A stretch of DNA of 64,000 nucleotides, taken from assembly GCF_001190925.1 (NCBI RefSeq), contig NZ_CP011072.1, positions 2,480,001 to 2,544,000 on the forward strand. The letters run 5' to 3'. Below, piece by piece: positions 1 to 64,000 of this stretch (position 1 is the first letter of the stretch; each line of letters begins with the position of its first letter). The translations under genes were made by a program, and so were the position numbers. Origin of the DNA: Azoarcus sp. CIB (GTDB lineage: Bacteria; Pseudomonadota; Gammaproteobacteria; Burkholderiales; Rhodocyclaceae). The notes below the pieces were generated by a model that did no database searches, was not told where the DNA came from, and saw only the letters and a program-made list of their open reading frames with translations.

Positions 1-538
1 CCAGATCCTTCGCCAGCTGCTCGTCGCCACCGACGAGGTCGATCAGCACACCGATCTTGGAACCGCCGTGGATGTACGACGCCAGACGACCCTTGGCCTC
101 GACGCGCACGAAACGGCGCAGCGTCATGTTCTCGCCGATCTTGCCCACCAGACCGGAACGCACGGAATCCACCGTACCGTCAGCCAGCGGCAGTGCCGAC
201 AGCGCAGCGACGTCGGCCGGATTGCGCTCGGCAACCAGGGCGGCACAATCGGCGGCCAGCTTCAGGAACTCGTCGTTCTTGGCAACGAAGTCGGTTTCCG
301 AGTTGATCTCGAGGATGCTGCCGAGCTTGCCGTCGGCGCTGATATCGATCGCAACGACGCCTTCGGCGGCAACGCGCGACGCAGCCTTGGTCGCCTTGCT
401 GCCGAGCTTCACGCGCAGAATCTCTTCGGCCTTGCCCATGTCGCCGGCGGCCTCGGTCAGAGCTTTCTTGCATTCCATCATGGGCGCGTCGGTCTTCTCG
501 CGCAGTTCCTTGACCATGCTTGCGGTGATTTCCGCCAT
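1..538 (-). CDS. tsf: Elongation factor Ts (C-terminus cut by window edge)
   Basis: EF-Ts is the cytoplasmic guanine-nucleotide exchange factor that regenerates EF-Tu-GTP during translation. The visible 179 residues begin [16 protein letters not shown] and include the family hallmarks [12 protein letters not shown] near residue 20 and [14 protein letters not shown] near residue 80, which contact EF-Tu. The start at 538 is preceded by GAGGAG. The gene follows rpsB on the same strand across a 54-bp gap that holds a strong hairpin, the usual rpsB-tsf arrangement. The remaining C-terminal part lies beyond base 1. Identification is secure. Confidence 0.97.
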
Positions 539-564
539 GCTAACTCCTCAAATTCGTATGCATA

Positions 565-586
565 TCGGCCCTGCGTACAGGGCCGA
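565..586 (-). promoter_or_regulatory. rpsB-tsf intercistronic hairpin
   Basis: A perfect 9-bp stem (TCGGCCCTG / CAGGGCCGA) with a 4-nt loop sits between the rpsB stop and the tsf ribosome-binding site. No T-run follows it, so it is more likely an attenuator or mRNA-stabilising element that sets the S2 to EF-Ts ratio than a full terminator. The function is inferred. Confidence 0.55.
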
Positions 587-592
587 GGAAAC

Positions 593-1348
593 TCAGGCCT
601 GCTCGCCCGACGACGATTCGTCGACTTCGACGAATTCGTCCGAACCGGCAGCGACGATGTCCTGCAGGGCCTGGCTGCGGCCTTCCAGCACGGCGTCGGC
701 GACACCGCGGGCATAGAGGCGGATCGCGCGCGACGAGTCGTCGTTACCCGGGATCACGTAGTTGATGCCTTCGGGCGAGTGGTTGGTATCGACCACTGCG
801 ACAACGGGAATGCCGAGCTTCTTGGCTTCGGTGATGGCGATCTTGTGGTAGCCGACGTCGATGACGAACAGCGCGTCCGGCAGGCCGCCCATGTCCTTGA
901 TGCCGCCGATCGACTTTTGCAGCTTTTCCATTTCGCGCGAGGCCATCAGCGCTTCCTTCTTGGACAGACGCTCGATCGAGCCGTCCTCGACCATCACTTC
1001 CATGTCTTTCAGGCGCTTGATCGACTGCTTGACGGTCTTGAAGTTGGTGAGCATGCCGCCGAGCCAGCGCTCGTCAACGAAGGGCATGCCGGCGCGACCA
1101 GCTTCCTCGGCGATGATCTCGCGAGCCTGGCGCTTGGTGCCGACCAACATGATGGTGCCGCGATTGGCGGACAGCTTGCGCACGAAGTCCATCGCTTCGT
1201 TGTACTTGACCATCGTCTTTTCGAGGTTGACGATGTGGATCTTGTTGCGCTGGCCGAAGATGTAGGGGGCCATGCGCGGATTCCAGAAGCGGGTCTGGTG
1301 ACCAAAGTGGATGCCGGCTTCCAGCATCTGACGCATCGTGACGGACAT
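593..1348 (-). CDS. rpsB: 30S ribosomal protein S2
   Basis: This 251-residue protein of the small ribosomal subunit starts [30 protein letters not shown] in pieces typical of S2 (GIHFGHQ, WNPRM), and has the central block ending in [24 protein letters not shown]. The length fits bacterial S2. The C-terminus is acidic and Ser/Glu-rich. GGAG lies just before the ATG. It is the first gene of the rpsB-tsf operon and is divergent from map, so its promoter must lie in 1349-1641, where ribosomal autoregulation would also act if present. No S2-binding fold was verified. Confidence 0.98.
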
Positions 1349-1641
1349 TTGTACTACTCCGAACTATAAGGGTTGAGCCTCCGCCCGACATGGTCATTCC
1401 AGGATGACCCGAACCGTCCCAAGCACATGGCTTTTCGACGGACCCTCACGGCATTCTGCCGGGCGTGTGGATTTTGCCTGCCACCATTGGCAGACAAGCC
1501 CAAGATGATAGCAGGTTCGCCCTGCCCCACTCAAGAACGTGATGCCCGCAGGCGTGGGGAGGCATGGCCGCTGCGCATCCGATTTGCCGCGGCTTCCGCC
1601 ATGCGCTAGCCTTTCTCATTTACGCGCCAACCCCTGCAAAA
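1349..1641. other. Divergent rpsB/map intergenic region
   Basis: These 293 bases separate the rpsB and map start codons and must hold both promoters. A small inverted repeat (CTGCCA / TGGCAG) lies near 1480-1495. I see no convincing coding frame and no clear -35/-10 pair that I would defend. Confidence 0.4.
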
Positions 1642-2457
1642 ATGAGCATCACCATAAAAACACCCGACGAAATCGAGAAAATGCGCGTTGCCGGCCGTCT
1701 CGCGGCCGAAGTGCTCGACTACATCGAACCCTTCGTCAAGCCGGGAGTCACCACGGGCGAACTCGACCGGCTGTGCCATGACTACATGGTCAACGTGCAG
1801 CAGGCGATTCCCGCACCGTTGAACTACGCACCGCCCGGATACGCGCCCTACCCCAGATCCATCTGCACGTCGATCAATCACCAGGTGTGCCACGGCATCC
1901 CCGGCGAAAAGGCGCTGAAGAAGGGTGACATCGTCAACCTCGACATCACCGTGATCAAGGACGGCTACCACGGCGACACGAGCAGGATGTTCATCGTCGG
2001 CGGGGACGGATCCATTCTCGCAAAACGCCTGTGCCAGGTGACGCTGGAATGCCTGTGGCTGGGCATCTCGGTCGTGAAGCCCGGAGCCCGGCTCGGCGAT
2101 ATCGGGCAGATCATCCAGAAACACGCGGAAGGCAACGGCTTCTCGGTCGTCCGCGAATTCTGCGGTCACGGCATCGGCGCCAAGTTCCACGAGGAGCCGC
2201 AGGTCCTGCACTACGGCAAGGCGGGCACGGGGCCGGAGCTGCAGGTCGGCATGACCTTCACGATCGAGCCGATGATCAACGCCGGCAAGGCTGCGATCTC
2301 GGAACTTCCCGACGGCTGGACCATTGTCACCAAGGACCGGAGCCTGTCCGCGCAGTGGGAACACACAGTGCTCGTCACGGAAACCGGCGTCGAAGTGCTG
2401 ACGGTGTCACCGGGCTGCCCTCCCGCCCCCGCGATTGCCGCCCCATCGATCGGGTAA
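1642..2457 (+). CDS. map: Methionine aminopeptidase, type I
   Basis: The enzyme removes the initiator methionine from nascent proteins. With the start at 1642 (MSITIKTPDEIEKMRVAGRLAA) the protein has 271 residues, close to the usual 264. The pita-bread fold metal ligands and catalytic residues are visible: H84 (CHGIPG), D101 (VNLDIT), D112 (GDTSRMF), H176 (FCGHGIGA), E209 (FTIEPMIN) and E240 (QWEHTVLVTE). An open frame extends 26 codons upstream, but that stretch does not resemble the family. The last ~20 residues after LTVSPG are a short non-conserved tail. glnD starts 22 bases downstream, suggesting co-transcription. Confidence 0.97.
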   Translation: MSITIKTPDEIEKMRVAGRLAAEVLDYIEPFVKPGVTTGELDRLCHDYMVNVQQAIPAPLNYAPPGYAPYPRSICTSINHQVCHGIPGEKALKKGDIVNLDITVIKDGYHGDTSRMFIVGGDGSILAKRLCQVTLECLWLGISVVKPGARLGDIGQIIQKHAEGNGFSVVREFCGHGIGAKFHEEPQVLHYGKAGTGPELQVGMTFTIEPMINAGKAAISELPDGWTIVTKDRSLSAQWEHTVLVTETGVEVLTVSPGCPPAPAIAAPSIG

Positions 2458-2479
2458 AAGCAAACCACCGGAGGCAGCC

Positions 2480-5059
2480 ATGAGCGCCATGTCGATCGAT
2501 GACTTCCAGGCGGCGCTCGCGCATGCCCGCGAACACCTGTCGAACGGAACTGCGTGCATACGTGCCGCCTACGAGGCCCATCCGGCGACATCGACCGTTC
2601 TCAAGGGGCGCGCCCAGCTGGTCGACGAGGCGATCCTCCACCTGTGGCGGGCGTGCGCCATGCCCGGCGAGGTCGCGTTGCTTGCTGTGGGCGGCTACGG
2701 ACGCGGAGAACTTTTTCCGCATTCGGACGTGGACTTGCTGGTGCTGCTGCCGGCTGCGGCCGACGGCCCGCTGCAGGCGCGCATCAGCACGCTGATCGGA
2801 GCGCTGTGGGACGTCGGCCTCGAGATCGGGCAGAGTGTGCGCACCCTCGACGAGTGCCTCGAAGCGGCCGAGGAAGACATCACCGTCCAGACCAATCTGC
2901 TGGAAGCCAGGCTGCTCGACGGCAACGCGGACCTGTTCGAGGAGTTCGTGCAACGCTACCGGGCTCAGCTCGACGTGCGCACGTTCTACAAGGCAAAGCA
3001 GCTCGAACAGGAGAACCGCTACGCGCGCTTCAACGACACCCCGTTCGCGCTCGAACCGAACTGCAAGGAGAGCCCGGGCGGGCTGCGCGACCTGCAGATG
3101 CTGGGTTGGATCGCACGCGCAGCGGGGCTCGGGCGAAGCTGGCGCGACCTCGCGCGGCGGCGCCTGATCACCGGCGCGGAGGCGAGCGAACTGCGCAGCA
3201 TCGAGCGCTTCCTGCAGCACGTGCGCATCCGCCTGCACTATCTGACGGGGCGCGCGGAGGATCGCCTGCTGTTCGATCATCAGGAGAAGCTGGCGCGCGC
3301 GTTCGGCATCGAGGCGACCGCGGCCAAGCGCGCCTCCGAAGTGTTCATGCAGCGGTACTACGTGAACGCGAAAAAGATCACGCAGACCAACACCATCCTG
3401 CTGCAGAACTACGGCGCCGAGATCTTTCCCAACCGGGGCGGCGCCGCCTTCGTGATCAACGAGCGCTTCCAGGCGGTTCGCGAACTGCTCGACATCCGCG
3501 ACGAGGACACTTTCGAGCGGCACCCCAAGGCGCTCCTCGAATGCTTCCTGCTGCTGCAGCAACGCTCGGAGCTGAAGGGCATGACGGCGCGGACGCTGCG
3601 CGCGCTGTGGCTGAACCGCACCCGCATCAACGCGGCGTTCCGCGCCGATCCGGCCAACCGCGCGCTGTTCCTGGATCTGCTGAAGCAGAAGCGCGGCATC
3701 GTGCACGAGTTCCGGCGGATGAATCAGTACGGCATCCTGAGCCACTACCTGCCCGCATGGCGACGCATCGTCGGCCAGATGCAACACGACCTGTTCCACG
3801 TCTACACGGTGGACCAGCATATCCTGATGGTCCTGCGCAACATGCGCCGCTTCACGATGGGCGAGCACGCGCACGAATACCCGCTGATGACCCGGCTGAT
3901 CCTGGGATTCGAGCGCCACTGGCTGCTGTACATCGCCGCCCTGTTCCACGACATCGCGAAGGGGCGCGGTGGGGACCACTCCAAGCTAGGCATGGGCGAC
4001 GCCCGCGAATTCTGCGAGCACCACGACTTGCCGCCGGAAGACGCGGAGCTCGTGGTGTGGCTGGTCGCACACCACCTCACGATGTCGCAGGTCGCACAGA
4101 AGGAGGACACGACGGATCCAGAGGTCATCCGCCGCTTCGCCGACACGGTGCAGACCGAACGGCGCCTGACCGCCCTCTACCTGCTGACCCATGCGGACAT
4201 TCGCGGCACGAGCCCGAAGGTCTGGAACGGCTGGAAGGGCAAGCTGCTCGAAGACCTGTTCTTCGCCACCCAGCGCCTGCTGCGCGGTGCCACGCCGCAG
4301 CAGGCGCTGGGACTCGACGACCGCCAGGAGGACGCCCGCGAGCTGCTGCGCTACCACGGCCTGCGCCCGGGCATCGAGGAAGCGCTATGGACGCAGCTCG
4401 ACGCGGTCTACTTCATGCGCCATTCCGCGGAAGAGATCGCATGGCACACGCGCATCCTCTATTTCCGTCCGCAGAGCGAAGAGCCGGTGATCAAGGCCCG
4501 GGTACTCGACGGCGACGAGGGTGTGCAGGTGATGGTGTTCACCCCGGACCAGAAAGACCTGTTCGTGCGCATGACCGGCTTCTTCGGCCGGCTGGGCTTC
4601 TCGATCCTGGACGCCAAGGTGCACACGACGCGTCATGGCTACGCGCTCGACAGCTTCATCCTGCAGGATCCGGGGAATACCGCGCACTATCGCGACGTCA
4701 TCCAGCTGATCGAACACGAACTGACCGAAAAGCTGAAACATCCCGGCGCTGCGGACCGCCCGACGCAAGGCAGGCTTTCGCGCCAGATGAGGCACTTCCC
4801 GATCACCCCGCAGATCAGCATCCAGCCGGACGAGCCGGGCAAGCACTTCATCCTTTCCCTTGTCGCAGCCGACCGCCCCGGCCTGCTGTTCTCGGTCGCC
4901 GAGGTACTCGCGCGTCACGAGATCCGCCTGCACACGGCGAAGATTGCAACGCTGGGGGAACGCGTCGAGGATACCTTCCTGATCAGCGGAGGACGCCTCG
5001 CGCTCGACGGCCAGATCCTGCAGGTGGAACGCGAGCTGCTCGAACGCCTGCAGGTCTAG
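2480..5059 (+). CDS. glnD: [Protein-PII] uridylyltransferase / uridylyl-removing enzyme
   Basis: GlnD is the cytoplasmic glutamine sensor that uridylylates and deuridylylates PII proteins, setting nitrogen regulation. The 859-residue protein has the complete architecture: a nucleotidyltransferase domain (GGYGRGELFPHSDVDLL near residues 71-87), a linker domain, an HD hydrolase domain (LFHDIAKGRGGDHS near 487-500), and two C-terminal ACT domains (about 676-760 and 790-859, the latter with SLVAADRPGLLFSVAE). GGAGG at 2470-2474 supports the ATG at 2480 rather than an in-frame ATG at 2435. It follows map closely. Both catalytic centres look intact, so both activities are expected. Confidence 0.97.
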   Translation: MSAMSIDDFQAALAHAREHLSNGTACIRAAYEAHPATSTVLKGRAQLVDEAILHLWRACAMPGEVALLAVGGYGRGELFPHSDVDLLVLLPAAADGPLQARISTLIGALWDVGLEIGQSVRTLDECLEAAEEDITVQTNLLEARLLDGNADLFEEFVQRYRAQLDVRTFYKAKQLEQENRYARFNDTPFALEPNCKESPGGLRDLQMLGWIARAAGLGRSWRDLARRRLITGAEASELRSIERFLQHVRIRLHYLTGRAEDRLLFDHQEKLARAFGIEATAAKRASEVFMQRYYVNAKKITQTNTILLQNYGAEIFPNRGGAAFVINERFQAVRELLDIRDEDTFERHPKALLECFLLLQQRSELKGMTARTLRALWLNRTRINAAFRADPANRALFLDLLKQKRGIVHEFRRMNQYGILSHYLPAWRRIVGQMQHDLFHVYTVDQHILMVLRNMRRFTMGEHAHEYPLMTRLILGFERHWLLYIAALFHDIAKGRGGDHSKLGMGDAREFCEHHDLPPEDAELVVWLVAHHLTMSQVAQKEDTTDPEVIRRFADTVQTERRLTALYLLTHADIRGTSPKVWNGWKGKLLEDLFFATQRLLRGATPQQALGLDDRQEDARELLRYHGLRPGIEEALWTQLDAVYFMRHSAEEIAWHTRILYFRPQSEEPVIKARVLDGDEGVQVMVFTPDQKDLFVRMTGFFGRLGFSILDAKVHTTRHGYALDSFILQDPGNTAHYRDVIQLIEHELTEKLKHPGAADRPTQGRLSRQMRHFPITPQISIQPDEPGKHFILSLVAADRPGLLFSVAEVLARHEIRLHTAKIATLGERVEDTFLISGGRLALDGQILQVERELLERLQV

Positions 5060-5119
5060 CCGCCCTTTTCAGACGTTCAACGCCGCAACAACCCTCCACA
5101 CAGGCACAGGCGCGGGGCG

Positions 5120-5626
5120 TCAGTGCCCCTTGCCCTGCAGGCGATCCATCAAGGCATAGAGAACGCCGGACACCAGGAACGTCATGTGGATCCCTACCAT
5201 CCACGCGAGGTGACGGTCCGTCACGTTGTCGACGTTCAGGAAGGCCTTCAGCAACTCGATACCCGAAATTGCCACGATCGAGCCGATCAGCTTGATCTTC
5301 TGGTCGGAGAAACCGATATGCCCCATCCATTCGGGGCGGTCGGTATGCGAGTGCAGATCCTCCATCTTCGACACGAAGTTCTCGTAGCCGCTGAACATGA
5401 TGATGATGAGCAGGCTCATGATCAGTGCAATGTCGACCAGCGACAGCACCCCGATGATCATCTCCGACCCGGTGGCGCTCATGATGTGGCTGAAGAGGAA
5501 CCAGACCTCCTTGCCGAACTTCACGAGAAGCACAATCAGCGCAAGGATCAGCCCGAAGTAGACGGGCGCCATCAGCCAGCGACTGGCGAAGAGCAAGTGT
5601 TCGAAGGCCGACTCGGTTTTTTTCAT
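5120..5626 (-). CDS. YqhA/UPF0114 family membrane protein
   Basis: This is a 168-residue integral membrane protein (174 if the ATG at 5644 is used). The start at 5626 (MKKTESAFEHLLFASRWLMAPVYFG) aligns best with the N-terminus of E. coli YqhA, where the block ASRW-APVYFG is near the start. Hydrophobic segments lie near residues 17-40, 62-85 and 105-160. The conserved pieces SGYENFVSKM and FSDQKIKLIGSIVAISGIELLKAFLN identify the UPF0114 family. Its biochemical function is not known. It converges with glnD and no terminator is obvious between them. Confidence 0.88.
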   Translation of the reverse strand: MKKTESAFEHLLFASRWLMAPVYFGLILALIVLLVKFGKEVWFLFSHIMSATGSEMIIGVLSLVDIALIMSLLIIIMFSGYENFVSKMEDLHSHTDRPEWMGHIGFSDQKIKLIGSIVAISGIELLKAFLNVDNVTDRHLAWMVGIHMTFLVSGVLYALMDRLQGKGH

Positions 5627-5697
5627 TTCTTGGGCGGGATGCATTCAATGGAGCAGGGAGGGGAAAATTCTAGCAGTTGTCGCACGCGTCCCCGGCT

Positions 5698-6789
5698 TCA
5701 GCCTCGGCCGGCCAGACGCCCGCGCAGCACGCTCCCCGCCATGGTCAGGATGAAGGCAAGGAGGGCGAGCGCATTGACCAGCCCACCCGCCAGCAGCAGG
5801 GGCGCCGCGTCACCGCCCACGAGAACTCCCGCAATCCTCGCCGCAAGCGAGACGTGAAGCAGCGCGAGCGGCAGATAGAAGACCGGATGATAGGGAATCC
5901 GGACCCGCGCGATGGCCGGGAAGATGATCGGGGCATGGCCGAACACCATCGCGAACACGAAACCGAGCGCGATCGCATGCAAGGCGGCATCGCGCAGCAG
6001 ATGGCCGGGCGCGAAGCCGCCCGCGAGTCCGATTGCAGCCCCCACGGCCAGCCACGCGTAGCCGGACAGCAGGCAGAGTGCGATGTAGCGCACAAGCGCG
6101 CGTTGCCGCGCGTTGTGCCGTGCAATGTCGTAGCGCAGCAGCCACAGCGACAGTGCGAAAAGGCCAGCCGCGAACAACACGAGCCCGAAGGGCGAAAACC
6201 AGGCCGCCACGGCGCCGCCGAGCGTGGTCGCGACGGCGACGCGGAAGAGTGGTGCTGCCTCGCGCCGCGCAGGCAGAAAGCGGGTGAGTTCGAGCCTCTC
6301 GCCAGCGATCGTGACCACAAGAAATGAGAGCCACCACGGAATCGCTGGCTGGATCATGCCGCTCGCGACCCAGGCAAGGTTCCCTGCAAGCCAGCACCCT
6401 GCCCCGACAGCCAGGGTCCGCGTAAACAGGGCCGACTGCCGGCGCACGACCGCGATCGCACCACCGACGAGCACCAATGAGGCGAGGACGAACAGCAGTT
6501 GCGCCCACGGCAGGGGCATGCCGGCGAGCAATGCGATACCCCCGAGCCCCGAGGCCAGAGGCCCCGCATAGGCGATGGGGTGTCCGAGCGCTACGGCACG
6601 CTCGAGTCCAATCACCGTCCCGAAGAATGCGCAGACCATCAGGGCGGCATGCCACCCGGCCAGCGACGCTGCGAGAGCGGGGACGTCTGCGCCCAGGCGC
6701 GCCAGGCCGGCGCCGACACCGGCCACCAGCGACAGCATCCCCAGCACCAGCAACAGCACGCGCGGCACAAGCCGCGGATCAGAACTCAC
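5698..6789 (-). CDS. NnrS-like polytopic membrane protein
   Basis: This 363-residue protein is almost entirely hydrophobic, with about 11-12 predicted membrane segments. Histidines sit in or near membrane helices (AGWHAALM, RDAALHAIALGFVFAMVFGHAPII, PYHPVFYLPLALLHVSL), as in NnrS-like heme-copper membrane proteins associated with nitric oxide stress and denitrification. Family membership is inferred from this pattern and is not certain. Translation probably starts at a GTG (6789) behind GGAGGTGGGG. It is followed upstream, in the same orientation, by a MIP18-family gene and then a Crp-type regulator, which suggests an oxygen- or nitrogen-oxide-responsive group. Confidence 0.6.
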   Translation of the reverse strand: MSSDPRLVPRVLLLVLGMLSLVAGVGAGLARLGADVPALAASLAGWHAALMVCAFFGTVIGLERAVALGHPIAYAGPLASGLGGIALLAGMPLPWAQLLFVLASLVLVGGAIAVVRRQSALFTRTLAVGAGCWLAGNLAWVASGMIQPAIPWWLSFLVVTIAGERLELTRFLPARREAAPLFRVAVATTLGGAVAAWFSPFGLVLFAAGLFALSLWLLRYDIARHNARQRALVRYIALCLLSGYAWLAVGAAIGLAGGFAPGHLLRDAALHAIALGFVFAMVFGHAPIIFPAIARVRIPYHPVFYLPLALLHVSLAARIAGVLVGGDAAPLLLAGGLVNALALLAFILTMAGSVLRGRLAGRG

Positions 6790-6837
6790 GATACCCCACC
6801 TCCGTATTCCCTGCCCCGTCGAGCTCGCGGCACGTTC

Positions 6838-7146
6838 TCACCAGCCGAAATGACCGCGTGCATCCTTGTTCATCATTTCGGGGGTCCACGGCGGTTCCCA
6901 CACCAGATTGACCACCACGCCGATCTCGGGCGGCAGCGCCGCGTCGAGCGCGGCGTCGATGTCGCTCATGATCATGTCACCCATGGGGCAGGCCGGCGAG
7001 GTCATCGTCATGCGGATGGAGACCTGCTCGGGTGTGATGTCGATACCGTATATCAGTCCGAGATCGACGATATTGACGCCCACCTCGGGATCGATCACCT
7101 GCCGCAGCACTGCCTTGACGGATTCCACATCGGGCATTGCAGGCAT
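6838..7146 (-). CDS. MIP18/DUF59 family metal-sulfur cluster biosynthesis protein
   Basis: This 102-residue protein is a single MIP18 (DUF59) domain, as in SufT and PaaD, which take part in iron-sulfur cluster maturation of target proteins. Key pieces are VIDPEVGVNIVDLGLIYGI, the cysteine motif TSPACPMGDMI, and VVNLVWEPPWTPEMM. The start at 7146 follows AGGAGG with good spacing. It lies 48 bases upstream of the NnrS-like gene, likely in one operon. It is not part of a complete suf or paa operon here, so its target is unknown. Confidence 0.88.
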   Translation of the reverse strand: MPAMPDVESVKAVLRQVIDPEVGVNIVDLGLIYGIDITPEQVSIRMTMTSPACPMGDMIMSDIDAALDAALPPEIGVVVNLVWEPPWTPEMMNKDARGHFGW

Positions 7147-7260
7147 CGCGAACCTCCTCGACCGTCGTATTGGAAGTGCGATTATGACCGTGAAGCCCCG
7201 GAAAATTCCAACCCGAGCGGTTCGACTCTCAGCACCGGCCAGTAAAAAGCGGGCGCCGGG

Positions 7261-7995
7261 TTACCTGCCGTTTGCCTCAGGCAGCAGGCGATCGAACTCC
7301 CTCTTGACCACCGCATAACACTCACAGGCCCTCGCCTCCAGCCCCGGCCGGTCGAGGATGGTGATGTGGCCACGCCGGTATTCGATCACGCCGGCCTTTT
7401 GCAGCTTGCCGGCGGCCTCTGTGACCCCTTCGCGGCGCACGCCTAGCATGTTGGCGATCAGCTCCTGGGTCATGATCAGTTCGTTCACCAGCAAACGGTC
7501 GAGACTGAGCAGCAGCCAGCGGCAGAGTTGCTGGTCCAGCGAGTGATGACGGTTGCACACCGCCGTCTGCGCCATTTGGGTGAGCAGCGCCTGGGCATAG
7601 CGCAGCAGCAGGTTATGCAATGCGCCGGAACGGCGCCCCCCGACCCGATCGAATTCATCTTTCAGAGCCTGGCTCGTCAGCCGGTAGGCGTGCCCTGCGC
7701 TTTGCACGACGGCCCGGCTTGGCGTCGTTTCACCGCCCATGAACAAGGAGATACCGACGACACCTTCGTTGCCGACCATGGCGATCTCGACCGTCGCTCC
7801 ATCTTCCATGACGTACAGCAGGGACACGATCGAATCGGTGGGGAAATAAACGTGATACATCTGGATCCCGGATTCGTACAGCACGTCGCCGAGCGCCAGC
7901 GGGATCAGCTCCAGCTGTGGAGCGAGGCGCGCGTAGTCGTCGGCCGGGAGCGCTGCGAGAAGGTGATTCTGGCGCGGGTCATGAGAGTCAGCCAT
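7261..7995 (-). CDS. Crp/Fnr family transcriptional regulator
   Basis: This 244-residue regulator has an N-terminal cyclic-nucleotide-binding-type beta roll (VLYESGIQMYHVYFPTDSIVSLLYVMEDG) and a C-terminal winged helix-turn-helix (MTQELIANMLGVRREGVTEAAGKL near residues 175-200). GGAGG before the ATG at 7995 marks the start; a further 78 codons of open frame upstream are not part of it. There is no N-terminal cysteine cluster, so it is not an FNR-type oxygen sensor, and the effector is unknown. It is divergent from the diheme cytochrome gene at 8286 and could control it. Confidence 0.9.
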   Translation of the reverse strand: MADSHDPRQNHLLAALPADDYARLAPQLELIPLALGDVLYESGIQMYHVYFPTDSIVSLLYVMEDGATVEIAMVGNEGVVGISLFMGGETTPSRAVVQSAGHAYRLTSQALKDEFDRVGGRRSGALHNLLLRYAQALLTQMAQTAVCNRHHSLDQQLCRWLLLSLDRLLVNELIMTQELIANMLGVRREGVTEAAGKLQKAGVIEYRRGHITILDRPGLEARACECYAVVKREFDRLLPEANGR

Positions 7996-8016
7996 ACACA
8001 ATCCTCCACTCGCCAA

Positions 8017-8033
8017 ATAACCGTTTTCGTTAT
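8017..8033. promoter_or_regulatory. Short inverted repeat in the Crp-type regulator/cytochrome intergenic region
   Basis: The sequence ATAAC-7nt-GTTAT lies 22 bases upstream of the regulator start. It does not match the Crp (TGTGA-N6-TCACA) or FNR (TTGAT-N4-ATCAA) consensus. It could be an operator for the divergent regulator, but this is weak. The rest of 7996-8285 shows nothing clear. Confidence 0.2.
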
Positions 8034-8285
8034 AGGACCTTTGCTCCCGATATGCGCGACAGCGAACAGACGCAGCAAGGGATTCGGCGCAATTCTTGTC
8101 CGCCCACGGCAGAAAGTGAGGAACGGCAATGCACCTCGAGCGAGCAAAGACCAGCATCGCCCGGATGGCGATGGGCGCGCGCCGCATCTCGATCTCACGT
8201 ATCGCGTCATTGTCGAGCCGGCGGCGCACAAGCAGTTACGCACTGCAGCGCGCGGTGCAGCACGCGAAATGATCGCATGGAGAGG

Positions 8286-9623
8286 ATGATGAGGCGTTAT
8301 CTGAAATACATTCTTGCAGTCCCGTCATTGGCAGCCCTGGCGCTGGCAGGTCAGACGATCGCCATCTCGGACGACGTCGCGCAGTCAGGCAAAAAGCTCG
8401 ACCAGCAGATCGACCGACAAGCGCAGCAGACATTGGCCGAAGGAAGGGAGACCTTCCGCTTCGATACCTTCGGCGATGAGGCCTTCTGGGGCGATACGCT
8501 GAAGCTGCACGAAGCGATCAAGGGCGCCGCGCTTGGTGGCGTCGGCCCGGGCGTGAGCCCGAAGACTGCGCTCGCCGTGGGGCTGAAGGTCGATGTCGAT
8601 GCCTTGCCGGGGAAGCTCGTGGACGACCTGAAGGCCGGGCGTGTGAATCTTGACGATCCGGCGGTGACTGTCGAGTTGCTGCGCCTGAATGCGGTAATCG
8701 GCGTGACCGGGTTCTTTGACGGAGGGCGCGACCTGCGCTCCATCGGTATCCAATGCGCGCTCTGCCACACCGCGGTGGACAACTCGCTCGCTCCGGGGAT
8801 CGGTCATCGGCTGGACGGCTGGGCGAACCGCGACCTCAATGTCGGCGCGATCATCAATCTGTCGCCGGACCTGAGCGCCGTGGCCGCGCTGCTCCAGGTC
8901 GACGAGGCGACCGTGCGCCAGGTGGTCACAGCCTGGGGACCGGGGAAGTTCGACGCCGAGCTGTTCCTGGACGGCAAGGGCTTCCGACCCGACGGCAAAA
9001 CGGCCGCAACGCTGATCCCACCGGTGTTCGGACTGGCCGGCGTCAACCTCCACACCTGGACCGGATGGGGCTCGGTGCCGCACTGGAATGCCTTCGTCGC
9101 CAATCTGGAGATGCATGGCAAGGGCACGTTCTTCGATCCGCGCCTGAACGACCCGGTGCAGTTTCCCGTTGCAGCCCGCGCGGGCTTTGGCAATGTGCGC
9201 AGCAACCCCGACCTGATCAGCCCGAAACTGCCGGCGCTGCATTTCTACCAGCTCGCGATTCCCGCCCCCGCCGCACCGGCAGGCAGTTTCGATGCCGCCG
9301 CCGCGGCGCGCGGGAAGCAGATTTTCGAGAACAAGGCAGGCTGCGCGAACTGCCACGTCCCCCCGACGTATACCGAGCCGGGTTGGAACATGCATACGCC
9401 GGCCGAAATCGGTATCGACGATTTCCAGGCGAGCCGGGCGCCGGACAGGCGCTACCGCACCGCACCGCTGAAGGGACTGTGGACCCACACGACCGGCGGC
9501 TTCTACCACGACGGGCGCTTCGCGACTCTGGGGGCAGTGGTCGACCACTATGACGCCCACCTCGTATTAGGCCTGTCCGGACAGGAGAAGAGCGAATTGG
9601 TGGAGTACCTGAAGTCGCTTTAG
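8286..9623 (+). CDS. Diheme c-type cytochrome, cytochrome c peroxidase-like
   Basis: This is an exported protein of about 445 residues with a signal peptide (YLKYILAVPSLAALALAG) and two c-type heme sites, CALCH near residue 157 and CANCH near residue 354. The C-terminal half contains the block RTAPLKGLWTHTTGGFYHDGRFATLGAVVDHYD in pieces typical of MauG/CcpA-like diheme proteins. It should act in the periplasm as a peroxidase or redox protein. The start is set by GGAGAGG directly before ATGATG at 8286/8289; a long in-frame extension upstream is antisense to the Crp-type gene and is rejected. Whether it reduces peroxide cannot be told from sequence. Confidence 0.85.
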   Translation: MMRRYLKYILAVPSLAALALAGQTIAISDDVAQSGKKLDQQIDRQAQQTLAEGRETFRFDTFGDEAFWGDTLKLHEAIKGAALGGVGPGVSPKTALAVGLKVDVDALPGKLVDDLKAGRVNLDDPAVTVELLRLNAVIGVTGFFDGGRDLRSIGIQCALCHTAVDNSLAPGIGHRLDGWANRDLNVGAIINLSPDLSAVAALLQVDEATVRQVVTAWGPGKFDAELFLDGKGFRPDGKTAATLIPPVFGLAGVNLHTWTGWGSVPHWNAFVANLEMHGKGTFFDPRLNDPVQFPVAARAGFGNVRSNPDLISPKLPALHFYQLAIPAPAAPAGSFDAAAAARGKQIFENKAGCANCHVPPTYTEPGWNMHTPAEIGIDDFQASRAPDRRYRTAPLKGLWTHTTGGFYHDGRFATLGAVVDHYDAHLVLGLSGQEKSELVEYLKSL

Positions 9624-9664
9624 TCTGCGCCGCAACGAACGCTCGCCACATGGGCCGGGGGTGG

Positions 9665-10993
9665 CTAATCGTCTTTCCGCCTCCCCTGGCGCCTCGCTTT
9701 GTGCCGCGCATAGTGAGTCATCAGGGGCGTCACGGATACGCCGTGAAACACGATGGAGACGGCCACCACGGTGAGCGTGAGGGCGATGATTTCCTCCGCC
9801 AGGGGGCGCGGCAGGCCATGGTTGATTGCGTACATCAGGTAGTAGATCGAACCGATACCGCGGATGCCGAACCAGGAAATCAGGATGCGCTGATCGCGTG
9901 ACACGGGCGCGCCGAGCAATCCAAGCCACACCGACACGGGACGCACGACCAGGAACAGGAGCAGGACAAACCAACTGGCGCTGGCGGGGAGGTAGGTGTA
10001 GGAGAGCATCGCGCCGACCACCAGAACGACCGCCACCTCCGCGATCCGCTCCAGTTGTTCGTTGAAGCCCTGCACCGCCTGCATCATGTAGGCGCCGGCA
10101 TAGTCCGCATGGGTGGCAAGCGCTTCCTCGGCCACCCTGTCCTGGAGACCTGTTTCCAGGGGGACGGAATCAGAGATTCGCCTGGGCTGTTCGCTCACTC
10201 GCTGCAGAGCGAGGCCCGCGGCAAACACGGCCAGGAAACCCGACGTGTAGCTGAGCACCGCAATCCCGTAGGCCAGCGAGATGAGTCCCAGCGCGAGGAA
10301 TTCGTCGAAACCGACCGACTCCTTGTGCCGGCTGCGCAGATAGACCACCAGTCGCCCGATCAACGCGCCCAGCCCGCCTCCGATCAGCGGACCACCGACC
10401 ATTGCCCACAGCACATCGACGGCGAGCCAGCGCCAGCCGCCAGTGCCGAGGTCGTGAAGACCGAGCAGGCCGAGACCCAGCATCACGAAGGGAAAGGCGG
10501 CGCCATCGTTCAAGCCCCCCTCGCCCGTCAGGCTGAAACGCAAGCGGTCGCGATCGCCCGCCTCGAGCACCTGCACGTCGGAGGCCAGCACCGGGTCGGT
10601 AGGCGCGAGGATCGCCCCGAGCAGGACCGCTGCGCCGAGCGAAAGGCCGAGCCCCAGCACGCCGATCGCTGCGATGAGCGCCACCGTAATGGTCATCGAA
10701 ACGATCGCGAGACGCACAGGCAAACGCCAGCCTTTGTCCGACAAGGGAAGGCCGAGCTTGAGACCGACGGCGAACAAGGAGATGAGTACCGCCAGTTCGG
10801 TCACTCGTTCCAGGATGACAGCGTAGGTCAGCGGATCGGGCGACAGGAGCGCCCATCCGGCGGGGCCGAGCCCGAAACCGGCGGCCAGGTAGAGCATGGC
10901 GGTGCTCAGGGGGAGCCGCTTGAGCGACGTGCCCGACAGGGCCATCGTGGTCAGCAGCACGCCGATGATGAGCGCCCAGATTGCGAAGGACAT
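9665..10993 (-). CDS. CPA1-type Na+(K+)/H+ antiporter
   Basis: This membrane antiporter has about 12 hydrophobic segments and 442 residues from the chosen start (MSFAIWALIIGVLLTTMALSGT). The family signature is the pair of segments GAILAPTDPVLASDVQ and FSLTGEGGLNDGAAFPFVMLGL, with the acidic residues expected for cation exchange, and FGIRGIGSIYYLMYAINHG near the C-terminus. An in-frame ATG at 11041 would add 16 mostly polar residues and cannot be excluded. It converges with the diheme cytochrome gene with a 41-bp gap. The transported ion is not determinable. Confidence 0.88.
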   Translation of the reverse strand: MSFAIWALIIGVLLTTMALSGTSLKRLPLSTAMLYLAAGFGLGPAGWALLSPDPLTYAVILERVTELAVLISLFAVGLKLGLPLSDKGWRLPVRLAIVSMTITVALIAAIGVLGLGLSLGAAVLLGAILAPTDPVLASDVQVLEAGDRDRLRFSLTGEGGLNDGAAFPFVMLGLGLLGLHDLGTGGWRWLAVDVLWAMVGGPLIGGGLGALIGRLVVYLRSRHKESVGFDEFLALGLISLAYGIAVLSYTSGFLAVFAAGLALQRVSEQPRRISDSVPLETGLQDRVAEEALATHADYAGAYMMQAVQGFNEQLERIAEVAVVLVVGAMLSYTYLPASASWFVLLLFLVVRPVSVWLGLLGAPVSRDQRILISWFGIRGIGSIYYLMYAINHGLPRPLAEEIIALTLTVVAVSIVFHGVSVTPLMTHYARHKARRQGRRKDD

Positions 10994-11351
10994 GGGGGAA
11001 AGATACGCGAGTTGCCCGGCCTCCTTCGTACGTTGCCGCACATTGGACAGGTCATCCGGCCGCGAAACGGCTTCCCGGTGTCCGAGCCGGCAAATACGGC
11101 CCCAAGCACGGTATGAGCGCGACCGTACAGAGAGAATCGTGGCGGAGGGGGAAGATCAGCATGAAGATCGACGGGTTGACCCGAACCGGCCACGCAGTGA
11201 AATTTGCAGTCACGTGCACGGCGAAAGGGGGAGGCAGAACGTCGGCAATCTGGTGAGCATCAGGACTCGGGTGGGGTCGCTCATCGTAACGATCGCGGGG
11301 GCCAGCCCGGCTGGCGCGCGACCCTAATTCAAAACGGGCAGGAGATTAATC
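10994..11351. other. Intergenic region before the glycine-zipper lipoprotein gene
   Basis: These 358 bases lie between the divergent antiporter and lipoprotein genes. They must contain both promoters. Small open frames are present on both strands, but none has a ribosome-binding site and plausible composition. No strong repeat or hairpin stands out. Confidence 0.4.
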
Positions 11352-11834
11352 ATGAAGACGATCAATGAATTCGGATCGGTGCTCGGCGTCGTTGCGGCGC
11401 TGACGCTTGGTGCATGCGCGACCCCCTACAGTGAACCCTATGGGGCCAGCCCCGGAGTGAGCAACCGGGAAGAGGCCTACTCCGGCTACGGCGTGGTGTC
11501 GGCGATTGAACGCATGAGCCCCGACAACACGGGCCGTGCCGGGGGCATCGGTCTGGGCGCAATCGCCGGCGCCGTCGTCGGGGGTGTGGTCGGCAACCAG
11601 GTGGGGTCCGGAAGCGGCAACACGGCGGCAACCGTCCTCGGCGCCGCGGGCGGTGCGTATGTCGGCCACGAGCTGGAAAAACGCCAACAGGTGCAGCGGG
11701 ACGATGCGTACAAGGTCACGATCAGCATGGATGACGGGTCGTATCAATCGATGATCCTGGACAGCAGCACCAACACCAACTTCCGCGTCGGCGACCGGGT
11801 GCGGATCAGGAATGGCGTGCTGCAGCGGTACTGA
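11352..11834 (+). CDS. Glycine-zipper 2TM outer-membrane lipoprotein (SlyB/Pcp-like)
   Basis: This 160-residue lipoprotein has a signal peptide ending in the lipobox LTLGAC (Cys22), a glycine-zipper hairpin (GLGAIAGAVVGGVVGNQVGSG followed by LGAAGGAYVGHELEKRQ, about residues 66-110) and a C-terminal beta domain (YKVTISMDDGSYQSM). This is the SlyB/Pcp architecture of outer-membrane stress lipoproteins. GGAG precedes the ATG. A strong hairpin follows its stop. It opens a long run of small envelope and stress genes. Confidence 0.9.
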   Translation: MKTINEFGSVLGVVAALTLGACATPYSEPYGASPGVSNREEAYSGYGVVSAIERMSPDNTGRAGGIGLGAIAGAVVGGVVGNQVGSGSGNTAATVLGAAGGAYVGHELEKRQQVQRDDAYKVTISMDDGSYQSMILDSSTNTNFRVGDRVRIRNGVLQRY

Positions 11835-11859
11835 TCGCGGCATGGGGGCCCTGAACAAG

Positions 11860-11884
11860 AAATGCCCTGCGGTGCAGGGCATTT
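11860..11884. terminator. Bidirectional terminator hairpin
   Basis: A perfect 11-bp stem (AAATGCCCTGC / GCAGGGCATTT) with a 3-nt loop lies between two convergent genes, the SlyB-like lipoprotein and the FecR/DUF6600 gene. The A/T ends of the stem supply a U-run in either direction. Confidence 0.85.
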
Positions 11885-11897
11885 CTCCGTTGGTGTA

Positions 11898-12584
11898 TCA
11901 GTTGCGCCGCTCGTCCCTGCGCCTTTGTTCTTCGCGCCGTTCCTCTTCCAGCTTCTGTTCTTCACTGTCCGTATTCTTGTCTCGCCCCCTGCCCGCGGCA
12001 GGCCTGGGCTCCTGACCACGTGGCTCGGCTTGCCTCGCGTCGGGCGCAGGCTCGGGCTTCGCCCGTTGTGCGGGTTGTTGTGCGGCGGGCGGAGGGGGCG
12101 GGGGAACGACGGCTCTCTCGCGTTCGCGCTGAGCACCATTCCCGCGCTGTTCCGATCTGTCGCGGGGCTCGCGCGACTGCACTGCGGGTCGCTCGGGCGC
12201 TGCTCGCTGCGGGGCCACCTCCTCGGGCGGCGCTACACGTCGGGCTGGCGCCGGGGCCGGCGTCACCGCTTGTTCGCGCTGTTCCCGCTGTTCCCGCTGT
12301 TCCCGTGGCACCCTCTCGTCACGCTGTTCGGACTTTCCGCGTGGTTCCCGTGCTTGTGCAGCCGGCTCGGCCGGCACTGCGGGCACCGCCGGCGTCGCGC
12401 TGGTCGCGGGAGTGGCCGGTGTCGCTGGCACGGGTGGCGTCGCACGCGGCGGAGCACGCTCTGGCTCGGCGGGACGTTGCGGTGAGGCGGGCCGCGGGGC
12501 GGCGGTTTGTCCGCGCTGCTCGGCGTTTCCGCGCTGCTCCATTCTGCCGCTGCTCATCGTCACCGCGCTGATCCGCCCTGCCAC
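11898..12584 (-). pseudogene. Out-of-frame C-terminal tail of the FecR/DUF6600 protein
   Basis: This frame carries the natural continuation of the protein encoded by 12319-14328. From about 12545 downward it reads a Pro/Arg/Glu/Gln-rich tail with repeated REPR, EQR and EQREQREQ units, ending EERREEQRRRDERRN just before the terminator. The same REPRG and EQRG units occur in the upstream gene until about 12550, where that frame switches to an Arg/Ala/Thr-rich composition typical of a wrong frame. The two frames differ by one base, so one inserted base (or two lost) near 12500-12560 separates them. The first ~14 codons of this frame are probably not translated. It is either a true mutation or an assembly error in a GC-rich repeat. 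Confidence 0.65.
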
Positions 12585-14328
12585 GTGGTTCGCGCGACTG
12601 CACTGCGGGTGCGGCTGGCGTTGCTTGCGGCGGCGTGATCTGGGGCTGCGTCGCGCGTTGCGGCGGTTCCGCCTGCGGTGCTACGGGTTCGTCACGTTGA
12701 ACCGCCCTCTCCCGCTGTTCGGACCTTTCACCGACATCGGTCGCCTTGGCACGGGCCGCTGCCTGCGGCGGACGCGAACGCGGCATCCCGTCCTGCTTCC
12801 GGGTAATGACTTTGACGGCGGGGGCCGGCGCGGTCGCTGCGGACCGCAATTCCTTGCGCACGGACTCATCGAGCGGTCTGCCCGGCTCGGCGCTCAGTCG
12901 CTGCTGTTGTGCCACGAATCCGACAGGCGCCGGCGGCGGGGCAGTCCGCGCGACGACACGCCGTTCGAGTGCACGCGAAGGCGGCTTGCCCCCTTGGGCA
13001 GCAGCGCCGCGCAAGCTTTTTTCGGTCGGCGCAAGCGGCGCAACAAGCGCCAGCGGTGCACTGCCGATCGTTTCCCGCGATACCCGCAGTGCCTCCCTGG
13101 ATACCGGCTGCGACTGCACGAACGCGGTCGTCGGCACGGCGACAACCGCCCCCTCGACGCTCCGGTTCATGTAGACCACATTGGTCACATTCGAATTGTT
13201 GTAGTAATTGTTGATGACCGTGTTATTGACGATGGTATTGCTGCGATTGATATTCTCGAAATAGTCGCGGCTGACCCGATATGCAGGTCGATAGATCTCC
13301 CGCGGCCCCAGCGGGAACCAGGCGACCGCTCCGACAAGGCCGCTCGATATCGTGAGCTGGAAGTTGCCACCGCCGACGAACACGACCAGCGCCGGGGCGT
13401 AGTAGGCCCTGCTACGCACGGGACCGGGCACCCAACCCCACGTTCCGCCGACATGGGCCCAGCGGCCGTAGTGCGATACGGCGAAACCCCACGGCGCGTC
13501 ATCCACCCAGGTCCAGCCCCACGGGTCGATCCACGCCCAATGCCCGTCCCGATACGGCGCCCAGCCGGTGGCCACGCGATCCGGGTACCACACATTGCCG
13601 TAGGTCGCGTCGGCGCGCCAACTGCCGTGATCATCGAGATCCTGGTAACCGACCACATCTTGCGAGACATAGCGGGCGGAACGCGAGTCGTCGTAGCGGC
13701 GGTCACGGCTGTTCGACCAGCGGTCGAAGTCGTCCGGGCGCGGCGTATCGACATACTCGTACTCGCGCAGGTTGGTACCGGTGAATCGATAGGCTTGCCG
13801 CGAATCGATGACGTAGGCGGCTTCGTCGCCGTACGCCTCGCCCTGCCCCCTGCGTACATAGATCGTGGTCACATCGTCGTCGGCGTCCACCTCGATCCGG
13901 TAAGCACCCGGTTCGCGCAAGGTAAAGGCCAGATTCGGCGTATCGACCTCGAAAACCTGGTTTGGCGCGATACGACGGACGCGCACGTTCAATGCGCCCT
14001 GGGTCAATTGCAGCTGGGTGATGCGGTCATCGAGATTCAGGACGGAGACGCTGGTACCGGCGTGCATGCGAACCAGGGCTCCGCCCGTTTCGAGCTCGGC
14101 GCGCGCACCGTCATCGACCCAGAGGCGATCCCCGGTGGTCAGGGGGCGATTGCCCGTGGCCTGAACCCATTCGCTATCGCCCGCGGGCGACATACTTACC
14201 GAACCGGTAGTGTAGGCAAGCCGCGCGACGCGCGACGACGGGTCCGCGCCGGCCCAGCCGCTGAAGGCCAGCATTGCGACGCCAGCCAGGAAGGCGACTA
14301 TCCGTAATCGGAGAGATTGCGTTTTCAT
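12319..14328 (-). CDS. FecR-like/DUF6600 secreted protein, frameshifted near its C-terminus
   Basis: The protein begins with a signal peptide (LRLRIVAFLAGVAMLAFSGWAGA) followed by a FecR-like beta domain (about 35-130, with TTGDRLWVDDGARAELETGG) and a Trp/Gly-rich DUF6600 block (about 232-300, HWAWIDPWGWTWVDDAPWG). A Pro/Arg/Gln-rich low-complexity tail starts near residue 440. As written the gene gives 669 residues, but from about residue 595 (base ~12545) the composition becomes unnatural, and the expected tail continues in another frame down to 11898. AAGGAA precedes the ATG at 14328. Proteins of this kind are exported; their function is not established. The gene is divergent from the beta/gamma-crystallin gene. 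Confidence 0.75.
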   Translation of the reverse strand: MKTQSLRLRIVAFLAGVAMLAFSGWAGADPSSRVARLAYTTGSVSMSPAGDSEWVQATGNRPLTTGDRLWVDDGARAELETGGALVRMHAGTSVSVLNLDDRITQLQLTQGALNVRVRRIAPNQVFEVDTPNLAFTLREPGAYRIEVDADDDVTTIYVRRGQGEAYGDEAAYVIDSRQAYRFTGTNLREYEYVDTPRPDDFDRWSNSRDRRYDDSRSARYVSQDVVGYQDLDDHGSWRADATYGNVWYPDRVATGWAPYRDGHWAWIDPWGWTWVDDAPWGFAVSHYGRWAHVGGTWGWVPGPVRSRAYYAPALVVFVGGGNFQLTISSGLVGAVAWFPLGPREIYRPAYRVSRDYFENINRSNTIVNNTVINNYYNNSNVTNVVYMNRSVEGAVVAVPTTAFVQSQPVSREALRVSRETIGSAPLALVAPLAPTEKSLRGAAAQGGKPPSRALERRVVARTAPPPAPVGFVAQQQRLSAEPGRPLDESVRKELRSAATAPAPAVKVITRKQDGMPRSRPPQAAARAKATDVGERSEQRERAVQRDEPVAPQAEPPQRATQPQITPPQATPAAPAVQSREPRGRADQRGDDEQRQNGAARKRRAARTNRRPAARLTATSRRARACSAACDATRASDTGHSRDQRDAGGARSAGRAGCTSTGTTRKVRTA

Positions 14329-14674
14329 GGTGATTCCTTAAGCGGGAATGCGCCGTCAGGATTGACAGAACCCCGCCGACGTCATCACCGACGCTCCGTC
14401 AAGAAGACGTAAAAAAAGCATACGAAGCGCGGAGCGCACCGTCTGTTCGGTAGCGCACCAAAACCGTCCACCACTCGTGACGTGAAGCGGCGCCATCGTG
14501 GAATTGATCGGTTCCATCGCGCATCGCTTACGAGCGAGGGCAAACGCACTCGCTATGTATGCTCCCGAACAGACCGTGGTCCTGTCTTGGGTGACATTGA
14601 CACTGATTACGTTGTTGCCCGGCGCACCCATGTGCGAGCGCGGACAAGGCGAGGATCAATTACAGGAGACATCA
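14329..14674. other. Divergent intergenic region, DUF6600 gene / crystallin gene
   Basis: These 346 bases hold both start regions. The final part carries a ribosome-binding site (AGGAG, 14664-14668) for the crystallin gene. A 59-codon in-frame extension of the crystallin frame crosses most of the region but lacks a ribosome-binding site and family resemblance. No clear promoter pair was identified. Confidence 0.4.
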
Positions 14675-15805
14675 ATGACCAGGATATTGAAAACTGCGCT
14701 GGCAGTGGCCGGCGTGCTTATGGCCACGCAAGCGGCCGCACAGGTCACCTTTTACGAACGTGAACGCTTCAGGGGCAGTTCGTTCACCACGACGGAAAGG
14801 GTGCGCAACTTCGAGCGCCGTGGCTTCAACGACCGGGCCTCGTCGGTCGTGGTCGCGCGCGACCGGTGGGAGGTTTGCGAGGACGCCGGCTTCAGAGGCC
14901 AGTGCGTCGTCCTGCGTCGCGGCAGGTATCCGTCGCTGGCCGCCATGGGCTTGAACGACAGCATTTCATCGGCGCGGATGGTGGACAGGAATGCGCGCAT
15001 CGATGAGGACCGTTACACGCCGGACCCCAACGCGAACCGCAATGACCGTGACGACGCACAGGTCACCTTCTACGAACGTGAAGGCTTCCAGGGCCGGTCC
15101 TTCAGCACCGAGCAACAGATCGGCAACTTCGAGCGCAATGGTTTCAATGACCGCTCCTCGTCGGTCATCGTTACCAGCGGCCGCTGGGAAGTGTGCGAGG
15201 ACGTCCGCTTCAGCGGCCGCTGCGTCGTCCTGCGTCCGGGCAGGTATCCGTCCCTGGCGGCGATGGGCCTGGACAACAGCGTGTCATCCGTGCGAACGGT
15301 AAGCCGCGACGCGCGCATCGATGACCATCGGTATGCGCCGGCGCCCGTCGTCTCCCACGATTACCGCCGGCGCAATGACGAACGCCTGTACGAAGCGGAG
15401 GTAACGGCCGTGCGCGCGGTGGTTGGACCACCCGAGCAACGCTGCTGGGTCGAGCGCGAAGCGGTCGATCAGGACCGCAGCAATGCCAACGTTCCCGGCG
15501 CCATTGCCGGCGCCGTCATTGGCGGCATCCTCGGCCACCAGATCGGCGACGGACGCGGCAGGGATCTCGCTACAGCCGGTGGTGCCGTCGCGGGAGCCGT
15601 AGTGGGCGCCAACGTCGGACGTAACGACGGCGGACAGCAGGCGTACGCCCAGGATGTGCGGCGGTGCGAGAACGTACCCAGCCAGGCCCGACCCGAATAC
15701 TGGGATGTGACCTATGCCTTCAGGGGACAGGCGTATCGCGTACAGATGACCGCGCCCCCCGGACGCAGCGTGACCGTCAACGAGCGCGGCGAGCCGCGCG
15801 AGTGA
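14675..15805 (+). CDS. Exported protein with two beta/gamma-crystallin domains and a glycine-zipper domain
   Basis: This 376-residue exported protein has a signal peptide (ILKTALAVAGVLMATQAAA, cleavage near residue 22). Two beta/gamma-crystallin-type domains follow in tandem (residues 23-128 and 129-220), each with VTFYERE, NFER-GFNDR-SSV and RWEVCED-F-G-CVVLR-GRYPSLAAMGL. A glycine-zipper hairpin then covers about 275-325 (IAGAVIGGILGHQIGDGRGR, GAVAGAVVGANVG), with a C-terminal beta segment. AGGAG supports the ATG at 14675. Beta/gamma-crystallin domains often bind Ca2+ and stabilise extracellular proteins, and the glycine zipper suggests outer-membrane association. The combination is uncommon. 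A terminator follows. Confidence 0.85.
   Translation: MTRILKTALAVAGVLMATQAAAQVTFYERERFRGSSFTTTERVRNFERRGFNDRASSVVVARDRWEVCEDAGFRGQCVVLRRGRYPSLAAMGLNDSISSARMVDRNARIDEDRYTPDPNANRNDRDDAQVTFYEREGFQGRSFSTEQQIGNFERNGFNDRSSSVIVTSGRWEVCEDVRFSGRCVVLRPGRYPSLAAMGLDNSVSSVRTVSRDARIDDHRYAPAPVVSHDYRRRNDERLYEAEVTAVRAVVGPPEQRCWVEREAVDQDRSNANVPGAIAGAVIGGILGHQIGDGRGRDLATAGGAVAGAVVGANVGRNDGGQQAYAQDVRRCENVPSQARPEYWDVTYAFRGQAYRVQMTAPPGRSVTVNERGEPRE
14741..15330 (+). repeat. Tandem 318-bp duplication encoding the two crystallin domains
   Basis: Two direct copies start at 14741 and 15059, exactly 318 bases apart (106 codons), and align without gaps through ARID-(D/E)-RY at the protein level. Many long identical DNA blocks remain, such as CAGGTCACCTT and GCGCGCATCGATGA. 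This points to a fairly recent in-frame duplication of one domain. Confidence 0.85.
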
Positions 15806-15832
15806 GCGTTCGACGCAGCGGACCCGAGCGAG

Positions 15833-15853
15833 GCGGCCCAGTCGGGCCGCTTT
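15833..15853 (+). terminator. Rho-independent-type terminator
   Basis: A stem GCGGCCC / GGGCCGC with a 4-nt loop is followed by TTTG, 28 bases after the stop of the crystallin gene. Confidence 0.7.
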
Positions 15854-16071
15854 GCCTAGGGTGCACGACCTTGGGCCACCTATGTGCGACAGCAGACAGA
15901 CGGTAACGGGCGATCTGCATAACCTCAAGTCATCGGAGCCAGCAGCATGCAGTGTCAACACCGCGGCAATGTCCAGTGGTTGAAAGCAGCGCGGTCCTGG
16001 CAAAGAGAAGGGTGTGCAAGGCATCGCACACCAATGCATCACTCCCAAGCTCACCAGATGAAGGAACGAAA

Positions 16072-16716
16072 ATGAACACACTCAGCATTAACGTGATCGC
16101 GATTGCGCTCGGACTGGCGTTCAGCGGCGCTTCGATGGCCGAAGGCATGTCAAAAACCGATTACCAGGCCGGCAAGGACAAGATCACGGCCCAGTACAAG
16201 AGCGACAAGGCTGCTTGCGACTCGATGTCCGGCAACAAGAAGGATATCTGCGTGGAAGAGGCCAAGGGCAAGGAAAAGGTCGCCAAGGCGGAACTCGAGG
16301 CGAGCTACAAGCCGAGCCGGGAAACCCGCTACGACGTGAGCGTCGCCAAGGCCGAGGCCGCCTATGCAGTAGCGAAGGAACGCTGCGATGACATGGCCGG
16401 CAACACGAAGGATGTGTGCGTGAAGGAAGCGAAGGCTGCCGAAGTCGCCGCCAAGGCCGACGCCAAGGCGCAGATGAAGACCTCGGACGCCAACGCCGAG
16501 GCGGCCAAGAAGACCTCGGAGGCCAATGCTACGGCCGACGAGAAATCCGCCGCGGCACGAAGCAAGGCGAGCGAACAGGCTACCGATGCCCGCAAGGACG
16601 CCACCGAGGACAAGCGTGAGGCCGAGTACAAGGTGGCAAAGGAAAAGTGCGATGCATTAGCGGGTGGCGCCAAGGATGACTGCCTGATGAAAGCGAAAAC
16701 GCAGTTCGGCAAGTAA
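16072..16716 (+). CDS. Periplasmic Ala/Lys-rich protein with three Cys-pair repeats
   Basis: This 214-residue protein begins with a signal peptide (NVIAIALGLAFSGASMA) and is then highly charged and helical, rich in Ala, Lys, Asp and Glu. Three copies of a motif CDxxxGxxKDxCxxxAK occur near residues 44-60, 104-120 and 196-212, each following a segment like YxxxKxK. Each would place two cysteines 11 apart, which suggests three disulfide-closed helical hairpins in the periplasm. AAGGAAC precedes the ATG. No function is known to me. It sits among envelope-stress genes, and similar sequences are often called TolA-like only because of composition. Confidence 0.75.
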   Translation: MNTLSINVIAIALGLAFSGASMAEGMSKTDYQAGKDKITAQYKSDKAACDSMSGNKKDICVEEAKGKEKVAKAELEASYKPSRETRYDVSVAKAEAAYAVAKERCDDMAGNTKDVCVKEAKAAEVAAKADAKAQMKTSDANAEAAKKTSEANATADEKSAAARSKASEQATDARKDATEDKREAEYKVAKEKCDALAGGAKDDCLMKAKTQFGK

Positions 16717-16777
16717 CTGGTCGCACTCGACGATGTACGAAGCACAGGAAACACAATGTTGGGAAAGAGGTAGTTCC

Positions 16778-16993
16778 ATGAAAACGATTCAGAAATTCGC
16801 GCTCAGTGCAGTTGCCGCGGCAGCAATGCTCGGTCTGGGCGGTTGTGCCGGCATGTCGGCACAGGACAAGAACACCGCCATCGGCGCCGGAGTCGGTGCC
16901 ATCGGTGGCTCGGTTCTTACAGGTGGCAGCGCGGTCGGAACGGTCGGCGGTGCTGCAGTCGGCGGCGTCATCGGCCACGAAGTCGGCAAATGA
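16778..16993 (+). CDS. Small glycine-zipper lipoprotein (OsmB-like)
   Basis: This 71-residue lipoprotein has a signal peptide with lipobox MLGLGGC and a glycine-zipper domain (IGAGVGAIGGSVLTGGSAVGTVGGAAVGGVIGHEVGK in pieces) making up the rest. The size and layout match OsmB-type osmotically inducible lipoproteins. The ATG at 16778 is preceded by AAAGAGGTAG; an in-frame ATG at 16733 lies outside this. It follows the Cys-repeat protein by 61 bases. Confidence 0.85.
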   Translation: MKTIQKFALSAVAAAAMLGLGGCAGMSAQDKNTAIGAGVGAIGGSVLTGGSAVGTVGGAAVGGVIGHEVGK

Positions 16994-17122
16994 CGATCGA
17001 CGCGCGTAGCGGCAGCCCTGCCCGGCTGGCGCCGCGCGGTCGCCTTTCACCCTGATCCCGCAGGGGGCGTGACCAAGATGGTCTCGCTCGCTGCCGGGCA
17101 AGTGGCCCACCAGGAGGTACGA

Positions 17123-17320
17123 ATGATGAAACACGCAAGAAAGCTCGGCACAGCCTTGGTCATGGCTACGTTGCTTGCAGCGCTTCCCGGCTGTCAGAAG
17201 GAAGCAGGGCCGGCAGAGCGGGCTGGCAAGGAAGTCGACAAGGCGGCCGAGAAGGTTGGAGAGTCGATCGAAAAGGCCGGCGACAGCATCCAGGACGCCG
17301 CAAAGGGCGACAAGAAGTAG
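17123..17320 (+). CDS. Small lipoprotein with amphipathic, LEA-like helix
   Basis: This 65-residue protein carries a signal peptide with lipobox LAALPGC, followed by a charged helix (AGKEVDKAAEKVGESIEKAGDSIQDAAKG in pieces) with an 11-residue-like periodicity reminiscent of entericidin or LEA peptides. AGGAGG is correctly spaced from the ATG pair at 17123/17126. It is probably an envelope stress lipoprotein; its specific role is unknown. Confidence 0.7.
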   Translation: MMKHARKLGTALVMATLLAALPGCQKEAGPAERAGKEVDKAAEKVGESIEKAGDSIQDAAKGDKK

Positions 17321-17369
17321 CCGTCGCGCCGCTCGCGCCAGATTCTCGACTTTTCATCGTCTGCGAATT

Positions 17370-17417
17370 GGCGCGGCACTCGGCGCGGCACTCGGCGCGG
17401 CACTCGGCGCGGCACTC
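17370..17417. repeat. Four perfect 12-bp tandem repeats
   Basis: The unit GGCGCGGCACTC is repeated four times without mismatch in the 236-bp gap between the small lipoprotein and CsbD genes. In one frame it would read repeated GAAL, but no gene with a ribosome-binding site spans it. The rest of the gap shows only a probable CsbD promoter region. Confidence 0.9.
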
Positions 17418-17556
17418 GGATCGTTACGCGCAGATCGCTATGCGCACCACCGTACAGACCGTCTCGAGTCACATCTCTAACCTGATTAATGACGATCCGC
17501 GGATGCCGGATGCACCGCTTGGGTATCGTCAATCACCCCAATAACAGGAGTGCACC

Positions 17557-17733
17557 ATGAACAAGGATCAAGTCAAAGGTCGCATCGAAGAAGCGAAAGG
17601 AAAAATGAAAGAAGTGGCCGGCAAAGTGAGCGGCGACAAGAAGCTGGAGCAGGAAGGCAAGATTCAGAATATCAGCGGCAAAGTCCAGGCGGGGATTGGC
17701 GATCTCAAGGAAAACATCAAGGACGCCATCTGA
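17557..17733 (+). CDS. CsbD family stress protein
   Basis: This 58-residue, highly charged protein reads MNKDQVKGRIEEAKGKMKEV and contains the CsbD signature GK-KEVAGK-SGD-KLEQEGK, ending in GDLKENIKDAI. CsbD proteins are small general-stress proteins of unknown mechanism. CAGGAG precedes the ATG. It is one of two CsbD genes in the window; the other is at 21358. Confidence 0.88.
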   Translation: MNKDQVKGRIEEAKGKMKEVAGKVSGDKKLEQEGKIQNISGKVQAGIGDLKENIKDAI

Positions 17734-17834
17734 ATCGAATGAGCACTGCCCCTGATTGGCCAGCCAGACAGACACGGCCAGACAATCGCATGGGGCAATC
17801 GGTATTTGCTGAACATTTTCGACAGGAGCATCAA

Positions 17835-18236
17835 ATGACGTATACATCTATCGATCCCACTAGTCCCGCACCGAAGCTGCTGAGTGCCACCTCCCTCATG
17901 AGCGATGACGTTTACAATCAAAATGAAGAAAAACTCGGCAGCATCAAGGACATGATGCTGAATATTCACAGCGGCACGGTGTCTTACGCCGTATTGTCCT
18001 TCGGGGGCTTCCTCGGTATGGGCGAAAAGCTGTTTGCGGTGCCGTGGAGTGCAATGACACTCGACACGGTAAACAAACGCTTCGTGCTCAACGTGGCCTC
18101 GGATCGCCTCGAGAATGCACCGGGATTCGATAAGGATCACTGGCCCGACATGGCTGATGCCACGTGGGCGCAGAGCATCCACACGTATTACGGGACTCAG
18201 GCGGATTCCACAAAATCGACTTTCCCGCCTGCGTAG
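17835..18236 (+). CDS. PRC-barrel domain protein
   Basis: This 133-residue cytoplasmic protein has a PRC-barrel-type fold: KLLSATSLMSDDVYNQNEEKLGSIKDMMLNIHSG (in pieces), then VSYAVLSFGGFLGMGEKLFAVPWSAM and a C-terminal helical tail. AGGAG precedes the ATG at 17835. PRC-barrel proteins of this size are common in stress clusters with CsbD genes. The binding partner is unknown. Confidence 0.88.
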   Translation: MTYTSIDPTSPAPKLLSATSLMSDDVYNQNEEKLGSIKDMMLNIHSGTVSYAVLSFGGFLGMGEKLFAVPWSAMTLDTVNKRFVLNVASDRLENAPGFDKDHWPDMADATWAQSIHTYYGTQADSTKSTFPPA

Positions 18237-18284
18237 CTGAGTTGCAGTTGCCCCCACAACCGCGCCAGCCCTTGCCGTGGATGA

Positions 18285-18306
18285 GGCCCTCACTACGGTG
18301 AGGGCC
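18285..18306. terminator. Hairpin after the PRC-barrel gene
   Basis: A perfect 9-bp stem (GGCCCTCAC / GTGAGGGCC) with loop TACG lies between the PRC-barrel stop and the next ribosome-binding site. Only GCTT follows, so it may terminate weakly or act as a leader structure for the Anbu gene. Confidence 0.5.
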
Positions 18307-18342
18307 GCTTGGCAATTGCCAAGTGAAACACCAGGAGAATTC

Positions 18343-19077
18343 ATGACCTACTGCGTAGGCGTCATGCTCGACAGCGGACTGATCTTTGCGTCGGACTCGC
18401 GCACGCACGCCGGGGTCGACAATTTTGCGAGCTTCTGCAAGATGAGCCTCTTCGAACGCGCAGGAGACCGGGTCATCGTTCTCCTGAGTTCCGGAAACCT
18501 GGCCGGGACGCAGGCCGTCATCAGCCTGCTGAAGCAACGCGGCGCGAAGGATTGCACACCCAACCTGTGGAGTGCGGAGTCCATGTTCGACGCCGCCCTG
18601 CTGGTGTCGGACGCCATGCGGGACGTCGATCGCCGCGATGGACAGCATCTGGCGGACAGCGATGTCGGCTTCAACGCCTCGTTCATACTCGGCGGCCAGA
18701 TCACGGGCGAGCCGCCACGCCTTTTCCGGATCTATGCGGAGGGGAACTTCATCGAGGCAGGCCAGGAGACACCGTATCTTCAGACGGGTGAAACCAAGTA
18801 CGGCAAACCGATCATAGACTGGGTGATTACCCGCTCGACCTCCCTGAACGACGCGGCGAAATGCGTTCTCGTTTCGTTCGATTCAACGATGCGCAGCAAT
18901 TTGTCCGTCGGCATGCCGATCGATCTGCTGTGCTACAAACGGGACAGTTTCGAGGTGGGCATGCAGCGCCGCTTCGACGTGGGGAATGCGTATTTCGCCG
19001 ACCTTGGCCGGCAATGGAGTGAAGGCACCCGTGAAGTCTTCCGCCAGCTCCCCAGCCTGGACTGGGCGGTCCCCTGA
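18343..19077 (+). CDS. Anbu-type proteasome-like peptidase
   Basis: This 244-residue protein is an Anbu (ancestral beta subunit) peptidase, related to HslV and proteasome beta subunits. It begins MTYCVGVMLDSGLIFASDSRTHAGVD, so the catalytic N-terminal Thr becomes residue 1 after Met removal, and the Asp/Ser core of the Ntn-hydrolase fold is present. Later blocks include FNASFILGGQITG and TETKYGK-like GETKYGKPIIDW. AGGAG precedes the ATG. It heads a likely operon with a formylglutamate-amidohydrolase-like gene (start 3 bases after its stop) and a transglutaminase. Anbu is often linked to transglutaminase, alpha-E and ATP-grasp genes; the last two are absent here. Confidence 0.88.
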   Translation: MTYCVGVMLDSGLIFASDSRTHAGVDNFASFCKMSLFERAGDRVIVLLSSGNLAGTQAVISLLKQRGAKDCTPNLWSAESMFDAALLVSDAMRDVDRRDGQHLADSDVGFNASFILGGQITGEPPRLFRIYAEGNFIEAGQETPYLQTGETKYGKPIIDWVITRSTSLNDAAKCVLVSFDSTMRSNLSVGMPIDLLCYKRDSFEVGMQRRFDVGNAYFADLGRQWSEGTREVFRQLPSLDWAVP

Positions 19078-19079
19078 GC

Positions 19080-19856
19080 ATGATGCCGGAAACCGCGGGG
19101 CGGAACGGAAGTGCGGCGGACCGTGGCTGTCAGGCAAGCGATCGTCTGGTCATTACCTGCGAACACGGTGGCAACCGGATTCCCGCGCAATACCACGATC
19201 TGTTCCGCACCCGGCAGGCGGCGCTGGACTCCCACTGGGGCTTCGACCCGGGCGCGCTCACCATGGCAAGAGTGCTGGCAAGGACATTTGCTGCGCCGCT
19301 GGTGGCCTCCACCGTAAGCCGTCTGCTGGTTGATCTGAATCGATCGCCGAGCAATCCGCGACTGCATTCCGATGTGATCCGCAAAGCGCCGGCCGAGGTG
19401 CGAGGGCATGTCCTGGAGTGCTATTACCAGCCATTTCGCGTGCAAGCCGAGCACCTTGTCGGCCAGGCGATCGCCGACCGCGGCCGGGTGATCCACATCT
19501 CGTCCCACAGCTTTACGCCCGAGCTGGACGGCAAGGTACGAACGGCCGATATCGGGCTGCTCTACGACCCGGCCCGAGCGGGCGAAGTGGAGCTGTGTGC
19601 GCGCTGGAAGGCATCCCTCGAAGCGTGTGCGCCCGAATTCACCGTCCGGCGCAATTACCCGTATGCAGGCAAGGGCGACGGCCTGACCGCCTGGTTTCGC
19701 AAACGCCTTCCTCCTGACACCTACGTGGGGATCGAGCTGGAGCTGAACCAGAAGCATGTCGCCCCAGCGGCCCGACAGTGGGCCGCCTTGCGCCGGGCGG
19801 TCGTCGAATCGCTGCGGGCTGCGCTCGCAAGCCGCCGCGCGAGCCTGTCTGCGTAG
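19080..19856 (+). CDS. N-formylglutamate amidohydrolase family protein
   Basis: This 258-residue protein belongs to the N-formylglutamate amidohydrolase (HutG-like) family of zinc hydrolases. Visible family blocks are CEHGGNRIP, SHWGFDPGAL, VSRLLVDLNRSPSNP, HISSHSFTP and GIGLLYDP-like DIGLLYDP, with an IELELNQKH segment near the C-terminus. It is not in a histidine-degradation operon but between Anbu and transglutaminase genes, so the substrate may be a modified peptide or amino-acid conjugate rather than N-formylglutamate. That link is inferred from position. Confidence 0.85.
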   Translation: MMPETAGRNGSAADRGCQASDRLVITCEHGGNRIPAQYHDLFRTRQAALDSHWGFDPGALTMARVLARTFAAPLVASTVSRLLVDLNRSPSNPRLHSDVIRKAPAEVRGHVLECYYQPFRVQAEHLVGQAIADRGRVIHISSHSFTPELDGKVRTADIGLLYDPARAGEVELCARWKASLEACAPEFTVRRNYPYAGKGDGLTAWFRKRLPPDTYVGIELELNQKHVAPAARQWAALRRAVVESLRAALASRRASLSA

Positions 19857-19913
19857 CCGTCCGATCCGGAAACCGACCCGTGCAAGCGACCACCGCTGCC
19901 GCAGGAGACCCAG

Positions 19914-20726
19914 ATGAAAATCCGCATTGGTTACGAACTGATCTACGACTGCCCGCAACCGACGCCGATGATCCTGACCTTGAGCGTGCATTACTCGCGC
20001 GTGTCCGACTTCATCATCCCCGACTACCTGATCGCCGACCCGCCCGTCCCACTCACCGCCTACCGTGACAGCTTCGGCAACTGGTGCTCGCGCATCGTCG
20101 CCCCCAAGGGCCAGCTCCGGCTGACCACCGATGCGCTCGTCAGGGACACGGGACTGCCGGATGTGGTCGTCCCGCAGGCGCGGCAGACGCCGGTGGAAGA
20201 ACTGCCCGACGAGACGCTGTTGTTCCTGCTGGGGAGCCGGTATTGCGAGACCGACCGCCTGTCGGAGACCGCCTGGGAACTGTTCCACAAGGCACCGACC
20301 GGATGGGCGCGCGTCCAGGCGATCTGCGACCATGTGCATCGGCATATCACATTCGGCTATGAGCACGCACGCTCGAGCAAGACCGCCTGGGAAGCGTTCC
20401 ACGAGCGCACCGGCGTATGCCGCGACTACGCGCACCTGGCCATCGCGTTCTGTCGCTGCATGAATATCCCCGCCCGTTACTGCACCGGCTACCTCGGCGA
20501 CATCGGCATGCCGCCGCCCTACGGCCCGATGGATTTCGCCGGCTGGTTCGAGGCCTATCTCGACGGCCACTGGCACACCTTCGACGCGCGCAACAACATG
20601 CCGCGCATCGGACGCGTATTGATCGCCCGCGGCCGCGACGCCGCCGACGTCGCCATCAGCAACAGCTTCGGCCCGAACACCCTGAAAAGTTTCCAGGTCC
20701 GGACCGACGAGGTGATCGAGGAGTGA
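19914..20726 (+). CDS. Transglutaminase-like cysteine peptidase family protein
   Basis: This 270-residue cytoplasmic protein has an N-terminal beta domain (about 1-120) and a transglutaminase core with the Cys-His-Asp triad visible as RTGVCRDYAHLAI, WHTFDARN and the intervening Trp-rich strand FAGWFEAYLDGHW. AGGAG precedes the ATG. It is the third gene of the Anbu trio. Such proteins may act as peptidases or amide-bond-forming enzymes. The Anbu association is known from other bacteria, but the pathway is still unclear. Confidence 0.9.
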   Translation: MKIRIGYELIYDCPQPTPMILTLSVHYSRVSDFIIPDYLIADPPVPLTAYRDSFGNWCSRIVAPKGQLRLTTDALVRDTGLPDVVVPQARQTPVEELPDETLLFLLGSRYCETDRLSETAWELFHKAPTGWARVQAICDHVHRHITFGYEHARSSKTAWEAFHERTGVCRDYAHLAIAFCRCMNIPARYCTGYLGDIGMPPPYGPMDFAGWFEAYLDGHWHTFDARNNMPRIGRVLIARGRDAADVAISNSFGPNTLKSFQVRTDEVIEE

Positions 20727-20822
20727 AGCACTGCTGCCAAGCGCTACCGCGGCGCCCCCGGACTTCCACACATCCTGCCGAAGACCCGCGCTGAACCGAA
20801 GACAAGAAAAGGAGGCACCATC

Positions 20823-21143
20823 ATGTTGATCACCTTCAAGTCCGCCGCCAGCGGCGATGTCATGATGTTCGAGGAAAACGGCAAGGAGCTGCTGAGCGTG
20901 CTGGGCAAGGATCCGGACGCGGACAAGGGCATCGTCACCGTCGAACAGTTGCCCCGCGCGATCGCCGCCCTCCGGGCCGCGGTCGAGGCTGACAGGTCTA
21001 CGAACCGGGAGCAGCCCGACGCCGACGAGGATGGCGACCGCCAGCCCGATGACAGTATTCAGCTCGCCCAACGGGCGCTTCCGCTCCTTGAGCTGCTGGA
21101 GCGCTCCCTGGTGGATAAGGTGCCGGTCACCTGGGGCGTTTGA
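20823..21143 (+). CDS. DUF1840 family protein
   Basis: This 106-residue protein starts MLITFKSAASGDVMMFEENG, characteristic of DUF1840 proteins of betaproteobacteria, and ends with a helical segment LAQRALPLLELLERSLVDKVPVTWGV. The middle is acidic and variable. The function is not known. AGGAGG-like sequence (AAAGGAGG) lies a few bases before the ATG. A hairpin follows the stop. Confidence 0.88.
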   Translation: MLITFKSAASGDVMMFEENGKELLSVLGKDPDADKGIVTVEQLPRAIAALRAAVEADRSTNREQPDADEDGDRQPDDSIQLAQRALPLLELLERSLVDKVPVTWGV

Positions 21144-21148
21144 TCCCG

Positions 21149-21171
21149 CGTGGACGGAATGCCCGTCCACG
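21149..21171 (+). terminator. Hairpin after the DUF1840 gene
   Basis: A 9-bp perfect stem (CGTGGACGG / CCGTCCACG) with a 5-nt loop starts 6 bases after the stop. It lacks a clear T-run, so termination strength is uncertain. Confidence 0.5.
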
Positions 21172-21357
21172 GCAGGATTACCCAAAGGGTGTCACAGCAT
21201 GCCGCACACGCCGTAACCGCCATCGGTCACGAACTTCGTGTGCGCCAGCGTACCGACTGCGCCTGATCACGCGCATAACCTTGATCCTGCATCGGCAGCA
21301 TCGATGCATGCCCGGCTGGTCATTCCGCCAGTCGGCCCCCAATCGCAAGGAGTTGAT

Positions 21358-21561
21358 ATGAACTGGGATATCGTCGAAGGCAACTGGAAACAGTTCAAGG
21401 GCAAAGTGAAAGCGCAGTGGGGAAAACTCACCGACGATCACCTCGACGTGATTGCCGGCAAGCGCGACCAATTGGCGGGCAAGATCCAGGAAGCCTACGG
21501 CATCACGAAGGACGAAGCCGAAGAGCAGATCAAACGCTTCGAAGAGAGCAACAAGGACTAA
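21358..21561 (+). CDS. CsbD family protein (YjbJ-like)
   Basis: This 67-residue protein reads MNWDIVEGNWKQFKGKVKAQ and continues WGKLTDDHLDVIAGKRDQLAGKIQEAYG, which closely matches E. coli YjbJ-type CsbD proteins. AAGGAG precedes the ATG at 21358. It is a small soluble stress protein without known biochemical activity. It is followed by a tiny membrane-protein gene whose leader has a short hairpin (GGTGCGC-tcc-GCGCACC, 21591-21607). Confidence 0.9.
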   Translation: MNWDIVEGNWKQFKGKVKAQWGKLTDDHLDVIAGKRDQLAGKIQEAYGITKDEAEEQIKRFEESNKD

Positions 21562-21627
21562 GGTCCGACGGCTGCTCGCTGCCCCGCCACGGTGCGCTCC
21601 GCGCACCTCATTGAAAGGACTCCAATC

Positions 21628-21813
21628 ATGACAAGCTATAAACATTTCATCCTGCCGGCGGTGCTGGTCGGGAACGCTGCGGTCGCACCCGTGTTCGCCA
21701 AGTTCATGGCCGACCGTCTTCGCCACACACGCAAGAGCCGCCAGAAGGCTGTCCTGGCCGACTGGGAGGACGAAGGTGGAAGTGTGGTGGCGCCCGTGGT
21801 CTCTACACCATGA
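21628..21813 (+). CDS. Small membrane-anchored protein, unknown function
   Basis: This 61-residue protein starts MTSYKHFILPAVLVGNAAVAPVFAKFMADRLR in pieces, giving one hydrophobic N-terminal segment and a basic/acidic tail. I do not recognise a family. GAAAGGA precedes the ATG. Its stop overlaps the next start by the ATGA arrangement, which suggests translational coupling with the zinc-ribbon-like protein at 21810. Confidence 0.55.
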   Translation: MTSYKHFILPAVLVGNAAVAPVFAKFMADRLRHTRKSRQKAVLADWEDEGGSVVAPVVSTP

Positions 21814-22199
21814 ACGTGACGACGGCGGATGACGACTCGAAGGGCGCCGTCATCGATCAAAAGCCTGGTCGGGGTGCGGTGTCGCCATTGCGCTTCGCGC
21901 GGGATCGGGATGTGACGGCGATGAGCGCGCCCTCCACAATCGACACACATCACCCGGACGACCTTTACCGCTCGGCACACCGACACGCATGCCCGCGCTG
22001 CAAGGGCTCTGTTTACCGCGTCCCGCGACGGTTCGTGGACCTGCTCCTGAGCACCTTGATGCCGGTCCACCGCTACCGTTGCGATGAGATGGGCTGTACT
22101 TGGGAAGGCAATCTGCGCACGACGCCGCGTTCCCTGCCGGACCAGGCTCGTGGCGAACCGCACGACGGAGGAAACGGCGCAAGTGCGCCGTCGACCTGA
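21810..22199 (+). CDS. Hypothetical protein with a zinc-ribbon-like Cys motif
   Basis: This 129-residue protein contains HACPRCKGSVYRVPRRFVDLL (in pieces) followed by RYRCDEMGCTWEG. The four cysteines (CPRC then C-x4-C) form a plausible small zinc ribbon near residues 60-98. The flanking regions are low complexity. The start overlaps the preceding stop (ATGA), and its own stop is one base before the next gene's ATG. No function is recognised. Confidence 0.55.
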   Translation: MNVTTADDDSKGAVIDQKPGRGAVSPLRFARDRDVTAMSAPSTIDTHHPDDLYRSAHRHACPRCKGSVYRVPRRFVDLLLSTLMPVHRYRCDEMGCTWEGNLRTTPRSLPDQARGEPHDGGNGASAPST

Positions 22200-22200
22200 A

Positions 22201-24336
22201 ATGAATGAATCGAGGACCACAGTACTGCTCGTCGAGGACGACCCCGCCGATGCCAAACTGATCCAGGACGCGCTCGCCGGCACGGGCGGGCATGCGTTTC
22301 GTGTCGAATGGGTCACACGACTGTCCGACGCGCTCGAACGACTCGGCCGGGACAGCATCGAGGTGATCCTGCTCGACCTGACGCTGCCCGACGGCCAGGG
22401 TATCGACGCGTTCGATCGGGTGCACCAGGCCGCACCGAATGCCTTGATCCTGGTCCTGAGCGGATCGACGGATGAAGAAGCCCCTCGCCTCGCCCTGCAG
22501 CGCGGTGCCTACGACTATCTCGCCAAAGGCCATATCGACGCCCACTGGCTGCCGCGTGCGCTACGTTACGTGACCGACCGCAAGTCGACGGAGTTGGCGA
22601 TGCGGGCCGCGGAAGAAGCCTTGTTCGAGGAAAAGGAACGTGCCCAAGTCACGCTCAACTCCATCGGTGACGCCGTGCTGACGACTGATCTCCTGGGGAA
22701 CGTGACCTATCTGAATCTGGTGGCGGAGACGATGACCGGCTGGTCTCGCAATGACGCGTTGGGCCGGCCCCTTTCAGAGGTGTTCAGGATCATCGACGGC
22801 ACGACACGCCAGGCTGCTGCGAGCCCGGCGTATCGCGCCATCGAAGAGGACAAGACGGTAGGACTGGCCACGGACTGCGTGCTGGTCCGCCGCGACGGCT
22901 TCGAGTCCGCGATTGAAGACTCCTCCGCGCCGATCCACGACCGCCACGGCCACGTAACGGGTGCGGTGATCGTGTTCCACGACGTCAGTGAAGCGCGGGC
23001 CATGGCGAAGAAGATGTCCCATCAGGCCCATCATGACTTCCTCACGGGCTTGCCCAATCGAATGCTGCTGACCGAACGGCTCTCGCAGGCGATCGGTCAG
23101 GCCCATCGACACCACAAGCAGGTCGCGCTGCTGTTCCTGGACCTGGATTATTTCAAGCACATCAACGACTCGCTCGGGCATGCGATCGGCGACGAACTGC
23201 TACAGTCGGTCGCGGGTCGCCTGGTCGCGTGTGTGCGCGCCACCGATACGGTATGCCGCCAGGGCGGTGACGAGTTCGTGATCCTGCTGAGCGAAATCGA
23301 GTCCCCACAGGATGCCGCGCACGTCGCGGACAAAGTGCTGGCCGCACTCACAGCGCCGCAGCAAATCGGTGGGCATGAACTTCATGTCACCCTGAGCATC
23401 GGCATCAGCGTCTATCCCGAGGACGGCACCACTACGGAAACCTTGACGCAGAGCGCGGATACCGCGATGTATCACGCGAAGGCGAACGGCCGTAACAACT
23501 TCCAGTTTTTCAAGGCCGAGATGAACATCCGCGCGGTGCGCCGGCAGTTCGTCGAAGGCAGCCTGCGCCGCGCGCTGAAGGAGGATGAGTTCCTGCTGCA
23601 TTACCAGCCGCAGATAGATCTTGCCTCGGGAGCGATGACCGGTGCCGAGGCGCTGATACGCTGGCAGGACCCGGATCTCGGGCTCATCTACCCGGCCGAT
23701 TTCGTGCCGATCGCGGAAGAATGCGGCCTCATCGTGCCGATCGGCCGATGGGTGCTGCGCGAAGCCTGCAGGCAAGCCCGCGCCTGGCTGGATTCGGGCC
23801 TGATCGCCGTGCCCGTGGCAGTCAATATCTCCGCGCTGGAATTACGCCACGACGGCTTTCTCGCCGGCGTTGCACTGATCCTGAAGGAAACCGGCCTGCC
23901 GGCGCGTTATCTCGAACTCGAATTGACGGAAAGCATCATCATGGACGATGCCGACTCGTCGGCAGCGGCGCTCTGCGCCCTCCGGAACATGGGAGTGCAG
24001 CTCGCGATCGACGACTTCGGTACCGGCTACTCAAGCCTGAGCTATCTGAAGCGCCTGCCGTTCAATACCTTGAAGATCGACCAGTCTTTCGTGCGAGACA
24101 TCGCCACCAATGCAGACGGCGCAACCATTGTCGCGGCGGTGATCGGAATGGGCAAAAACCTCAATCAGCGGGTCATCGCCGAAGGCGTTGAAACGCATGC
24201 CCAACTCGCGTTTCTGCGGACCCAGCGATGCGAAGTGGGACAAGGGTATCAGTTTAGTCACCCCCTGCCCGCAGAAGCTTTCGAGCTGTTGCTCGTGTCC
24301 GGAAATCATGTGCTGGTACCACGGCAGCTGTGCTGA
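22201..24336 (+). CDS. Response-regulator/PAS/GGDEF/EAL cyclic-di-GMP protein
   Basis: This 711-residue cytoplasmic protein has a receiver domain (residues 5-125; phospho-acceptor Asp59 in VILLDLTLPDG), a PAS domain (about 150-265), a diguanylate cyclase domain with an intact GGDEF motif (RQGGDEFVILL, near 350) and an EAL phosphodiesterase domain (GAEALIRW near 483, ELTESIIMDD, DDFGTGYSSLSYLKRLP). Both output motifs are intact, so it may synthesise or degrade c-di-GMP. The ATG at 22201 immediately follows the preceding stop. No cognate kinase is adjacent. It may feed biofilm or surface-polymer functions, but that is inference. Confidence 0.95.
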   Translation: MNESRTTVLLVEDDPADAKLIQDALAGTGGHAFRVEWVTRLSDALERLGRDSIEVILLDLTLPDGQGIDAFDRVHQAAPNALILVLSGSTDEEAPRLALQRGAYDYLAKGHIDAHWLPRALRYVTDRKSTELAMRAAEEALFEEKERAQVTLNSIGDAVLTTDLLGNVTYLNLVAETMTGWSRNDALGRPLSEVFRIIDGTTRQAAASPAYRAIEEDKTVGLATDCVLVRRDGFESAIEDSSAPIHDRHGHVTGAVIVFHDVSEARAMAKKMSHQAHHDFLTGLPNRMLLTERLSQAIGQAHRHHKQVALLFLDLDYFKHINDSLGHAIGDELLQSVAGRLVACVRATDTVCRQGGDEFVILLSEIESPQDAAHVADKVLAALTAPQQIGGHELHVTLSIGISVYPEDGTTTETLTQSADTAMYHAKANGRNNFQFFKAEMNIRAVRRQFVEGSLRRALKEDEFLLHYQPQIDLASGAMTGAEALIRWQDPDLGLIYPADFVPIAEECGLIVPIGRWVLREACRQARAWLDSGLIAVPVAVNISALELRHDGFLAGVALILKETGLPARYLELELTESIIMDDADSSAAALCALRNMGVQLAIDDFGTGYSSLSYLKRLPFNTLKIDQSFVRDIATNADGATIVAAVIGMGKNLNQRVIAEGVETHAQLAFLRTQRCEVGQGYQFSHPLPAEAFELLLVSGNHVLVPRQLC

Positions 24337-24368
24337 GTCGCTGCGCGCCAGCTCGCCGCGCAGGCTGA

Positions 24369-26336
24369 TCAAGGCGCAGTTTTCGGTTTTTTCGAGTCCG
24401 ACAAAGTCCTGGCGTCCCGCACCAGCTGGGCGCAATCGCTGTCCTGTCCCGGGCCGGCGTCGATCAGCGGAATGAGGGCGAGCAAGGGGTTCACCATGCC
24501 GAGCAATGTTGCGCCGAGCGCGCGTGCCGCGACGCGCCCCTTGTCGACGCCGGCTTCGGGCCTGGCGAAGCTGCCGCGCACGTGGATCGGGCTGCGCAAG
24601 GCCACGGGGCTGGTGTCCTTGGTTCTCTGATTGAGCGTCAGATCGAGCTTCTCCTCCCCCAGATCGATGCTACCTGTGCCGATGATGGTGGTGATCTCAG
24701 TGTCGAAGATCAGCGCCCGGCTGTTCATGACCCCTTCCTTGACGTCGAAGTCGGCCACCGCACACCGCAGTTTGACGAGCTCGTCGCCCCTCACCTGCAG
24801 TTCGAGTATCTCCCACAGATGCAGGCCGATTTGCTCCATCATCAGCCTGCTGATCTCACCCCCGGCGACGACCAGGCCCAGCGTGCCGTTGGAACTCGCA
24901 AGCATGCGCCTGACCGAGTCGCCGTTGCCCTTGAGGTCGAATTCGCCGTTGATCTGGCCGATGCTGGCCTTGGTCAGCTTGACCGTCGGAAACAGCTTCG
25001 CGATCAGGATCTTGCGCGCCTTCACCTTGGCGTGCGCCGCGATCGGGTCCTTGCGCCCATCGAGCGTGATCACGGTGTTGAGTTGGCCGCCGGCGATGCC
25101 GAAGTCGAGCGGATCGAGCCGCAGGACCGAATCGCGCAAGCTCAGATGGGTCACGAGGTCTTCCAGGGGCAGCTCCTCGGCGCGGCGGATCGTTTTCGCC
25201 TTGAGCGTCACCTCGGCGTCGACGGTATCCCAGCGCTCGGTCTTGAAAAGCATATCCGGCAACACGCGTGCTCGCGCAGGCGTAGGCGCGGTCGTCTCGG
25301 AAGGCGCCGGCGCGGCCTCCCGGGCTGCCTCCAGGCGACCGGGCCTGGCGCCGATCAAGGGGCCCAGATCGGCGAGATCGAGCACCTTGGAAACCACATC
25401 TGCTTCCAACGCCGGGCGTTTGCCGCCCGTGATCACCTGCACTGTGCCGGCAATGTCGCTCGCCCCGATGCGGCCGGAGAATTTCTCGTAGCGCCACGTT
25501 TGCCCGCTGCGCACGATATGCCCGGACGTCGCGTAGGCGCCCGTTTCCGGAACGGCGATGCCGAGCAGGGGATAAAGCTGCGCCATGTTCTGCCCGCTCA
25601 CGGCGAGTTGCATGTCCACCGCGGAAAACTTCAGCAGGCTGGTAATGGTCCCCTCGCCCTTCACGACGGTACGGCCCACGCTGAGTTCGCCCTTGAGCGG
25701 ATACGGCGTGCGCTCGTCGCGCAGTCCAAGCACCGGCCCGCCGCTGCCGCTCGCCTTGAGCGGCAGACCCTTGAACTGCCCTTGGGCGGAAAAGCGCAGT
25801 CCGCCCTCCGACGGCCCAGCGTCCGACGTCGATAGCTCCGCCCGGATACTGGTCTTTTGCGCGGCATCGTCATAGCCGAGCGTTCCTTCATCGAGCATCA
25901 GGCGGTCGATCTGGATGCTCGCCCCTTCGTCCCGCTGCTCAAGGTCGAGCAGCCAGTTCTTCCGCCCCTCGGTCCCCTGTTCGAGATGGATGACGGGACG
26001 CCTGAGGCGGACTTCGGGAAGCACGATGTTTCGCAGCATGAGTTGCGGCAGATCGATCGAGACTTCGAAGGCCTCGGCGGCGACCATCTGCTTTTCCTTG
26101 GCCCAGGCCGGGTTTGCGAATGTCACCGTACCGGCATGCAGACGCGGGTGCGGCCAGCCGAAGTCGATGACGAGATCGCCGCCGATCACCAGTTCGCGGC
26201 CCGTCTTCTCCAGCGCCGCGCGCTCGATCGATCCGCGCAACCAGTTCCAGCCGAAAATCGCGAAAAACAGAACCACCAGCGCGATCAGCGCAAGCGCGAC
26301 TCCGGCGATCCACTTGAGAGAAGAACGTAGCGTCAT
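24369..26336 (-). CDS. AsmA family protein
   Basis: This 655-residue inner-membrane-anchored protein has one N-terminal transmembrane helix (ALALIALVVLFFAIFGWNWL) and a large periplasmic AsmA-like beta domain. Typical pieces are GRELVIGGDLVIDFGWPHPRLHAG, ANPAWAKEKQMVAAE and a C-terminal GTGSIDLGEEKLDLTLNQRTKD and SPIHVRGSFARP. AsmA-like proteins are bridge-type carriers thought to move phospholipids between membranes. It is divergent from the MCE operon at 26.6 kb, which has a related role. The two share the 26337-26574 intergenic region. Confidence 0.92.
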   Translation of the reverse strand: MTLRSSLKWIAGVALALIALVVLFFAIFGWNWLRGSIERAALEKTGRELVIGGDLVIDFGWPHPRLHAGTVTFANPAWAKEKQMVAAEAFEVSIDLPQLMLRNIVLPEVRLRRPVIHLEQGTEGRKNWLLDLEQRDEGASIQIDRLMLDEGTLGYDDAAQKTSIRAELSTSDAGPSEGGLRFSAQGQFKGLPLKASGSGGPVLGLRDERTPYPLKGELSVGRTVVKGEGTITSLLKFSAVDMQLAVSGQNMAQLYPLLGIAVPETGAYATSGHIVRSGQTWRYEKFSGRIGASDIAGTVQVITGGKRPALEADVVSKVLDLADLGPLIGARPGRLEAAREAAPAPSETTAPTPARARVLPDMLFKTERWDTVDAEVTLKAKTIRRAEELPLEDLVTHLSLRDSVLRLDPLDFGIAGGQLNTVITLDGRKDPIAAHAKVKARKILIAKLFPTVKLTKASIGQINGEFDLKGNGDSVRRMLASSNGTLGLVVAGGEISRLMMEQIGLHLWEILELQVRGDELVKLRCAVADFDVKEGVMNSRALIFDTEITTIIGTGSIDLGEEKLDLTLNQRTKDTSPVALRSPIHVRGSFARPEAGVDKGRVAARALGATLLGMVNPLLALIPLIDAGPGQDSDCAQLVRDARTLSDSKKPKTAP

Positions 26337-26574
26337 GGCGTTGTGCGAGGCGATGCAGGCATCTTCTCCGGAATACGAAGCTTGGATGCCGGCAATTATC
26401 GGCCTCCGACAGGTAGTTCTCCGTTCGACAGCGCACGTACGGACAATTCCCGGCAGTTGCTAATTTATCCGACCAGCAGATCGTGCTCCGCGATGCGCGG
26501 CATATGTGCGCTGTCGAACAAACGCGGCAAAATGTTTCAACTATCCTCGGATGCATCAAGTATCGAGTGCATCC

Positions 26575-27711
26575 ATGCAATCCATGTCGGCGGCCCCCGC
26601 CGCCATCGCCCATTCGTCGTCGCAGGAACTCGTGCTTTCGGGCGCCTGGACCGCACGCGGGATCGGCGCAATCGCACCGGAAATCGACGCGATATCCGCC
26701 CCCGCCGGCCAGGAACTGCTCGTCGACGGTGCGCGGATCGAGGCGCTCGATACCGCAGGCGCCTGGGTCCTGCAAAAGCTCCTGCAGCGACTGCGCGGCG
26801 ACGGCAACGCCTTGCGGCTGCATGGCCTGCGCCCGGAATTCGCCCGGCTGCTCGAGGCGATCGAGCAGCAGATGGCCGATCAGGCACACCCCCTCGCCGC
26901 GCCTGCCCTTGCGACCCCATCGGGGCTTGAAAGTGTGGGCCGGAGCACGCAAGCCGCCCTCGAACAGGGCTTTGCGCTGCTGAGTTTCGTCGGCGAATGT
27001 GCGCTCGCGCTCGGCGGATGCATCGCGCACCCGGCGCGAATCCGCTGGCGGCCGATCCTGTACAACATCCGCAGCGCCGGATTCGACGCCCTGCCGATCG
27101 TCGGGCTGCTGTCCTTCCTGCTCGGCGTCGTTGTCGCCTATCAGGGCGCCGACCAGCTCCGGCAGTACGGCGCCAACATCTTCGTCGCCGACCTCGTCGG
27201 CCTGTCCATGCTGCGCGAGTTCGCGCCCCTGATCACCGCCATCATCGTCGCCGGGCGCTCCGGCTCCGCCTACGCGGCGCAGATCGGCACGATGGCGGTG
27301 ACCGAGGAGATCGACGCCATGCGCACGCTCGGCATCGCGCCGCTGGATCTGCTGGTGCTGCCGAAGATTCTCGCGCTCCTGATCGCGCTGCCACTGCTGA
27401 CCGTGTTCGCCGACGTGCTCGGCGTAGTCGGCGGCATGATCATGGCGCGCGCGCAACTGGGTGTGGGCTACGGCGATTTTCTCGATCGCCTCGTCAAGGC
27501 CGTCAGCGTCACGGCCTATCTCATCGGTATCTGCAAGGCGCCGGTATTCGCGGCCATCATCGCCGTGGTGGGCTGCTTCCAGGGCTTTCGCACCCACGGC
27601 GGCGCCGACAGCGTCGGCCGCCAGACGACGCGCGCAGTGGTGCAGTCGATCTTCCTCGTGATCGTTGCCGACGCCCTGTTCTCGGTCGCCTTCAGTGCGC
27701 TGGACCTCTGA
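26575..27711 (+). CDS. MCE-type ABC transporter permease fused to an N-terminal STAS domain (MlaB-MlaE fusion)
   Basis: This protein (about 378 residues) joins an N-terminal STAS-like domain (about 10-100, QELLVDGARIEALDTAGAWVLQKLL) to an MlaE permease with five or six membrane segments. Permease hallmarks are VGLLSFLLGVVVAYQGADQL, MLREFAPLITAIIVAGRSGSAYAAQIGTM and EEIDAMRTLGI. It should form the membrane core of a lipid-transport ABC system. The start is uncertain: in-frame ATGs lie at 26506, 26551, 26575 and 26584 with only weak ribosome-binding sites. It is the first gene of a four-gene operon. Confidence 0.9.
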   Translation: MQSMSAAPAAIAHSSSQELVLSGAWTARGIGAIAPEIDAISAPAGQELLVDGARIEALDTAGAWVLQKLLQRLRGDGNALRLHGLRPEFARLLEAIEQQMADQAHPLAAPALATPSGLESVGRSTQAALEQGFALLSFVGECALALGGCIAHPARIRWRPILYNIRSAGFDALPIVGLLSFLLGVVVAYQGADQLRQYGANIFVADLVGLSMLREFAPLITAIIVAGRSGSAYAAQIGTMAVTEEIDAMRTLGIAPLDLLVLPKILALLIALPLLTVFADVLGVVGGMIMARAQLGVGYGDFLDRLVKAVSVTAYLIGICKAPVFAAIIAVVGCFQGFRTHGGADSVGRQTTRAVVQSIFLVIVADALFSVAFSALDL

Positions 27712-27712
27712 C

Positions 27713-28546
27713 ATGCCAAACCCGACGCCTTCCAACGAAGCGGTCATCGAGATCAGCAAGCTGTCGACGAGCTTCGGCGACCACGTCGTGCATTCCGGCA
27801 TCGACCTCGAAGTGCGCCGCGGCGAGATCTTCGCGGTGATCGGCGGCAGCGGCTCCGGCAAGTCGACCTTGCTGCGCGAGATGATCCTGCTGCATCGGCC
27901 CGACACGGGCTCGATCCGGGTCCTCGGCGTCGATCTGCAGGCGCTCGATGGTGGCGATGCGAACGGTGAAACCCTTGCGCTGCGCCAGCGCTGGGGCGTG
28001 ATGTTCCAGCATGGCGGCCTGTTCGGATCGCTGACGGTGCAGGAAAACGTCGGCTTGCCACTGCGCGAGCACACCGGCCTGGATGACGCCCTGATCGACG
28101 AGATCGCGGCCGCGAAGCTCGCCATGACCGGGCTCGAACCAAAGGTCGGCGCGCAATATCCCTCCGAACTCAGCGGCGGCATGATGAAGCGCGCGTCACT
28201 CGCCCGCGCGCTGGCGCTCGACCCGGAGTTGCTGTTTCTCGACGAACCGACCGCCGGCCTCGACCCCGAAAGCGCCGGCGAGGTCGACCAGCTCGTGCGC
28301 AAGCTGCGCGAGCTGTTCGGCCTGACCATCGTGATGATCACGCACGATCTCGACCTCTTGTGGCAGCTCGCCGATCGCGTCGCCGTACTCGCCGAAGGCA
28401 CGGTGCAAGGCGTCGGTTCGATGTCCGAGCTCGCGCAGATGGACAACCCCGCCATCCGGAAATTCTTCGACGGCCCGCGCGGGAGAGCGGCGCACGAGCA
28501 GGACAGGCAGCAGGCCGACGTGCACACCAGCGGGGAAACCGGATAG
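27713..28546 (+). CDS. MCE-type ABC transporter ATP-binding protein (MlaF-like)
   Basis: This 277-residue ATPase has Walker A (GGSGSGKST near residue 45), the signature ELSGGMMKRASLARAL, Walker B (LLFLDEPTAGLDP) and the H-loop (MITHDLDLLW). FQHGGLFGSLTVQENV is typical of MlaF/Mkl-type ATPases. The ATG is one base after the permease stop. It energises lipid transport together with the permease and MCE protein. Confidence 0.93.
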   Translation: MPNPTPSNEAVIEISKLSTSFGDHVVHSGIDLEVRRGEIFAVIGGSGSGKSTLLREMILLHRPDTGSIRVLGVDLQALDGGDANGETLALRQRWGVMFQHGGLFGSLTVQENVGLPLREHTGLDDALIDEIAAAKLAMTGLEPKVGAQYPSELSGGMMKRASLARALALDPELLFLDEPTAGLDPESAGEVDQLVRKLRELFGLTIVMITHDLDLLWQLADRVAVLAEGTVQGVGSMSELAQMDNPAIRKFFDGPRGRAAHEQDRQQADVHTSGETG

Positions 28547-28551
28547 CCATC

Positions 28552-29514
28552 ATGGAAAACAAAGTCAATTATGCGGTCGTCGGCGGGTTCGTCCTCGTCC
28601 TCGGCGCCGTGCTGGTGGCGGGCATACTGTGGCTCGCCTCGGGCGGCGCGTTCCAGAAGAAATACGACCTCTATCTGGCGATCATGGACGAATCGGTCGC
28701 CGGCCTCAATCTGAACGCGCCGGTCAAATACAACGGCGTCGATGTCGGCAAGGTGCGGCAGATTCAGCTCGACCCGACCAACCCGGAACGGGTGAACTTG
28801 CTGTTCGCCATCGAGCGTGGCACGCCCATCAAGGAGGACACCGTCGCGGTGCTCAAGACGCAGGGCCTGACGGGCATTGCCTACGTCGAACTCAGCGGTG
28901 GCACGCAGGATGCGCCCCTCCTTCGCGCCTCCGCGGGCAGTCCCTACCCGGTGATCCGCACCAAGCCCTCGCTCGCCGCGCGACTGGAGAATGTGCTCAC
29001 GAGCGTGCTGGCGAAGCTGGACAGCACCTCGACCAGCATCAACGCCATTCTCAGTGACGAAAACCGTGCGGCATTCACCAGTGCGCTCAACGACATCGCC
29101 GCCGTCGCGCGCACGATCGCCGCGCGCAAGGAGGAACTCGACGCGGGCATCACCCACGCGGCCCGCACGTTCGAGAACAGTTCGCGTGCCAGCGCGCAGG
29201 CCGGTCCGGTGATCGATCGCATCGGGCGCAGCGCCGCGGCGATCGAGAAGATGGGCCACGAGGTCGCCCGGACGAGTGTCAGCGCCGGGAAGACCGTCGA
29301 CTCGGCCGGGGCCGACCTGAAGCGCCTGGGCGAGGAAACACTGCCTGAACTGGAGCGGCTGCTCGGGGAACTCAGTGTCCTGTCGACTTCGCTGCGGCGC
29401 CTCACCGAGCAAACCGAACGCAACCCCGCCGGGCTCCTGTTCGGACGCAGGCCGGTGCCGGACGGGCCGGGAGAGTCGGAAACCGGAAACCCCTCAGGAC
29501 AACAACGGCCATGA
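28552..29514 (+). CDS. MCE domain protein (MlaD-like)
   Basis: This 320-residue protein has one N-terminal membrane helix (VVGGFVLVLGAVLVAGILWL), an MCE domain (about 38-115, with VAGLNLNAPVKYNGVDVGKV and LKTQGLTGIAYVELSGG) and a long helical C-terminal region. The layout suggests a hexameric periplasmic ring with a helical extension, as in PqiB/YebT-class or longer MlaD proteins. It starts 5 bases after the ATPase gene and overlaps the lipoprotein gene by 4 bases. Confidence 0.92.
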   Translation: MENKVNYAVVGGFVLVLGAVLVAGILWLASGGAFQKKYDLYLAIMDESVAGLNLNAPVKYNGVDVGKVRQIQLDPTNPERVNLLFAIERGTPIKEDTVAVLKTQGLTGIAYVELSGGTQDAPLLRASAGSPYPVIRTKPSLAARLENVLTSVLAKLDSTSTSINAILSDENRAAFTSALNDIAAVARTIAARKEELDAGITHAARTFENSSRASAQAGPVIDRIGRSAAAIEKMGHEVARTSVSAGKTVDSAGADLKRLGEETLPELERLLGELSVLSTSLRRLTEQTERNPAGLLFGRRPVPDGPGESETGNPSGQQRP

Positions 29515-30215
29515 TGAATCCATTGCTCGCACGATTTTCCGGGCTATGCGCCACGGGCTTGCTGCTGACGCTCGCCGCCGGTTGCGGCACACTGCGCCAG
29601 ACGGCGACGCCGCAGCCCGCTTTTTATTCGCTCGACGACGCACGGGTGGAGGCCCGGGCGGCAACGCGTCATCCGGCGACCTTGTCGACCCGAGGCCCCA
29701 CGCTGATCGTCAATCCACCGCATGCGGTATCGGGTTACGACAGCCAGCGCATCATCTACGTGCGCGAGGCCCACAAACTCGAATATTTTGCGCGCAACGA
29801 ATGGGTCGATACGCCGGCGCGCATGGTCGCGCCGCTCATCGTCGCTGCGGTGGAAACCAGCGGGGCATTCCGCGCGGTCGTGCTGACGCCGAGTTCCGCG
29901 ACCGGCGATCTGCGCCTCGACACCGAGATCACCCGCTTGCACCACGATTTCACCAGCCAGCCGAGTCGCGTGCGTTTCACGCTGCGCGCCTATCTCGTCG
30001 ATAACCGGTCGCGCCGGATTCTGGGGTCACGCGAATTCGATGAAAGCGTTGATGCCGCAAACGAGTCGCCCTACGGCGGCGTCGTTGCGGCCAACCGCGC
30101 AGTGCAAACCGTGCTCGGGCAGCTCGCGGAGTTCTGCGCCGACACGGCAGCGAACTGGCACCCACCCGGTGCCGAAGCCCCGAAGCTGACGGAGGAAGGC
30201 CTGCCGGGGCGATGA
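29511..30215 (+). CDS. ABC-type transport auxiliary lipoprotein (PqiC-like)
   Basis: This 234-residue lipoprotein has the lipobox LTLAAGC and an ABC_trans_aux-type domain (FYSLDDARV, DSQRIIYVREAHKLEYFARNEWVDTPARM, FRAVVLTPSS, RLHHDF). It presumably sits on the inner face of the outer membrane and receives lipid from the MCE channel. The 4-bp ATGA overlap with the MCE gene indicates coupling. No mlaC homologue is present in the operon, which fits a Pqi-like rather than a Mla-like path. Confidence 0.9.
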   Translation: MMNPLLARFSGLCATGLLLTLAAGCGTLRQTATPQPAFYSLDDARVEARAATRHPATLSTRGPTLIVNPPHAVSGYDSQRIIYVREAHKLEYFARNEWVDTPARMVAPLIVAAVETSGAFRAVVLTPSSATGDLRLDTEITRLHHDFTSQPSRVRFTLRAYLVDNRSRRILGSREFDESVDAANESPYGGVVAANRAVQTVLGQLAEFCADTAANWHPPGAEAPKLTEEGLPGR

Positions 30216-30233
30216 CACCGCCCGCGGCAGGCC
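30198..30233. terminator. Long hairpin between convergent lipoprotein and phasin genes
   Basis: A stem of 9 bp (GGCCTGCCG / CGGCAGGCC) continues as 5 more pairs (GGGCG / CGCCC) with one bulged G, and spans the lipoprotein stop codon. An A8 tract follows on the plus strand, so it lacks a U-run downstream on either strand. Its role as a terminator is plausible but not proven. Confidence 0.5.
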
Positions 30234-30242
30234 GAAAAAAAA

Positions 30243-30779
30243 TTACGCGGACTTCCGGGCCGAGCGGGCGCTCGTGCGGGATGCATCGGCGGACGTCTGC
30301 AGCGCCTGCGTCGCCACCGTCATGGTGGATTCGGCGACCTCGCGCGAAGTGTTGATGATGTTTTCGCAGGCGGCGCCGGCGTTGCTCAACGTCGACTTCA
30401 ATATGTCGGCAATCCCCGCCGTCTTGAGGGGCGATCCCTGGAACACGTTATCGACTTGCGCAACCAGCGCCTGCGTGACTTCGGCCGCACGCTGCGCGCT
30501 CACGGTGGCGATTTCGGCTTGCGTCTTCACGCAGAGCTCATTCACGTTGCGGAAGTACTCGCTCGCACGCTCGAAACCCTGCATGTACACGCTCATCCGC
30601 TCTTGCACGTCGTGCGCCGAGGGAGTGGCGCCGGCTGTGATGAAGGTACGGACGAAGTCACCGTTGAGCGCCAGCATTTGCTGGGTCGCGTTCAGCGAGA
30701 CGTCGAAGATGGCCTTGAAGACTTCACCGTTGTCGCTGGCAGCCTCGGTAACTTTCTGCAGATAGCTGATCGAGTTCAT
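30243..30779 (-). CDS. Phasin family protein
   Basis: This 177-residue helical protein (MNSISYLQKVTEAASDNGEV) coats polyhydroxyalkanoate granules. It has the long amphipathic helix and the segment NVNELCVKTQAEIATVSAQRAAE seen in phasins, ending in a Ser/Arg/Lys-rich tail. GAGGAA precedes the ATG at 30779. A second phasin lies at 50274. Together with the depolymerase-like gene at 52585 this points to a PHB-storing organism. Confidence 0.88.
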   Translation of the reverse strand: MNSISYLQKVTEAASDNGEVFKAIFDVSLNATQQMLALNGDFVRTFITAGATPSAHDVQERMSVYMQGFERASEYFRNVNELCVKTQAEIATVSAQRAAEVTQALVAQVDNVFQGSPLKTAGIADILKSTLSNAGAACENIINTSREVAESTMTVATQALQTSADASRTSARSARKSA

Positions 30780-30925
30780 GTAACAGTTTCCTCTTGAATA
30801 AGACGTTCGGATTGCGTGCAGCGAAGCCACCGACTCGAACCTTCGGGTCGGTAGCGGGGTGTTATTCGGGTAGTGAAGCGTCGCCGGTCATCGGCAGGCA
30901 CCATGGCGCCGCGCGCCCGGACCGT

Positions 30926-31324
30926 TCAGCACGTGACAGACAGATGTAAATGGGATGCACTCGTCGACACGCCAACGGAACGTGTCCGTACCGGATGGCG
31001 ACGCGCCTTGCGCTGCATGTTCCGGGCCTGACTCGGCTCCAGGAAAGCGACGGGTTGGATGGCTGTATCCAGGTCACGCAGCCCCAGGGCGCACGCGCTG
31101 GTAGCTATGAAGCGCGCGAGGACCGGGTTGTCGAAAGGCCCGAACGCACGCAGGTTGCCGGCGTCGACGGCTTTCCGGCCGTGCTTCGTGCGTATCCTCG
31201 GCATCACGAAGTAATAGCCGAGACTCGTACGTTCACAAGCGCCATCCCGGTAGTCACAGGTTGGCGGCGATCCCGAGTCACCTTCTGTCATCTTTCTGAT
31301 GATCTCGCTGCGCACAGCATGCAC
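30926..31324 (-). CDS. Hypothetical protein
   Basis: This is a possible 132-residue protein starting at a GTG (31324) behind a strong GGAGGAG ribosome-binding site. It reads VHAVRSEIIRKMTEGDSG and has two cysteines in PPTCDYRDGACERTSLGYYF. An overlapping open frame on the other strand is less convincing because it lacks a ribosome-binding site. No family is recognised. The stretch 30780-30925 on its right holds nothing obvious. Confidence 0.45.
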   Translation of the reverse strand: MHAVRSEIIRKMTEGDSGSPPTCDYRDGACERTSLGYYFVMPRIRTKHGRKAVDAGNLRAFGPFDNPVLARFIATSACALGLRDLDTAIQPVAFLEPSQARNMQRKARRHPVRTRSVGVSTSASHLHLSVTC

Positions 31325-31794
31325 GTTTGTCTCCTCCACACGCAGGCATGAGGGGCGGTCGATATTCTTGGCATCGACTCAACCCGGGCGACGGCATCCC
31401 TGCCACGTCGCCGATATTCGATCTATCGTTTGTTCAGTTGCGCACGCCAGTCCCGAGGTGGCTTGCTTCAAGCAATCTGTGATAGTGAGGAATTGAATTC
31501 ATTCTTGAAGTCGCGGTTAACTCAACGCAGCTGTCTACGGCGGACCACGGGAAACGCATTGCAATTCAAGGAATGCATTATTCCATCTCCGCCGCCGGCA
31601 TTCTGTCAGCCGCCCACCCGATCGACGTCGGAATTCGGCCCATGCGATGTAGGTGTTTTCCTACATGCGTCGCTGCGAAAATGGTGTAGATATCGGCTTC
31701 GGGCTGTTCCGCGGGATTTCCTGGAGCGCCCCAGGTCTGCAGGGCGGATGAGGCACCGGGGGGGGGGAGACATGCGGTTTGAAGGGAATGGCAT
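31325..31794. other. Intergenic region before the sensor kinase gene
   Basis: These 470 bases contain no frame that I accept. They must hold the kinase promoter. The last 40 bases contain a G10 tract (31758-31767) shortly before the ribosome-binding site (GAAGGGA). Confidence 0.4.
31758..31767 (+). repeat. G10 homopolymer in the kinase leader
   Basis: Ten consecutive G residues lie 28 bases upstream of the kinase ATG. Such tracts are slippage-prone. A 13-G tract occurs in the CheB-CheR gene of the same cluster. Confidence 0.9.
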
Positions 31795-33867
31795 ATGAGC
31801 GCGTTGCAGGACGACGGAGTGCAATCGGTCCGCCAGGCCGGGACGCAGCCTGACGGCACATCCGCCGCAGAGGCGCCACACCCCATGCCGGACGAACTCC
31901 TGCACGAACTCAGGGTTCATCAGGTCGATCTGGAGAGGCAGAACGCGGCATTACGCAACGTCCAGCTTTCGCTCGAGGATGCGCGGGATCGCTACGTCGA
32001 TCTGTTCGAGTTCGCGCCGGTGGGCTATCTGACCCTGACCCGCCAAGGGACGATCGACGAAATCAATCTGACCGCAACAAAGCTGCTCGGGGCCGAACGC
32101 AAGCAGATCCTGGGCCGTCGCTTCGCGCACTTCGTGCAGCCCGAGGACCGTGACCGCTGGCATGTCTATCTTGTTGACGTGGCCAGGCATTCCGACAGCC
32201 GGGATTGCGAACTGCGCCTTTTGCGCGGAGAAACAACCCCCTTTCATGGCCGGGTGAACGGCATCGGGGTGACCTCGACCGCTGGCGGGGTCGCGGTGCG
32301 CATCACCTTGACGGATATTTCCGAACAGAAGCGCATGGAGGCGCTGAACGAGAGCGAGTTGCGCCTGCGCATGGCCATGCAGGCGATGTCGGGGGGGATC
32401 TACGACTGGGATCGGCGCACCGGCTCGCTCTACTGGAGCAGCGATCTCCCGCAGGTCTGCGGCATCGCTTCGGGGGACTTCGGGCCTGACCGTCGCTGGT
32501 GGCGGCAGCGCGTGCATCCGGAGGACCTGCGCCGGATCCGGCCGGCGATCGTGAGCGCGCTGAAAACGCGCACGAACCAGTTTCAGGTCGAATACCGCAT
32601 CCGCCATGAGGATGGTCACTGGGGGTATGTCGCGGATCGTGGCCAGATCGTGCGCGACGCCGCCGGCCGCGTCGTACGGCTGGTGGGCGCCATGACCGAT
32701 GTCACGGCACGCAAGCATGCCGAGGCCGCCCTGCTGCGCTTGAACGACATGCTGGAGGAGAAGGTTGTCGAGCGCACGGCCGAGGTCGAAGCCCGCTCGC
32801 AGGCGCTTGCCGAAGCCGAGCGCTTCGCGCGCGCGACGATCGACTCGCTGTCGTCCAGCCTATGCGTGCTCGACGAGCACGGGCGGATCATCGCCACGAA
32901 CAGGACGTGGCGCGAACGGACGATTGACGCCGGTGATTGCGAGACTCGGCCCGGCGGATGTCCGGACTGCCTCGCAATCCCTTTCCGAATGCCCTGCTGG
33001 TCCTCCGAAACAGCCACCGGTGTACACCATGCGATCCAGGCTCTGCTGGCGGGAAAACGCCAGACCTTTTCGCTCGAATACGAATGCCGCGCACCCGCGA
33101 CCACGCGCTGGTTCGAAATGCATGTCACGCGTTTTCCCGGCGATGGTCCGGTGCGGCTGGTGGTGACGCACGATGAGATCAGCGAGCGCAAGCGTGCGGC
33201 GGAAGACCAGAAAAGGACCGCCGAGCGCATCAAGCAACTGGGCTTGCACCTGGAAACGCTGCGGGAACAGCAGAGCGCGATGATCGCGCGTGAATTGCAC
33301 GATGAACTCGGCGCAACGCTGACGATGCTCAAACTCGGCCTCGCGATCGCCGCGGAAGAGGTGGCGAGCCCCGAACCGCTGCGCACGAAGCTCGCTGGCC
33401 TGCTCGAGCAGGCGGACGCAGCCTTGCGCGTGGTCAAACGCGTTTCCAGCAGCCTGCGCCCGGCGACGCTGGACACGCTGGGCCTCATTGCGACGATCAG
33501 GTGGTACGTCACGCAGTTCTCGCGCAACACGGGCATCGCCACGGTGCTTCGCTTACCGGAATACGTGCGTCTGTCGCAGCTCGGCAATACCGCGGTGTTT
33601 CGCATCATTCAGGAAGGACTGACCAACGTGGCAAAGCACTCGGGCGCGAGCAAGGTGACGATCAACGTCCGCAAGCATGATGGCGAATTGATCGTGAAAC
33701 TGGTCGACAACGGCTCGGGTATCGCGGAAAGCGACCTCCAGCGCCCGGACTCCTTCGGCCTCATGGGCATGCGCGAACGTGCCGAGCACCTGGGGGGGAC
33801 GCTTTCAATAGGACGCCGACCGGATAAGGGGACACAGCTCATGCTGCGGATTCCCCTCGACAGCTAA
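31795..33867 (+). CDS. PAS-domain sensor histidine kinase (NarX/DegS type)
   Basis: This 690-residue soluble kinase has three PAS-like domains (about 60-170, 180-310, 345-470) and then a HisKA_3 dimerisation domain with the phospho-acceptor His near residue 502 (ARELHDELGATLTMLKLGL). A C-terminal ATPase domain follows (NVAKHSGASKVTI, DNGSGIAESD, GLMGMRERAEHLGG). No transmembrane segment is evident, so the signal is cytoplasmic. The third PAS carries four clustered cysteines (CETRPGGCPDC and a following C), a possible metal or redox site. It is followed by its likely response regulator. Confidence 0.93.
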   Translation: MSALQDDGVQSVRQAGTQPDGTSAAEAPHPMPDELLHELRVHQVDLERQNAALRNVQLSLEDARDRYVDLFEFAPVGYLTLTRQGTIDEINLTATKLLGAERKQILGRRFAHFVQPEDRDRWHVYLVDVARHSDSRDCELRLLRGETTPFHGRVNGIGVTSTAGGVAVRITLTDISEQKRMEALNESELRLRMAMQAMSGGIYDWDRRTGSLYWSSDLPQVCGIASGDFGPDRRWWRQRVHPEDLRRIRPAIVSALKTRTNQFQVEYRIRHEDGHWGYVADRGQIVRDAAGRVVRLVGAMTDVTARKHAEAALLRLNDMLEEKVVERTAEVEARSQALAEAERFARATIDSLSSSLCVLDEHGRIIATNRTWRERTIDAGDCETRPGGCPDCLAIPFRMPCWSSETATGVHHAIQALLAGKRQTFSLEYECRAPATTRWFEMHVTRFPGDGPVRLVVTHDEISERKRAAEDQKRTAERIKQLGLHLETLREQQSAMIARELHDELGATLTMLKLGLAIAAEEVASPEPLRTKLAGLLEQADAALRVVKRVSSSLRPATLDTLGLIATIRWYVTQFSRNTGIATVLRLPEYVRLSQLGNTAVFRIIQEGLTNVAKHSGASKVTINVRKHDGELIVKLVDNGSGIAESDLQRPDSFGLMGMRERAEHLGGTLSIGRRPDKGTQLMLRIPLDS

Positions 33868-33876
33868 GGGAAAGCG

Positions 33877-34512
33877 ATGAAACAGGTCAACCTGCTGATT
33901 GCAGACGATCATGCGGTCGTTCGCAGCGGCCTGAGGCAGTTTCTTGCCTCCACCGAGGATCTCAAGGTCGCCGCGGAGGCTGCCACGGGCGAGGAGGTGC
34001 TCGCGCTCGTGCGCCAAGGGGTGTGCGACGTCGTGTTGCTGGATATCAGCCTGCCGGACCTGGACGGGCTGGAAGTGCTCAAGCGGGTGAAGCGGGAGTG
34101 GCCGGATCTGCCGGTCCTGATCTTCAGCATGTACTCCGAAGACGAGTTCGCCGTCCCCGCACTGAATGCCGGTGCGTCGGGATATCTGAACAAGGACAGC
34201 CCGCCGGGCCAGATCCTGACCGCGATTCGCGCGGTCGCCACGGGCGCCCGTTACGTGAGTCCCGCCCTGGCGGAGAAGCTCCTTGCCGGCACGGTGAGCC
34301 GGGGCAAGCGGCTTCCCCACGAAGCCCTCTCCGCGCGCGAGATGGAGGTGCTGCTGCTCTTGAGCAAGGGCATTCCACTCACGAAGATCGGCGAGACGCT
34401 GCATGTGAGCGTCAAGACCGTCAGTACCTACCGCTCCCGCGTGCTCGAAAAGCTCGCGATGCAGTCCAATGCCGAGGTCACCCGTTACGTCATGGAGCAC
34501 AAGCTCGGTTAA
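33877..34512 (+). CDS. NarL/LuxR-family response regulator
   Basis: This 211-residue regulator has a receiver domain (phospho-acceptor Asp56 in VVLLDISLPDLDG; acidic pair DD near residue 10) and a C-terminal LuxR-type helix-turn-helix (LSAREMEVLLLLSKGIPLTKIGETLHVSVKTVSTYRSR, in pieces). AAGGGAAAG precedes the ATG. It starts 9 bases after the kinase gene, so the two form a two-component pair. Target genes are unknown; the adjacent CheB-CheR gene could be one. Confidence 0.95.
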   Translation: MKQVNLLIADDHAVVRSGLRQFLASTEDLKVAAEAATGEEVLALVRQGVCDVVLLDISLPDLDGLEVLKRVKREWPDLPVLIFSMYSEDEFAVPALNAGASGYLNKDSPPGQILTAIRAVATGARYVSPALAEKLLAGTVSRGKRLPHEALSAREMEVLLLLSKGIPLTKIGETLHVSVKTVSTYRSRVLEKLAMQSNAEVTRYVMEHKLG

Positions 34513-34590
34513 TGAGTATGGAATGATGGCTTATCCGGTTGGAGTAAGATTCCGGTTCGGTCATGCCGCGCGGTGCGGATAGGAAACCTG

Positions 34591-37557
34591 GTGCCAAACA
34601 GCAAGGTAGCTGAACCGTCCGATAGCGGGACTCCCGTGATTGCCGCCACGACGGGCGCCCTCCCCGACCTGCGTGCAGATGGATTGCGCCCCGGGGATTT
34701 TTCCATCGTCGGCATGGGCGCTTCTGCAGGCGGCCTGGAAGCCTTCGAGCAGTTCTTCCGGCGAATGCCTGCGGACAGTGGCATGGCCTTCGTGCTGGTT
34801 CAGCATCTCGATCCGGACCACGCCAGCCTGCTCACGGAAATCCTGCAACGCGCCACCACCATGCCGGTGGTCGAAGCCACGGATCACCTGATCGTGGCCC
34901 CCGACCGCGTGCACGTCATACCGCCCAACCGCGACATGGCGATCTTTCACGGTACGCTGCAGCTGAGCGTTCCGGATCAGCCGCGCGGCCTGCGCATGCC
35001 CATCGACGCCTTTCTGCGTTCCCTCGCCGAAGACCGCGGCGAGAAGGCGGTCGGCATCATCCTGTCCGGTACGGGCACCGACGGCACCCAGGGGCTGCGT
35101 GCCATCCTGGGTGCCGGCGGCATCTCGCTGGTGCAGGATCCTGCCGGCGCCCGATACGACGGTATGCCTGCCAGTGCGATCCGCGCGGGCTACGCGACCG
35201 CCGTGCTGGCCGCAGATGCCATGCCGCACGCGCTGCTGGCAGGCATCCGCCGCACTGCCCGGCGTCGGGAAGATCGTCTGGCGCCGGCGGCCGTGGGCGC
35301 CATGAGCCGCATCCTGATGCGGTTGCGCACCGCGACCGGCCATGACTTCTCGCACTACAAGAAGAGCACCATCGGCCGCCGCATCGAGCGGCGCATGGCG
35401 CAGCACGACATCGAGGACATCGACGTCTATGCCCGCTACGTCAAGGAAAATCCCGCCGAGATACAAACGCTGTTCAAGGAACTGCTGATCAACGTCACCA
35501 GCTTCTTTCGCGACGCCGAGGCCTTTGTCACCCTGAAGCGCGAGATCCTGCCGCTCTTGCTGCGTGACAAACCGGAGGCCTATGTGCTGCGCATCTGGGT
35601 GGCAGGGTGCGCCACCGGCGAAGAGGCCTATTCGATCGCGATCCTGCTGCGCGAGTTGATGGACGAGCGCGAGCAGGCATTCACGGTTCAAATCTATGCG
35701 ACGGATCTTGATGAAGATGCCATCAGCGCTGCACGGACGGGCGTGTACCCGCCGAATATCGTCCAGGACGTGCAGCCTGACCGGCTGCACCGCTTTTTTC
35801 TCAAGGACGATGCGGGGTATCGCGTAAGGAAGGAAATTCGCGAAATGGTGGTGTTCGCCGTCCAGAACGTCATCAAGGATCCACCCTTCACCCGACTCGA
35901 CCTGCTGTGTTGTCGCAACCTGATGATCTACCTGGAGCCGGAACTGCAAAACCGCCTCATCCCGGCGTTCCACTACGCGCTCAAACCAGGCGGAATACTG
36001 TTTCTCTCGCCCTCGGAAAGCATCGGCAACCACACCGGACTGTTCACGGCGCAAGACCGCAAATGGAAGTTCTATCGTGCGACCCACTCCGTCGCCTCTG
36101 CCCGCACGGTGCTGGCCAATGGCTTGTCCCGGGCCGCGGATAGAAGAGGCAAAGCGCCCGAGGAAGTCATGAAAAGAGCCAAGGAAACCAACTTCGACGA
36201 ACTGACCCGACGCGTGTTGCTTCAATCCTACGCGCCGGCTTCGGTCCTCACGGACCTGAAGGGCAACATCCTCTATGTTCACGGCGACACCGGGAACTTC
36301 CTGCGCCCTGCCCCCGGCCAGGCCACGCTCAATGTGGTCGAGATGGCGCGCGAGCCACTGCCGCCTGAACTGCGTGCGGCAATCCTCCACGCCACCAGCC
36401 GGGGGGGGGGGGGAGCCACCTTGGGCCGCGAAGTCGCGGTCACCACCAATGGCAAGGTACAGACGGTGAGTTTCAGTCTGCGCCCCGTGCAGGACACGGA
36501 CACCGGCGAGACCGTGCTGGTGATCAGTTTCGAGGAAATGTCGGGCGCCGCACCCGGCACACGGAAGCGCAGCAAACGCGAGTCGACGTCGCTCACGAAC
36601 GAGAGGATCGAGGCCCTCGAACGTGAACTGGCCTACACGCGGGAGAGCCTGCAGGCCACCATCGAGGAACAGCAGGCGTCCAACGAGGAGATGCAGTCCA
36701 CCAATGAGGAACTCCAGTCGAGCAACGAAGAACTGGAGACATCCAGGGAGGAACTGCAGTCGGTCAATGAAGAGCTGGTGACGGTGAATGCAGAGCTGCA
36801 CGCCAAGATCCAGCAGCTGACGGGCATGCAGAACGACATGAAGAACCTGCTCGACAACGTGAACGTCGGCACGATCTTCCTGGATGAGCAATTGCTCATC
36901 CGCCGCTTTACGCGTGAGGCGGCGCGAGTCTATCGCCTGATCGGCTCGGATGTGGGGCGGCCGCTGGGTGACATCAAGTCCGAACTGGAAGGTGACGACC
37001 TGCTCGCACGCGCACAGACCGTCCTCGACAGCCTGATCCCCTATGAGTGCGAGCTTCGCACGGATAGGGGCGCCTGGTATCTGGCGCGCATCATGCCCTA
37101 TCGGACGGTGGACAACGTCATCGAGGGGGTAGTGCTGACCTTCACGGACATCAGCAGGCGCGTCGAAACGGAGGCGGCGGTGCAGACGGCGCGGGATCTG
37201 GCCGAAGGCATCGTCGATACGGTGCGCGAACCGCTGCTGGTGCTGGACGGGGATTTGAAAATCGTCTCCGCCAGCCGTTCGTTCTACCGGAACTTCCGCG
37301 TCACGCCGAAAGACACCCTGGGCCGCCCGCTCTACGACGTCGGCGACGGCCAGTGGGACATCCCCAAACTACGGGAACTGCTGGAAACGATTTTGCCGCG
37401 CGACCGCAGTTTTGAAGATTATGTGGTCGAACACGTGTTCCCCACCATCGGGCGACGCAGGATATCGCTCAATGCCCGCCGCATAGCGGGCAGAAGCGGG
37501 GACACGCAGCTGATCCTGCTGGCGATGCAGGACGATGGGCAAGAGCGCGGGCAGTAG
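34591..37557 (+). CDS. CheB-CheR fusion with coiled coil and PAS domains
   Basis: This protein (about 988 residues) fuses a CheB methylesterase (Ser in GASAGG near 43, His in QHLDPDH near 69, Asp in GTGTDGTQG near 161) to a CheR methyltransferase (SAM site AGCATGEEAYS near 339, NVTSFFRD). Then come a coiled coil of NEEL repeats (about 670-746) and two PAS domains (about 756-970). No kinase domain follows, unlike some relatives. Start: AGGA is six bases before the GTG at 34591; another in-frame GTG at 34573 is possible. A G13 tract at 36401-36413 encodes GGGG near residue 603. No chemotaxis operon is nearby, so it may modify a non-chemotactic receptor. Confidence 0.9.
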   Translation: MPNSKVAEPSDSGTPVIAATTGALPDLRADGLRPGDFSIVGMGASAGGLEAFEQFFRRMPADSGMAFVLVQHLDPDHASLLTEILQRATTMPVVEATDHLIVAPDRVHVIPPNRDMAIFHGTLQLSVPDQPRGLRMPIDAFLRSLAEDRGEKAVGIILSGTGTDGTQGLRAILGAGGISLVQDPAGARYDGMPASAIRAGYATAVLAADAMPHALLAGIRRTARRREDRLAPAAVGAMSRILMRLRTATGHDFSHYKKSTIGRRIERRMAQHDIEDIDVYARYVKENPAEIQTLFKELLINVTSFFRDAEAFVTLKREILPLLLRDKPEAYVLRIWVAGCATGEEAYSIAILLRELMDEREQAFTVQIYATDLDEDAISAARTGVYPPNIVQDVQPDRLHRFFLKDDAGYRVRKEIREMVVFAVQNVIKDPPFTRLDLLCCRNLMIYLEPELQNRLIPAFHYALKPGGILFLSPSESIGNHTGLFTAQDRKWKFYRATHSVASARTVLANGLSRAADRRGKAPEEVMKRAKETNFDELTRRVLLQSYAPASVLTDLKGNILYVHGDTGNFLRPAPGQATLNVVEMAREPLPPELRAAILHATSRGGGGATLGREVAVTTNGKVQTVSFSLRPVQDTDTGETVLVISFEEMSGAAPGTRKRSKRESTSLTNERIEALERELAYTRESLQATIEEQQASNEEMQSTNEELQSSNEELETSREELQSVNEELVTVNAELHAKIQQLTGMQNDMKNLLDNVNVGTIFLDEQLLIRRFTREAARVYRLIGSDVGRPLGDIKSELEGDDLLARAQTVLDSLIPYECELRTDRGAWYLARIMPYRTVDNVIEGVVLTFTDISRRVETEAAVQTARDLAEGIVDTVREPLLVLDGDLKIVSASRSFYRNFRVTPKDTLGRPLYDVGDGQWDIPKLRELLETILPRDRSFEDYVVEHVFPTIGRRRISLNARRIAGRSGDTQLILLAMQDDGQERGQ
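36401..36413 (+). repeat. G13 homopolymer inside the CheB-CheR coding sequence
   Basis: Thirteen consecutive G residues lie within the coding frame in a linker after the CheR domain. A change of one or two bases would shift the frame and remove the coiled coil and PAS domains while leaving CheB-CheR intact. Confidence 0.95.
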
Positions 37558-37604
37558 CGCTCAAGTGTCCGAATCCTGATCGTGCGCCTGCGAAAAAAGG
37601 GAAC

Positions 37605-37637
37605 ACTACGCCACCGTGGGTGGCGCAGTCCGACGGA
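37605..37637. repeat. Palindromic repeat copy 1, at the downstream end of the J-domain operon
   Basis: This 33-bp element (ACTACGCCACC-GTGGGTGGCG-CAGTCCGACGGA) is 32/34 identical to the element at 40667-40700 in the same orientation. It can form a hairpin with a stem of about 10 bp. On the minus strand it lies 4 bases after the last gene's stop, and the stem is followed by GTTCCC and T6, so it could serve as the operon terminator. Confidence 0.85.
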
Positions 37638-37640
37638 CTG

Positions 37641-38867
37641 CTAGCGCAGTTTGTAAGTCGCCCTGCACGTTTCGTGCAGGTAGGCCAGCACGTCATGCTC
37701 ATCCGCGTCATTGAGCTGCATGCGGGCATCGGGCCCCAGGTCTTCGGACCAAAGATGCCTGACGTCGGCCTGATACTGAAACGGCACTACCTGCTGGATG
37801 AATCGCGACACCGCCGCCTCGTCAAAGCCCGAGCTGCGGAAATTTTCCCAGACGCTGATCGCATCCTTCTTGCGCAGCGCCGGACAGGGCTCCAGGCCGG
37901 TCGCGACCATCAACAGGACGGTGCACATCACATCCGGGTGTTCGCCCTTGCCGCCGGTGATTTTCCGCCAGGTGTCTTCGGTCTCTTTGTCGTGGTGCGT
38001 CAGCTCGTCGAGACCGCAGGTGTTGAAGAAAAAATATCCCGTCAGCGGCCCGACCTCCTCCTTCGGAACGAAATCCGCGGCGGGGTGCAGCTTGAGCGTC
38101 GGCAAGAGCCTGCCGAGGAAGTTCTCACGCGCATCATCCAGGATGCCCCGGATCGGGGCCGGAGCCTCTTCGATCCATTCGTCCAGAGCGGGGAAGTCAC
38201 GCTTCTTTTTCTTGCAGGCCAATGCATGAAGTTCCATGAACTGGCCGGTGGAAAACAGTTTCGTGGGCTTCTTCTCGACGAAGAGCACCAGCAAGGCGCT
38301 GTTGATGACCGCCTCGCAGGACTCGTTCATCTGCAGGTCCTTGCGCGACACGCCCAGCTTGCCGGCCAGCCAGTAGCTCAGTTCGTGCTGCGCCAGGATG
38401 CTCTCGCGCCGACGCATTTCCTCCCGATACCGGGCATGCGTCATCGGCTCGTCGAGCGTCCATAAGGACAACATCTGCTTCTCGATCTGACTAACGGCGG
38501 CGGGCGGTTCCAGAATCAGGTCTTCCGGTAGCTTCAGCAAGGCACGCAACGCGTCGGCCCCGGCCTTCGACAGGGCAAGGAGCGTTTTCTGGCGCAGCTG
38601 GTCGGCGGCCGCCGCAAGCTTTCCGCCGGATGCCGACTCGAGCGCCAGGCTGACCAGGGTCACCAGGCGAGTGCGCGCTGCTTCGAGCTCAGGGCGAAGG
38701 TTGGCGGTACCGAAGAAGCCGGCCAGCTGAACGATCCCTTTCGCGCCCTCGCGTCCGATGGCAGCCAGGCGCTCATCGTCGATCACACGCTGGTTCACGG
38801 CATAACAGAGCACCTGCTCGAAATACGGGCGGGCATCGACGGTTGCGACAGTGGTATTTCGGGACAT
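37641..38867 (-). CDS. Unrecognised 408-residue protein of the J-domain operon
   Basis: The protein starts MSRNTTVATVDARPYFEQVLCYA; the open frame continues 69 codons further upstream into the previous gene, which is rejected. It is soluble, mostly helical, with no signal peptide or membrane segment. Notable pieces are ALVGLFVEKK-like NSALLVLFVEKKPTKLF, ACKKKKRDFPALDEWIEE, and FFFNTCGLDELTHHDKETEDTWRKITGG. I recognise no catalytic motif or family. It is the last gene of the operon, 42 bases after the 257-residue protein's stop. An assignment would need structural comparison. Confidence 0.75.
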   Translation of the reverse strand: MSRNTTVATVDARPYFEQVLCYAVNQRVIDDERLAAIGREGAKGIVQLAGFFGTANLRPELEAARTRLVTLVSLALESASGGKLAAAADQLRQKTLLALSKAGADALRALLKLPEDLILEPPAAVSQIEKQMLSLWTLDEPMTHARYREEMRRRESILAQHELSYWLAGKLGVSRKDLQMNESCEAVINSALLVLFVEKKPTKLFSTGQFMELHALACKKKKRDFPALDEWIEEAPAPIRGILDDARENFLGRLLPTLKLHPAADFVPKEEVGPLTGYFFFNTCGLDELTHHDKETEDTWRKITGGKGEHPDVMCTVLLMVATGLEPCPALRKKDAISVWENFRSSGFDEAAVSRFIQQVVPFQYQADVRHLWSEDLGPDARMQLNDADEHDVLAYLHETCRATYKLR

Positions 38868-38908
38868 CGTGTGTGGCGCGCGAAGCGCAGCGACTTCGCG
38901 CTTCCCTA

Positions 38909-39682
38909 TCAAATGGCGGACTCTTCTTCGTCTTCCTGAATCTTCGGCACCCCCGGCTCGCCGGTTTCGACCGGCGGCGGCACATGCGCGGCTTCCATTT
39001 CGCGACGCATGCGATCCTGGACTTCGATGATCAGCAGTTCGAAGCTGTCCTGGAATTCGTGGCGAAGCACCCACGCCGTTTCCATCCAGTCGCCGTCAGC
39101 CACTTCGGAGCGCGACATGCTCGGACGTGCCAGTTCCATCGAGTCACCGGCTTCGAGCCCTTGCTCCATCTCGTCGAACTGCTCCGCATCGAAGGAGTGC
39201 GTCCGTTTGGGCGCCATGGCCTTCTCGAGATCGAAGTCGTCTTCGAAGCGCCCGTGGAAGGCGAAGTTCTGCAGCAGATCGTAGTAGTCGGTGAAGTAGT
39301 CCGCCAGCAGACGGATGCCTTCATCGCGTTCGGTCAGGCATTCAAGGATCTCGACGCAGGCGCCTGCCCCCCGGTGCATGACGGCATTCATGGTGTTGCG
39401 CAGGCGCGGCACGTACTTCTCGAGCGGCTCGCCATACTTGCGTTCGAGCAGGATCGCGTCGACAAACTGTTCGGGACTGACGACCAGGTTGACCACGGAC
39501 TCCTTACTGGAGTCGAACTCGCGCATGATGGCCAGCAGATCCTTCGGCTCCATTTCGTCGAGGATGTTCACCAGCGCCTGGTCGCCCTGCGTTTCGGCGA
39601 TGGCGACCAGTTGCGATTCCGCCTCGGCGATTTCGCCGGCGAGGATCAGGGCTTGGGTCTGGATGACGGCAGGATGGGTCAT
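38909..39682 (-). CDS. Unrecognised 257-residue acidic protein of the J-domain operon
   Basis: This soluble acidic protein starts MTHPAVIQTQALILAGEIAEAE and is helical over its first 140 residues (LLAIMREFDSSKESVVNLVVSPEQFVDAI, in pieces). The C-terminal region is Met/Glu/Asp-rich and ends EDEEESAI. No signal peptide, membrane segment or known motif is visible. It lies 11 bases after the 169-residue protein's stop, clearly within one operon. Function unknown. Confidence 0.75.
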   Translation of the reverse strand: MTHPAVIQTQALILAGEIAEAESQLVAIAETQGDQALVNILDEMEPKDLLAIMREFDSSKESVVNLVVSPEQFVDAILLERKYGEPLEKYVPRLRNTMNAVMHRGAGACVEILECLTERDEGIRLLADYFTDYYDLLQNFAFHGRFEDDFDLEKAMAPKRTHSFDAEQFDEMEQGLEAGDSMELARPSMSRSEVADGDWMETAWVLRHEFQDSFELLIIEVQDRMRREMEAAHVPPPVETGEPGVPKIQEDEEESAI

Positions 39683-39693
39683 GGACTTGGTGC

Positions 39694-40203
39694 TTAACGG
39701 TCAGGGGTATCGAAACCTTGTTCGGTCATCCAGCTTTCGCCGGCTTCGCCAAGGTCTTCCGTATCGTCTTCATTTTCTTCATCGGCCTGGGATGCGGCGT
39801 CAGGCCTGCGGATGTCTTCGGTCAGCATCCACTCGAGCACGGCCGTGGAGGTCAGGAAAGCATCGCCATCCGCAGCCCCCAGGCACATCTCGATAAGCGG
39901 ACGCGCCCACGGCTGGATGTCCAGGGTTCTTTCCATCTCCGCCCAGCGCGGAAAACGACCGAGCCCCGGGGTGCTGTTGGCCGCCCGATCGAGAATCTTG
40001 CGGTCGTTGAACGCATACGCCCCATGCAGCGCGGGCGCGACCATTTCCGGCGCCTCCTCGATCATGGGCATCAGATCCTCGAAGCACTGACGCTTTTCCT
40101 GCAGACGTTTGTTGAGGACGTTCTTGTTTTCCGAATCGGTGCGCAAGTCATCCAGCTCACTATTGTAACGCTCGGAAAGATCTTCAAAATAAAACGACGT
40201 CAT
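39694..40203 (-). CDS. Unrecognised 169-residue protein of the J-domain operon
   Basis: The protein starts [23 protein letters not shown], with a charged helical N-terminus likely to form a coiled coil (about 8-45). The middle is more hydrophobic ([21 protein letters not shown]) and the tail very acidic ([16 protein letters not shown]). Its start codon overlaps the stop of the J-domain gene by 4 bases, showing translational coupling. No family is recognised. A role as a client or adaptor of the J-domain protein is plausible from coupling only. Confidence 0.75.
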
Positions 40204-40487
40204 GTAATCACTTTTTCAATGTACGCATTCCACAGCGAGGTCGCTTCCTGCAGTGGATCGTCGATCAGGTTGCGACGGCGCAGCGCATCGTATTCGCCGC
40301 GCTTCGCAACGTCCCCCAGCAATTCGTAAGCCGTCTGGGCTTCCCGAAAACGGGCCGAAGCGTCGGCCGAGGGGTTTCTGTCGGGGTGGTAAAGACGGGC
40401 CGCCTTGCGGTAGGCCGATTTGATGTCATCAAGAGATGCGACTGGCGAAACACCTAGAACTTCGTACGGGTCTCTCATTTCAGTCAT
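40200..40487 (-). CDS. Small J-domain protein
   Basis: This 95-residue protein consists of a J domain with intact HPD ([11 protein letters not shown], near residue 37-45), beginning [21 protein letters not shown], and a short C-terminal tail ([17 protein letters not shown]). J domains stimulate the ATPase of Hsp70. It lacks the Gly/Phe, zinc and client-binding domains of DnaJ, so it probably recruits Hsp70 to another protein, perhaps a product of the three coupled downstream genes. The open frame extends upstream of 40487, but the family begins here. Confidence 0.85.
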
Positions 40488-40666
40488 TATGAATAAACGG
40501 GGCTTATCTTCACTAGTATAACAAGGAACTATTAGCCCCTTCGCAAAGAGTCGGCTCGGCCGAGCCGCGTCGCCCATGCCACGAGCATGCCTGCATCCCG
40601 ATCACGACACGCTGGCGTCCCACCAGGGGAAGTTAGCCGCCCGCGCAAAGCAGGAAGCCTAAACGG

Positions 40667-40700
40667 ACTACGCCACCCGTGGGTGGCGTAGTCCGACGGA
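40667..40700. repeat. Palindromic repeat copy 2, upstream of the J-domain operon
   Basis: This 34-bp element is the near-identical partner of 37605-37637. With its flanks it forms a 15-bp perfect stem (40664-40678 with 40681-40695) around a 2-nt loop. On the minus strand it lies 15 bases after the stop of the collagen-like lipoprotein and may terminate it. Together the two copies bracket the four-gene operon. Confidence 0.88.
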
Positions 40701-40714
40701 ACGCCAGGGGGATC

Positions 40715-41062
40715 TCAACGCGCGGGAGCCGGAGGCGGAACGACGATCACGGTGTCGCCACCGGTCTTGCCGCGCTCACCTTGGGCTCCGGTATCTCCGG
40801 TGGAACCGGTTGCGCCAGTGCCCCCGGTTGATCCTTGTGCTCCGGTGTAACCGGTCGATCCGGTATCCCCGGTAGACCCCGTAGATCCGGTAGCCCCCAT
40901 CTGTCCGGTCATTCCAGTGGCGCCAGGAGCACCTGCGGGGCCGGCGGGCCCCGGAACGGGCGCTGGAGCCGGGGCCGGAGCAGGCGTAACAACCGTCGAC
41001 TTTTCACACGCGCTCAAGGCTAGCCCCATCACAACCGCTGAAAAAATTATCGCATATTTCAT
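40715..41062 (-). CDS. Collagen-like Gly-X-Y repeat lipoprotein
   Basis: This 115-residue lipoprotein has a signal peptide with lipobox GLALSAC, an Ala-Pro hinge ([14 protein letters not shown]) and about 22 consecutive Gly-X-Y triplets ([16 protein letters not shown]..., many GSTGDTG/GATG) ending in GERGKTGGD and a short Pro-rich tail. GAGGAA precedes the ATG at 41062. Threonine in the Y position is common in bacterial collagen-like proteins. It should trimerise into a triple helix at the cell surface or in the periplasm. Collagen-like proteins are unusual in this group. Confidence 0.85.
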
Positions 41063-41388
41063 CTGAATTCCTCTTGAGTGTTGGTCTACAACCGCTCTCT
41101 TGGGGAGATTCGCGGTCAGCTGGACGTGCGATTTGAAAATACGCGATTTCCGCGCCCCGCTCCGTTCGCTGGCGAACACAACCCCACGTGTGGGCCTCCC
41201 GGCACCGCCACGTACGGTTCGGTTCCGGCACAAGGACCGTCCGAATCCGTGAATCGTGGGGTCTGACTCTGGCAACGGTGATGTTGTGTGCGGAACCGTA
41301 CAGAGCCGCCGCCGTTTTCGGCGTAAATATCATTTGCCGGACGGCAACATTCTCATCAACGGGGCGCAAGTCCAGGGATCGACGCACA
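41063..41388. other. Divergent intergenic region, collagen-like / small membrane protein
   Basis: These 326 bases hold the two start regions. The only structure seen is a distant inverted pair GTACGGTTC (41212-41220) and GAACCGTAC (41293-41301), 72 bases apart, of doubtful meaning. No gene is supported. Confidence 0.35.
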
Positions 41389-41613
41389 ATGAAAGCCCTA
41401 CTCATTACCGGAGTCGCACTCATTGTCATGGGCGCAGCCGTTCTGGGCTACGACCATTACAGCTACACGACGACCGAGAACATTCTCCAGATCGGGCCGA
41501 TCACGGCGACCGCCGAACGCACGCATACGGTCGCGATACCGCCGCTCGTCGGCTGGTTGCTCATCGGTGGCGGCGCGTGCGTGATCGCTTTCGCCGTACT
41601 GTCGAAAAAATGA
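41389..41613 (+). CDS. Small two-segment membrane protein, unknown
   Basis: This 74-residue protein has two hydrophobic segments (LLITGVALIVMGAAVLGY and LVGWLLIGGGACVIAFAV) separated by a polar loop with YTTTENILQIGPITATAER. It resembles small inner-membrane proteins annotated only by family numbers. It is followed closely by a DUF3096 gene, so the two may form a unit. Confidence 0.6.
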   Translation: MKALLITGVALIVMGAAVLGYDHYSYTTTENILQIGPITATAERTHTVAIPPLVGWLLIGGGACVIAFAVLSKK

Positions 41614-41634
41614 CTGAAAGGGAAAGGTGCCTGT

Positions 41635-41790
41635 ATGACCATCAACCTGGGTCTTGCTCCGCTGGTCGCGCTGATCGCCGGGATTCTCATCCTCGTCGTA
41701 CCGCGGCTGCTGAACTATATCGTCGCCATTTATCTGATCCTCATCGGACTGATCGGGCTCTTCGGGGGCGGCAACTTCAACCTTCGCTGA
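41635..41790 (+). CDS. DUF3096 family small membrane protein
   Basis: This 51-residue protein (MTINLGLAPLVALIAGILIL, then PRLLNYIVAIYLILIGLIGL) is almost entirely two hydrophobic helices joined by VVPRLLN, matching DUF3096. GGAAAGG precedes the ATG. The function is unknown. Confidence 0.75.
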   Translation: MTINLGLAPLVALIAGILILVVPRLLNYIVAIYLILIGLIGLFGGGNFNLR

Positions 41791-41903
41791 AGTCCGCCGC
41801 TCCTCAGCGCTCGCGGCCAATTGTCCGCATCAAACCCGGATCCGGCCCAGGCGCCCCTGCTGGCCGTTTTATGGGAAGGTCTGGCGATGGCCGGAGCGCA
41901 AAA

Positions 41904-41923
41904 GTGTTTCGCCGCTGAAACAC
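41904..41923. promoter_or_regulatory. 20-bp palindrome, candidate activator-binding site
   Basis: GTGTTTC-gccgct-GAAACAC is a perfect 7-bp inverted repeat with a 6-bp spacer. It lies about 220 bp upstream of the sigma-54 promoter, the usual distance range for an enhancer site of a sigma-54 activator. The activator at 46958 is a candidate binder. This is inference. Confidence 0.45.
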
Positions 41924-42121
41924 CTCGATTCTCTCGCACGAATGGTGTCCAACCCATTATGAATCAATGGTTTGATGCCTACCTCCCGGACGGCAACGGG
42001 GTTCGGTCGGGGTTTGCCTGTACAGAGTCAGTACAGAGTTACCGTCACACGATCACCCGAAATGCATCATCAAGATTGCCATATCGCTTTTAATCAATAA
42101 GTTGCGAACAGGAAACGCATG

Positions 42122-42136
42122 CGGCACGGGTCTTGC
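42122..42136 (+). promoter_or_regulatory. Sigma-54 (-24/-12) promoter
   Basis: The sequence CGGCACG-ggtc-TTGC matches the -24/-12 consensus TGGCACG-N4-TTGC with one mismatch and exact spacing. Predicted transcription starts near 42148, giving a leader of about 48 bases before the ATG at 42196. Confidence 0.65.
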
Positions 42137-42195
42137 GCATTCGGAGCCACCGGGCTTGGCATGGTGCCGGCTTTGGCTCTCGAAGGGGAATTGCG

Positions 42196-43635
42196 ATGAG
42201 GAAGACTCTGATTTCAGCCGCGATCGGGCTGGCCTTTAGTGTCGCCGGACAGGTGTGGGCCAATCCCGTGAATACCGTAAGCGATGTCACGGACACCAAT
42301 ACGCAAACCGCCACAGCAACCGCGACACAGGCGGGCGACACCAGCCCGCAGGCGAATGAGTTCTCGACGGCGACGCAGGACAACTCGACGAGCAGTACCG
42401 ACAATTCGAACCAAGGCAACAACAGCTCCACCAACAGTGCCGACAGTTCAAACCAGGGTAACGATAATTCGACGAGCAGTACCGACAATTCGAACCAGGG
42501 CAACAACAGTTCCACGAACAGCGCCGACAGTTCGAATCAGGGCAACAACAACTCCACGAACAGCGCCGACAGCTCGAACCAGGGCAATAACAGCTCCACC
42601 AACAGTGCCGACAGCTCGAATCAAGGCAACGACAATTCGACACACACCAACACCAGCAGCGCCGATGGCGACAACCGCGACAACGACGGCACGGCGGCGG
42701 CTGAGGGCCTCGGCAGCACGGCGGCCAACAATGGTTCGAGCTCGACGGCCAATTTCAATAACGCGTTCAACACGACGCACGTAATGGCCCTGTCGACACT
42801 GACCGGTACTGTCAGCGGTGTGTCGGTGAGCGGTCTTGGCAACGTCGCGATGAACCATGGCAATGCGAACGGCGGAGCCGGTGCGGCCGGAGGGGCTGGC
42901 AGCGGCGGCGACGCGACGGGCGGCGCGGCTGCGGGTACGGGTGGTGCCGGTGGTGCGGCATCCGGCGCGCGGGGTGGCGCAGGCAGCAATGGCGGCGACG
43001 GTTCAGTGGGCACTGCGTCGACCGGCGAGGCAAACGGCGCAACCGGCGCAACCGGCGGCAATGCGGGTCCGGCGCGAGCCAATGGTGGTGACGGCAGCGG
43101 ATCGGTTGGCGATACGACGGCCAGCAACGGTTCGTCCGGCGGGACGGCTACGGTTACGCCGTCCGTTGATCCGGGTACCGCGACGGCAACCGGTGGGGCC
43201 GGTACCGCGGGCGACTCGACGGCGGGCGCCAGCAGCAGCACGGCAACGGGCGGGAATGGCGGCACGGCCAGCAATACCGCCGGAGCCGGCGGGAACGGCG
43301 GTACGGCGACCAGCGGCAATGCCTCGACCGGTAGCGCGACAGGCGGCAATGGCGGCAGTGGCGGCAACGGCGGCACCAACACCGCAGGTACCGGCGGCGA
43401 CGGCGGCACGAACACCGGCGGAATGGCGACGGGCGGCACCGGCACGGGTGGCGAGGGCGGCATGGGCGGAGCCGGCGGCACCGCGACGGTCGATGCGGGG
43501 ACCTTCAACATGTTCAATACCATCAACAGCAGTTTCACCAACGGCGCCGGCATCATCGTCAATGCCCAGAACAGCGGCATCGGTGCACTCGTGCAGCAAA
43601 GCGTGAATGTGCAGGCAAACCTGACAGTCAGGTAA
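42196..43635 (+). CDS. Secreted Asn/Ser-repeat and Gly-rich protein, candidate fibre subunit
   Basis: This 479-residue protein has a signal peptide (LISAAIGLAFSVAGQVWA). Six 14-residue repeats of the type SNQGNNSSTNSADS follow (about residues 71-154), then a segment LTGTVSGVSVSGLGNVAMNHGNAN resembling Fap amyloid repeats, then about 220 residues dominated by GGNGG, GGAG and GTGG, and a C-terminus with NAQNSGIGALVQQSVNVQAN. Few aromatic and no Cys residues are present. It is probably a surface fibre or matrix subunit of the Fap type. Ribosome-binding site AAGGGGAA precedes the ATG. A hairpin after its stop could make it the most abundant product. Confidence 0.75.
   Translation: MRKTLISAAIGLAFSVAGQVWANPVNTVSDVTDTNTQTATATATQAGDTSPQANEFSTATQDNSTSSTDNSNQGNNSSTNSADSSNQGNDNSTSSTDNSNQGNNSSTNSADSSNQGNNNSTNSADSSNQGNNSSTNSADSSNQGNDNSTHTNTSSADGDNRDNDGTAAAEGLGSTAANNGSSSTANFNNAFNTTHVMALSTLTGTVSGVSVSGLGNVAMNHGNANGGAGAAGGAGSGGDATGGAAAGTGGAGGAASGARGGAGSNGGDGSVGTASTGEANGATGATGGNAGPARANGGDGSGSVGDTTASNGSSGGTATVTPSVDPGTATATGGAGTAGDSTAGASSSTATGGNGGTASNTAGAGGNGGTATSGNASTGSATGGNGGSGGNGGTNTAGTGGDGGTNTGGMATGGTGTGGEGGMGGAGGTATVDAGTFNMFNTINSSFTNGAGIIVNAQNSGIGALVQQSVNVQANLTVR
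42406..42657 (+). repeat. Six 42-bp in-frame repeats
   Basis: Six consecutive 42-bp units encode S-N-Q-G-N-(N/D)-(S/N)-S-T-(N/S)-S-(A/T)-D-(S/N) variants. The regular Gln/Asn/Ser content recalls amyloid repeat proteins such as curlin and FapC. Confidence 0.9.
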
Positions 43636-43650
43636 TTCGCACGTGCAGAG

Positions 43651-43675
43651 CCGGGGGAACCGAACCTTCCCCCGG
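43651..43675 (+). promoter_or_regulatory. Intercistronic hairpin (partial terminator)
   Basis: A perfect 9-bp stem (CCGGGGGAA / TTCCCCCGG) with a 7-nt loop and TTT after it lies 15 bases after the Gly-rich gene's stop. It could let most transcripts end here, so that the fibre candidate is made in excess over the downstream proteins. Confidence 0.65.
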
Positions 43676-43702
43676 TTTCATTGGCAGTCGAGGAGTCAAG
43701 CC

Positions 43703-44089
43703 ATGAAACAGGTACTGCACTTGCTCGCCCTGGGCATCGCGCTGGCCCTCATGTACGGCACGATCGTGCCTGCGCGGGCCGATGACTTGGTGATGCTGGG
43801 TGATGCGGAGGAGCTCGCGGTGCAGGGGCCGACATCAAGGCTGCTGGCTGCGCCGGTACTTGATGAGGCGGAGCTTTCCGGTCTACGGGGCGGCGCCGAT
43901 ACGCATAGCAGCGAAATACGCGCGATCGGCGCGGTGAGTGAAATTTCGGTTTCGGATGCTGCAACCGGGCACAACCTCATTACCGGCGGTGCGCTTGCCG
44001 GTGCGAGCGGGGTGCCGATGTTCATCCAGAACAGCGGAAACGGGGTCCTGATCCAGAACGCGGTGATCCTGAACGTCGAAGTGAATTGA
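43703..44089 (+). CDS. Small exported protein with double-glycine processing motif (1)
   Basis: This 128-residue protein has a signal peptide (LHLLALGIALALMYGTIVPARA, cleavage near residue 26). At residues 53-64 it carries LDEAELSGLRGG, matching the bacteriocin double-glycine leader pattern (L-12, E-8, L-7, L-4, G-2, G-1). The C-terminus has FIQNSGNGVLIQNAVILNVEVN in pieces. The next gene encodes a C39 peptidase, the family that cleaves such motifs. I infer Sec export and then periplasmic removal of residues 27-64, leaving a C-terminal assembly module. GAGGAG precedes the ATG. Confidence 0.75.
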   Translation: MKQVLHLLALGIALALMYGTIVPARADDLVMLGDAEELAVQGPTSRLLAAPVLDEAELSGLRGGADTHSSEIRAIGAVSEISVSDAATGHNLITGGALAGASGVPMFIQNSGNGVLIQNAVILNVEVN

Positions 44090-44099
44090 CGAGGCGGCG

Positions 44100-44789
44100 A
44101 TGAACGTCCGCGCGTGGTTCTCCGTCCTCATGTTGCCCTGCTGCCTGCTCGAGCCCGCCCTCGCAGATTCGTCAAGGATACTGGGCCCCGCGGGGAACAG
44201 TTACGCGGTACCGGTGACGAGCCTCAAGGGCGCGCGCTTTGTCTCGACGCTTCGCCAGCAATATGATTTCAGTTGCGGTTCGGCCGCGGTCGCGACCTTG
44301 CTGACGCATCATTACGACCTGAAAGTCGACGAAGTCGAGGTCTTCAAATACATGTTCGAACGCGGAGACCAGGCGAAGATTCAGCGCGAGGGCTTTTCCA
44401 TGCTCGACATGAAGCTCTTTCTCGACGGCAAGGGCTTCCGCGCCGAAGGTGTGCGCGTATCGCTCGACCAACTGGCCGAGGCCGGTGTGCCGGCGATCGC
44501 GCTGGTCAAGGAGAACGGATATTCGCATTTTGTCGTCGTGAAGGGCGTGCGGCCGAACGGGGTGGTTATCGGCGACCCTGCCTTGGGCACGCGTGTGCTT
44601 CGCCGCCACGACTTCGAGAAGTTCTGGACAAACGGCATCCTGCTCGTGATCAACAACAGGGTCGATCTCGCGCACTTCAATCGCGAGCGGGACTGGCAGG
44701 TACGACCGGCAGCGCCACTCGGCAGCGGGGTTCGGGGGGCGAACAGCATGGACGTTCAGATGCTCCGTCCCGGTCCGATGGACCATTGA
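44100..44789 (+). CDS. Periplasmic C39-family cysteine peptidase (FapD-like)
   Basis: This 229-residue protein has a signal peptide (VLMLPCCLLEPALA) and a C39 peptidase domain with the catalytic Cys59 in QQYDFSCGSAA (oxyanion Gln53/54), His143 in YSHFVVVKG and Asp159 in VIGDPALG. It lacks the ABC transporter part of bacteriocin exporters, like FapD of functional-amyloid systems. Two neighbouring exported proteins carry double-glycine motifs and are its likely substrates. GAGGCGG precedes the ATG. The stop of the upstream gene is 10 bases away. Confidence 0.88.
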   Translation: MNVRAWFSVLMLPCCLLEPALADSSRILGPAGNSYAVPVTSLKGARFVSTLRQQYDFSCGSAAVATLLTHHYDLKVDEVEVFKYMFERGDQAKIQREGFSMLDMKLFLDGKGFRAEGVRVSLDQLAEAGVPAIALVKENGYSHFVVVKGVRPNGVVIGDPALGTRVLRRHDFEKFWTNGILLVINNRVDLAHFNRERDWQVRPAAPLGSGVRGANSMDVQMLRPGPMDH

Positions 44790-44799
44790 GAGAACGACC

Positions 44800-45522
44800 A
44801 TGATCGCGTTGCGGCCGGGACGAGTTGCCAGACTGATCGCCTGCGCCGCAGTGGCGGCAGGAGTTCCTCGGCTCGCCATGCCGGTTCAGCAGGACGCACT
44901 CCAATCCGGGCGCTTCGAACAAGTGGCCGAACAGGTTCCGCAGCCTGCAGCGGCGTTGCAACACCCGGGATTGATCCCGGCACCGCAGGGTGCGGATCGG
45001 ATCGAGCGCGCATCACCCGGCGCGCGAGCCCCCGATCAGGCCGCATCCGGTGGCCTAGCCGGGATCAATTCCCCGGGTGCAGGAGATTCGCTCCTGTTTC
45101 CCAGCGTGACCGTGCTCGATGACGAGGTGATGGATGGCCTGAGGGGGGGATTCGAGACACCCGGCGGCCTGATGCTGTCCTTCGGCATCGAGCGTCTCGT
45201 TTATATCAACGGCGAGTTGCTGAGCACGACCAGCCTGAACGTTGCGGATCTCGGCACGCTGGTCGGCGGAAGCGCGGAAGCCGCGAAGGCGCTGACGGTG
45301 GGCAGCACTGTCGGCCTGATCCAGAACGGGCCGAACAACACCTTCGATGCGAGCATGATCTCGTCCGGTGCCTTCGCGACGGTGATCCAGAACACCCTGA
45401 ACGACCAGACGATACTGTCCGTCACGACCATCAACGCCACGGTGAACAGCATGGACATGCTGCAGGCCAACCGTATCGGCGACTCGCTCAGAAGCACGGT
45501 TAACAGCGCGCTTTTCAGATAG
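44800..45522 (+). CDS. Exported protein with double-glycine processing motif (2)
   Basis: This 240-residue protein has a likely signal peptide (RLIACAAVAAGVPRLA), a Pro/Ala/Gly-rich segment to residue 100, and LDDEVMDGLRGG at residues 106-117, closely matching the motif of the protein at 43703 (VLD-xx-GLRGG). The C-terminal half contains LIQNGPNNTFDAS and VIQNTLNDQTILSVTTINATVN in pieces, related to the tails of the other two secreted proteins. I infer processing by the C39 peptidase just upstream (10-bp gap). The exact role (minor subunit, nucleator or cap) is unknown. Confidence 0.72.
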   Translation: MIALRPGRVARLIACAAVAAGVPRLAMPVQQDALQSGRFEQVAEQVPQPAAALQHPGLIPAPQGADRIERASPGARAPDQAASGGLAGINSPGAGDSLLFPSVTVLDDEVMDGLRGGFETPGGLMLSFGIERLVYINGELLSTTSLNVADLGTLVGGSAEAAKALTVGSTVGLIQNGPNNTFDASMISSGAFATVIQNTLNDQTILSVTTINATVNSMDMLQANRIGDSLRSTVNSALFR

Positions 45523-45539
45523 GCCTGCTCCGGACATTC

Positions 45540-45567
45540 CGGCAGCCCGCCCGAGGGCAAGCTGCCG
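45540..45567. terminator. Bidirectional terminator-like hairpin
   Basis: CGGCAGC pairs with GCTGCCG and an inner GCCC pairs with GGGC, giving one long hairpin between two convergent genes (stops at 45522 and 45579). No strong T-run follows. Confidence 0.55.
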
Positions 45568-45578
45568 AAGGCCTTGCC

Positions 45579-46904
45579 TCAGAGCTGGAGCGGCATGCGC
45601 AGGGTCAACTGGAGGTCGGGCGCGTCCTCGGTGAGCCCTGCGCCGATCGTCAGATTTAGCGTATTGCCCGAATTGAGCCGGTAGGAGTAGCCGAGCAGCA
45701 AGGTTCCCAATTGCGCGCGGATCGAAGTCGTCGGCCGCCGCCCGCCTACCCTGACCTTGCCTACGGACAGGTGATCGTAGCCGATGCTGAACGACGATCG
45801 GTCGTTCAGCGCGAGGCCCATGCCGAAGTTGAAGCCAACCGCCCCGCCCGGCTCCACTTTCCCCAGATCGAGATCCCCGTCGTTGGTCTTCTGCTTGACG
45901 TTGTCGCGCGCAAAGCTGTGCTGATAGCTCACGCCGCCAAAAAACACCACCGGGTCGGACGGCAGGAGCACGGTGAGTCCTGGCTGGACCGTATAGAAGC
46001 CGGACCCGGTCGGCATCTCGGTCTGCAGGCCGGTGCCGGTGGTGCCGCGCAGCGTGCGGTCGACCTTGACCTCGAAGGGGTCCTTGCCGGTGCGCGTCTT
46101 GAACCGCAGCGAGGCGATGTAGTACGGATCCTCCGCGCCCCCATCGTTGAGCTGATAGCGGCCGGTGAATTCGATGTCTCCAAGGCCGTGGCCATCAACG
46201 TCGAACGAGGTATCGGCGGCGGCGCCGGCGCCGACCGGCCGGCTGACGCTGGTATCGGTTCGGTATACATAGGGAATCTTGGCTTCGAGCTCGAAGCGGT
46301 TGGTGATGCCGCGGCGCACGGTCAGTGCGCCGATGAAGGTGTCGCTCTTCACCTCGCGCACGTCGATCAGGCCGATCACGATCGCCGGGATAATCGTGTA
46401 TCCGACCAGCGCGACGCGATTGCTGGATGAGTGGGCGTACTGCAGCGAAGGTTCGACCAACCACTTGCCCGGCGGCGTCAGGACACCGGGTTGCTCGAAG
46501 ATCGGTGCGACTGCGGGCGGCCTGTTTTCCTTGGGGCGTTCGGGCGCCTGCCCGACCGGTTTCGGCGCCTGCGCCAACTGCTGTGGGGGACGCGGTGCGG
46601 AAACCGGATCGGGCGGCGTCGCTGATGGCGCGGCTACCGCGCCCGCCGATACCGTTCCGCGCCCCCTGACCTCGCCGATATCGCGGGTGCGCTGCATGCC
46701 GTCGATCAGCATCTGCTGCTGCGCAAGATCACGTTTGAGCGCTTCGATCTGACGGGTCTGCTCATCGATTCTCTCCTTGAGGGCGGCCATCGATGCCTTG
46801 AAGCTACCCTCATCGGCATGGGCGGCGGAACCGCAGGTGGCGATCACAAGGCCGGCAAGACTGCATCCCAGCATCCGTCCTTGGCGATGTGCCAGTGCTT
46901 TCAT
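45579..46904 (-). CDS. Outer-membrane beta-barrel with N-terminal coiled coil (FapF-like)
   Basis: This 441-residue protein has a signal peptide (LGCSLAGLVIATCGSAAHA), a coiled coil (about 36-73, MAALKERIDEQTRQIEALKRDL), a Pro-rich linker (about 85-130) and a C-terminal region of alternating beta strands ending LQLTLRMPLQL. Size and layout match FapF, the trimeric amyloid secretion channel with a coiled-coil plug. GGGGGA precedes the ATG at 46904. It lies 53 bases downstream of the sigma-54 activator in the same orientation and faces the secreted-protein operon. The substrate assignment rests on position. Confidence 0.8.
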   Translation of the reverse strand: MKALAHRQGRMLGCSLAGLVIATCGSAAHADEGSFKASMAALKERIDEQTRQIEALKRDLAQQQMLIDGMQRTRDIGEVRGRGTVSAGAVAAPSATPPDPVSAPRPPQQLAQAPKPVGQAPERPKENRPPAVAPIFEQPGVLTPPGKWLVEPSLQYAHSSSNRVALVGYTIIPAIVIGLIDVREVKSDTFIGALTVRRGITNRFELEAKIPYVYRTDTSVSRPVGAGAAADTSFDVDGHGLGDIEFTGRYQLNDGGAEDPYYIASLRFKTRTGKDPFEVKVDRTLRGTTGTGLQTEMPTGSGFYTVQPGLTVLLPSDPVVFFGGVSYQHSFARDNVKQKTNDGDLDLGKVEPGGAVGFNFGMGLALNDRSSFSIGYDHLSVGKVRVGGRRPTTSIRAQLGTLLLGYSYRLNSGNTLNLTIGAGLTEDAPDLQLTLRMPLQL

Positions 46905-46957
46905 GATTCCCCCACATTTCTCGTACTCGACCAAGGCCAGGCTCCGGCCCGCTACGG

Positions 46958-48289
46958 CTACAGGACAATCTTCAGGCGATCGATCATGCGGTACAGCGTG
47001 ACGCGCGAAACGCCCAGATGGCGTGCCACTGCCGACACATTGTTCTGGTACCTGCTCAAGCTGCTCTCGATGACTTCCCTTTCCACCGTCGAGCGGACTT
47101 CATCCAGTGTCTGACTGGTTGCATCGAGGTCCGACGTGGGAAGACCCAGATCCGCAACACTGATCAGCTTGCTTTCCGACATGACCATCGCGTGCTGCAC
47201 GCGGTTGATCAGTTCGCGAACGTTCCCCGGCCACGGGTAGCCGCACATCGCGTGGAACGCTTCCGAACTGAAGCCCTTTACCTGGGGACTTTTCTGATGC
47301 TGGTTGGCCTTGAAGATGGCGGTTGCCAGCAGCGCAATATCCTGTTCGCGCTCGCGCAGCGGTGGCACGCTGAGATGCAGCACGTTGAGCCGGTAGAAGA
47401 GATCCTCGCGGAACTGTCCTTCGGCGACTGCGCGGCTCAGATCCCTGTGGGTCGCCGCGATCACCCGCACGTTCACCCGCACCCGCTCGGTCGAGCCGAC
47501 CCGCACGATGGTCTTTTCCTGCACAAAGCGCAGCAGGTTCGCCTGCAGATCAAGCGGCAGGTCGCCGATTTCATCAAGGAACAGCACCCCCTCGTTGGCC
47601 GCCTCGACGTTGCCGATCTTGCGCTGGTGGGCGCCGGTGAAGGCACCGCGCTCATGCCCGAAAAGCTCGGATTGAATGAGATTGGGCGCGATCGCGCCAC
47701 AATTCATCGCGATGAACGGCCCGTTGGCGCGCTCCGAGTGATGATGGATGGCACGTGCAACCAGTTCCTTGCCAGTGCCTGACTCGCCGCCGATCAGCAC
47801 CGGCGCATCCACCGTCACGATCTTGTCGAGCTGGCGGTATAGCTGGAGCATTTTCGGGCTGCGTCCGGTCATCCCGTACCGCCCGATGTCATCATCCTGT
47901 TCAACGAAGCTCTTGCAGATCAACGCTTTGCCGTGAGCGTGGCCCAAGGTCATGATCAAACGATCGCGGTCCAGCGGCAAGGTGTGGAAATCATGAAAAC
48001 TGCGCAATGCCATTGGCGCCAGAGTCTGGTTGTGCAGCAGCTCGCGGCCCAAAATTGCGATCCATTCGATGTCGTGCCTGGCGACCAGGGACTCCAGCGC
48101 GCGGGCCGACCACGATTGCGGTGTGGTAAAGGCCACCAGGCCGACCAGCGGGTGACTTCCTGCCAAGACCCTGTTTGCGGCCTCAACGGTCGAAACGACC
48201 TCGAAATCCCAATCGGGGAGGTCCAGATCATTCAATCCGGAGCGGACCGTGCCGTTGCTGTCGAGTAATACGCCCTTCCGTTTTTCCAT
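46958..48289 (-). CDS. Sigma-54-dependent activator with VpsR-like N-terminus
   Basis: This 443-residue regulator has an N-terminal domain resembling VpsR (about 1-135), a sigma-54 interaction AAA+ domain with Walker A (GGESGTGKE near 170), the GAFTGA loop (GHERGAFTGAHQRK near 230) and Walker B (GVLFLDEIGDLP), and a C-terminal Fis-type helix-turn-helix (VSAVARHLGVSRVTLYRMIDRL). The N-terminal domain lacks a standard receiver-type phospho-site that I can confirm. GAGG precedes the ATG at 48289. A matching -24/-12 promoter lies before the gene at 42196. It probably controls the amyloid-like cluster; VpsR-type proteins often respond to c-di-GMP. Confidence 0.9.
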   Translation of the reverse strand: MEKRKGVLLDSNGTVRSGLNDLDLPDWDFEVVSTVEAANRVLAGSHPLVGLVAFTTPQSWSARALESLVARHDIEWIAILGRELLHNQTLAPMALRSFHDFHTLPLDRDRLIMTLGHAHGKALICKSFVEQDDDIGRYGMTGRSPKMLQLYRQLDKIVTVDAPVLIGGESGTGKELVARAIHHHSERANGPFIAMNCGAIAPNLIQSELFGHERGAFTGAHQRKIGNVEAANEGVLFLDEIGDLPLDLQANLLRFVQEKTIVRVGSTERVRVNVRVIAATHRDLSRAVAEGQFREDLFYRLNVLHLSVPPLREREQDIALLATAIFKANQHQKSPQVKGFSSEAFHAMCGYPWPGNVRELINRVQHAMVMSESKLISVADLGLPTSDLDATSQTLDEVRSTVEREVIESSLSRYQNNVSAVARHLGVSRVTLYRMIDRLKIVL

Positions 48290-49148
48290 CACCAACCTCG
48301 AAGTCCGGGCCGTACCTGCGCATTCCGGGCATCGGAGACCGTGGCGCACGCCCTGCCTCCTGCTCGGGTACGTCCCGCATGCCAGCTCGGGTTCCCGGAC
48401 TGCAACCACTGATTGGGTTCGCCAAGGAAATGCCTGGCCAACCCATTTGCATCAGTCCGCTTTTCGCCCGAGCATTTTTACGCACGAAGAGGACGCATGA
48501 ATGATGCCAATCGTCAGGTGTATTCGTATTGATGTGTCTCTGGATGTAACGTTATGCGCCTGGCATACGTACGCACTTTCTGACAATGCATATGTATTTT
48601 TCAAACGACATCAACATAGACTGCATTCTCGAAAACTCTTGAGTACCCTTGTCATCGGAGTCACGTTTATCGCTTTCGATGCAACTTGGTGACGGAAAAG
48701 TCAGCCATGAAGTACCGGGAGGCGTGTAGGAAATCGCCGCATGTGACGATTATTGGACGACATGAGCGCATGGAGGCGAAGGTTTGGGTCAATTGGCCCA
48801 TTCGCAGCAAAGCGTGCCACCGGCTGAACGCGGATGTTCGTGTGCATCGCGTGGAACTCCTAAATCGACCTCAAGCGCTTCCCATCGCGCGCCCGGATAA
48901 TGCTGTTCGCATTCTTTTCAGCTGGATGATCTAAGCCGCGTTGAAGACTCAACCGCACATGTCAAATTATTCGACACTCGCCTTCCGGCCACGCATCACA
49001 CTGCGAGTCGCGCAAAATCCCCAGCGGGGGTCGTGCCTGGGGCGGAAAAGGTGACGAGGTGTGTCATGGGCATTTTGCGCGAGCGCGCCGATCAGAGGCA
49101 GAATTAGCAACAAGCGTCGAGAAGCCCGGACGGACCCAAGGAGCACGC
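48290..49148. other. Gene-poor region between the activator and AI-2E permease genes
   Basis: This 859-base stretch has no convincing gene. Base composition is lower in GC from about 48500 to 48980 than in neighbouring genes. A 82-codon frame at 48686-48934 starts at TTG without a clear ribosome-binding site and matches nothing I know. The region must contain the promoters of the two divergent genes. Confidence 0.4.
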
Positions 49149-50201
49149 GTGGACGACTATCGCAAGGCCTTCGTAATTGTCGTGGCGACGCTCTTCGCCC
49201 TCGCCCTTTACTGGATGCTCGCTCCCTTCTGGGGCGCCCTTGCGTGGGGCATTTGCCTCGCCTATCTGCTGGCACCGGTGCATCGCAGACTGACCCGCAA
49301 GCTCAAGGGACGCGCTGACCTCTCTGCCGGGATCATCACCGTGCTTGTTCCCGTCATCCTTGCAGGCCCGCTGGTCAGCCTTGGCATCGCATTCGCAAAT
49401 CAGGTGACGGAGCTGATCACCCGTCTCCAGGCGGAGGAATTGCGGTTCGATATCCATCTGCTCGCGCAACTGGAGCAATACCCGATCATCGGAAGTCTGG
49501 TCGAATGGCTGCGCCAGAACATCACTGCGACCACCGAACAGCTCCAACGCTGGCTGGCGAGCGGCACCCAGATGCTGCTGAAGTCGCTGGCAGCGACGGG
49601 CGGAAATTTTGTTCTCAGTGCCCTGGGTACGGTCGTGCACTTTTTCATGATGCTGTTCCTGCTCTTCTTCCTGCTGCGCGACGGCCCGAAGCTGCTTGCC
49701 CGCGTCGTGCGCCTGGTCCCGATGGAAGCGCAGCGCAAGGGAGAGTTGCTCCATTTGATCGGCGACACGACACGCGCCGTCGTCTACGGCACCGGGCTGA
49801 CGGCTCTTGCCCAAGGGGCACTGGTGGGCATCGGCTTCGCGATGGCGGGCTTGCCTTCTGCGGTCGTGTTCGGTGTGCTGGCCGCGGTTCTTGCGCTGCT
49901 GCCGATCGGCGGTGCTGCAGTCGTCTGGGTGCCGGGGGTCCTTGTCCTGGCCGCCAACGCCGATTGGGGCTGGGCGATCTTCATGTTGATCTGGGGGCTG
50001 GTCGTGTCGGTTTCCGACAACCTGCTGCGGCCATTGCTGATTTCGAGCCAGGCACCGGTGTCGATGCTCGCGGTTTTCGTCGGCGTCATCGGCGGCATCT
50101 CGGCCTTTGGCCTCATCGGCCTCATTATCGGCCCGGTACTGCTCACGGTCCTTGTCGCCCTCCTGCGCTTCCTCGCCGATCACTTGTCGGACCAGGCGTG
50201 A
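49149..50201 (+). CDS. AI-2E family transporter (PerM/YdiK-like)
   Basis: This 350-residue protein has seven or eight membrane segments arranged as in AI-2E/PerM permeases: AFVIVVATLFALALYWMLAPF, a periplasmic helical stretch, FFMMLFLLFFLLRDG, and the C-terminal VVFGVLAAVLALLPIGGAAVVWVP, LRPLLISSQAPVSMLAVFVGVIGG and FGLIGLIIGPV. It starts at GTG 49149, supported by AAGGAG. Substrates of this family are mostly unknown, and some are Na+/H+ antiporters. A terminator follows. Confidence 0.9.
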   Translation: MDDYRKAFVIVVATLFALALYWMLAPFWGALAWGICLAYLLAPVHRRLTRKLKGRADLSAGIITVLVPVILAGPLVSLGIAFANQVTELITRLQAEELRFDIHLLAQLEQYPIIGSLVEWLRQNITATTEQLQRWLASGTQMLLKSLAATGGNFVLSALGTVVHFFMMLFLLFFLLRDGPKLLARVVRLVPMEAQRKGELLHLIGDTTRAVVYGTGLTALAQGALVGIGFAMAGLPSAVVFGVLAAVLALLPIGGAAVVWVPGVLVLAANADWGWAIFMLIWGLVVSVSDNLLRPLLISSQAPVSMLAVFVGVIGGISAFGLIGLIIGPVLLTVLVALLRFLADHLSDQA

Positions 50202-50221
50202 GCGCCGGCGCAGAATTGAAA

Positions 50222-50242
50222 AAGCCCCGACTCGCGGGGCTT
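50222..50242. terminator. Bidirectional terminator
   Basis: A stem AAGCCCCG / CGGGGCTT with a 5-nt loop and CTTCCTT after it lies between the convergent permease and phasin genes (stops at 50201 and 50274). Confidence 0.85.
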
Positions 50243-50273
50243 CTTCCTTACCTACTTACGATTGCCTGAGGGC

Positions 50274-50762
50274 TTACGCAGCCTTCTTCGGGTGAGACGT
50301 CACCGGGGCCATCATTTTCGTCGTCGCTTCGCCGACCGCTTTGGCGTTGGCTTCGAACATGCTGTTTGTGTCCTTCACAAATTTGGAGAACATGTCGAAC
50401 CCCGCATTCGAGCCGGCTTTGGCGCTCGCGTCGAAGCCGAGTGTCGCGAAGTACGAAGTCACGAGTTGGGCGATCTGTTGCTGCGAATCGGCGGCAATCT
50501 CCTGCACGCTGCGAAAGTAGGCCGCGCAGTGCTCGGTTGCCGGGGTGTTGATAGCGGTCTGCAGGTTCTTGAGGTCGCTGACATCCTTGGCCTGCAGCAG
50601 ACTGTTCGACGCAGCGAAGGTGTCTTCCAGTGCGACGCGAGCCACATTCAGGTTCAGGGCAGCCAGTCGCTCGACGCCGGAAAAGGCGACCTGCGACAGC
50701 GCCATCAAAGCGTTGGTATAGGTCTTGGCAGCGCGGATTTGTTCGGGTGTGGTGGTTTGCAT
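50274..50762 (-). CDS. Phasin family protein
   Basis: This 162-residue helical protein (MQTTTPEQIRAAKTYTNALM) has the phasin core FSGVERLAALNLNVARVALEDT and ends in a Pro/Lys tail (SHPKKAA). It should bind polyhydroxyalkanoate granules. AAGGAAAG precedes the ATG at 50762. It differs from the phasin at 30243 in sequence, so the two probably have separate roles in granule number or size. Confidence 0.9.
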   Translation of the reverse strand: MQTTTPEQIRAAKTYTNALMALSQVAFSGVERLAALNLNVARVALEDTFAASNSLLQAKDVSDLKNLQTAINTPATEHCAAYFRSVQEIAADSQQQIAQLVTSYFATLGFDASAKAGSNAGFDMFSKFVKDTNSMFEANAKAVGEATTKMMAPVTSHPKKAA

Positions 50763-50984
50763 TATGTCTTTCCTTGTGGGAATTGCCGCGTAAAGTGGTC
50801 TGGAATGAAATCAGCGCCAGATTGCTCGCTGTCTTCGGGTACCAGTTTTTATGTTGCGACGCAGCACGCACTTACAGTGTGGCCCCATTGGGCTGAGAGT
50901 CAAGCCTTATATTTCGAGCCGGCAATGCGGGGCGAAATCGCCGATCTATAGTTAATGGAGAGCCGTATTTGGGAGGGGTTGGAT

Positions 50985-51281
50985 ATGCTCCGGAAATTGA
51001 TGCTCATCGTCCCGTTCATGCTCTACGGGCATCTCGCTGATGCCGGCGAAACCATGCGCGACGCGTCCCGCGGCGAGTTGTTGTACGCGACGCATTGCGA
51101 GGCCTGCCACAACCGTGATGTCCATTGGCGGGACAAGCGGGTCGTCACCGACTGGACAAGCCTCAGGCTGGAAGTGCGCCGCTGGCAGGATGTCGCCGGG
51201 GCGGGCTGGGGCAACGAGGACATCGAGGAGGTTGCGCGCTACCTGAATGCGCTGCTCTACCGCTTCCCCGCCCGGGACTGA
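50985..51281 (+). CDS. Small monoheme cytochrome c
   Basis: This 98-residue protein has a signal peptide (LRKLMLIVPFMLYGHLADA) and one heme site, CEACH at residues 38-42, followed by DVHWRDKRVVTDW and a helical C-terminus (EDIEEVARYLNALLY). GGGAGG supports the ATG at 50985 over an in-frame ATG at 50955. It is a periplasmic electron carrier or a subunit of an unknown redox complex. It lies just upstream of cbpA, probably by chance. Confidence 0.85.
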   Translation: MLRKLMLIVPFMLYGHLADAGETMRDASRGELLYATHCEACHNRDVHWRDKRVVTDWTSLRLEVRRWQDVAGAGWGNEDIEEVARYLNALLYRFPARD

Positions 51282-51322
51282 GCGGGGACCTTGCAACGCC
51301 AATCGATTCAGGAGCTGTGAGC

Positions 51323-52252
51323 GTGGAATTCAGGGATTACTACCAGATCCTCGGTGTGGCGAAGACTGCGACCGCCGATGAGGTTAAGAAGGCCTACCGC
51401 AGGTTGGCGCGCAAATATCATCCGGATGTCAGCAAGGAGCCGGAGGCGGACAAGCACATGAAGGAGGTCAACGAGGCCAACGCCGTGCTTTCCGATCCGG
51501 AAAAGCGCGCGGCCTACGACCAGCTGGGCAGCCGTTATCGCGCCGGTCAGGAGTTTCAGCCGCCACCGGATTGGGACGCGGGATTCGAGTTTTCGGGGCG
51601 CGGTCCGTCGCCCGCGGACGATGCGGACTTCAGCGACTTTTTCGCCAACCTGTTCGGCCACACGGGCCGCGCCCGGCACGGCACCGACGATTTCCGGATG
51701 CGCGGCCAGGACCGCCACGCCAAGATACTGATCGATCTGGCCGACACCTATCACGGGGCAACCCGGACGATCGCCCTGCATGTTCCCCAGGCGGATGAAC
51801 ACGGCCGCGTCGGGGTCAGGGAGCACACCCTGCACGTGCAGATTCCCAAAGGCGTGAAGGAAGGCCAGCATATCCGCCTGAGCGGCCAGGGCAGCCCCGG
51901 TCTGGGCGGCAGCCCGGCGGGCGACCTGTTTCTGGAAGTGCAATTCACGCCCGACGCACGCTATCGCATCGAGGGGCGGGATGTCTTTCAGACGCTCCCG
52001 GTGACGCCGTGGGAAGCCGCGCTGGGGGCGTCCATCGAAGCTCCCACGCCCTCGGGTCCGGTGCAGGTGAAAGTGCCGGGGGGCTCGCAAAGCGGCCGCA
52101 AACTGCGCCTGAAAGGACGCGGGATACCGGGAACGCCGCCGGGCGATCTGTATCTGGTGCTGGACGTCGTGCTGCCGCCTGCAGACAGCGACAAGGCCCG
52201 CGAGATCTATGCAACCATGGCGCGGGAACTGGACTTCGATCCCCGTGGATAA
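51323..52252 (+). CDS. cbpA: DnaJ-type co-chaperone (curved DNA-binding protein)
   Basis: This 309-residue protein has an N-terminal J domain with HPD (RKYHPDVSKEP near residue 34), a Gly/Phe-type linker and two C-terminal beta domains (LHVQIPKGVKEGQHIRLSGQG, RLKGRGIPGTPPGDLYLVLDV), without the zinc-finger region of DnaJ. This is the CbpA architecture. Translation starts at GTG 51323, with GGAG eight bases upstream. It forms an operon with cbpM 15 bases downstream, which modulates CbpA. Confidence 0.92.
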   Translation: MEFRDYYQILGVAKTATADEVKKAYRRLARKYHPDVSKEPEADKHMKEVNEANAVLSDPEKRAAYDQLGSRYRAGQEFQPPPDWDAGFEFSGRGPSPADDADFSDFFANLFGHTGRARHGTDDFRMRGQDRHAKILIDLADTYHGATRTIALHVPQADEHGRVGVREHTLHVQIPKGVKEGQHIRLSGQGSPGLGGSPAGDLFLEVQFTPDARYRIEGRDVFQTLPVTPWEAALGASIEAPTPSGPVQVKVPGGSQSGRKLRLKGRGIPGTPPGDLYLVLDVVLPPADSDKAREIYATMARELDFDPRG

Positions 52253-52267
52253 GTGAGGGAGTGAGCC

Positions 52268-52567
52268 GTGACGCAAAATGAGGTCGTGACGGGCGTCCTG
52301 GTGGACGAAGTCACCCTGACCCTGGAAGAGGCGGCGCAAGCCTGCGGGGTCGAGCCGCAGTGGATTGTCGAGCGGGTCGAGGCCGGATTTCTCGGCGACG
52401 GTTCAGTACAGATGACGTACTGGCGCTTCGCCAGCCACGACCTGACGCGGGCTCGGCGCATGCGGCAGCTCGAATCCGCCTTCGATGCCGTGCCGGAATT
52501 GGCCGCCCTGGTGGTCGATTTGCAGGAGGAAGTCGCGCGTTTGAGGCGACGGATCGGGGCCACCTGA
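52268..52567 (+). CDS. cbpM: Chaperone modulator CbpM
   Basis: This 99-residue protein starts at GTG (52268) and has a MerR-like helix-turn-helix (LTLEEAAQACGVEPQWIVERVEAG) followed by a helical tail with a coiled coil (VVDLQEEVARLRRRI). CbpM binds and inhibits CbpA in the cytoplasm and on the nucleoid. The operon order cbpA-cbpM is conserved in many proteobacteria, which supports the call. Confidence 0.88.
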   Translation: MTQNEVVTGVLVDEVTLTLEEAAQACGVEPQWIVERVEAGFLGDGSVQMTYWRFASHDLTRARRMRQLESAFDAVPELAALVVDLQEEVARLRRRIGAT

Positions 52568-52584
52568 TTCCTCGATGCCGGCCA

Positions 52585-53646
52585 CTAGCCGGCGCCCTTG
52601 GCGAACTGTTTGGCCATGAAGGTCCAGATCATGCGTGACGCGTCCGGGCCTTTCGGGTCACTGTAGCGCTGTCCCGCGGCGCCGCCACTCCACGCATGGC
52701 CAAGCCCGGTGACCTCGCACAGGGTCGCGATCAGTTGGCCGCGCGTTCGGTAGTCGGTAATCGTTGCGGCGTAGCGCGTGCCGCGCTGCACGGTGCGCGG
52801 CGTGCCCGCCTTTGCACCCGCCCGGGCGGCCCACAGCCGTGCCGCCTCGGCGCCATTGCCGGGCGCGACGACGTAATCGGCGGTGCCATGGATGACCAGT
52901 AGCGCTGGCGACCGTGTTCCGGCAGCGATTGGCGCGAGTGCGGTGCCTGCGACCCGGCGCCCGCGCATGGCCCGCAAGGCGGTGGCCGATGAATGCGCGA
53001 CGCCCGTTCCGACACCCGAATGCATCGCGATCGCCCGAAAACGCTGCGGGTGACGGACCGCCATCAGCGCGGCCATCCCCGCACCCGCTGATAGCCCGGC
53101 CAGCGCGATGCGCTCCGGGTCGACCGCTTGCAGCAGGCAAACCTGATCTATCGCCGCGTCGATGGCGCCTGCCTCGGCCTGCGCCCGGCCGGAGCGCGTG
53201 TCATACCAATTCCAGCAACCTTGCGCATTCGAAAGGCGGTCCTGCTCGGGGTACAGCACGAAGAAGCGTTCGCGCGCGGCGATCCGGTTCATCTTGCTGC
53301 TGGTGGCCAGGGCTTCCGCGCCCTGCCAGCAGCCGTGCAGCATCACCACGAGCGGCAGGCGCTCTTCGCGCCGCACGCCGGGAGGCTTGTAGAGCCAGTA
53401 ACGCCGGGCGCCCGCGGTGCCGATGGCGAGCCCCGCGCTCCAGTCGCCGACGATTTGCGCGCTGCGCTTTTCCGCGACACGCTTCGCCGGCGCGCGTTTT
53501 TTCGCCGCTGCGGGTTTGCGCGCGGGCTTTGCCTTCAGCGCCTGGGTGATCGCCTTCGAACCGGCGCGAATCGCCGTCCGCGTCATCGCCGTCAGTGCCC
53601 GCTGGAAGGATCGACTCAAGAGGGCATTTCGCCTGCGTCGTGCCAT
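52585..53646 (-). CDS. PHB depolymerase-type esterase
   Basis: This 353-residue alpha/beta hydrolase carries the nucleophile motif GLSAGAG (Ser near residue 193), an Asp in the block IHGTADYVV and a His in TGLGHAWSGG, with LVVMLHGCWQGAEALA as the oxyanion region. These are hallmarks of the PHB depolymerase (PhaZ-like) family. The N-terminus is basic and Lys/Ala-rich (about 1-60), without a typical signal peptide. It might act on intracellular PHB or on short esters. It fits with two phasins in the window. Confidence 0.85.
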   Translation of the reverse strand: MARRRRNALLSRSFQRALTAMTRTAIRAGSKAITQALKAKPARKPAAAKKRAPAKRVAEKRSAQIVGDWSAGLAIGTAGARRYWLYKPPGVRREERLPLVVMLHGCWQGAEALATSSKMNRIAARERFFVLYPEQDRLSNAQGCWNWYDTRSGRAQAEAGAIDAAIDQVCLLQAVDPERIALAGLSAGAGMAALMAVRHPQRFRAIAMHSGVGTGVAHSSATALRAMRGRRVAGTALAPIAAGTRSPALLVIHGTADYVVAPGNGAEAARLWAARAGAKAGTPRTVQRGTRYAATITDYRTRGQLIATLCEVTGLGHAWSGGAAGQRYSDPKGPDASRMIWTFMAKQFAKGAG

Positions 53647-53699
53647 GCCTTCAGCGCTCGATCATCAATGTAGCAACAGCAGCGGCGCCTGCCTGGCCG

Positions 53700-56600
53700 T
53701 TATTTCGCATGCACGCGCACCTCGACCAGGTGTTCCTGCCGGTCATCGACCAGCGGAATCGCCTTGTCGGGGCGCTCGACACCGTCCACCGTCACGCTCG
53801 TCACGCCGCTTTCACGGTCGTCGCCGACACGCATTTGCGCGACGGCGATGTGATAGACGGTATCCCGATAGCGGTAGTGGATCTTGTACGCGTGCCAGTC
53901 CGCGGGCAGGCAGGGTGCGAGATGCAGGATGTCGCCCGCCAGCCTCAGGCCCAGCAGCGACTCCACGATCAGCCGGTACATCCACCCCGCCGAGCCGGTG
54001 TACCAGCTCCAGCCGCCGCGGCCGATGTGCGGCGCGAGCGCGTAGACGTCGGCCGCGACCACGTAGGGTTCGGTCTTGTAGGTGGCGACGCCCTGCGCCG
54101 ATAGCGCGTGATTGACCGGGTTGATCAGGGTCAGCAGCTCCCAGGCGCGCGCGCCGTCACCCAGCGCGGCAAACGCCATGGCCGCCCAGATCGCGCCGTG
54201 GGTGTACTGCCCGCCGTTCTCGCGCACGCCCGGCACGTAGCCGCGGATGTAGCCGGGGTCTAGGTTCGACTTGTCGAAGGGCGGATCGAGTAGCTGCACG
54301 AGCGCGTAGTCGCGGCGCACGAGGTGTTCGTCGACCGCCTTCATGGCCCTGCGCGAGCGCTCCTCGTCGCCGGCCCCGGACAGCACCGACCAGCTCTGCG
54401 AGATCGAATCGATGCGGCATTCGACGTTGCCCGCGGAGCCGAGCGGCGTGCCATCGTCGAACCAGGCGCGGCGGTACCATTGGCCGTCCCAGGCGTGCTG
54501 CTCGATGTTCCGGCGCAGCTGCGCGCCCTCCTCCACGCACTGCTCGGCGAAGGGCGCATCACCGTGCGCCCTCGCCACCACGACGAACTGCCTGAGCACT
54601 TCGCACAGGAAGAAGCCCAGCCAGACGCTCTCGCCCTTGCCCTTGATCCCCACCAGATTCATGCCGTCGTTCCAGTCGCCGGCACCGATCAGCGGGAGAC
54701 CGCGTTCGCCGAAGCGCAGACCGTGGCGGATGGCTCGCACGCAGTGCTGGTACAGGCTGTCCACGTCGACCGAGCGGCCGGGCAGATCGTAGTAGGAGTC
54801 ATCTTCCGGATTGACCGGGCGGCCTTCGAGGAAGTGCACGGCCTCATCCAGCACCGCGACGTCGCCGGTGCCCGTTACGTAGCGGCACACCGCCAGCGGC
54901 AGCCACAGGTAGTCGTCCGAACAACGCGTGCGCACCCCCCGGCCTGCCGGCGGATGCCACCAGTGCTGGACGTCGCCCTCCCGGAACTGACGGCTCGCGC
55001 ATAGCAACAGGTGCGCGCGCACCAGCGCAGGCTCGGCGTGGATCAGCGCCATCACATCCTGCAACTGGTCGCGGAAACCGAAGGCGCCACCCGACTGGTA
55101 ATAGCCGCTGCGGGCCCAGATGCGACACGCCAGCGTCTGGTACACCAACCAGCCGTTGGTCAGCACATTCACGGACGGATCGGGCGTTTCCACCTGCACC
55201 GCGCCGAGCGTGTGCGTCCAGTGCTGCTGCACCGCTTCCAGCGCACCGCGCGCGGCCAGGCTGCCGCGGAAGCGCTGCACGAGCTTGCCGGCATCTTCGA
55301 CGTTGCGCCCTGCGCCGAGGCGGAAGACGATGTCGCGCTCCTGCCCGTCGCCCAGCTCGAAATTCACCTGGATCGCACCGCACGGGTCGAGGGCGGCGCC
55401 CACCTTGCCGGACAGGCGCGAACGGCTCATCGCCGCCGGATTGCGCAGGGTGCCGTTGCGCCCGAGGAATTCCGTGCGGTCGCCGCTCAGGTTGCGCGTG
55501 GGGTCATCCACGTCGAAGAAGGCCACCCGATCGGCAAACTCCATGCTGTAAGGGTTGCGCGCGTACAGCGCACCGCTGCGGGGGTCGATCTCGGTGCTGA
55601 CATGCATGGCCGACTTCGCACCGAGATCTCCCAGCACCCACTCGACGTAGCCGGTCACCGAGAGCCGGCGCGGACGCCCCGATTCGTTTCGGACTTTCAA
55701 CACCGAGAACTTGACCGCGGCATCCAGCGCCACAAACACCCGCAGTTCCGACCAGATGCCCGCGAATCGCGTTTCGAAGACGCTGTAGCCGAATCCGTGC
55801 CGGACGACGTAGGACGCATCGGCACGGGCAGGCAGCGGTGTGGGCGACCAGAACTGGCCGCTCTCTTCGTCGCGCAGGTACAGGGCTTCACCGCCCAGGT
55901 CGCTCACCGGGTCGTTGTGCCAGGGTGTGACGCGGTATTCGTGCGCGTTCTCGCTCCACGTGTAGGCGGCGCCGCTCTCCGAGACGATCGTCCCGAAGTG
56001 GGGGTTTGCGAGGACGTTCACCCACGGCGCCGGCGTCACCTCACCGGGCGCGAGCGCCATGACGTACTCACGCCCGTCGGGCGTGAATCCGCCGAGCCCG
56101 TTGAACAGGATCAGATCGCGGCGCGGCGGCTCGGCGACGGCCGACCCTTCGGTGCGTTGCGCGCGACTCGGCACAAAACGCGGTGGCCGTGGTTCCGCAA
56201 GGGGGCGACGGTCGAGTTGTTCCACCAGCGTACCGCGGCCGTCGGTGATGATGGCGCGCGCCACCGACTGCAGCAGGATGCGGTCTTCGCCCGACATCTG
56301 CTCCGCCGGCCGCACGAAGATGCCCCCCGGCCGGTCGATCACGCTCGCCTCGGTTCCGGAGGCAATCAGCCCCATGATCTGTTCCTGCAGGCGTTGCCGG
56401 TAACCGGAGTGCTCCTCGTTCCAGATCACCAGGTCCACCGCGAGTCCCTTGAGCCGCCAATAGGCGTGGGCCTGCACGAGTTGGCGGACGAGATCGATAT
56501 TGGCCGAATCCCCGATCTGCAGCAGCACGATCGGCAGGTCGCCGGAGATGGCGTAACCCCATAGCCCTGACTGCCCGCGGCGATTCTTGATGAGCACCGC

Positions 56601-59600
56601 CGGATCGGCGCGCAGGGAGGCGTTGGCATGGATGACCGAGCTGGCCAGACGTGCATGCAGTTGCGAGTCGGCCTCGCTGGCATTGAGCTGGCGCAGCACC
56701 ACCTGGCTGTGGGTCCAGGTCAGGTCGAAGACGCGGTCCGCAAGGTGCCGGTCGAAGTATTTCTGGATCAGGCTCACGGCCGCGTCGCGGGTGTCACTGA
56801 TGCCCGACACGATGTCGATCGTGACGGACTGCTCCGGATCGAGGGCGATGCGATGACGGATGGCGACGATCGGATCCAGCACCGAACCGTCGGTGCCCGA
56901 GAGCGGGCCAGGGTCGCTCATCGCCAGCGGATCGACGGCGCTTCTCGTACGGCCGATGAAACGCAGGCGATCGGTCTCGTAGGACGCTTCGCCGACGTCC
57001 GCACCATGCACCGCCATCAGGTGCAGCATCCACGGCGCCTGTTCGCCCGCGGAGCGGGGCCGGCGCGTGCACAGGATCGCGCAACGCTCGCGCAGGATCT
57101 CTGTCTGCACGAAAAGATTGCTGAAGGCCGGATGCAGCGCATCCGCAGCCGGCGGCGCAATCACGACCTCTGCATAGCTCGTAACCTCGATCTCCCGGCG
57201 CAGGCCCGATCGATTGGTGATACGGATCCGGCGCAGCTCGATATCGTCCTCGGGCGACACGACGATCTCGGTGTAGGTCTCGAAATCGCCATCGCCGCCA
57301 TCAACCGCGTCGCGGCGGCGAAACTCGGCGCGTCCTTCGGAGAAGATGGCCTCGTACGTCGTGGGGCGCTTGAGCGTCGGCTGATAGGCGGCCGACCAGA
57401 ACTCACCGCCTGCCCCGCCGGTCACTTCGCGGACATAGCAGAACGTTCCGCGGTTGTCGCAGGTACCGTCTTCACGCCAGCGCGTGACGGCGAGATCCTT
57501 CCAGCGGCTGTAGCCACCCCCCGCGTTCGTAACCATCACGTGGTAACGGCCGTTCGACAGCAGCTGCACCTCGGGTATCGGCGTATGCGGGGTGTTGAAC
57601 ACCCGGATCTGTGTTTCCGCCGTGACCGACGTCGCGCGCACTTCCGAGAGTTGCGCCGTATGCGCAAACAAGGCCGTGGCCTTCGGGATGCGCTCCTGCA
57701 GCAGCAGCATGATCGCCTGGAACAGACGGTCCGACTCGAAGCGGCGCTGCATCGGGCGGTCGAGCAGCAGATAGGCCAGCGCCAGCAGGCTCATGCCCTG
57801 GTGGTGGGCCATGAATGAGCGCACCACCACGTGCGATTGCCCGCGACGCTGGCGTGCCGGCGTGTAGTCGATCGCCTCGAAGAAGCCGAACTTGCCGAGG
57901 AAGCCCGCGGCCGCGAGTCGCTGCAGGTTCAGGCACGCCTCTTCGGGCGCCACCATAAGCGCGAGCACCGAGGCATAGGGCGCGATCACCAGATCGTCGG
58001 CCAACCCGCGCTTGAGTCCCAGCCCCGGCACGCCGAAGGCGCGGTACTGGTAATTGAGGTGCATGTCGACGGTGTTGTAGCCGGATTCCGAGATGCCCCA
58101 CGGCACACCGCGCTGGGCTCCGTACTCGATCTGCCGCGCCACCGCCGCCTTGCAGGTCTGGTCGAGCAGCGTATTGTCGTAGTTCGGCATCACCAGCAGC
58201 GGCATGAGGTACTCGAACATCGATCCGCTCCACGACAGCAGCACCGGCTCGCCACCGGTGGCGGTGAGCAGGCGTCCGAGCGTGAACCAGCTTTCCTGCG
58301 GCAACTGCCCCTGGGCAATGGCCACGAAACTGCACAAGCGCGCTTCGGAGGCCAGCAGGTCGTAGTAACTCGCATCCAGCCGGCGCTCCTGGACGTTGTA
58401 GCCGATGGTCAGCAGGTGCCGCGTCTTGTCGAACAGGAAGTCATAGTCCATCTGCGCCAGTTCGCCGCATTGCAGCGCCAGGCGCTCGATGGCCGCCATC
58501 CTGTCCTGGGCAGGGCTGCTCCCTGCCGTCGCCAGCGCGCGCAGGGTCGGGATTCCGCTCAGGTCGACACATTCGGCGACACCTTCGGGGACACGTTCGG
58601 CGACTTGCGCCTCCAAGCCATCCGATGCGGCCGGCAGCGCCAGCCACGGCGCGAGGAAGCCCAGTTCATCCAGCGCGTCCTGGCATTGCCGGGCAAGCGC
58701 CTGCGCCCACCCTTGCGCATCCGCGCCCTTCGCGGCGCGCTCGGGCGCCGAGCCATCCCCGGCATCGAGGCTGACGACAACCTGCGCGGCGAGTTCGCTG
58801 GCGCCGGTCGCGAGCCGCATCAGGGTCGAATGCGCCGCTGCGAGGGTATCCGGGGGGGAGGCGGAAACGGCTTCCAGTGCGCTCCTGAACTCCGCCAACG
58901 GGCCCGCAGCCGCCTTGTCCGTCGTATCGGCGACCTCCGCGAAAACCCTGAGCGTGTCGCTCAGGCCGTCGAACAGTTGCCCTGCCAGGATCCTTTCATC
59001 GGCCAACGCGAGCAGACCGGCACGCAAGGTCAGCAGGTGGCCGGCGAGGTTGCCGCTGTCCACGGTCGACACATACAGCGGCGGCAAAGGTTGCAGCGTC
59101 TGCGTGTCGTACCAGTTGTAGAAATGCCCGCGGTGCCGCTCCAGCGCGTCCATCGTGCGCAGGGTATTGGTCGTGCGCTCGATGAACCGTCCGGCGGTGA
59201 TGTAGCCGAAGTCGTACGCGGACAGATTCGCCAGCAAGGCCATCCCGATATTCGTCGGCGACGTGCGATGCGCGATCGCGGCAACGCGATACTCCTGATA
59301 ATTGTCAGGCGGCAACCAGTGGTCGTCCGCGCCGACGAAGGTGTCGAAGAACGCCCAGGTGCGGCGCGCCAGCGCACGCAGGAAGAAGGACTGGTCGACC
59401 GTCAGGGCCGCGGTGCGGCGCGCCAGCGGGCGACTGATCCACCACGCGATGCCGGGCGACGCGAACCACAACAGCAGGATCGGCCCCGCCACCACCAGCA
59501 CCATCGGCGCCGCAACCACCAGCCAGGCCGCCGTCACCGCGGCAAGTACGGGGCCCGCCCACATCGACCGCCAGCACGCGGCAGCCTCGCTGCGGCGACG

Positions 59601-62489
59601 CTCGGCCAACTCGCGATCGACTTCGCTCGACGGTTTCCATTCGAGCAGCCGTCTGCGCCCGACGAGCATCCGCCAGGCCGTGCGCACGATCGCATCGAGG
59701 CTGAAAAACGCCTCATACGGCAGGCAGGCCAGCTCGAACCCCATCTGCATCAAGCGCCGTGCTGCCGAGTTTGCAACCGCTGCGAGGTGCTGGCGCAACA
59801 GCACCTCATCCGGCTTGCGCAGCAGATCGAGGATGGCGGCGCACACGGAGGGAATCAGCAGGACGCCGATCACCGCCAGCGTCCACAACCACGCCGGCGC
59901 CAGGAGCGTCCATCCGCACAGCAACAGCAGCGTCAGCGCCGCCGGGACGAGACTGCGGCGCAAGTTGTCGACCAGCTTCCACTGCGACAGCATCGACAGC
60001 GGGTTCGGCCGGCGGCAGCGATCCTCCCCCGGGACGCGCCGCAGCAACCATCCCGCTAGCTGCCAGTCGCCCCGGATCCAGCGATGACGGCGGCTCACGT
60101 CCGCGCTGTAGCGGGCGGGATAGTCCTCGTACACCTGCACGTCGCTCAACAGCCCGGCGCGCGCATAACAGCCTTCGAGAAGGTCGTGACTGAGGATGCG
60201 ATTTTCCGGAAAGCACCCGTCGAGCGCCTGCTCGAACGCATCGACGTCGTAGATCCCCTTGCCGATGAACGAGCCTTCGCCGAACACGTCCTGATAGACG
60301 TCCGACACCGCGCGCGTGTACGGGTCGATGCCCGGTTCCCCGCCGTACAGGCGCGCATAGCGCGAACGGTTCGTCCCCGGCAGGCTGACCGACACGCGCG
60401 GCTGCAGGATCGCATAGCCTTCGCACACGCGACATTTGTCCTTGTCGTAGCGTGCGCGATTCAGCGGGTGCGCCAGGGCGGCGACCAGCTGCCTCGCCGT
60501 ATCGCGCGGCAATTGCGTATCGGTGTCCAGGGTGATGACGTACCTCACGCCGGACAGGATCGCCGTATCCCCGACGACGAGCGAGAAGTGGTCCCCGGCG
60601 TCATCGCGCACGCGCCCCCGCAGCAGTGCGTTCAGGTCCGCGAGCTTGCCGCGCTTGCGCTCATGTCCCATCCACACCCGTTCCTGCGGGTTCCAGCGCC
60701 GCGGGCGGTGGAAGAGGAAGAAAATGTCGCCCCGGATCCAGCCCTCGCCGCTGCCGTACTTCTCGTTCAGCTCTTCAATCCGCGTCCGCGCCAACGCCAT
60801 CAGCGGGCCGTCCTCGGGGAGCGATTCCTGCTGCGCGTCCAGAAAATCGGTCAGCAGACCGAAGTGCAGGCTTGCATCGCGATTGGCCAGAAACCGGACT
60901 TCCAGCGCCTCGACCAGATCCTCGACGTTTTGCGCACTGGTGAGCATGGTCGGGACCACCACCAGCGTGCGCGATTGCGCCGGAATCCCGTCCGAGAAGT
61001 CCATCCTGGGCAGCGGATGCGGCGCCACCAGCAGCGTTGCCAGCCAGTTCACCAGCGCCACGGCCAACTGGCTCACCGCCAGCAACGCGACGAAGGCAAT
61101 CGGCAGCAGCGCCCAGACGGAGGTGCCGGCGCCGAGCGCCTGCGTCAGCAGCCACCCGGTAAGGATCAAGGTGATCAGCGCGATCGCGCCCAGATACGTG
61201 ACCAGCGGAATCCGGCCTGCCTTCCGGCGCAAGGCCTCGGCGCTGGAATGACGGACTTCCGCCGCCTGCTCGAGCGCGGGCAGGCCCCGGTCGATGAGGT
61301 AGTAACCGACGTGCCCTGCCCGATCAACGCCCCCGCCGCCGAGATCGACCGCCGCGCCGGCGCGCGCCAGTTCGACCGCCTTGCGGGCCACTTCGCCCTC
61401 GGTCAGGCGGCCCTTTCGCGCGATGGCTTCCGTTGCATGGCGGTAACGGTCGCGGGTGGCAAAATCCATGCGAGCGTAGACGTTGGCCGGGTCCTGCAGC
61501 AATGCCTGCTCGACGACGCTCATGCTTTCGACGAAGTCGCGCCAGTCCATCGCGCCCAGAACGCGGAGACTGCCGATGCTGTTGCTGATGGACACCTGAT
61601 CGGCGGCCTGTTGCTGGTTCTCCGACTGCACCATCTGCTCGATGGTCAGGCCCGACTCGGAGAGGCGCTGCTCGATCCAGGTCAGCGGCAGGGCCAGTGC
61701 AGGCCCCCGCCCCTGCAGGCGGCGCGCGAGTTCGGCGACAAACGCGCTGACCATCGGCGGGTCCGAACGCGCCATATCCGCAATCACCAGGATCAGGCTC
61801 TTCGGATCATTCTCGGCGGTCTCGGTCATCTGGTCCGCCCACGAATCGGCCTGCTCCCGCTCAGCCCACCCGGCGGCGATACGCACCCCGACGCGACGCA
61901 GATTCTCGATCAATGCCAGCCGCAGCATGATCGGTACCGCCCACAATTCACCCAGCTTGAGGGCCGTCACGCTCTGGTAGGCGGCGACGAAGCGGCTGAG
62001 ACTTTCGGTATCCACGCGACCGTCGCCATGCGCCACCGCCTCCAGCGCAATGTCATAGACCCGCGGCCGTCCGGCGGACTCCCCCGCTGCGCCCTCATCC
62101 AGGCGCGGCAGCTCGCGACTGTAGCCTTTGGGCAGGTGCCGCTTGGCCGTGCTGATCTGCTCTTCGATGAGATAAAAATTGTCGAGCAGCCAGTCCCCGG
62201 CCGGCGTAATGCGGCGGTTCTCCGTCACCGCAACGGTCAGCAGCCTGCACACGCCGACCAGGGCGCTCTCATTTGCCGCCAATCGCCCCAGAAGCTGGTC
62301 CGGGCCTCGCTCCGGGGCCAATCGGTGCGCCGCCGCGAGCGCCTTGCCATGCTGCTCCATCTGATCGGCGCTGAACAATTCCGATCGCAGCGGCGGCTCC
62401 TCGTCGGGCGAGGTCCGTGGCCAGCCGCCGGCGCGAAGCTGCGTCTCCAACTGCTGCAAATATGCGATGAGCTTCGTGCCGGCTTTCAA
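53700..62489 (-). CDS. ndvB: Cyclic beta-1,2-glucan synthase (NdvB-like)
   Basis: This giant protein (2929 residues) synthesises cyclic beta-1,2-glucan from UDP-glucose. Order: an N-terminal helical domain (1-420), membrane segments (about 430-500), a glycosyltransferase family 84 domain with the DxD-like TLDTDTQL (near 651) and RRHRWIRGDW, further membrane segments (about 880-1010), a glucoamylase-like domain (NTVDMHLNYQYRAFGVPGLG near 1476) and a C-terminal GH94 phosphorylase-like domain (GFRDQLQD near 2471, HPPAGRGVRTRCSDD). Translation starts at a TTG (62489); no upstream in-frame start exists before a stop. No exporter gene lies next to it. The product acts in osmotic adaptation and host interaction in rhizobia. 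Confidence 0.95.
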   Translation of the reverse strand: MKAGTKLIAYLQQLETQLRAGGWPRTSPDEEPPLRSELFSADQMEQHGKALAAAHRLAPERGPDQLLGRLAANESALVGVCRLLTVAVTENRRITPAGDWLLDNFYLIEEQISTAKRHLPKGYSRELPRLDEGAAGESAGRPRVYDIALEAVAHGDGRVDTESLSRFVAAYQSVTALKLGELWAVPIMLRLALIENLRRVGVRIAAGWAEREQADSWADQMTETAENDPKSLILVIADMARSDPPMVSAFVAELARRLQGRGPALALPLTWIEQRLSESGLTIEQMVQSENQQQAADQVSISNSIGSLRVLGAMDWRDFVESMSVVEQALLQDPANVYARMDFATRDRYRHATEAIARKGRLTEGEVARKAVELARAGAAVDLGGGGVDRAGHVGYYLIDRGLPALEQAAEVRHSSAEALRRKAGRIPLVTYLGAIALITLILTGWLLTQALGAGTSVWALLPIAFVALLAVSQLAVALVNWLATLLVAPHPLPRMDFSDGIPAQSRTLVVVPTMLTSAQNVEDLVEALEVRFLANRDASLHFGLLTDFLDAQQESLPEDGPLMALARTRIEELNEKYGSGEGWIRGDIFFLFHRPRRWNPQERVWMGHERKRGKLADLNALLRGRVRDDAGDHFSLVVGDTAILSGVRYVITLDTDTQLPRDTARQLVAALAHPLNRARYDKDKCRVCEGYAILQPRVSVSLPGTNRSRYARLYGGEPGIDPYTRAVSDVYQDVFGEGSFIGKGIYDVDAFEQALDGCFPENRILSHDLLEGCYARAGLLSDVQVYEDYPARYSADVSRRHRWIRGDWQLAGWLLRRVPGEDRCRRPNPLSMLSQWKLVDNLRRSLVPAALTLLLLCGWTLLAPAWLWTLAVIGVLLIPSVCAAILDLLRKPDEVLLRQHLAAVANSAARRLMQMGFELACLPYEAFFSLDAIVRTAWRMLVGRRRLLEWKPSSEVDRELAERRRSEAAACWRSMWAGPVLAAVTAAWLVVAAPMVLVVAGPILLLWFASPGIAWWISRPLARRTAALTVDQSFFLRALARRTWAFFDTFVGADDHWLPPDNYQEYRVAAIAHRTSPTNIGMALLANLSAYDFGYITAGRFIERTTNTLRTMDALERHRGHFYNWYDTQTLQPLPPLYVSTVDSGNLAGHLLTLRAGLLALADERILAGQLFDGLSDTLRVFAEVADTTDKAAAGPLAEFRSALEAVSASPPDTLAAAHSTLMRLATGASELAAQVVVSLDAGDGSAPERAAKGADAQGWAQALARQCQDALDELGFLAPWLALPAASDGLEAQVAERVPEGVAECVDLSGIPTLRALATAGSSPAQDRMAAIERLALQCGELAQMDYDFLFDKTRHLLTIGYNVQERRLDASYYDLLASEARLCSFVAIAQGQLPQESWFTLGRLLTATGGEPVLLSWSGSMFEYLMPLLVMPNYDNTLLDQTCKAAVARQIEYGAQRGVPWGISESGYNTVDMHLNYQYRAFGVPGLGLKRGLADDLVIAPYASVLALMVAPEEACLNLQRLAAAGFLGKFGFFEAIDYTPARQRRGQSHVVVRSFMAHHQGMSLLALAYLLLDRPMQRRFESDRLFQAIMLLLQERIPKATALFAHTAQLSEVRATSVTAETQIRVFNTPHTPIPEVQLLSNGRYHVMVTNAGGGYSRWKDLAVTRWREDGTCDNRGTFCYVREVTGGAGGEFWSAAYQPTLKRPTTYEAIFSEGRAEFRRRDAVDGGDGDFETYTEIVVSPEDDIELRRIRITNRSGLRREIEVTSYAEVVIAPPAADALHPAFSNLFVQTEILRERCAILCTRRPRSAGEQAPWMLHLMAVHGADVGEASYETDRLRFIGRTRSAVDPLAMSDPGPLSGTDGSVLDPIVAIRHRIALDPEQSVTIDIVSGISDTRDAAVSLIQKYFDRHLADRVFDLTWTHSQVVLRQLNASEADSQLHARLASSVIHANASLRADPAVLIKNRRGQSGLWGYAISGDLPIVLLQIGDSANIDLVRQLVQAHAYWRLKGLAVDLVIWNEEHSGYRQRLQEQIMGLIASGTEASVIDRPGGIFVRPAEQMSGEDRILLQSVARAIITDGRGTLVEQLDRRPLAEPRPPRFVPSRAQRTEGSAVAEPPRRDLILFNGLGGFTPDGREYVMALAPGEVTPAPWVNVLANPHFGTIVSESGAAYTWSENAHEYRVTPWHNDPVSDLGGEALYLRDEESGQFWSPTPLPARADASYVVRHGFGYSVFETRFAGIWSELRVFVALDAAVKFSVLKVRNESGRPRRLSVTGYVEWVLGDLGAKSAMHVSTEIDPRSGALYARNPYSMEFADRVAFFDVDDPTRNLSGDRTEFLGRNGTLRNPAAMSRSRLSGKVGAALDPCGAIQVNFELGDGQERDIVFRLGAGRNVEDAGKLVQRFRGSLAARGALEAVQQHWTHTLGAVQVETPDPSVNVLTNGWLVYQTLACRIWARSGYYQSGGAFGFRDQLQDVMALIHAEPALVRAHLLLCASRQFREGDVQHWWHPPAGRGVRTRCSDDYLWLPLAVCRYVTGTGDVAVLDEAVHFLEGRPVNPEDDSYYDLPGRSVDVDSLYQHCVRAIRHGLRFGERGLPLIGAGDWNDGMNLVGIKGKGESVWLGFFLCEVLRQFVVVARAHGDAPFAEQCVEEGAQLRRNIEQHAWDGQWYRRAWFDDGTPLGSAGNVECRIDSISQSWSVLSGAGDEERSRRAMKAVDEHLVRRDYALVQLLDPPFDKSNLDPGYIRGYVPGVRENGGQYTHGAIWAAMAFAALGDGARAWELLTLINPVNHALSAQGVATYKTEPYVVAADVYALAPHIGRGGWSWYTGSAGWMYRLIVESLLGLRLAGDILHLAPCLPADWHAYKIHYRYRDTVYHIAVAQMRVGDDRESGVTSVTVDGVERPDKAIPLVDDRQEHLVEVRVHAK

Positions 62490-62554
62490 TTCAGGGGCCT
62501 TTTTCCAGAAGATGAAACCTCAACAAGGGCAGCGCATCACGCGCGCGGAACCGC

Positions 62555-63796
62555 CTACTCTCCAAGCAACTCCGCCACCGACTCGAGTTCCTCCACATGC
62601 TGCGTCACCACCTTCGCGATGACGGTGATCGGAATGCTCAGCAACAAGCCCCAGACCCCCCACAGCCATGCCCAGAACAGCAGCGAGACGAATACGGCGG
62701 CCGTGTTCATCTTGGCGATCCGGCCAGTCATCCAGGTGGTGACGAAGGTGCCGACGAAGGTCGCGATCGCCACTGTCGCCCCCGCGACCAGCAAGGCCGT
62801 CGACAGGACGTCGAACTGCATGAAGGCCGCCATGCCGATGCCGACAGCCGCCACGGCCGGACCGAAGTACGGGATGATGTGCAGCAGCCCTGCCGCCACG
62901 GCCCAGGCACCGGCGTTATCGAGCCCCACCCAGCGCAACGCGATCCAGGTGAGCACGCCCACCAGCACATTGGTCGCCAGCAACATGAACATGTAGCGCT
63001 GGATCGATTCGTTGATGTCGTCGAGGATGTGTACGGTGATCTTCTTGCTCGAGATCGAGGGACCCGTAAGGCGCACCAGCTTCCTCTTGTAGGTATCGCC
63101 GGAAAGCAGCAGGAAGAAGGTCAGGAACAGCACCATGGCTGCCTGGCCGATCATCCCCACGGCCCCCATGGAGCCCACCAAAAGGAAGTTGCCGAGCTTG
63201 AAGCCGGGTGAATCGACGACGACGCGCGTCGCCGGCTGCCGCGGCGTGGTGCCCATGCCTGCAGCCTGGCTCGTGACCTTCTCGATCTCGCTCGCCGCGG
63301 TCTGCACCTTCTGCATCGTGCTCGCCTCGCCTTTGCGCAGACTGTTGAGGCCGGCCGACAATTTGCTGACCGCGTCGGGCACCTGATCGAGGATCGTCTG
63401 CATCTGCCCGCGCAAGGAGAATGTCCCCAGGCCGAGCGCACACACGACCCCCACCATCACCACGACGGAACCCGCCACGCGCGGAACCCTGATCCGCTCA
63501 AGCCACACCACGAGCGGGTTCAGCGTGTAGGCGAACAGAATCCCGAGCAGCATCGAGATGAAGAAGCCCTGCGCCCACTCCAACGCGAACACCACCGCCA
63601 CGGTGGCGAGGATGCCCAGCGCCAGGCCTCGCGCATCCGTTCCCATATCGACCGTGGGCGCGGTCGCATCGTCGGCAACCGCAGCCGGGACAATGACCGA
63701 CTCCGTAGCGACCGACTCCGCGACATCGTTTCCTGCGCCGGCCCGGGGTTCCGGCTTCACGGGCGCTGCAGCCGGAATGTCGCCGGAGTGTGTCAT
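62555..63796 (-). CDS. AI-2E family transporter
   Basis: This 413-residue protein belongs to the AI-2E/PerM permease family: membrane segments GILATVAVVFALEWAQGFFISMLLGILFAYTLNPLVVWL, VAGSVVVMVGVVCALGLGTFSL, AAMVLFLTFFLLLSGDTYKRKL, and late segments VLVGVLTWIALRWVGL and GLLHIIPYFGPAVAAVGIG. The first 60 residues are polar and variable. GAGG precedes the ATG at 63796. It lies 65 bases upstream of the glucan synthase gene in the same orientation, so they may be co-transcribed. Its substrate is unknown; a link to glucan export is possible but speculative. Confidence 0.9.
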   Translation of the reverse strand: MTHSGDIPAAAPVKPEPRAGAGNDVAESVATESVIVPAAVADDATAPTVDMGTDARGLALGILATVAVVFALEWAQGFFISMLLGILFAYTLNPLVVWLERIRVPRVAGSVVVMVGVVCALGLGTFSLRGQMQTILDQVPDAVSKLSAGLNSLRKGEASTMQKVQTAASEIEKVTSQAAGMGTTPRQPATRVVVDSPGFKLGNFLLVGSMGAVGMIGQAAMVLFLTFFLLLSGDTYKRKLVRLTGPSISSKKITVHILDDINESIQRYMFMLLATNVLVGVLTWIALRWVGLDNAGAWAVAAGLLHIIPYFGPAVAAVGIGMAAFMQFDVLSTALLVAGATVAIATFVGTFVTTWMTGRIAKMNTAAVFVSLLFWAWLWGVWGLLLSIPITVIAKVVTQHVEELESVAELLGE

Positions 63797-63923
63797 CGTC
63801 CTCGCACCTCAGCGTACGGCTCGCGCTTGAGCGCGAAGCGTTACGGGGAATTCACAAGAGGTGTCGTGCCATTCGTTCAGCAGTTTCGTCGCGAAAAAAC
63901 TCCGATGAACAGCAGCAAACCGT

Positions 63924-63964
63924 CGCGCGCCACTCCCGAACCCAGGGTCCGACAGTGGCGCGCG
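63924..63964 (-). terminator. Hairpin downstream of the edge gene
   Basis: An 11-bp stem (CGCGCGCCACT / AGTGGCGCGCG) with a 19-nt loop lies 12 bases after the stop of the partial gene on the minus strand. It may terminate that gene, although no T-run follows directly. Confidence 0.5.
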
Positions 63965-63975
63965 CCGGTCAGTCC

Positions 63976-64000
63976 TCACTTGAGCCGCAGGTCGTTCTTG
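63976..64000 (-). CDS. Last codons of a gene cut by the window edge, possibly a BON-domain protein
   Basis: The minus strand reads KNDLRLK followed by a stop at 63976-63978. This ending is typical of BON-domain periplasmic proteins, but seven residues are not enough for a firm call. A hairpin follows. Confidence 0.3.

Follow-up and report, generated by a model that had tools for sequence, protein, structure and literature searches.

A Fap-like secretion cluster of Azoarcus sp. CIB with a stand-alone C39 peptidase and predicted two-step maturation of its double-glycine clients

The window analyzed here, a 64,000-nucleotide stretch of the Azoarcus sp. CIB genome, holds a cluster of six genes at 42196-48289, all coordinates of which were re-checked (Table 1). 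P0001-P0004 form an operon with intergenic gaps of 67, 10, and 10 nt, in which the C39 peptidase gene P0003 is flanked by the genes of the small proteins P0002 and P0004; P0005 and P0006 are convergent to this operon. An earlier note on this DNA had described a four-gene operon faced by a barrel and a sigma-54 activator; coordinates, domains, and profile matches all agree with that description and confirm the cluster as real.

Table 1. Genes and predicted sites of the cluster (window coordinates)
Feature	Position	Strand	Description
P0001	42196-43635	+	479 aa; exported; N/S/D repeats, Gly-rich region, C-terminal QN module; GG leader absent
P0002	43703-44089	+	128 aa; small, exported; Sec signal, pro-region, GG leader, C-terminal module
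P0003	44100-44789	+	229 aa; FapD-like stand-alone C39 peptidase with signal peptide
P0004	44800-45522	+	240 aa; FapE-like, exported; Sec-like N-terminus, long disordered pro-region, GG leader, mature domain
P0005	45579-46904	-	441 aa; FapF-like outer-membrane barrel, coiled coil at N-terminus
P0006	46958-48289	-	443 aa; sigma-54 activator, VpsR-type N-terminal domain
LDEAELSGLRGG	43859..43894	+	predicted C39 site in P0002, residues 53-64
LDDEVMDGLRGG	45115..45150	+	predicted C39 site in P0004, residues 106-117
CGGCACGGGTCTTGCG	42122..42137	+	candidate sigma-54 (-24/-12) promoter, 58 nt upstream of the first gene's ATG

A domain search of P0006 detects Sigma54_activat, VpsR, and Fis-type HTH domains. 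P0006-like activators accompany 34/80 named loci and 14/20 other loci, including 10 of 12 in the FapD clade; because sigma-54 activators form a large family, some of those counted may be unrelated neighbors. The candidate promoter CGGCACGGGTCTTGCG differs from TGGCACNNNNNTTGCW at two positions, and equally good matches to TGGCACNNNNNTTGCW are not above chance in the window (20 found, 31 expected). Across the wider set, GGCA[CT]N5TTGC is present within 4.5 kb upstream of the C39 gene in 42/71 loci, the window counted, at a density of 0.139 per kb as against 0.021 per kb elsewhere, and many of these 42 loci, though not all, place the site ~55-95 nt ahead of a long ORF. Transcription of the operon is probably driven by P0006 from the site at 42122.

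The peptidase P0003 comprises a C39 domain (PF03412, 3.1e-24) as its sole domain, without fusion to ABC membrane or ATPase domains, and is therefore not a PCAT. It shares with PCATs and type I exporters the C39 domain, the catalytic residues, and clients with a double-glycine leader pattern, but it is a separate protein with a signal peptide, not part of an ABC transporter. The catalytic Cys59, together with Q53, H143, and D159, is identical in 106/106 aligned homologs (P0003 included), and residues 45-185 hold exactly one Cys in each of the 106 C39 homologs. P0003 thus has the full Gln, Cys, His, Asp set expected of an active C39 peptidase. A crude signal-peptide rule fires for only 46/80 C39 proteins, a count affected by the alignment, which restricted the starts that could be chosen. 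The C39 assignment and the Cys59 named in the earlier note agree with these results.

The relationship of this cluster to the fapABCDEF system of Pseudomonas was assessed with domain and NCBIfam profiles. Both systems feature a stand-alone periplasmic C39 peptidase, a coiled-coil FapF-type barrel, exported clients, and a FapE-like protein encoded directly after the peptidase, and many related loci have a sigma-54 activator beside them, as in Fap. However, the peptidase and barrel fall far under the equivalog cut-offs: P0003 matches C39_FapD (NF058616) at E 2.5e-41 and 141.4 bits, below 330, and P0005 matches FapF (NF058560) at 2.4e-50 and 171.5 bits, below 700. P0005 is nevertheless a clear homolog, matching FapF crystal structures (PDB 5o67) at 9.2e-38. 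Unlike Fap, the window has an extra client ahead of the peptidase, a barrel and activator that face the operon, and no match to FapA, FapB, or FapC in P0001-P0004. Within the C39 tree, the FapD group forms one side of a branch with support 99/96, the type of motif carried by the clients follows the tree, and 8 positions differ between the two C39 clades compared. Searches with FapE and FapD models, including two that looked for close Fap relatives by taxonomic order and covered 1 and 4 genomes, gave no match at cut-off. We regard the cluster as Fap-like rather than Fap: its mode of action is that of Fap, but it falls outside the strict definition of the system. The putative Fil pilus of Acinetobacter (FilA-FilC) also features C39 (FilB) and FapF-like (FilC) homology, and A. 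baumannii FilA has MDDAALSAATGQDG directly behind an apparent signal peptide. P0001-P0004 lack a FilA match, and P0003 and P0005 score 105.5 of 475 bits against FilB and 62.4 of 630 bits against FilC, both far under cut-off.

P0001 has no family match in domain- and NCBIfam-profile searches, and its composition makes it a candidate main fiber subunit; any fiber or amyloid nature of the cluster products is something we only infer. Its C-terminal module is common to P0001-type and P0002-type proteins (hhalign prob 90%). Compared with FapB/FapC repeats, the P0001-type module gives no match (prob 0.27%) and the P0002-type module a weak one (E 0.0025, prob 12%). A double-glycine motif in P0001 itself was rejected, since a motif score of 10 is reached by 0/74 equivalent ORFs of the named loci.

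The double-glycine leader of PCAT substrates features hydrophobic residues at -12, -7, and -4 followed by GG, and both P0002 and P0004 possess this pattern. The earlier note had credited the full pattern to the first small protein; P0002 does carry it, but not alone. A motif model excluding the three closest loci (L032-L034) gives P0002 and P0004 the two highest scores (22.2 and 22.6 bits, next 9.3) among the 312 ORFs of at least 100 codons in the window. The motif starts well inside the protein, with residue 53 of P0002 and residue 106 of P0004, and is preceded by a Sec-like N-terminus, as previously proposed, whereas the leader of a PCAT client is the N-terminus itself. The N-terminus of P0004 satisfies the crude signal-peptide rule, and a good cleavage site was not seen there. 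AlphaFold2 predicts helices at residues 55-61 of P0002, within a poor model (pLDDT 57.8), and at residues 108-114 of P0004, in a low-confidence part of a model (mean pLDDT 63, pTM 0.42) that is confident only in parts of the mature region and has no Foldseek match in the PDB at E <= 0.001.

Within the divergent client N-termini, conservation across related loci is strongest at this motif. Among 80 named loci, the gene after C39 carries RGG in 79 and RGT in one; the preceding gene was identified in 79 loci and carries xGG in 70 and xG[RK] in 9. The expression [LIVMFA]x4[LIVMF]x3RGG occurs downstream in 79/80 (shuffle mean 0.85, max 3), upstream in 58/79 (shuffle mean 0.37, max 3), and in 85/5197 background ORFs. 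Fewer proteins fit a simpler leader pattern that asks for hydrophobic residues at -12, -7, and -4 and for G[GA], namely 57/80 downstream (shuffle mean 7.9) and 35/79 upstream (5.1), because position -4 is loose; across the wider client family the glycines and position -7 are strict. Counts such as 79/80 are partly shaped by picking, since motif windows were chosen by a score favoring R, G, and hydrophobic residues; independent checks are provided by the shuffles, the model without L032-L034, the P0004-like genes of surveyed genomes, and alignments made without motif picking. In the latter, R115, G116, and G117 are invariant in 43 P0004-type sequences (P0004 and 42 homologs chosen from 80), and G63 is invariant and G64 at least 90% conserved in 44 P0002-type sequences (43 homologs chosen from 79). 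Client conservation peaks at -12, -7, -3, -2, and -1 and is near background from -40 to -16. Moreover, the crude rule detects a Sec-like N-terminus in 72/79 upstream and 77/80 downstream proteins, as against 88/608 control ORFs. The expectation that the GLRGG motif is kept in homologous clusters is therefore borne out for the downstream protein, and mostly, not always, for the upstream one: in eight loci of the GG clade (L154-L161) the upstream motif is degenerate (RGT, RGM, RGR, RGQ, SGR) or, in three, not recognizable. The anticipated co-occurrence with the C39 gene was also seen. Among 150 surveyed genomes, 14 have a P0004-like gene, all with RGG, and 13 of these possess the C39 gene as well; in the remaining genome a contig end truncates the gene. 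The cluster is also present in Cupriavidus metallidurans CH34 (L164). A P0004-like client was not found in the other 10 of 23 C39 genomes, whose C39 relatives are more distant; searching 1.5-kb flanks with a regular expression gave only one doubtful site each in L021 (inside the C39 frame) and L022.

The P0004 profile aligns with that of FapE over 36 columns centered on the motif (hhalign, E 3.9e-6, prob 87%), while P0004 itself has no FapE hit among NCBIfam models. At the position of RGG in the window's clients, RG[RK] is found in 17/17 FapE-type proteins examined, of which the named example is from Aeromonas caviae (L165) and none is known to be from Pseudomonas. For three loci (L143, L148, L149) automatic selection did not yield the downstream gene, and FapE was taken from the separate FapE examination; two others (L152, L153) are counted in the FapD clade with no barrel found in their available stretches. 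FapE is described as the only Fap protein completely processed at its N-terminus (PMC5557850), the Fap proteins are said in the same 2017 paper to lack canonical C39 sequences, and papers from 2017 and 2018 state that the FapD substrate is undetermined (PMC5557850, PMC6173800). In FapD-clade loci the FapE-type proteins carry this site in the form RG[RK], which is therefore the predicted FapD site of these loci and offers a residue-level candidate in FapE; since FapE has R or K at P1 where canonical C39 sites have Gly, register or specificity must differ.

These data suggest that the cluster encodes a Fap-like secretion system whose clients mature in two steps, a reading to which we assign a probability of roughly 0.7. 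P0002 and P0004 would be synthesized as pre-pro-proteins and, judging from their N-termini, brought to the periplasm by Sec and signal peptidase. Motif, catalytic residues, and gene order suggest that the FapD-like C39 peptidase recognizes LxxxxLxx[LM]RGG where the pro-region ends and cleaves behind GG, which would free the conserved C-terminal domains. By analogy with FapF and FapE relatives, these domains and the uncut P0001 may then be exported by way of the FapF-like barrel, to assemble outside the cell. The two-step maturation proposed in the earlier note thus gains strong comparative support from motif conservation and the FapE alignment, with the cleavage itself still a prediction.

Some type I exporters have inactive C39-like domains, and the RGG segment could likewise be a docking signal only, bound by the C39 protein as a chaperone or gate without being cut. 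The hydrophobic spacing of the motif, which is that of C39 recognition, fits such a role, and the R or K at P1 of FapE and the R, K, T, M, or Q of some upstream proteins could mean relaxed cleavage with binding kept. We consider this unlikely, given that the four catalytic residues are invariant and the catalytic Cys is the only one of its domain; moreover, FapD C38A abolishes FapC secretion in an E. coli assay of Pseudomonas sp. UK4 Fap (PMC5557850). Chance, or a purely inherited structural feature, would be a most improbable source of the motif: P0002 and P0004 are distant relatives, so part of their similarity reflects common descent, but the motif is the most conserved stretch of otherwise divergent N-termini, lies far above shuffles, and has similar sites in barrel N-terminal regions (38/75 named loci vs 2/300 control ORFs, score >= 10). 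There is likewise very little probability that the clients are processed by a C39 enzyme encoded elsewhere in the genome, for instance a peptidase-containing ABC exporter acting in the cytoplasm, and that P0003 has a different role; two further C39 domains exist, one at 3041094-3041480 in a 1157-codon open frame, yet the clients have Sec-like N-termini before the motif, flank the P0003 gene, and track the stand-alone C39 across genomes.

The small proteins might instead be secreted bacteriocin-like or autolysis peptides, as in the model for the nap island of Neisseria gonorrhoeae (NapP/NapF/NapA-C), compared here by its description, in which a C39 peptidase (NapP) beside a FapF homolog (NapF) cleaves double-glycine peptides in the periplasm (PMC11798529). 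The mature parts of P0002-type proteins are small (median 64 residues), but the C-terminal module common to P0001- and P0002-type proteins, a FapE-like downstream protein with a mature part of ~122 residues (median), and operon gaps too small for an immunity gene render this improbable. The nap peptides also differ in being cationic, under 10 kDa, and linked to autolysis; a holin-like protein is suggested for their passage of the inner membrane, and the main text does not use the terms "signal peptide" and "Sec" (PMC11798529). The nap model is a partial precedent for periplasmic C39 cleavage.

Sec export and double-glycine processing are normally regarded as alternative pathways, and the two-step route, if true, would join them. 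The window cluster and its relatives display the canonical C39 site in plain form and point, by the FapE relationship, to an exact predicted cutting site for the biofilm-amyloid protease FapD. We tentatively propose, at less than even odds, that this route is widespread, with one periplasmic C39 peptidase cutting as many as three client types at a motif common to them. Besides the FapE-like protein and the small protein whose gene precedes that of the peptidase, these would include the secretion channel of roughly half the named loci, cut close to where its coiled coil ends. The barrel sites were detected by the client-trained model, and some of those counted end in RAG or RAR, not RGG; the CH34 barrel is among those with a site. 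The 300-ORF control, which gives 5/300 at p <= 0.01, replaced a first barrel control (13/150 at p <= 0.01) that contained clients. The channel site is rare in other loci (2/18), and a site in the window's own barrel was rejected (PSSM -6.4; p 0.77 for the N-region, p 0.99 for the whole protein). Where it does occur, cleavage of the channel would, if true, constitute a built-in gate. In P0005 the equivalent place is occupied by QRTRDIGEVRGR.

The arrangement is real, conserved and mechanistically informative. A four-gene operon encodes a repeat-rich exported protein (P0001), two small exported proteins (P0002 and P0004) and a signal-peptide-bearing C39 peptidase (P0003; Pfam E 3.1e-24). It is faced, as the earlier note described, by a barrel homologous to the solved FapF structure (P0005) and a sigma-54 activator that contains a VpsR-type domain (P0006). 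The top NCBIfam model for P0003 is FapD (2.5e-41), but the match lies far under the equivalog cut-off; by the tests run, the cluster is a Fap-like system and not a Fap member.

Features of the cluster and two further open frames in the window
Feature	Positions	Strand	Remarks
Operon P0001-P0002-P0003-P0004	42196-45522	+	intergenic gaps 67, 10 and 10 nt
P0006 and P0005	48289-45579	-	convergent to the operon
Collagen-like protein	40715-41062	-	apparently exported; Gly-x-y repeats and lipobox-like LSAC
Open frame	53700-62489	-	2929 codons

The double-glycine motif of P0002 and P0004 is real. The 312 window ORFs of at least 100 codons were scored with a position-specific model derived from relatives, the three closest loci excluded: P0004 ranked first (22.6) and P0002 second (22.2), with the third ORF at 9.3. 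Under the full model the motif was absent from P0001, P0003, P0005 and P0006, the best being P0006 (6.0, p 0.08). AlphaFold2 places a short helix at the motif (residues 55-61 of P0002, 108-114 of P0004) at low overall confidence, and confidence is also low ahead of the motif in both proteins.

Conservation was counted over the best 80 of at least 585 confirmed relatives; judged by record titles and tree labels, these 80 include Rhodocyclaceae, Zoogloeaceae, Azonexaceae, Burkholderiaceae, Comamonadaceae, Oxalobacteraceae, Lysobacteraceae, Rhodanobacteraceae, Methylobacter, Geobacteraceae, Kiloniellaceae and Pelagibius; the nearest among them is Aromatoleum toluolicum, whose C39 is 97% identical. 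Across this best-80 set, phmmer (1e-3) recovered relatives of P0002 in 77, P0004 in 78, P0005 in 76 and P0006 in 34 loci. The gene after C39 carries R-G at -3/-2 in 80/80 (79 RGG, 1 RGT); the gene before it, located in 79, has 59 RGG, 11 other xGG and 9 xG[RK]. The RGG form greatly exceeds chance, at 79/80 after C39 versus a shuffle mean of 0.85 (max 3), and 58/79 before it versus 0.37 (max 3). With a simpler G[GA] leader regex the contrast is smaller (57/80 versus 7.9 in shuffles; 35/79 versus 5.1) because position -4 is loose. Conservation peaks at -12, -7, -3, -2 and -1, and is close to background from -40 to -16. Both client families therefore comprise a signal, a variable pro-region (medians 43 and 32 residues in proteins with a callable signal), the motif and a conserved domain. 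The expectation that homologous clusters keep the motif thus stands for the downstream client, and only partly for the upstream one, whose motif is not always RGG and is degenerate or missing in L154-L161 of the further locus set. In Cupriavidus sp. YR651 (L068:8634-9929), the open frame after the peptidase bears three motif copies in succession (VDQEDLAALRGGF, VAHERLAVMRGGF, VVEDRLDELRGGF), as if it were a multi-cut precursor.

The proposed co-occurrence of C39 with small RGG proteins was borne out across 150 genomes from the order: C39 was matched in 23 (E <= 1e-10), a P0004-like gene in 14 (E <= 1e-5) and both in 13. In the fourteenth P0004-like genome (G118), the gene is truncated at a contig edge, on the flank where the peptidase gene is expected, and retains only MRGGF onwards; all 14 genes have RGG at the motif. 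The 10 genomes with C39 alone hold exactly the weakest C39 matches (E >= 8e-32), presumably other C39 subfamilies, and a regex search of their 1.5-kb flanks gave just one doubtful site each at L021 and L022. One genome (G026) has four partial C39 matches spread over short contigs (C59, C274 and C287), which suggests repeated copies or assembly breaks.

In the clients, a Sec-like N-terminus is followed by the pro-region and then the motif; the predicted C39 site, lying behind the Sec-type N-terminus, has the canonical form. Clients would pass through Sec, be cleaved by C39 after GG, leave via the FapF-like barrel and assemble together with P0001. The C39 catalytic residues are present in 106/106 proteins, as is a single Cys in the domain, consistent with a thiol enzyme working in the periplasm. 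P0001- and P0002-type proteins have matching C-terminal modules (prob 90%), which fits co-assembly; the C-terminal module comparison demonstrated no relation of P0001 to FapC. An upstream sigma-54-type site in 42/71 loci of the best-80 set, a few at implausible places (e.g. L047, L079, L080), would likewise fit control by P0006.

A related motif occurs in FapE-type proteins. The protein after the FapD-clade peptidase (12 genomes and Aeromonas caviae) follows L[ST]xxELxxMRG[RK][FY], with RG[RK] in 13/13; three match NCBIfam FapE (6.6e-33, 2.3e-12, 9.7e-21), all under the equivalog cut-off. Searching 369 genomes for FapE gave 16 matches in 15 genomes (12 earlier, 4 new; none above cut-off), with RG[RK][FY] in all 16 and RG[RK] in 17/17 once Aeromonas is added. 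Among 11 aligned FapE-type proteins, R55-G56 are, besides Met1, the sole invariant residues within the first 66. P0004 and FapE profiles align at the motif and the following FGI segment (36 columns, E 3.9e-6, prob 87%), and a model trained on GG-clade clients alone scores the FapE motif at 9.5 or more in 11/13, missing L144 and L147. On the C39 tree, a branch (99/96) sets the FapD group to one side, and motif type tracks this split: leaving out the Fil row, 13 FapD-clade loci have RG[RK], and the 92 others 91 RGG and 1 RGT. The motif offers a concrete candidate site. A point against this reading is the basic P1 residue of FapE. Among the open-literature matches listed, no paper (including PMC6173800, PMC3684753 and PMC6173795) describes a C39 double-glycine site in FapE, and none reports double-glycine clients exported by Sec; PMC5557850, PMC5135000 and PMC11798529 come nearest. 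Some FapD-clade loci encode an extra small upstream protein with a motif-like segment (L142, L143 and L146: LNDDQLGQVRGL, VEDSELHEISGK, LDDRALAGIRAR; L148, seen by eye: VSDSVLHGVNGR), possibly an unrecognised second FapD client.

The barrel is a possible third client. With the two-client-family model, 38/75 barrel N-terminal regions of the best-80 set score at least 10, mostly at the coiled-coil end (e.g. VSAEVLASQRGG, VDSEALSRRRGG), versus 2/300 control ORFs; p <= 0.01 was reached in only 2/18 of the further locus set, and the window's own P0005 has no recognisable site. A double-glycine motif in FapF was already noted (PMC5135000) and FapF cleavage suggested (PMC5557850). In the fil locus of Acinetobacter baumannii (L166), FilA carries MDDAALSAATGQDG directly after an apparent signal peptide, possibly a variant of the same site type in the Fil system. 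In two genomes (L014 and L015), MDMIDMVGGANF / MDLVGVVGGANF lie close to the N-terminus of the C39 protein itself and may be a self-cleavage site.
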